Part shown: in pieces, positions 1 to 11,392 of the stretch
Position numbering within the stretch: position 1 is the first letter of the stretch
How the letters are laid out: every line of letters begins with the position of its first letter
Assembly: GCA_003833135.1 (NCBI GenBank)
Contig: QZLH01000404.1
Coordinates: 82,749-94,140 of the forward strand
Length of the DNA: 11,392 bases
From: Oehlia diaphana
Taxonomy: Eukaryota; Glomeromycota; Glomeromycetes; Glomerales; Glomeraceae
Reading direction: 5' to 3'
Position numbers and translations under genes: made by a program
Notes under the pieces: model-generated
What the model saw: only the letters and a program-made list of their open reading frames with translations
Database searches by the model: none
What the model was told of the DNA's origin: nothing

Positions 1-119
1 TAGATTTATGTAAATACAATTATAGTAAACTGCAATACAAATAGTAAATTCAGTGACCAAATCGTATAAATTTCGTGATAAAATCAGTGATCAAATCATG
101 TAAATTCCATATAAATCCC

Positions 120-168
120 GTGCAAATTCCGTATCCAAACCATATTTTTAGTGATACGGAATTGTGCA
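120..168. repeat. Imperfect inverted repeat (hairpin)
   Basis: The arms at about 120-135 and 153-168 share an 11-bp perfect inverted core (AATTCCGTATC) with partly matching flanks around a short AT-rich loop. The surrounding 1-250 contains several further GTATCC or CGTAT words, which suggests a degenerate repeat or transposon remnant. No family can be named. Otherwise 1-383 shows no supportable gene. Confidence 0.4.
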
Positions 169-383
169 TTTTTCCGTATCCTATTAAGATACGTTATTTC
201 TAAGGAAAAAAAATCGTATGAAAACTTTATAAAAAACGTATCCAATTTTTTTACAAGGAGTTACAACTTTGTTTTACTCAAGGAAATAATATTATTAGGT
301 ATGATAATTCATTTATTATTAATTAATCATCTTCTGATTGCGTTAACATTAACTAATTTGTATTTATTAAATTGTATTATAGG

Positions 384-614
384 GAGAATGGTTTACAAAT
401 TGCATCAAAAGAATTTGATGAACTAGAAAAAATAGTCCTATTAGAATTTTTTGATATTGATGAAAAAATACTTATTATAGGCAAATGCCCGTAAGACGAG
501 GCAAAGTTTATAATTTGGGATTTATATAATATCAGTAAATATGAAATAGTGGAGTTAGATGATTCTTTAATAAGTACTAAAAAGGATATTAGAACTCGCC
601 TACTGCTTTTTTAA
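384..614 (+). pseudogene. Decayed coding fragment with in-frame stop
   Basis: From an acceptor-like TATTATAG ending near 382, a frame starting at 384 reads as acidic, normally composed protein (starting ENGLQIASKEFDELEK) for 36 codons. It meets a TAA at 492-494, continues in the same frame with a plausible segment (DEAKFIIWDLYNISKYEIVE), and stops at 612-614. The composition is unlike translated AT-rich noise. The FIIWDLYN segment loosely recalls beta-propeller-like proteins I associate with Rhizophagus, but I cannot assign a family. There is no start codon, so it is best read as one exon of a dead gene or a gene fragment. It could also be chance. Confidence 0.45.
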
Positions 615-764
615 TTTTTATGATAATTATTTGCAAATGGCTTAAAATACTTAGTAATCATCTACTTCAAAACATCCATCACTTTGTCTAATCGCTTTTT
701 CAGCATTGGCCTTTGTAGATATATAAAAACGCCGAAACGTTTTTTTTTTTGACCTAAAATATAT

Positions 765-797
765 CGGGTCAGGTCATGAACTTGATGACTCGACCCG
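765..797. repeat. 33-bp imperfect palindrome
   Basis: The arms begin CGGGTC and end GACCCG, and the pairing continues inward through GTCAT/ATGAC with few mismatches. This is a GC-richer island in AT-rich DNA and could be a terminal piece of a small transposon or a cruciform-forming site. The word GGTCAGGTCATG resembles sequence near 10495-10520, so both may derive from related repeats. Confidence 0.45.
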
Positions 798-882
798 TTC
801 GGAGCTCACTCTGTATTTTAAGAAAAAAATATATGGTTTTCTTTTTTTTTCTCGTCCCATGCGAAAAATTAGAGATATGTGA

Positions 883-890
883 TCACGTGA
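883..890. promoter_or_regulatory. TCACGTGA box (copy 1)
   Basis: A perfect 8-bp palindrome with an E-box core CACGTG, a class of site bound by bHLH proteins such as Pho4- or Cbf1-type factors in other fungi. It is one of four identical copies in the window. No gene starts immediately downstream, so a regulatory role here is uncertain. Confidence 0.3.
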
Positions 891-1030
891 TTTTAATTAT
901 ATATTTATGCATTTTAAATAACTTGTAAAGTAACTAAGTTTAAATATAATGTATTAAGAAAATTTTATCTAATATATGATTTTACTACGCAACAATATAA
1001 TGTCAGCGGATTTGTTCACTTTGCGTTAAT

Positions 1031-1057
1031 TGAATGACGTGAATGACGTGAATGACG
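1031..1057. repeat. Triple 9-bp tandem repeat, TGAATGACG
   Basis: Three perfect head-to-tail copies at 1031-1039, 1040-1048 and 1049-1057. The sequence over 1036-1059 contains TGACGT cores, the half-site typical of bZIP (CRE/ATF) factors. It could be a bZIP-binding cluster or a chance microsatellite; it lies about 930 bp upstream of the kinase start. Confidence 0.55.
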
Positions 1058-1560
1058 TTCATTATTTTCATCACCCAAATCCGGTTTGTAATATCATAAA
1101 ATCACTTGATAGACTATCACTTGACAGTAAAAATCTACATTTGCGAAACTTAAATTATTCAATGTAAAATAGACGCAAAAAAAAAAAAACATTTCTCACC
1201 TGCATAGTATTTTTTAATGTGTATTATTAGAAAGTAAGTATGCTTTAATAAACAAAAAGTAAAATAAAAATTTATATAGTTATAATAGCTATGAATATTT
1301 ATAATAATATTTAAATTTTTTTTAATAATAATTCTTATAAAATTATCCATTTTCTGCATTTTTCAATACATATTATTAATACACATTTATCCTGCTGTAC
1401 ATAATATAGGAACTTTATATTCAAACGAATTGTAAGCATATGTACAAAGCAACAGATATTATCGGCATTGCTAAGGATAATATTTATTGTATTTTGGCTT
1501 AAAAGAACTATTTATCAAATTTATCAAATTATTGTATAATAAAACCAAATAAAATTTTTA

Positions 1561-1987
1561 ATATTCGTCCCAGGTTGACTACCTCAACGTACACTACAAA
1601 AATGTCACGAAACGGCCGGCATTAAGAAATTAACTATGTGACAAATAATGTGTGACAAATAGGATTTCACGCCTCGAAAAAATTCTCTGTCCCCCATGAA
1701 AAATAGAAGAAAAATAGAAACAAGGAAGGGTGTGAGTGATAAATACAGTCACGTGATTTTTCGTGGCTTTTTTTTCAGGTTACGCTGGGAAAATCTTCCG
1801 GTTCTACTGCGCCATACTTAATAATTCGTGTAACAAAGTATATCCGCCGAGATGATTGAGATGATTGACACATTGCTGTGATTATGCAGTGGTTGTGATC
1901 AACATAATAAATAATAAATAAAATAAAAAGAAAAAATAAAAGATATTTACTTTATCTTTTTCAATTAAAGAAAATTTTAATATAGTA
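1561..1987 (+). promoter_or_regulatory. Probable promoter and 5' leader of the kinase gene
   Basis: Base composition shifts here from AT-rich noise to more complex sequence, then becomes A-rich with a pyrimidine stretch (CTTTATCTTTTTC, about 1951-1963) just before ATG 1988, a common layout upstream of fungal start codons. Visible elements are a duplicated TGTGACAAATA word (about 1638-1664), the TCACGTGA box at 1749-1756, a TTTTTTTTCAGG tract after it, and a direct repeat GAGATGATT near 1850-1867. No clear TATA box or transcription start can be assigned. Confidence 0.4.
1749..1756. promoter_or_regulatory. TCACGTGA box (copy 2, kinase promoter)
   Basis: An E-box palindrome 232 bp upstream of ATG 1988. 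Its position makes it the best candidate among the four copies for a real transcription-factor site (bHLH type by analogy with other fungi). Confidence 0.4.
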
Positions 1988-4900
1988 ATGAGTCAATATA
2001 TTGGTAAAGGTAAAGCATATAGGATAAATACATAATATAAATTAGAATTATTCAAAATTTTTAAAACAAATTTGCAATATAACAAAACTAGTTTCCAGTA
2101 ATATTGAAGGATTTGAAGAAAGTGGCACTAGAGAATTTGAAAGAAGTAGTATTGAGGAATTTGAAGGAATTGGTACCAAGGAACCTAAAAGTATTAATTT
2201 TTATTTATAAACAATTCAAATACTATCTATAATTATGCCTTATATAATATGAAAAATAATAAAGTACTAATATAAAAATTATATTAAATATTTAGCTCGT
2301 AAGTTAATATAATTGAATAATAATGATTTTATTTTATTCCATATAACTAAATAATTTATTTAATGATAAATAATACTATAGTTGGTAAGTTATCAAATTA
2401 TTTAAATCCTTAATTTTTCCACTTTATTTATTTACAATAACTAAATTCTTTATTTAAATAATATATATATATCTATACATAACTATTTAATAATTAATTA
2501 TGTTACAGATGGTAAGTTACAATATATATATTATATTTATTTGTTTAATATTTTGCATACTAATTCAACTGATTATATTCTTAATTTAAATAACTAGATT
2601 GTAAGTAATATATATAATTTACAGTAAATACTTTCATATTATATTTTATATTTAACTAATTAATAATTAATAATACTATAGGGTGTAAGTTATATGGCAT
2701 TTATATTTCTATCAATTATAAAAATTTAAACCAACTAATTATTTCTTTATTTAAAAAATTATTTTGTAATTTACTTTAGTTGGTAAATCATAAGTTATTT
2801 ATTTAATTCTATTATTTAATACTTATAATAATATTTACATATAATTTAAATTAACTATTTTCTTTATTTAAAAAAAACTATCAAATAATATAGGGAGTAA
2901 GTTATTTATTTAATTCTCTTATTACTTATTTTATAATATTTAGAATTTTTCTAACTATCACTGGAGGTGATGATCACCGGTGACTGAAATTATGACAATC
3001 GACCAGCATTAAAAAATATAGTGCCGGTAAAAATTGATAATTCTGGCCAACGGTGATGATCACCCCGGTGATTTGAAGTAAAAACCTAATATTTAATATA
3101 ATTTAAACTAACTAATTTCTTTATTTAAAAAAATTATTAAATAATATAGGGAGTAAGTTATTTACTTAATTTTATTATTACTTATTTATAATATTAATAT
3201 ATATTTAAACTAACTGATTTCTTTATTTAATAGATCGTAAGTTATAAGTTATTTATTTAATCCTATTATTACTTATTTACATAATATTTGCATATAATTT
3301 AAACTAACTTATTTCTTTATTGAAAAATTATTAAATAATATAGAGAGTAAGTTGTCTATTTAATTCTATTATTACTTATTTAATTTATATATTATTTACA
3401 TATAATTTAAATTATTAAATAATATAGGAAGTAAGTTGTTTATTAAATTTTATTATTACTTATTCATATATAATTTAAACTAACTAATCTCTTTATTTAA
3501 TAGATCGTAAGTTAATTCTATTGTTACTTATTTATTTAATATTTGTATATAATTTAAATTAACTAATTTCTTTATTTAAAAAATTATTAAATAATATAGG
3601 GGGTAAGTTGTTTATTTAATTCTATTATTACTTATTTATAATATTTACATATAATTTAAACTAACTAATTTCTTTATTTAATAGATTGTAAGTTATAAGT
3701 TATTTATTTAATTCTATTATTTATTGTTATAATATTTACATATAATTTAAACTAACTAATTCCTATATTTAATAGATCGTAAGTTATAAGTTATTTATTT
3801 ATTCCTATTATTTATATTTATATAATATTTCCATATAATTTAAACTAACTGATTTTTTTATTTAAAAGTAATCAAATAAAATAGGATGTAAGTTATTTGT
3901 TTAATTCTATTATTACTTATTTATATAATTTTTATGTATAATTTAAACTAACTAATTTCTTTATTGTATAGGTCGTAAGTTATAAGTTATTTATTGTTAT
4001 TTATTTATATAATATTTACATGTAATTAAACTAACTAATTTCTTTATTTAAAAAATTATTAAATAATTTAGGGAGTAAGTTATTTACTTAATTTTATTAT
4101 TACTTATTTATATTAATATTTACATATAATTTAAAGCTAACTAATTTGTTTATTTAAAAATTATTTTAATTATTTTGTAATTTATTTTAGTTGGTAAGTT
4201 ATTTATTTAATTCTATTATTACTTATTTATCATAATATCTACATATAATTTAAACTAACTAATTTCTTTATTTAAAAAAATATTAAATAATATAGCGAGT
4301 AAGTTATTTTTTATTACTCTTTTGTATAATATTTACATATAATTTAAACTAACTAATTTCTTTATTTAATAGATTGTAAGTTATAAGTTATATATTTAAA
4401 TCTATTATTAGTTATTTATAATAATATTTACATATAATTTAAACTAACTAATTTCTTTATTTAATAGGCCGTAAGTTATTAGTTATTTATTATTTAATTC
4501 TATTATTACTTATTTATATAATATTTACATATAATTTAAACTAACTAATAAATAATATAGGAGGTAAGCTATTTATTTAGTTATATTTTTACTTATTTAT
4601 ATAATATTTGCATATAATTTAAACTAACTAATTTCTTTATTTAAAATTATTATAGTGGGTAAGTTATTTATTTAATTCTATTATTACTTATCTATATAAA
4701 ATTTATACTGTATAAATTTAAACTAACTAATTTCTTCATGTAATAGATCGTAAGTTATAAGTTTTTTATTTAATTCTATTATTACTTATTCATATTATAT
4801 TACATATAATTTAAACTAATTAATTTCTTTATTTAAAAATTATTTTATAATTTGTTTTAGTTGGTAAGTCATAAGTACTATTTAATTCTATTATTATTAC

Positions 4901-7900
4901 TTATTCATATGATATTTATATATAATTTAAACTAACCAATAAATAATATAGGAAGTAAGTTATTTAATTCCATTATTACTTATTATGTAATATCTATATA
5001 TATAATATAAACTAACTAATTTCTTTATTTAAAAAATTATTTTGTAATTTAATTTAGTTGGCAAGTATAAGTTATTTATTTAAATCTATCATTACTTATA
5101 TATATAATACTTATATAATTTAAACTAACTAATTTCTTTATTTTAAAATAATATTAAATAATATAGCGAGTAAGTTATTTATTATTACTTTTTGTATAAT
5201 ATTTATATATAATTTGAATTTATTCATTTTTTTATTTTAAAAATTATTAGATAATATAGGGTGTAAGTTATTTATTTAATTTTATTGTTACTTATTTATA
5301 ATAATTACATATAATTTTATACTTTAAACTAACTAATTTCTTTATTTAAAAAATTGTTAAATAATACAGGGTGTAAGTTATTTATTTAGCTTTATTATTA
5401 CTTATTTATATAATAATTTAAACTAACTAATCTCTTTATTTAAAAAATTATTAAATGATATAGGGAGTAAATATTTATTTAATTCTATTTATTACTTATT
5501 TATAATAATTTAAACTAACTAATTCTTTATTTAATAGATTGTAAGTTATAAGTTATTTACATAATTCTATTATTACTTTATTTATGCAATATTTACATAC
5601 AATTTAAACTCTTTATTTAAAAAATTATTAAATAATATAGGGTGTAAGTTATTTATTTACTTCCATTATTACTTATTTATCATATATAATTTAAACTGAC
5701 AAATTTCATTATTTAATAGATCGTAAGTTATAAGTTATTTACTTAATTATTTATTTCTATTATTTATAAATATTGAGTATGGCTAAATATCACCACTGGT
5801 GATTGCAACCTTACCAGAATTAGAGTAGAATTTGGGCAGAATTAAAAATGTCATGAAACTCTGTCCATTAATATTTGCTAATACTGGTATGGTGAAAATC
5901 ACCTGTGATGAGATTTAGCAATGCCCTATAATATTTACATGTAATTTAAACTAACTAATTTCTTTATTTGAAAAATTATTAAATAATAATATAGGGTGTA
6001 AGTTATTTATTTAATTCTATTATTACTTATTTATAATATTTACATAAAATCTAAACTAATTTCTTTATTTAAAATTATTTTGTAATTTATTTTAGTTGGT
6101 AAGTAGTTATAGATAATACTATTAATACTTATTTATATATAATTTACATATAATTTGAACTAACTAATTTCTTTATTTAAAATTATTTAATTTATTTTAG
6201 TTGGTAAGTTATAAGTTATTTATTTGATTCTATTATTTATTATTTATATAATATTTATATAATTTGAACTAGTAACTAATTTTTTTATTTAAAAATTATT
6301 AAATAATGTAGGATGTAAGTTATTTATTTATTTTAGCTTATTTATATGATATCAATATATAATTTAATCTAACTAATTTCTCTGTTTAAAAATTTATTAA
6401 ATAATCGATATAGGGTGTAAGTTATTAATTTAATTCTATTATTACTTGTTTACTATATGATATTTACATATAATTTTAACTATCTAATTTCTTGATTTTA
6501 AAAAATTATTTTGTAATTTATTTTAGTTGGTAAGTCATAAGTTATTTATTTAATTCTATTATTATTACTTATTTATATAATATACATATAATTTAATCTT
6601 AATTTCTTTATTTAAAAAATTATTGAATAATATAGGAAGTAAGTACTTCATCATGATGTTGGACCAACTCTGAATAGCAATATTTAATAAGCATTAAAAT
6701 TTTATATTTATTAAGCAATAAATGCTTAATATATATTAAATAAGTACTAAATTATAATATTTATTAACCATTTAATTTTTACTAACATACCTTATACTTA
6801 ATAAGCACTAATAACAAATATTAATAATTACTTTGGCTAACATCATGATATTATTTATATTATATTTATATATAATTTAAACTAACTAATTTCTTTATTT
6901 AAAAAATTATTAAATAATATAGGATGTAAGTTATTTGTTTAATTCTATTACTATATATTATTTATGTATAATTTTAACTAACTAATTTCTTTATTTAAAA
7001 AATTATTTTGTAATTTATTTTAGATGGTAAGTTATAAGTTATTTATTTAATTCCATTATTATTATTTATATGTTATATATGTAATTTAATTTTATAATTT
7101 TATTATTACTTATTTATATTATATTTATATATAATTTAAACTAACTAATTTCTTTATTAAAAAATTAATTTTAGTTAGTAAGTCATAAGTTATTTATTTA
7201 ATTCTATTATTACTTATTTATATAATATTTATATATAATTTAAACTAACTTATTTGTTTATTTAAAAAATTATTTTGCGATTTATTTTAGTTGGCAAGTT
7301 ATAAGTTATTTATTTAATTCTATTATTATTTGTTTATATAATATTTATATATAATTTAATCTAACTAATTTCTTTATTTAAAAATTGTTAAATAATATAG
7401 GGTGTAAGCTATTTATTTAATTTTATTATTATTTGTTAATAATAGTATATATATACAATTTAATTTAACTAATTTCTTTATTTAAAAAATTATTAAATAA
7501 TATAGGGAGTAAGTTATTAATTTAATTCTATTATTACTTATTTATAATAATATTTATATATAATTTAGACTAACTAATTTCTTTATTTAATAGAACGTAA
7601 GTCATAAGTTATTTATTTAATTCAATTATTAATTATTTATATAATATCTAAACTAATTTAAAAAATTATTTATGATATAGCTTGTAAGGAATTTATATTT
7701 CTATTGTTATAAATTTTGCATTATATTTATTTGTCAACTGAATTTTTTTTTTAAAAAAAATATTTGTTACTTTAGTTGGTAAGTTGTAAATTATAAGTTA
7801 TTATATATATTTATCCAAAAACTAAGATTTATACTATATTAAATTCTTATTTAAATTTTAGAGTAAGTAATAATTCATTTTAGTGTAATTATAATACAAG

Positions 7901-9115
7901 CTATAATATAATTTTAACTATTTAAATTTATAGATTTGGAAAAAGTAGAAATGCAATTATAGATGATTTTATTCTTAAAAATGGATTAAAATGGATTCCT
8001 TATAGCAAATTTAAAAATGTTGAATTTCTTGTTGAAGGAGGATATGGTACTATATATAAAGCTACTTGGCTAAAGAATAATAGAGATGAAGAAATAATTC
8101 TTAAGCTCCATAAGGATTTAAATGAAAATTTGAATGAATTTTTGAAAGAAGTATGATAGTATATTAGCATATTATTTTCTATTTTTAATTTAAATTAATA
8201 TTCATTTATATTAATAAATTATTAATATCTTTATAGTGGAAATATCATACAAGTGTTTTAAATTCGAATAAAATCATATATTTTTATGGATTTACAGAAG
8301 ATCCAAATACTTCAAAATATATGGTAGTAATGGATTATGCAAATAAAGGTAATTTAAGAGTAAATTTAACAAGGATAGTTGAATATAATTGGAATCAAAA
8401 ATTATATATGTTGTACGAAATTATTTCTGGACTTAGCAAGATACATGAAAAAAATCTTATTCATTGTGATTTTCATGATGGCAATATTTTAAATCATAAT
8501 GATAAGAATAAGGATAGTTTGTATATTAGTGATTTAGGATTATGTCAACCTGTAAAATCATTTTTAAAAGAAAATGTAGGTGATATTTTTGGTGTTTTGC
8601 CATTTATGGCACCTGATGTTTTAAGATGCAAACCTTATACACCAGCAAGTGATATCTATAGTTTTTCTATGATTATGTGGGAATTTACATCTGGAGTACC
8701 ACCATTTAATAATAGAGCACATGATATTCAACTTAGTTTAAGTATTTGTAAAGGTGAACGTCCTGAAATTGTTGAAAATACTCCACAATGTTATGTAGAC
8801 TTGATGAAAAAGTGTTGGGATAAAGATCCATTAAAAAGACCAACTTCTAAAGAAGTATTAAAAATTATTGAAAAATGGATTTTCCGTTCTCATGAAATCA
8901 GTGAAGAATTAAAAAGCAACATTATGGAATTTATAAATGCACCAAATGGACATAACAATCTTGCTACTAAATCTCATTCTGAAGCATATTATACAAGTCG
9001 CTTACTTGATTTTACTGGTAAAAACTTAAATGAAATACTTGAAAGTGAAGATTCACAAGCACATGATTGTGTAATTAGTAATTCAAGTTCATTAGGTATG
9101 CACTGTAATATATAA
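1988..9115 (+). CDS. Multi-exon TKL-like protein kinase gene with a microexon array (56 predicted exons)
   Basis: Proposed exons are 1988-2003, 2092-2190, 52 microexons between 2296 and 7862, 7934-8150 and 8237-9115. The summed length is 1365 nt, so 454 residues plus stop in one continuous frame. Residues 1-38 are a short N-terminus with three acidic repeats. Residues 39-90 come from the array and are rich in Arg, Trp, Gly and aromatics. Residues from about 91 are the kinase module and its tail. The product is expected to be a soluble serine/threonine or dual-specificity kinase; no signal peptide or membrane segment is seen. ATG 1988 was chosen because the kinase exons have no in-frame Met before 8321, inside the N-lobe, and because frame arithmetic from 1988 fits. 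An alternative first-exon end at 2009 (22 nt) also keeps frame. Splicing is inferred only; the array part is far less certain than the kinase part. Confidence 0.6.
2092..2190 (+). other. Exon 2: three 24-nt repeats coding acidic 8-residue repeats
   Basis: The exon follows an acceptor AAAACTAG ending at 2091 and ends before donor GTATTAAT at 2191. Codons at 2109-2132, 2133-2156 and 2157-2180 are three imperfect copies of an eight-residue unit (GFEESGTR, EFERSSIE, EFEGIGTK). The exon ends with one base of a split codon (2190), which matches the phase needed downstream. A second acceptor, CAG at 2098, lies 7 nt further on and would shift the frame into a Leu/Lys-rich alternative that runs open through the array but hits a stop in the kinase exon. 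Confidence 0.5.
2296..3974 (+). other. Microexons 1-17 (first base and triplet)
   Basis: 2296 CTC; 2382 TTG; 2509 ATG; 2598 ATT; 2682 GGT; 2780 TTG; 2894 GGA; 3150 GGA; 3234 ATC; 3344 AGA; 3428 GAA; 3504 ATC; 3600 GGG; 3685 ATT; 3776 ATC; 3885 GAT; 3972 GTC. Each lies between an AG acceptor and a GTAAGT donor (GTAAAT after 2780). In the frame fixed by the flanking exons, each codon is built from the last base of one triplet and the first two of the next, so every intron here is phase 1. The first codon joins base 2190 with CT to give ACT (Thr). The unit ending at 3428 lacks the CTAAC motif through a local deletion. Confidence 0.6.
2943..3087. mobile_element. MITE-like element 1 (145 bp) inside array intron 7-8
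   Basis: A GC-richer fold-back insertion flanked by an exact 8-bp duplication AATATTTA (2935-2942 and 3088-3095). Inner arms at about 2957-2979 and 3051-3072 pair with few mismatches around ATCACYGG and GGTGAT words. Removing the element plus one duplication restores a 100-nt intron of normal unit sequence. An 8-bp target duplication is typical of hAT-type elements, but AATATTTA-like words are common in the array, so family assignment is tentative. No coding capacity. Confidence 0.65.
4072..5722 (+). other. Microexons 18-35 (first base and triplet)
   Basis: 4072 GGA; 4191 TTG; 4296 CGA; 4373 ATT; 4468 GCC; 4561 GAG; 4656 TGG; 4747 ATC; 4861 TTG; 4952 GAA; 5058 TTG; 5167 CGA; 5260 GGT; 5370 GGT; 5464 GGA; 5538 ATT; 5641 GGT; 5720 ATC. 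Donors are GTAAGT except GTAAGC after 4561, GCAAGT after 5058 and GTAAAT after 5464. The TTG-CGA pairs at 4191/4296 and 5058/5167 share private sequence downstream of CGA (TTTTGTATAATATTTA), so that block was duplicated as a unit. The unit ending at 5641 lacks CTAAC. Confidence 0.6.
5061..5066 (+). other. GC-AG intron donor in the array (1)
   Basis: GCAAGT follows microexon TTG 5058-5060 where GTAAGT stands after almost all others. GC-AG is the main tolerated variant of the major spliceosome and usually needs an otherwise strong donor, which AAGT plus the preceding G provides. Confidence 0.6.
5775..5926. mobile_element. MITE-like element 2 (152 bp) inside array intron 35-36
   Basis: The insertion has imperfect terminal inverted repeats: the left end starts GAGTATGGCTAAAT and the right end reads ATTTAGCAATGCCC, with inner GGTGATT and AATCACC matches. 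It is flanked by near-identical words TATAAATATT (5765-5774) and TATAATATT (5927-5935), a probable target duplication with a one-base indel. Without it the intron returns to about 111 nt. It carries no open frame. ATCACC words resemble element 1, so the two may be related. Confidence 0.6.
6650..6849. mobile_element. MITE-like element 3 (about 200 bp) inside array intron 42-43
   Basis: The terminal inverted repeats are ATCATGATGTTGGACCAA (6650-6667) and TTGGCTAACATCATGAT (6833-6849), differing by one substitution and a one-base gap. The interior repeats AATAAGCA/TGCTTAAT words in both orientations. It lies 11 nt after the donor at 6639 and leaves donor, branch region and acceptor of the host intron intact; without it the intron is about 84 nt. 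No clear target duplication is seen. Its sequence differs from elements 1 and 2. Confidence 0.6.
7294..7299 (+). other. GC-AG intron donor in the array (2)
   Basis: GCAAGT follows microexon TTG 7291-7293. Like the copy at 5061, it sits in the unit class whose acceptor is TAATTTATTTTAG-like and whose microexon is TTG. The T-to-C change could have arisen twice or been copied with the unit. Confidence 0.6.
7934..9115 (+). CDS. Kinase-domain exons: TKL-like protein kinase with family-typical C-terminal tail
   Basis: Two exons, 7934-8150 and 8237-9115, are joined in phase 0. In the 454-residue model, visible motifs are the lead-in AIIDDF...WIPYSKF, glycine loop GGYGTIYKA (about 125-133), VAIK-type lysine in IILKL (Lys147), catalytic loop HCDFHDGN (Asp240, Asn245; the usual HRD Arg is Cys), DLG in place of DFG (Asp261), and APD in place of APE (about 287-289). 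Also present are DIYSFSMIMWE, the PPF after it, and CWDKDPLKRP of the C-lobe. All catalytic residues are present, so it is probably active. The tail (LKSNIMEFINAP, then YTSRLLDF, then EDSQAHDCVI) matches the lineage-expanded kinases I know from Rhizophagus irregularis. No in-frame Met exists before 8321, so upstream exons are required. Confidence 0.9.
8151..8236 (+). other. Kinase-gene intron (86 nt)
   Basis: It begins GTATGA directly after GAA 8148-8150 and ends TTTATAG before TGG 8237. Read-through would hit TGA at once (GTA TGA). Removal joins FLKE to WKYHTS, which fits the alpha-C helix region of the kinase fold. This is an ordinary intron and not a copy of the array unit. Confidence 0.85.
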
Positions 9116-9600
9116 AAAATTAATCTTGCAAATTAATTAACATTATTTATTTATTATATATTAAAACAGATGAAAATTAATTAATTGTTTGTAAAAAAAG
9201 ATTATAATTTTTTAGGTGATATTTGATGTTATGCATTTAACAGAAATTGATTTTTATTTTATTCTTTTTGGATTTATTTAAACACTAAGGTTAGAGTACT
9301 AGTAAAATAATTTACAAGATTCTTAGTTTGTAATTTAAATAATTTCTTTTTTTTATATTTTATCATATTTAAATATTCTATTCTTTTTTAAGAATTATTT
9401 AAAAACTAAAGTTAGAGTAGTAAACATTTACAAATTCTTAGTTTGTAATTTAAATAAATCCTTTTATTTATAACTTTTCAATTATTAATTATAAATTATC
9501 AAAATAATAATAAGGATATAAAGCTATTTCTAATGTATCAAACTAAAAATAAATAATGTAAAATTTTTATACTCATTTCAAGAATCGATTGTATTTAATT
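9116..9600. other. 3' flank of the kinase gene
   Basis: AT-rich DNA without a coding region. The 3' untranslated region and cleavage site should lie here, but no position is decided; an AATAAA word occurs at 9453-9458. The 9261-9472 duplication described separately fills the middle. Confidence 0.4.
9261..9472. repeat. Direct duplication of about 95 bp with stem-forming ends
   Basis: Copy 1 is about 9261-9353 and copy 2 about 9380-9472. Both run ATTCTTTTT, TTATTTAAA, ACTAAGG or ACTAAAG followed by TTAGAGTA, a TTTACAA word, then TTCTTAGTTTGTAATTTAAATAA. Within each copy, CTAA and TTAG words pair (AAACTAA with TTAGTTT), so each can form a small hairpin. Function unknown. Confidence 0.6.
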
Positions 9601-9770
9601 TATATTGCTGACTTTTATTTTTTGGTCAATGTTAGGGATACTCGTAGTTCAAACTGAATCTATTTGGTTTATAGGCAGTTCGGCTCAGTTCAGTTCGTGA
9701 TTCGTGAGTGAACCAGGTAAACCATCAACTCACGGCTAAATGCTGTAATCCTAGCCGGAATTAACTAATG

Positions 9771-9778
9771 TCACGTGA
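9771..9778. promoter_or_regulatory. TCACGTGA box (copy 3)
   Basis: Same 8-bp palindrome as at 883, 1749 and 10814. No adjacent gene start is visible, which argues that at least some copies travel with repeats and are not promoter sites. Confidence 0.25.
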
Positions 9779-9875
9779 AGTTACACTAATTTCCAAATAT
9801 AAAATTTTGTTTCCTTACAAAAACCAAAAATGTGTTATACAATGGAATGTAACATGATTTCAAGATAATTTTAGC

Positions 9876-9950
9876 CAGTTTCAGTAGTTTTGGCCAAGTT
9901 TCAGAAGTTTCAGCTAAGTTTTGGTAATTTCAGCAAGTTTTGGAAGTCAC
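9876..9950 (+). repeat. Short imperfect tandem repeats (TTTCAG and AGTTTTGG words)
   Basis: The stretch alternates TTTCAG and AAGTTTTGG-type words with variable spacers, five to six times over about 75 bp. Subterminal short repeats of this kind are common in DNA transposons, where they bind the transposase, but no transposon ends were identified. Confidence 0.45.
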
Positions 9951-10532
9951 TGAAATCGAATTGGCCTGCCATATTTATAAGATCTGCGTTGATATCCTCA
10001 GTTTGAATTTCCACAAGGAGTGAATCTGTATCAGTATAGCATAACCGTACCTTATCCTTATATTTAGCCTTATGAGTATTATAGTAGTTTTGAACAGATT
10101 TCAGCCAAGTAGTTTTAGTTTCGGAAATCCAAAATTAGCTTTGGTAGCAACATTAAATTTTGACTATCATTAGGCTAGTTCATAATTGTTCGATCAGCTT
10201 TTTTGGTCAGGTTACACTAATCTCATGATCAAAGTTCAATTTTGAGTTGGTTTGATTGATAAACATTAGGCAACCAATAGTTATGGCTTTGTTTATTTTT
10301 GTCAGTATTTTTGTCTACTACACCAAAGATATCTGCTGCCTATAAGAAATTTGTACTGTATATGGCAATAATATGCTTGTATACATTTAACCATATGATA
10401 ATTCCATATATTTAATACACTATTTATTTTAATATTCCAATATATATGAAATCTATATGGAAAAATTAATTAACTTTTGGATTGAACTGGGTACTCAACC
10501 TGACCCATGATGTTCAGGTCAGATCTATAATG

Positions 10533-10645
10533 CGCCATACTGTTCAAAAATCCCGGGTGGCCACCCTGGATGCATCCAGGGTAGCTACCCGGGATGTATC
10601 CAGAATTTACCCTGGATTACCAAACGCCGTACTGTTCAAAAATCC
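10533..10645. repeat. Direct repeat of 21 bp spanning the fold-back element's left end
   Basis: 10533-10553 and 10625-10645 match at 20 of 21 positions (CGCCRTACTGTTCAAAAATCC). The second copy lies inside the 10541-10744 element, so this is either an internal duplication of the element's end together with 8 bp of flank, or one copy inserted next to another. Confidence 0.65.
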
Positions 10646-10744
10646 AGGATGACCCTGGATACATCCCGGGTGAGCGCCCTGGATTGATCTCGGGTAACAG
10701 TTACCCTGGATGCATCCAGGGTGATCACCCGGGATTTTTGAACA
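10541..10744. mobile_element. GC-rich fold-back (MITE-like) element with 43-bp terminal inverted repeats
   Basis: The left arm 10541-10583 and right arm 10702-10744 match at 41 of 43 positions. The two differences, GGCC versus GATC, both keep a local palindrome. Each arm holds a perfect 18-bp palindrome (CCCTGGATGCATCCAGGG), and the middle holds more CCCTGGAT and CCCGGG words, plus two CCCTGGATG copies just outside the right end. The 60-residue open frame across it is a by-product of the repeats. No transposase is encoded. Similar GC-rich hairpin elements are scattered in many fungal genomes. Confidence 0.75.
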
Positions 10745-10776
10745 TTTACCCTGGATGCAAACATTACCCTGGATGA

Positions 10777-10971
10777 TCATTGAATTTCTACACCAGTTGT
10801 TACATATTGTTGGTCACGTGATATATCACATTTGCAAAAAAAAAATTTCGCAATATTTTTTATATTATTATTAAGGGACAGATCGGAACTTAACGAGAGA
10901 AATTTAATAATTGCGGTTTACGCAAATCATTACTAAAATTGGCTAATACACAATTTTCATTGAATTTCTAC
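10777..10971. repeat. 15-bp direct repeat TCATTGAATTTCTAC
   Basis: Identical copies at 10777-10791 and 10957-10971. The interval holds a TCACGTGA box, an A-run and TTGCG/CGCAA inverted words. It could mark ends of a small inserted piece or an old tandem duplication. Confidence 0.4.
10814..10821. promoter_or_regulatory. TCACGTGA box (copy 4)
   Basis: A fourth identical copy of the palindrome, set in GGTCACGTGATAT. No gene start nearby is visible in the window. Confidence 0.25.
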
Positions 10972-11242
10972 GTCATTTATGTAATATATAATAGAAATGC
11001 TAAATATAGTAATAAATAATGTATATCCTAGCCAAGCCACTCGCAAAGTTTGACTTCGTTAAAGTTCAAAATCGTGGACTTTACTTTGGAAGAACATGGA
11101 CCCTATATTTATAGCTAATTCGAATATTTTCAAACAACTTTAATCATAATTAAATTATATTTAGTGTTTAATGATTAAAAAAATTTTTTTTAGTATTATT
11201 TATTGGTTTTTTACGTCTATATTCTTGTGATTTTTTTTTTAT
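10972..11242. other. Intergenic stretch before the minus-strand gene end
   Basis: No open frame is supportable. Weak inverted words (CAAAGTTTGACTT against GGACTTTACTTTG) occur around 11044-11090, and poly-T runs at about 11183-11190 and 11231-11240 continue toward the poly(A) region of the gene on the other strand. Confidence 0.4.
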
Positions 11243-11248
11243 TTTATT
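11243..11248 (-). terminator. Candidate poly(A) signal AATAAA (minus strand)
   Basis: TTTATT on the + strand reads AATAAA on the minus strand, 43 nt beyond the TGA of the partial minus-strand frame. The spacing is reasonable for a 3' end, but such words are frequent in AT-rich DNA. Confidence 0.35.
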
Positions 11249-11291
11249 CTTTAAAATAATAAAATGCATAGCTTATTACAAGAAGTTCCTA

Positions 11292-11392
11292 TCATAAATC
11301 CTTCATTATGTTTTCTGTAGCTTGTTCTTTAAAAGCTCGTGCATAAGTTGAAATCCAGTTCTGTATTGTTGTTATTTTAGGAACATCTTCGG
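11292..11392 (-). CDS. 3' end of an unidentified minus-strand gene (partial)
   Basis: Reading leftwards from the window edge, the frame starting with GAA 11390-11388 encodes 32 residues of well-mixed protein (beginning EDVPKITTIQNWISTY, then ARAFKEQATE) and ends with TGA at 11294-11292. The rest of the gene lies beyond the window. The NWISTYARAFKEQ stretch looks helical and could belong to a DNA-binding or recombinase-like protein, but nothing diagnostic is visible. Intergenic noise is unlikely given the composition. Confidence 0.45.
   Translation of the reverse strand, partial: EDVPKITTIQNWISTYARAFKEQATENIMKDL

What the first reader, a model, noticed from the sequence alone, without database searches (positions are those of the whole stretch)
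2191..7933. A 5.6-kb chain of about 53 introns separated by exactly 3-nt microexons
Fifty-one consecutive acceptor-to-donor gaps are exactly three bases and the last is one, although intron bodies vary from 71 to 148 nt and suffer insertions and deletions. The triplets themselves vary widely (19 different ones), so the spacing is kept while the sequence is not. That is the pattern expected if the mRNA is made one codon at a time. Isolated microexons of 1-15 nt are known in eukaryotes, and zero-length recursive-splice sites are known in flies and vertebrates. I know of no described gene with tens of consecutive one-codon exons.
Basis: partly seen in the sequence, partly recalled or inferred. 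Interest (0 to 1): 0.96.

Follow-up and report, generated by a model that had tools for sequence, protein, structure and literature searches.

The report
Kinase gene spelled in one-codon exons
In a root-symbiotic fungus, the stretch joining the front of a protein kinase to its catalytic part is likely pieced together from 51 exons of a single codon each, and across 32 copies of this array stop codons are almost absent exactly where neighbouring triplets would meet after splicing.

Summary
In detail: 51 acceptor-to-donor gaps of exactly 3 nt and a last one of 1 nt. The gene has exon 1 (1988-2009), exon 2 (2092-2190), 52 microexons and kinase exons 7934-8150 and 8237-9115; joined, they give an open 456-aa protein kinase, while leaving all microexons out gives a stop after 49 aa. 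The genome is a Rhizophagus, probably R. diaphanus or close to it. The array recurs before related kinase exons; I read 33 chains of 5 to 69 one-codon units. The decisive evidence is evolutionary. In the one frame fixed by exon 2, the 1-nt exon and the kinase, joins of consecutive triplets (about 95 nt apart in DNA, adjacent only after splicing) make 2 stops in 812, against 33.8 expected. Triplets two apart, in reverse order or in another frame show no such deficit. The first five microexons keep near-invariant splice sites in 23 loci. So the one-codon-at-a-time reading is strongly supported, but no transcript was available. Of 22 deposited relatives none carries this linker: two have such chains in another frame, two bypass the array, 18 start at or near the kinase exon. 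Nine literature searches found no such gene.

The parts
1988..2009 (+). Exon 1, ATG to ...AAAG, leaves in phase 1 (donor GTAAAG)
   Evidence: similar ATG...AAAG|GT starts in several paralogues and, by eye, in deposited R. irregularis models P0018 and P0011
2092..2190 (+). Exon 2, E/G/S/F-rich 24-nt coding repeat, leaves in phase 1 (donor GTATTA)
   Evidence: P0001 matches it
2296..7778 (+). Array of 51 three-nt exons (first CTC 2296-2298, last TTG 7776-7778) in introns of mostly 71-148 nt with mostly GTAAGT donors and TAG acceptors
7862..7862 (+). 1-nt exon (A) that sets the kinase frame; a 1-nt exon was found in 29 of 33 chains
7934..8150 (+). First kinase exon (FGKSRN...FLKE)
8237..9115 (+). 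Second kinase exon, open to its stop; HCDFHDGN, DLGL and APD motifs present by eye
   Evidence: Pfam PF07714 3.8e-39 on the joined protein
2897..3149 (+). Long array intron (253 nt) carrying a palindromic insertion (by eye); splice sites intact
5723..5994 (+). Long array intron (272 nt) carrying an insertion (by eye); splice sites intact
6639..6922 (+). Long array intron (284 nt) carrying an insertion (by eye); splice sites intact

Best explanation
The 5.7-kb stretch is very likely a run of 53 ordinary spliceosomal introns around 51 one-codon exons and one 1-nt exon, predicted to be removed in order so that an extra linker of about 51 residues is read in frame into a protein kinase. Shown here: the junction pattern, its recurrence in related loci, near-invariant splice sites in the first five microexons, and avoidance of stop codons across consecutive triplets in the frame that connects exon 2 to the kinase. 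Inferred: splicing works by intron definition with a near-perfect donor (GTAAGT in 679 of 759 array introns) in place of exon signals. Because an acceptor and the next donor are 3 nt apart they can hardly be bound at once, so removal is stepwise and each step adds one codon to the upstream exon. Inferred for evolution: an intron-plus-codon unit is duplicated in tandem. Since each unit is 3 nt in mRNA, copy number can change freely (5 to 69 per chain read here) without a frame shift, and the linker grows or shrinks by one residue per unit. The linker is rich in R, N, D, W, F, E and K, often begins with ALDDW or a near variant (TLDDW in the window) and usually ends in FE before FGKS. I take it to be a length-variable tether between the N-terminal part and the kinase domain; that role is untested.
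For: Joined-codon stop test in 32 of 33 chains, 844 triplets: 2 of 812 joins against 33.8 +/- 4.6; k=2: 36 vs 32.7; reverse order: 30 vs 33.8; other frame: 130 vs 112.5. With introns of 60-150 nt only: T before AA/AG/GA in 1 of 728 pairs against 35.6; A 52 vs 37.9, C 22 vs 22.7, G 54 vs 32.8. Within one acceptor class, after T: 0 AA/AG/GA and 34 GG; after other bases: 82 and 69; Fisher p 1.4e-10, relatedness ignored. Interior units only, 22 chains: 1 vs 24.4. Joined window ORF of 456 aa with no stop; all microexons skipped gives a stop after 49 aa. In 23 of 23 chains where the kinase exon was located by pattern, 3n+1 nt fits the kinase frame (one inner 1-nt gap of L4746 was dropped, 10 chains not scored). 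AG and GT of microexons 1-5 are near invariant in 23 loci, against mean pairwise identity 0.833 at 636 other intron columns. Intron lengths spread evenly over the three residues mod 3 (263, 259, 237 of 759), so introns are not held in frame.
Against: No transcript was seen. Of 22 deposited relatives none carries the phase-1 linker: P0009 (R. diaphanus) and P0001 (R. irregularis) contain such chains but in frame N1N2N3; P0011 and P0018 join exons 1-2 to the kinase through 13-15 residues that look, by eye, like read-through of the last intron's end, with no triplets; 18 start at or near the kinase exon. A search of 5.8 billion proteins with the linker alone found nothing. L017 has one clean stop join (ATT|GAC); L4746 has another across a 184-nt intron. 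L4746 and L027 have junctions of 1 and 2 nt. Interior units three apart show a mild deficit too (15 vs 22.9, p about 0.02). The window alone gives only 0 vs 2.6 (p about 0.035). Three of 23 scored kinase exons (L005, L021, L023) contain stops, so some copies may be dead. If all triplets are skipped but the 1-nt exon is kept, the frame is also open, 405 aa.
Confidence: 0.9

Rival explanations
1. The array is an AT-rich satellite of dead introns inside one big intron; exon 2 is joined to the 1-nt exon, or to a cryptic acceptor in the last introns, and triplets are never in mRNA.
For: The units are tandem repeats. Skipping all triplets while keeping the 1-nt exon leaves an open frame of 405 aa. 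Deposited models P0011 and P0018 bypass the triplets.
Against: Stops across neighbouring triplets are depleted about 17-fold in one frame and order, which an untranslated repeat has no reason to show. Strong 3-nt junctions are kept in 519 of 594 motif-defined units, with 56 more by a looser pattern. What evidence supports the deposited models is unknown to me.
Confidence: 0.05
2. The triplets are spliced in but read in frame N1N2N3, using a 5-nt exon AGTAA in place of the 1-nt exon, as deposited models P0009 and P0001 seem to do.
For: Both models carry such chains; the P0009 chain matches L010 triplets almost residue for residue. In-frame stop triplets are rare: 1 of 844 against 27.3 from column frequencies.
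Against: Non-stop triplets beginning TA or TG are rare as well (8 TA/TG triplets among 185 T-initial ones, of which 1 is a stop), so that deficit is not specific to stops. Two TAA triplets outside that set were seen (L018 with a weak donor; L4746 at 2166). P0009 starts inside exon 2 in another frame and P0001 appears to read through a donor at triplet 5 to change frame (by eye). Exon 1 and exon 2 leave in phase 1. The N3|N1N2 stop deficit has no reason in this model.
Confidence: 0.03
3. Triplets are optional cassettes: the cell makes many proteins by skipping different subsets, a splicing-based diversity generator.
For: Every subset of 3-nt exons keeps the frame; chains vary widely among loci.
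Against: If skipping one exon were common, stops across triplets two apart should also be avoided; they are not (36 observed, 32.7 expected). Some skipping cannot be excluded.
Confidence: 0.1

Closest known systems
Micro-exon genes (MEGs) of Schistosoma
   Same: Many consecutive, mostly frame-neutral tiny exons in one gene, hard to annotate (passages of PMC10526429)
   Different: There 10 to 20 exons, minimum 6 bp in the text (the abstract says 3), mostly 15 bp, introns up to 5 kb, secreted proteins. Here up to 69 exons of exactly 3 nt, introns of about 95 nt, kinase linker in a fungus
Isolated microexons of plants and animals, including 1-nt exons of APC11 and VPS55
   Same: 1-nt and 3-nt exons exist and are spliced (passages of PMC8831610; of PMC13149111)
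   Different: The passages seen show single small microexons or two next to each other; here more than fifty in a row
Recursive splicing at zero-nucleotide sites
   Same: Acceptor next to donor, stepwise removal (passages of PMC13149111)
   Different: Here 3 nt are left in the mRNA at each step, and the introns are short
Fungal stwintrons
   Same: Linked introns in fungi (start of the abstract of PMC6616335); forced order is recalled
   Different: One intron interrupts a splice signal of another, with no exon between them
Expanded kinase families of Rhizophagus
   Same: Kinase domain PF07714 / PF00069 and FGKS...IDDF-like start
   Different: Five distant relatives (L049, L051-L053, L056; stretches of 351 to 411 bases) read straight into the kinase start in one exon, with no array in the stretch seen

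Membership tests
U2-type spliceosomal introns | GT-AG (or GC-AG) ends with GTAAGT-like donor | tested here: met
   GTAAGT 679 of 759 introns, GCAAGT 7, acceptors TAG 708 and CAG 51 (introns of 60-150 nt, preselected for seven listed donor forms and [TC]AG). Without that preselection: AG and GT in 23 of 23 loci for microexons 1, 2, 4, 5
U2-type spliceosomal introns | Branch-point sequence near the 3' end | tested here: inconclusive
   Exact CTAAC in 375 of 759 introns, median 36 nt from the 3' splice site; no control made
Coding microexons (15 nt or less) | Flanked by conserved splice sites | tested here: met
   Near-invariant AG and GT in microexons 1-5 of 23 loci
Coding microexons (15 nt or less) | Sequence signature of joined translation | tested here: met
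   Stop avoidance across consecutive joins in one frame
Coding microexons (15 nt or less) | Seen in transcripts | not testable with these tools
   No RNA data at hand; needs cDNA
Micro-exon genes of schistosomes | Homology, or secreted product | not tested
   Analogy only; the window protein is a kinase; no signal-peptide search made
Recursive splicing at zero-nucleotide sites | AG directly followed by GT, no bases left in mRNA | tested here: not met
   Gap is 3 nt, last 1 nt
Protein kinase (PF07714/PF00069) | Kinase domain above curated cut-off | tested here: met
   135 and 126.2 bits against cut-offs 23.1 and 31.7
Stepwise 5' to 3' splicing | Order of intron removal | not testable with these tools
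   Needs nascent RNA

The most novel reading that the evidence does not exclude
A new gene architecture: a protein segment written one codon per exon, built by tandem duplication of an intron-plus-codon unit, so that the spliceosome performs more than fifty successive one-codon additions and protein length evolves by intron copy number, in a whole kinase family of arbuscular mycorrhizal fungi.
Probability: 0.85. Interest if true: 0.96.

Novelty: new variant of a known kind. Interest (0 to 1): 0.94.

Why it matters
It tests how small an exon can be and whether exons need any content of their own. Here exons carry almost no sequence information, yet selection shows that they are joined in order dozens of times per gene. 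If confirmed, it gives a natural system for order-forced splicing by intron definition and a route by which introns lengthen proteins residue by residue. It also points to genes that gene finders misread: none of the 22 deposited relatives seen carries the linker that the evolutionary test supports. In addition, joined-codon stop avoidance is a general test for coding microexons that needs no RNA.

Tried and rejected
Retrocopies or intronless relatives that would show the joined linker: the joined pattern over exon 2 to triplet 5 gave 0 matches with up to 3 mismatches; the pattern over the last triplets to the kinase exon gave 7 matches against 7 for the reversed control. A protein query with a linker start matched mainly kinase exons. 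Nine short stretches were then read: none showed DWW before the kinase start; L049 reads NFEF before VIDEFI in one exon, a weak resemblance not followed up. The search for the phase-1 linker among deposited proteins found nothing, and P0001's chain found only itself. The frame N1N2N3 was considered and rejected (see rivals). Structure prediction was not used, because the joined protein cannot be read letter for letter from one stretch of DNA. Literature searches (aimed at schistosome genes) listed no paper whose title or abstract start describes chains of one-codon exons or this feature in Rhizophagus; only passages of four papers were opened. The library lacks most subscription papers. Morin et al. 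2019 on R. diaphanus was seen only as a reference and not looked up.

Limits of the counts: donor sets differ, and weak-donor units are missed (P0009 suggests about two in L010). L005 was left out of the stop tests; its linker reading has no stop. L4746 entered them with its downstream part only. L014 and L027 ended early by my 700-nt rule, L022 holds N, and L042-L044 lie at contig ends. One search assumed G as the base before each chain; in the window it is A. Fisher and shuffle values ignore relatedness among copies; the k=2, reversed and other-frame controls share that relatedness.

Full report
WHAT IS THERE. The window holds one gene on the + strand. Exon 1 (1988-2009) runs from ATG to ...AAAG, exon 2 is 2092-2190, then come 51 triplets between acceptor and donor sites, one single-base exon at 7862, and kinase exons 7934-8150 and 8237-9115. 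Joined, they give a 456-residue protein with no internal stop. Its residues 121-373 match protein kinase models far above the cut-offs. Leaving out all 52 microexons shifts the frame and stops after 49 residues; leaving out the triplets but keeping the 1-nt exon is open (405 aa).

WHERE IT COMES FROM. The genome is 109 Mb in 1672 contigs. Of 22 protein hits 20 are Rhizophagus irregularis, one R. diaphanus and one R. clarus. The first kinase exon of locus L010, as I translated it, reads the same after its first residue as the deposited R. diaphanus protein P0009 (by eye). From this one exon I infer that the genome is R. diaphanus or near it.

IT IS A FAMILY. Array DNA gives 409 matches, the window's own included. 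A 27-base junction pattern with up to 2 mismatches matches 783 places against 0 for the reversed pattern. The kinase exon has 40 scored matches, its own included. I read 33 chains. A 1-nt exon is found in 29 of 33, and 19 of 33 end exactly CTT-TTG-A. The longest chain has 69 triplets (L045), the shortest 5. Six of 33 begin exactly CTC-TTG-ATG-ATT-GGT, and many others with near variants. In 23 loci these first five are aligned as one-to-one copies: AG and GT are present in all 23 for microexons 1, 2, 4 and 5, and GT in 22 for microexon 3, while 636 other intron columns have mean pairwise identity 0.833.

ARE THE TRIPLETS CODING? Exon 2 leaves in phase 1, so each codon is the last base of one triplet plus the first two of the next. 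The 1-nt exon then sets the kinase frame; in 23 of 23 chains where the kinase exon was located by pattern, 3n+1 nt fits (10 chains not scored, one inner 1-nt gap of L4746 dropped). In this frame stops are avoided. Of 812 joins 2 make a stop, against 33.8 +/- 4.6 in 2000 within-locus shuffles, none as low. For triplets two apart the count is 36 against 32.7, for reversed order 30 against 33.8, for the N2N3|N1 frame 130 against 112.5. At distances 3 to 6 the counts are 27, 35, 25 and 33 against 31.4, 30.7, 29.6 and 28.5; among interior units alone, distance 3 shows a mild deficit (15 against 22.9, p about 0.02). Of the joined codons with expectation 4 or more, TAA (0 of 8.0), TAG (1 of 16.4) and TGA (1 of 9.4) are the three most depleted; the next is CAT at 0.44. 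With introns of 60-150 nt, T comes before AA, AG or GA once in 728 pairs against 35.6, while C before the same pairs is at expectation and A and G are above it. The effect holds within one acceptor class (after T: 0 stop-forming and 34 GG; after other bases: 82 and 69) and after dropping the shared ends (1 against 24.4). Triplets that lie about 95 nt apart have no evident reason to show this unless they are joined, consecutively, and translated. For the window alone the result is 0 against 2.6 (p about 0.035), so the proof rests on the family.

THE JUNCTION IS KEPT. Of 594 units found by an interior intron motif, 519 have a strong 3-nt junction, 56 one by a looser uncontrolled pattern, 6 another gap (one is 6 nt, in frame) and 13 none. 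Where a junction is lost the intron would become longer and one codon would be dropped, still in frame. Donors are GTAAGT in 679 of 759 array introns (preselected for seven donor forms), whereas exon 2 and the first kinase exon of the window use GTATTA and GTATGA.

HOW IT MOST LIKELY WORKS. Splicing by intron definition, with a strong donor in place of exon signals. An acceptor and a donor 3 nt apart can hardly be occupied together, so introns would be removed one after another, each step adding a codon to the upstream exon. This order is inferred. Tandem duplication of an intron-plus-codon unit never shifts the frame, which would explain free copy-number variation. The peptide often begins ALDDW or a near variant, usually ends FE before FGKS, and is rich in R, N, D, W, F, E and K (which assumed G before each chain; the window itself reads TLDDW). 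The shortest forms, DWWSFE (L026) and DWWTFE (L028), suggest that the variable part is inserted after the conserved W. A role as a variable tether is my inference.

WHAT SPEAKS AGAINST. No RNA was available. Of 22 deposited relatives none carries the phase-1 linker (by eye). P0009 and P0001 read such chains in the frame N1N2N3; to do so P0009 starts inside exon 2 in another frame, and P0001 appears to read through a donor. P0011 and P0018 join exons 1-2 to the kinase without triplets, through residues that look like the end of the last introns. The other 18 start at or near the kinase exon. I take these as choices of gene-prediction software, but I do not know what evidence lies behind them. 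Stop triplets in the frame N1N2N3 are rare too (1 of 844 against 27.3), but all triplets starting TA or TG are rare (8 of 185 T-initial), so the deficit is not stop-specific; avoiding a cryptic GTA or GTG donor at the acceptor is one possible reason. Some copies look damaged: L017 has one stop join, L4746 has irregular junctions, L005, L021 and L023 have stops in the kinase exon, and exon 2 of L028 seems to have lost its donor.

COMPARISON. Schistosome micro-exon genes have 10 to 20 short exons, of 6 bp or more by the text. Plants have 1-nt exons, and pairs of small exons. Recursive sites leave no base behind. None of the passages seen describes a chain of one-codon exons. Nine searches of an open-access library listed no such description; subscription papers are mostly absent. 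I rate it a new variant of microexon genes, at an extreme that amounts to a gene architecture of its own.

Noticed in passing
window 2897-3149 and 5723-5994; L015 near 3018: Palindromic insertions (GGTGATGATCACC-like in the first) inside array introns, looking like a small inverted-repeat transposon (by eye); splice sites beside them are intact. A similar stretch lies in L015.
   Followed up: partly
window 6639-6922: A different insertion with CATCATGATG-like ends in another array intron (by eye).
   Followed up: no
32 array chains: Triplets beginning TA or TG are nearly absent (8 of 185 T-initial), whether stop or not; possibly selection against a GTA/GTG cryptic donor formed with the acceptor G.
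   Followed up: partly
L026 7639-8154: The short-chain locus has an upstream stretch 30% identical to the kinase C-terminal half of P0001, perhaps a two-kinase gene or a fusion with its neighbour.
   Followed up: no
window 9255-9472: 115-bp direct repeat downstream of the gene.
   Followed up: no
window 10550-10760: Cluster of ATCCAGGGT / ACCCTGGAT palindromic repeats in otherwise AT-rich DNA.
   Followed up: no
L009 near 4696: One unit with a 6-nt exon (CTGCTG), two codons, as if a triplet had been duplicated in place.
   Followed up: no
L049: A distant kinase relative reads NFEF before VIDEFI within one exon, a weak resemblance to the linker end FEFGKS...IDDF.
   Followed up: no
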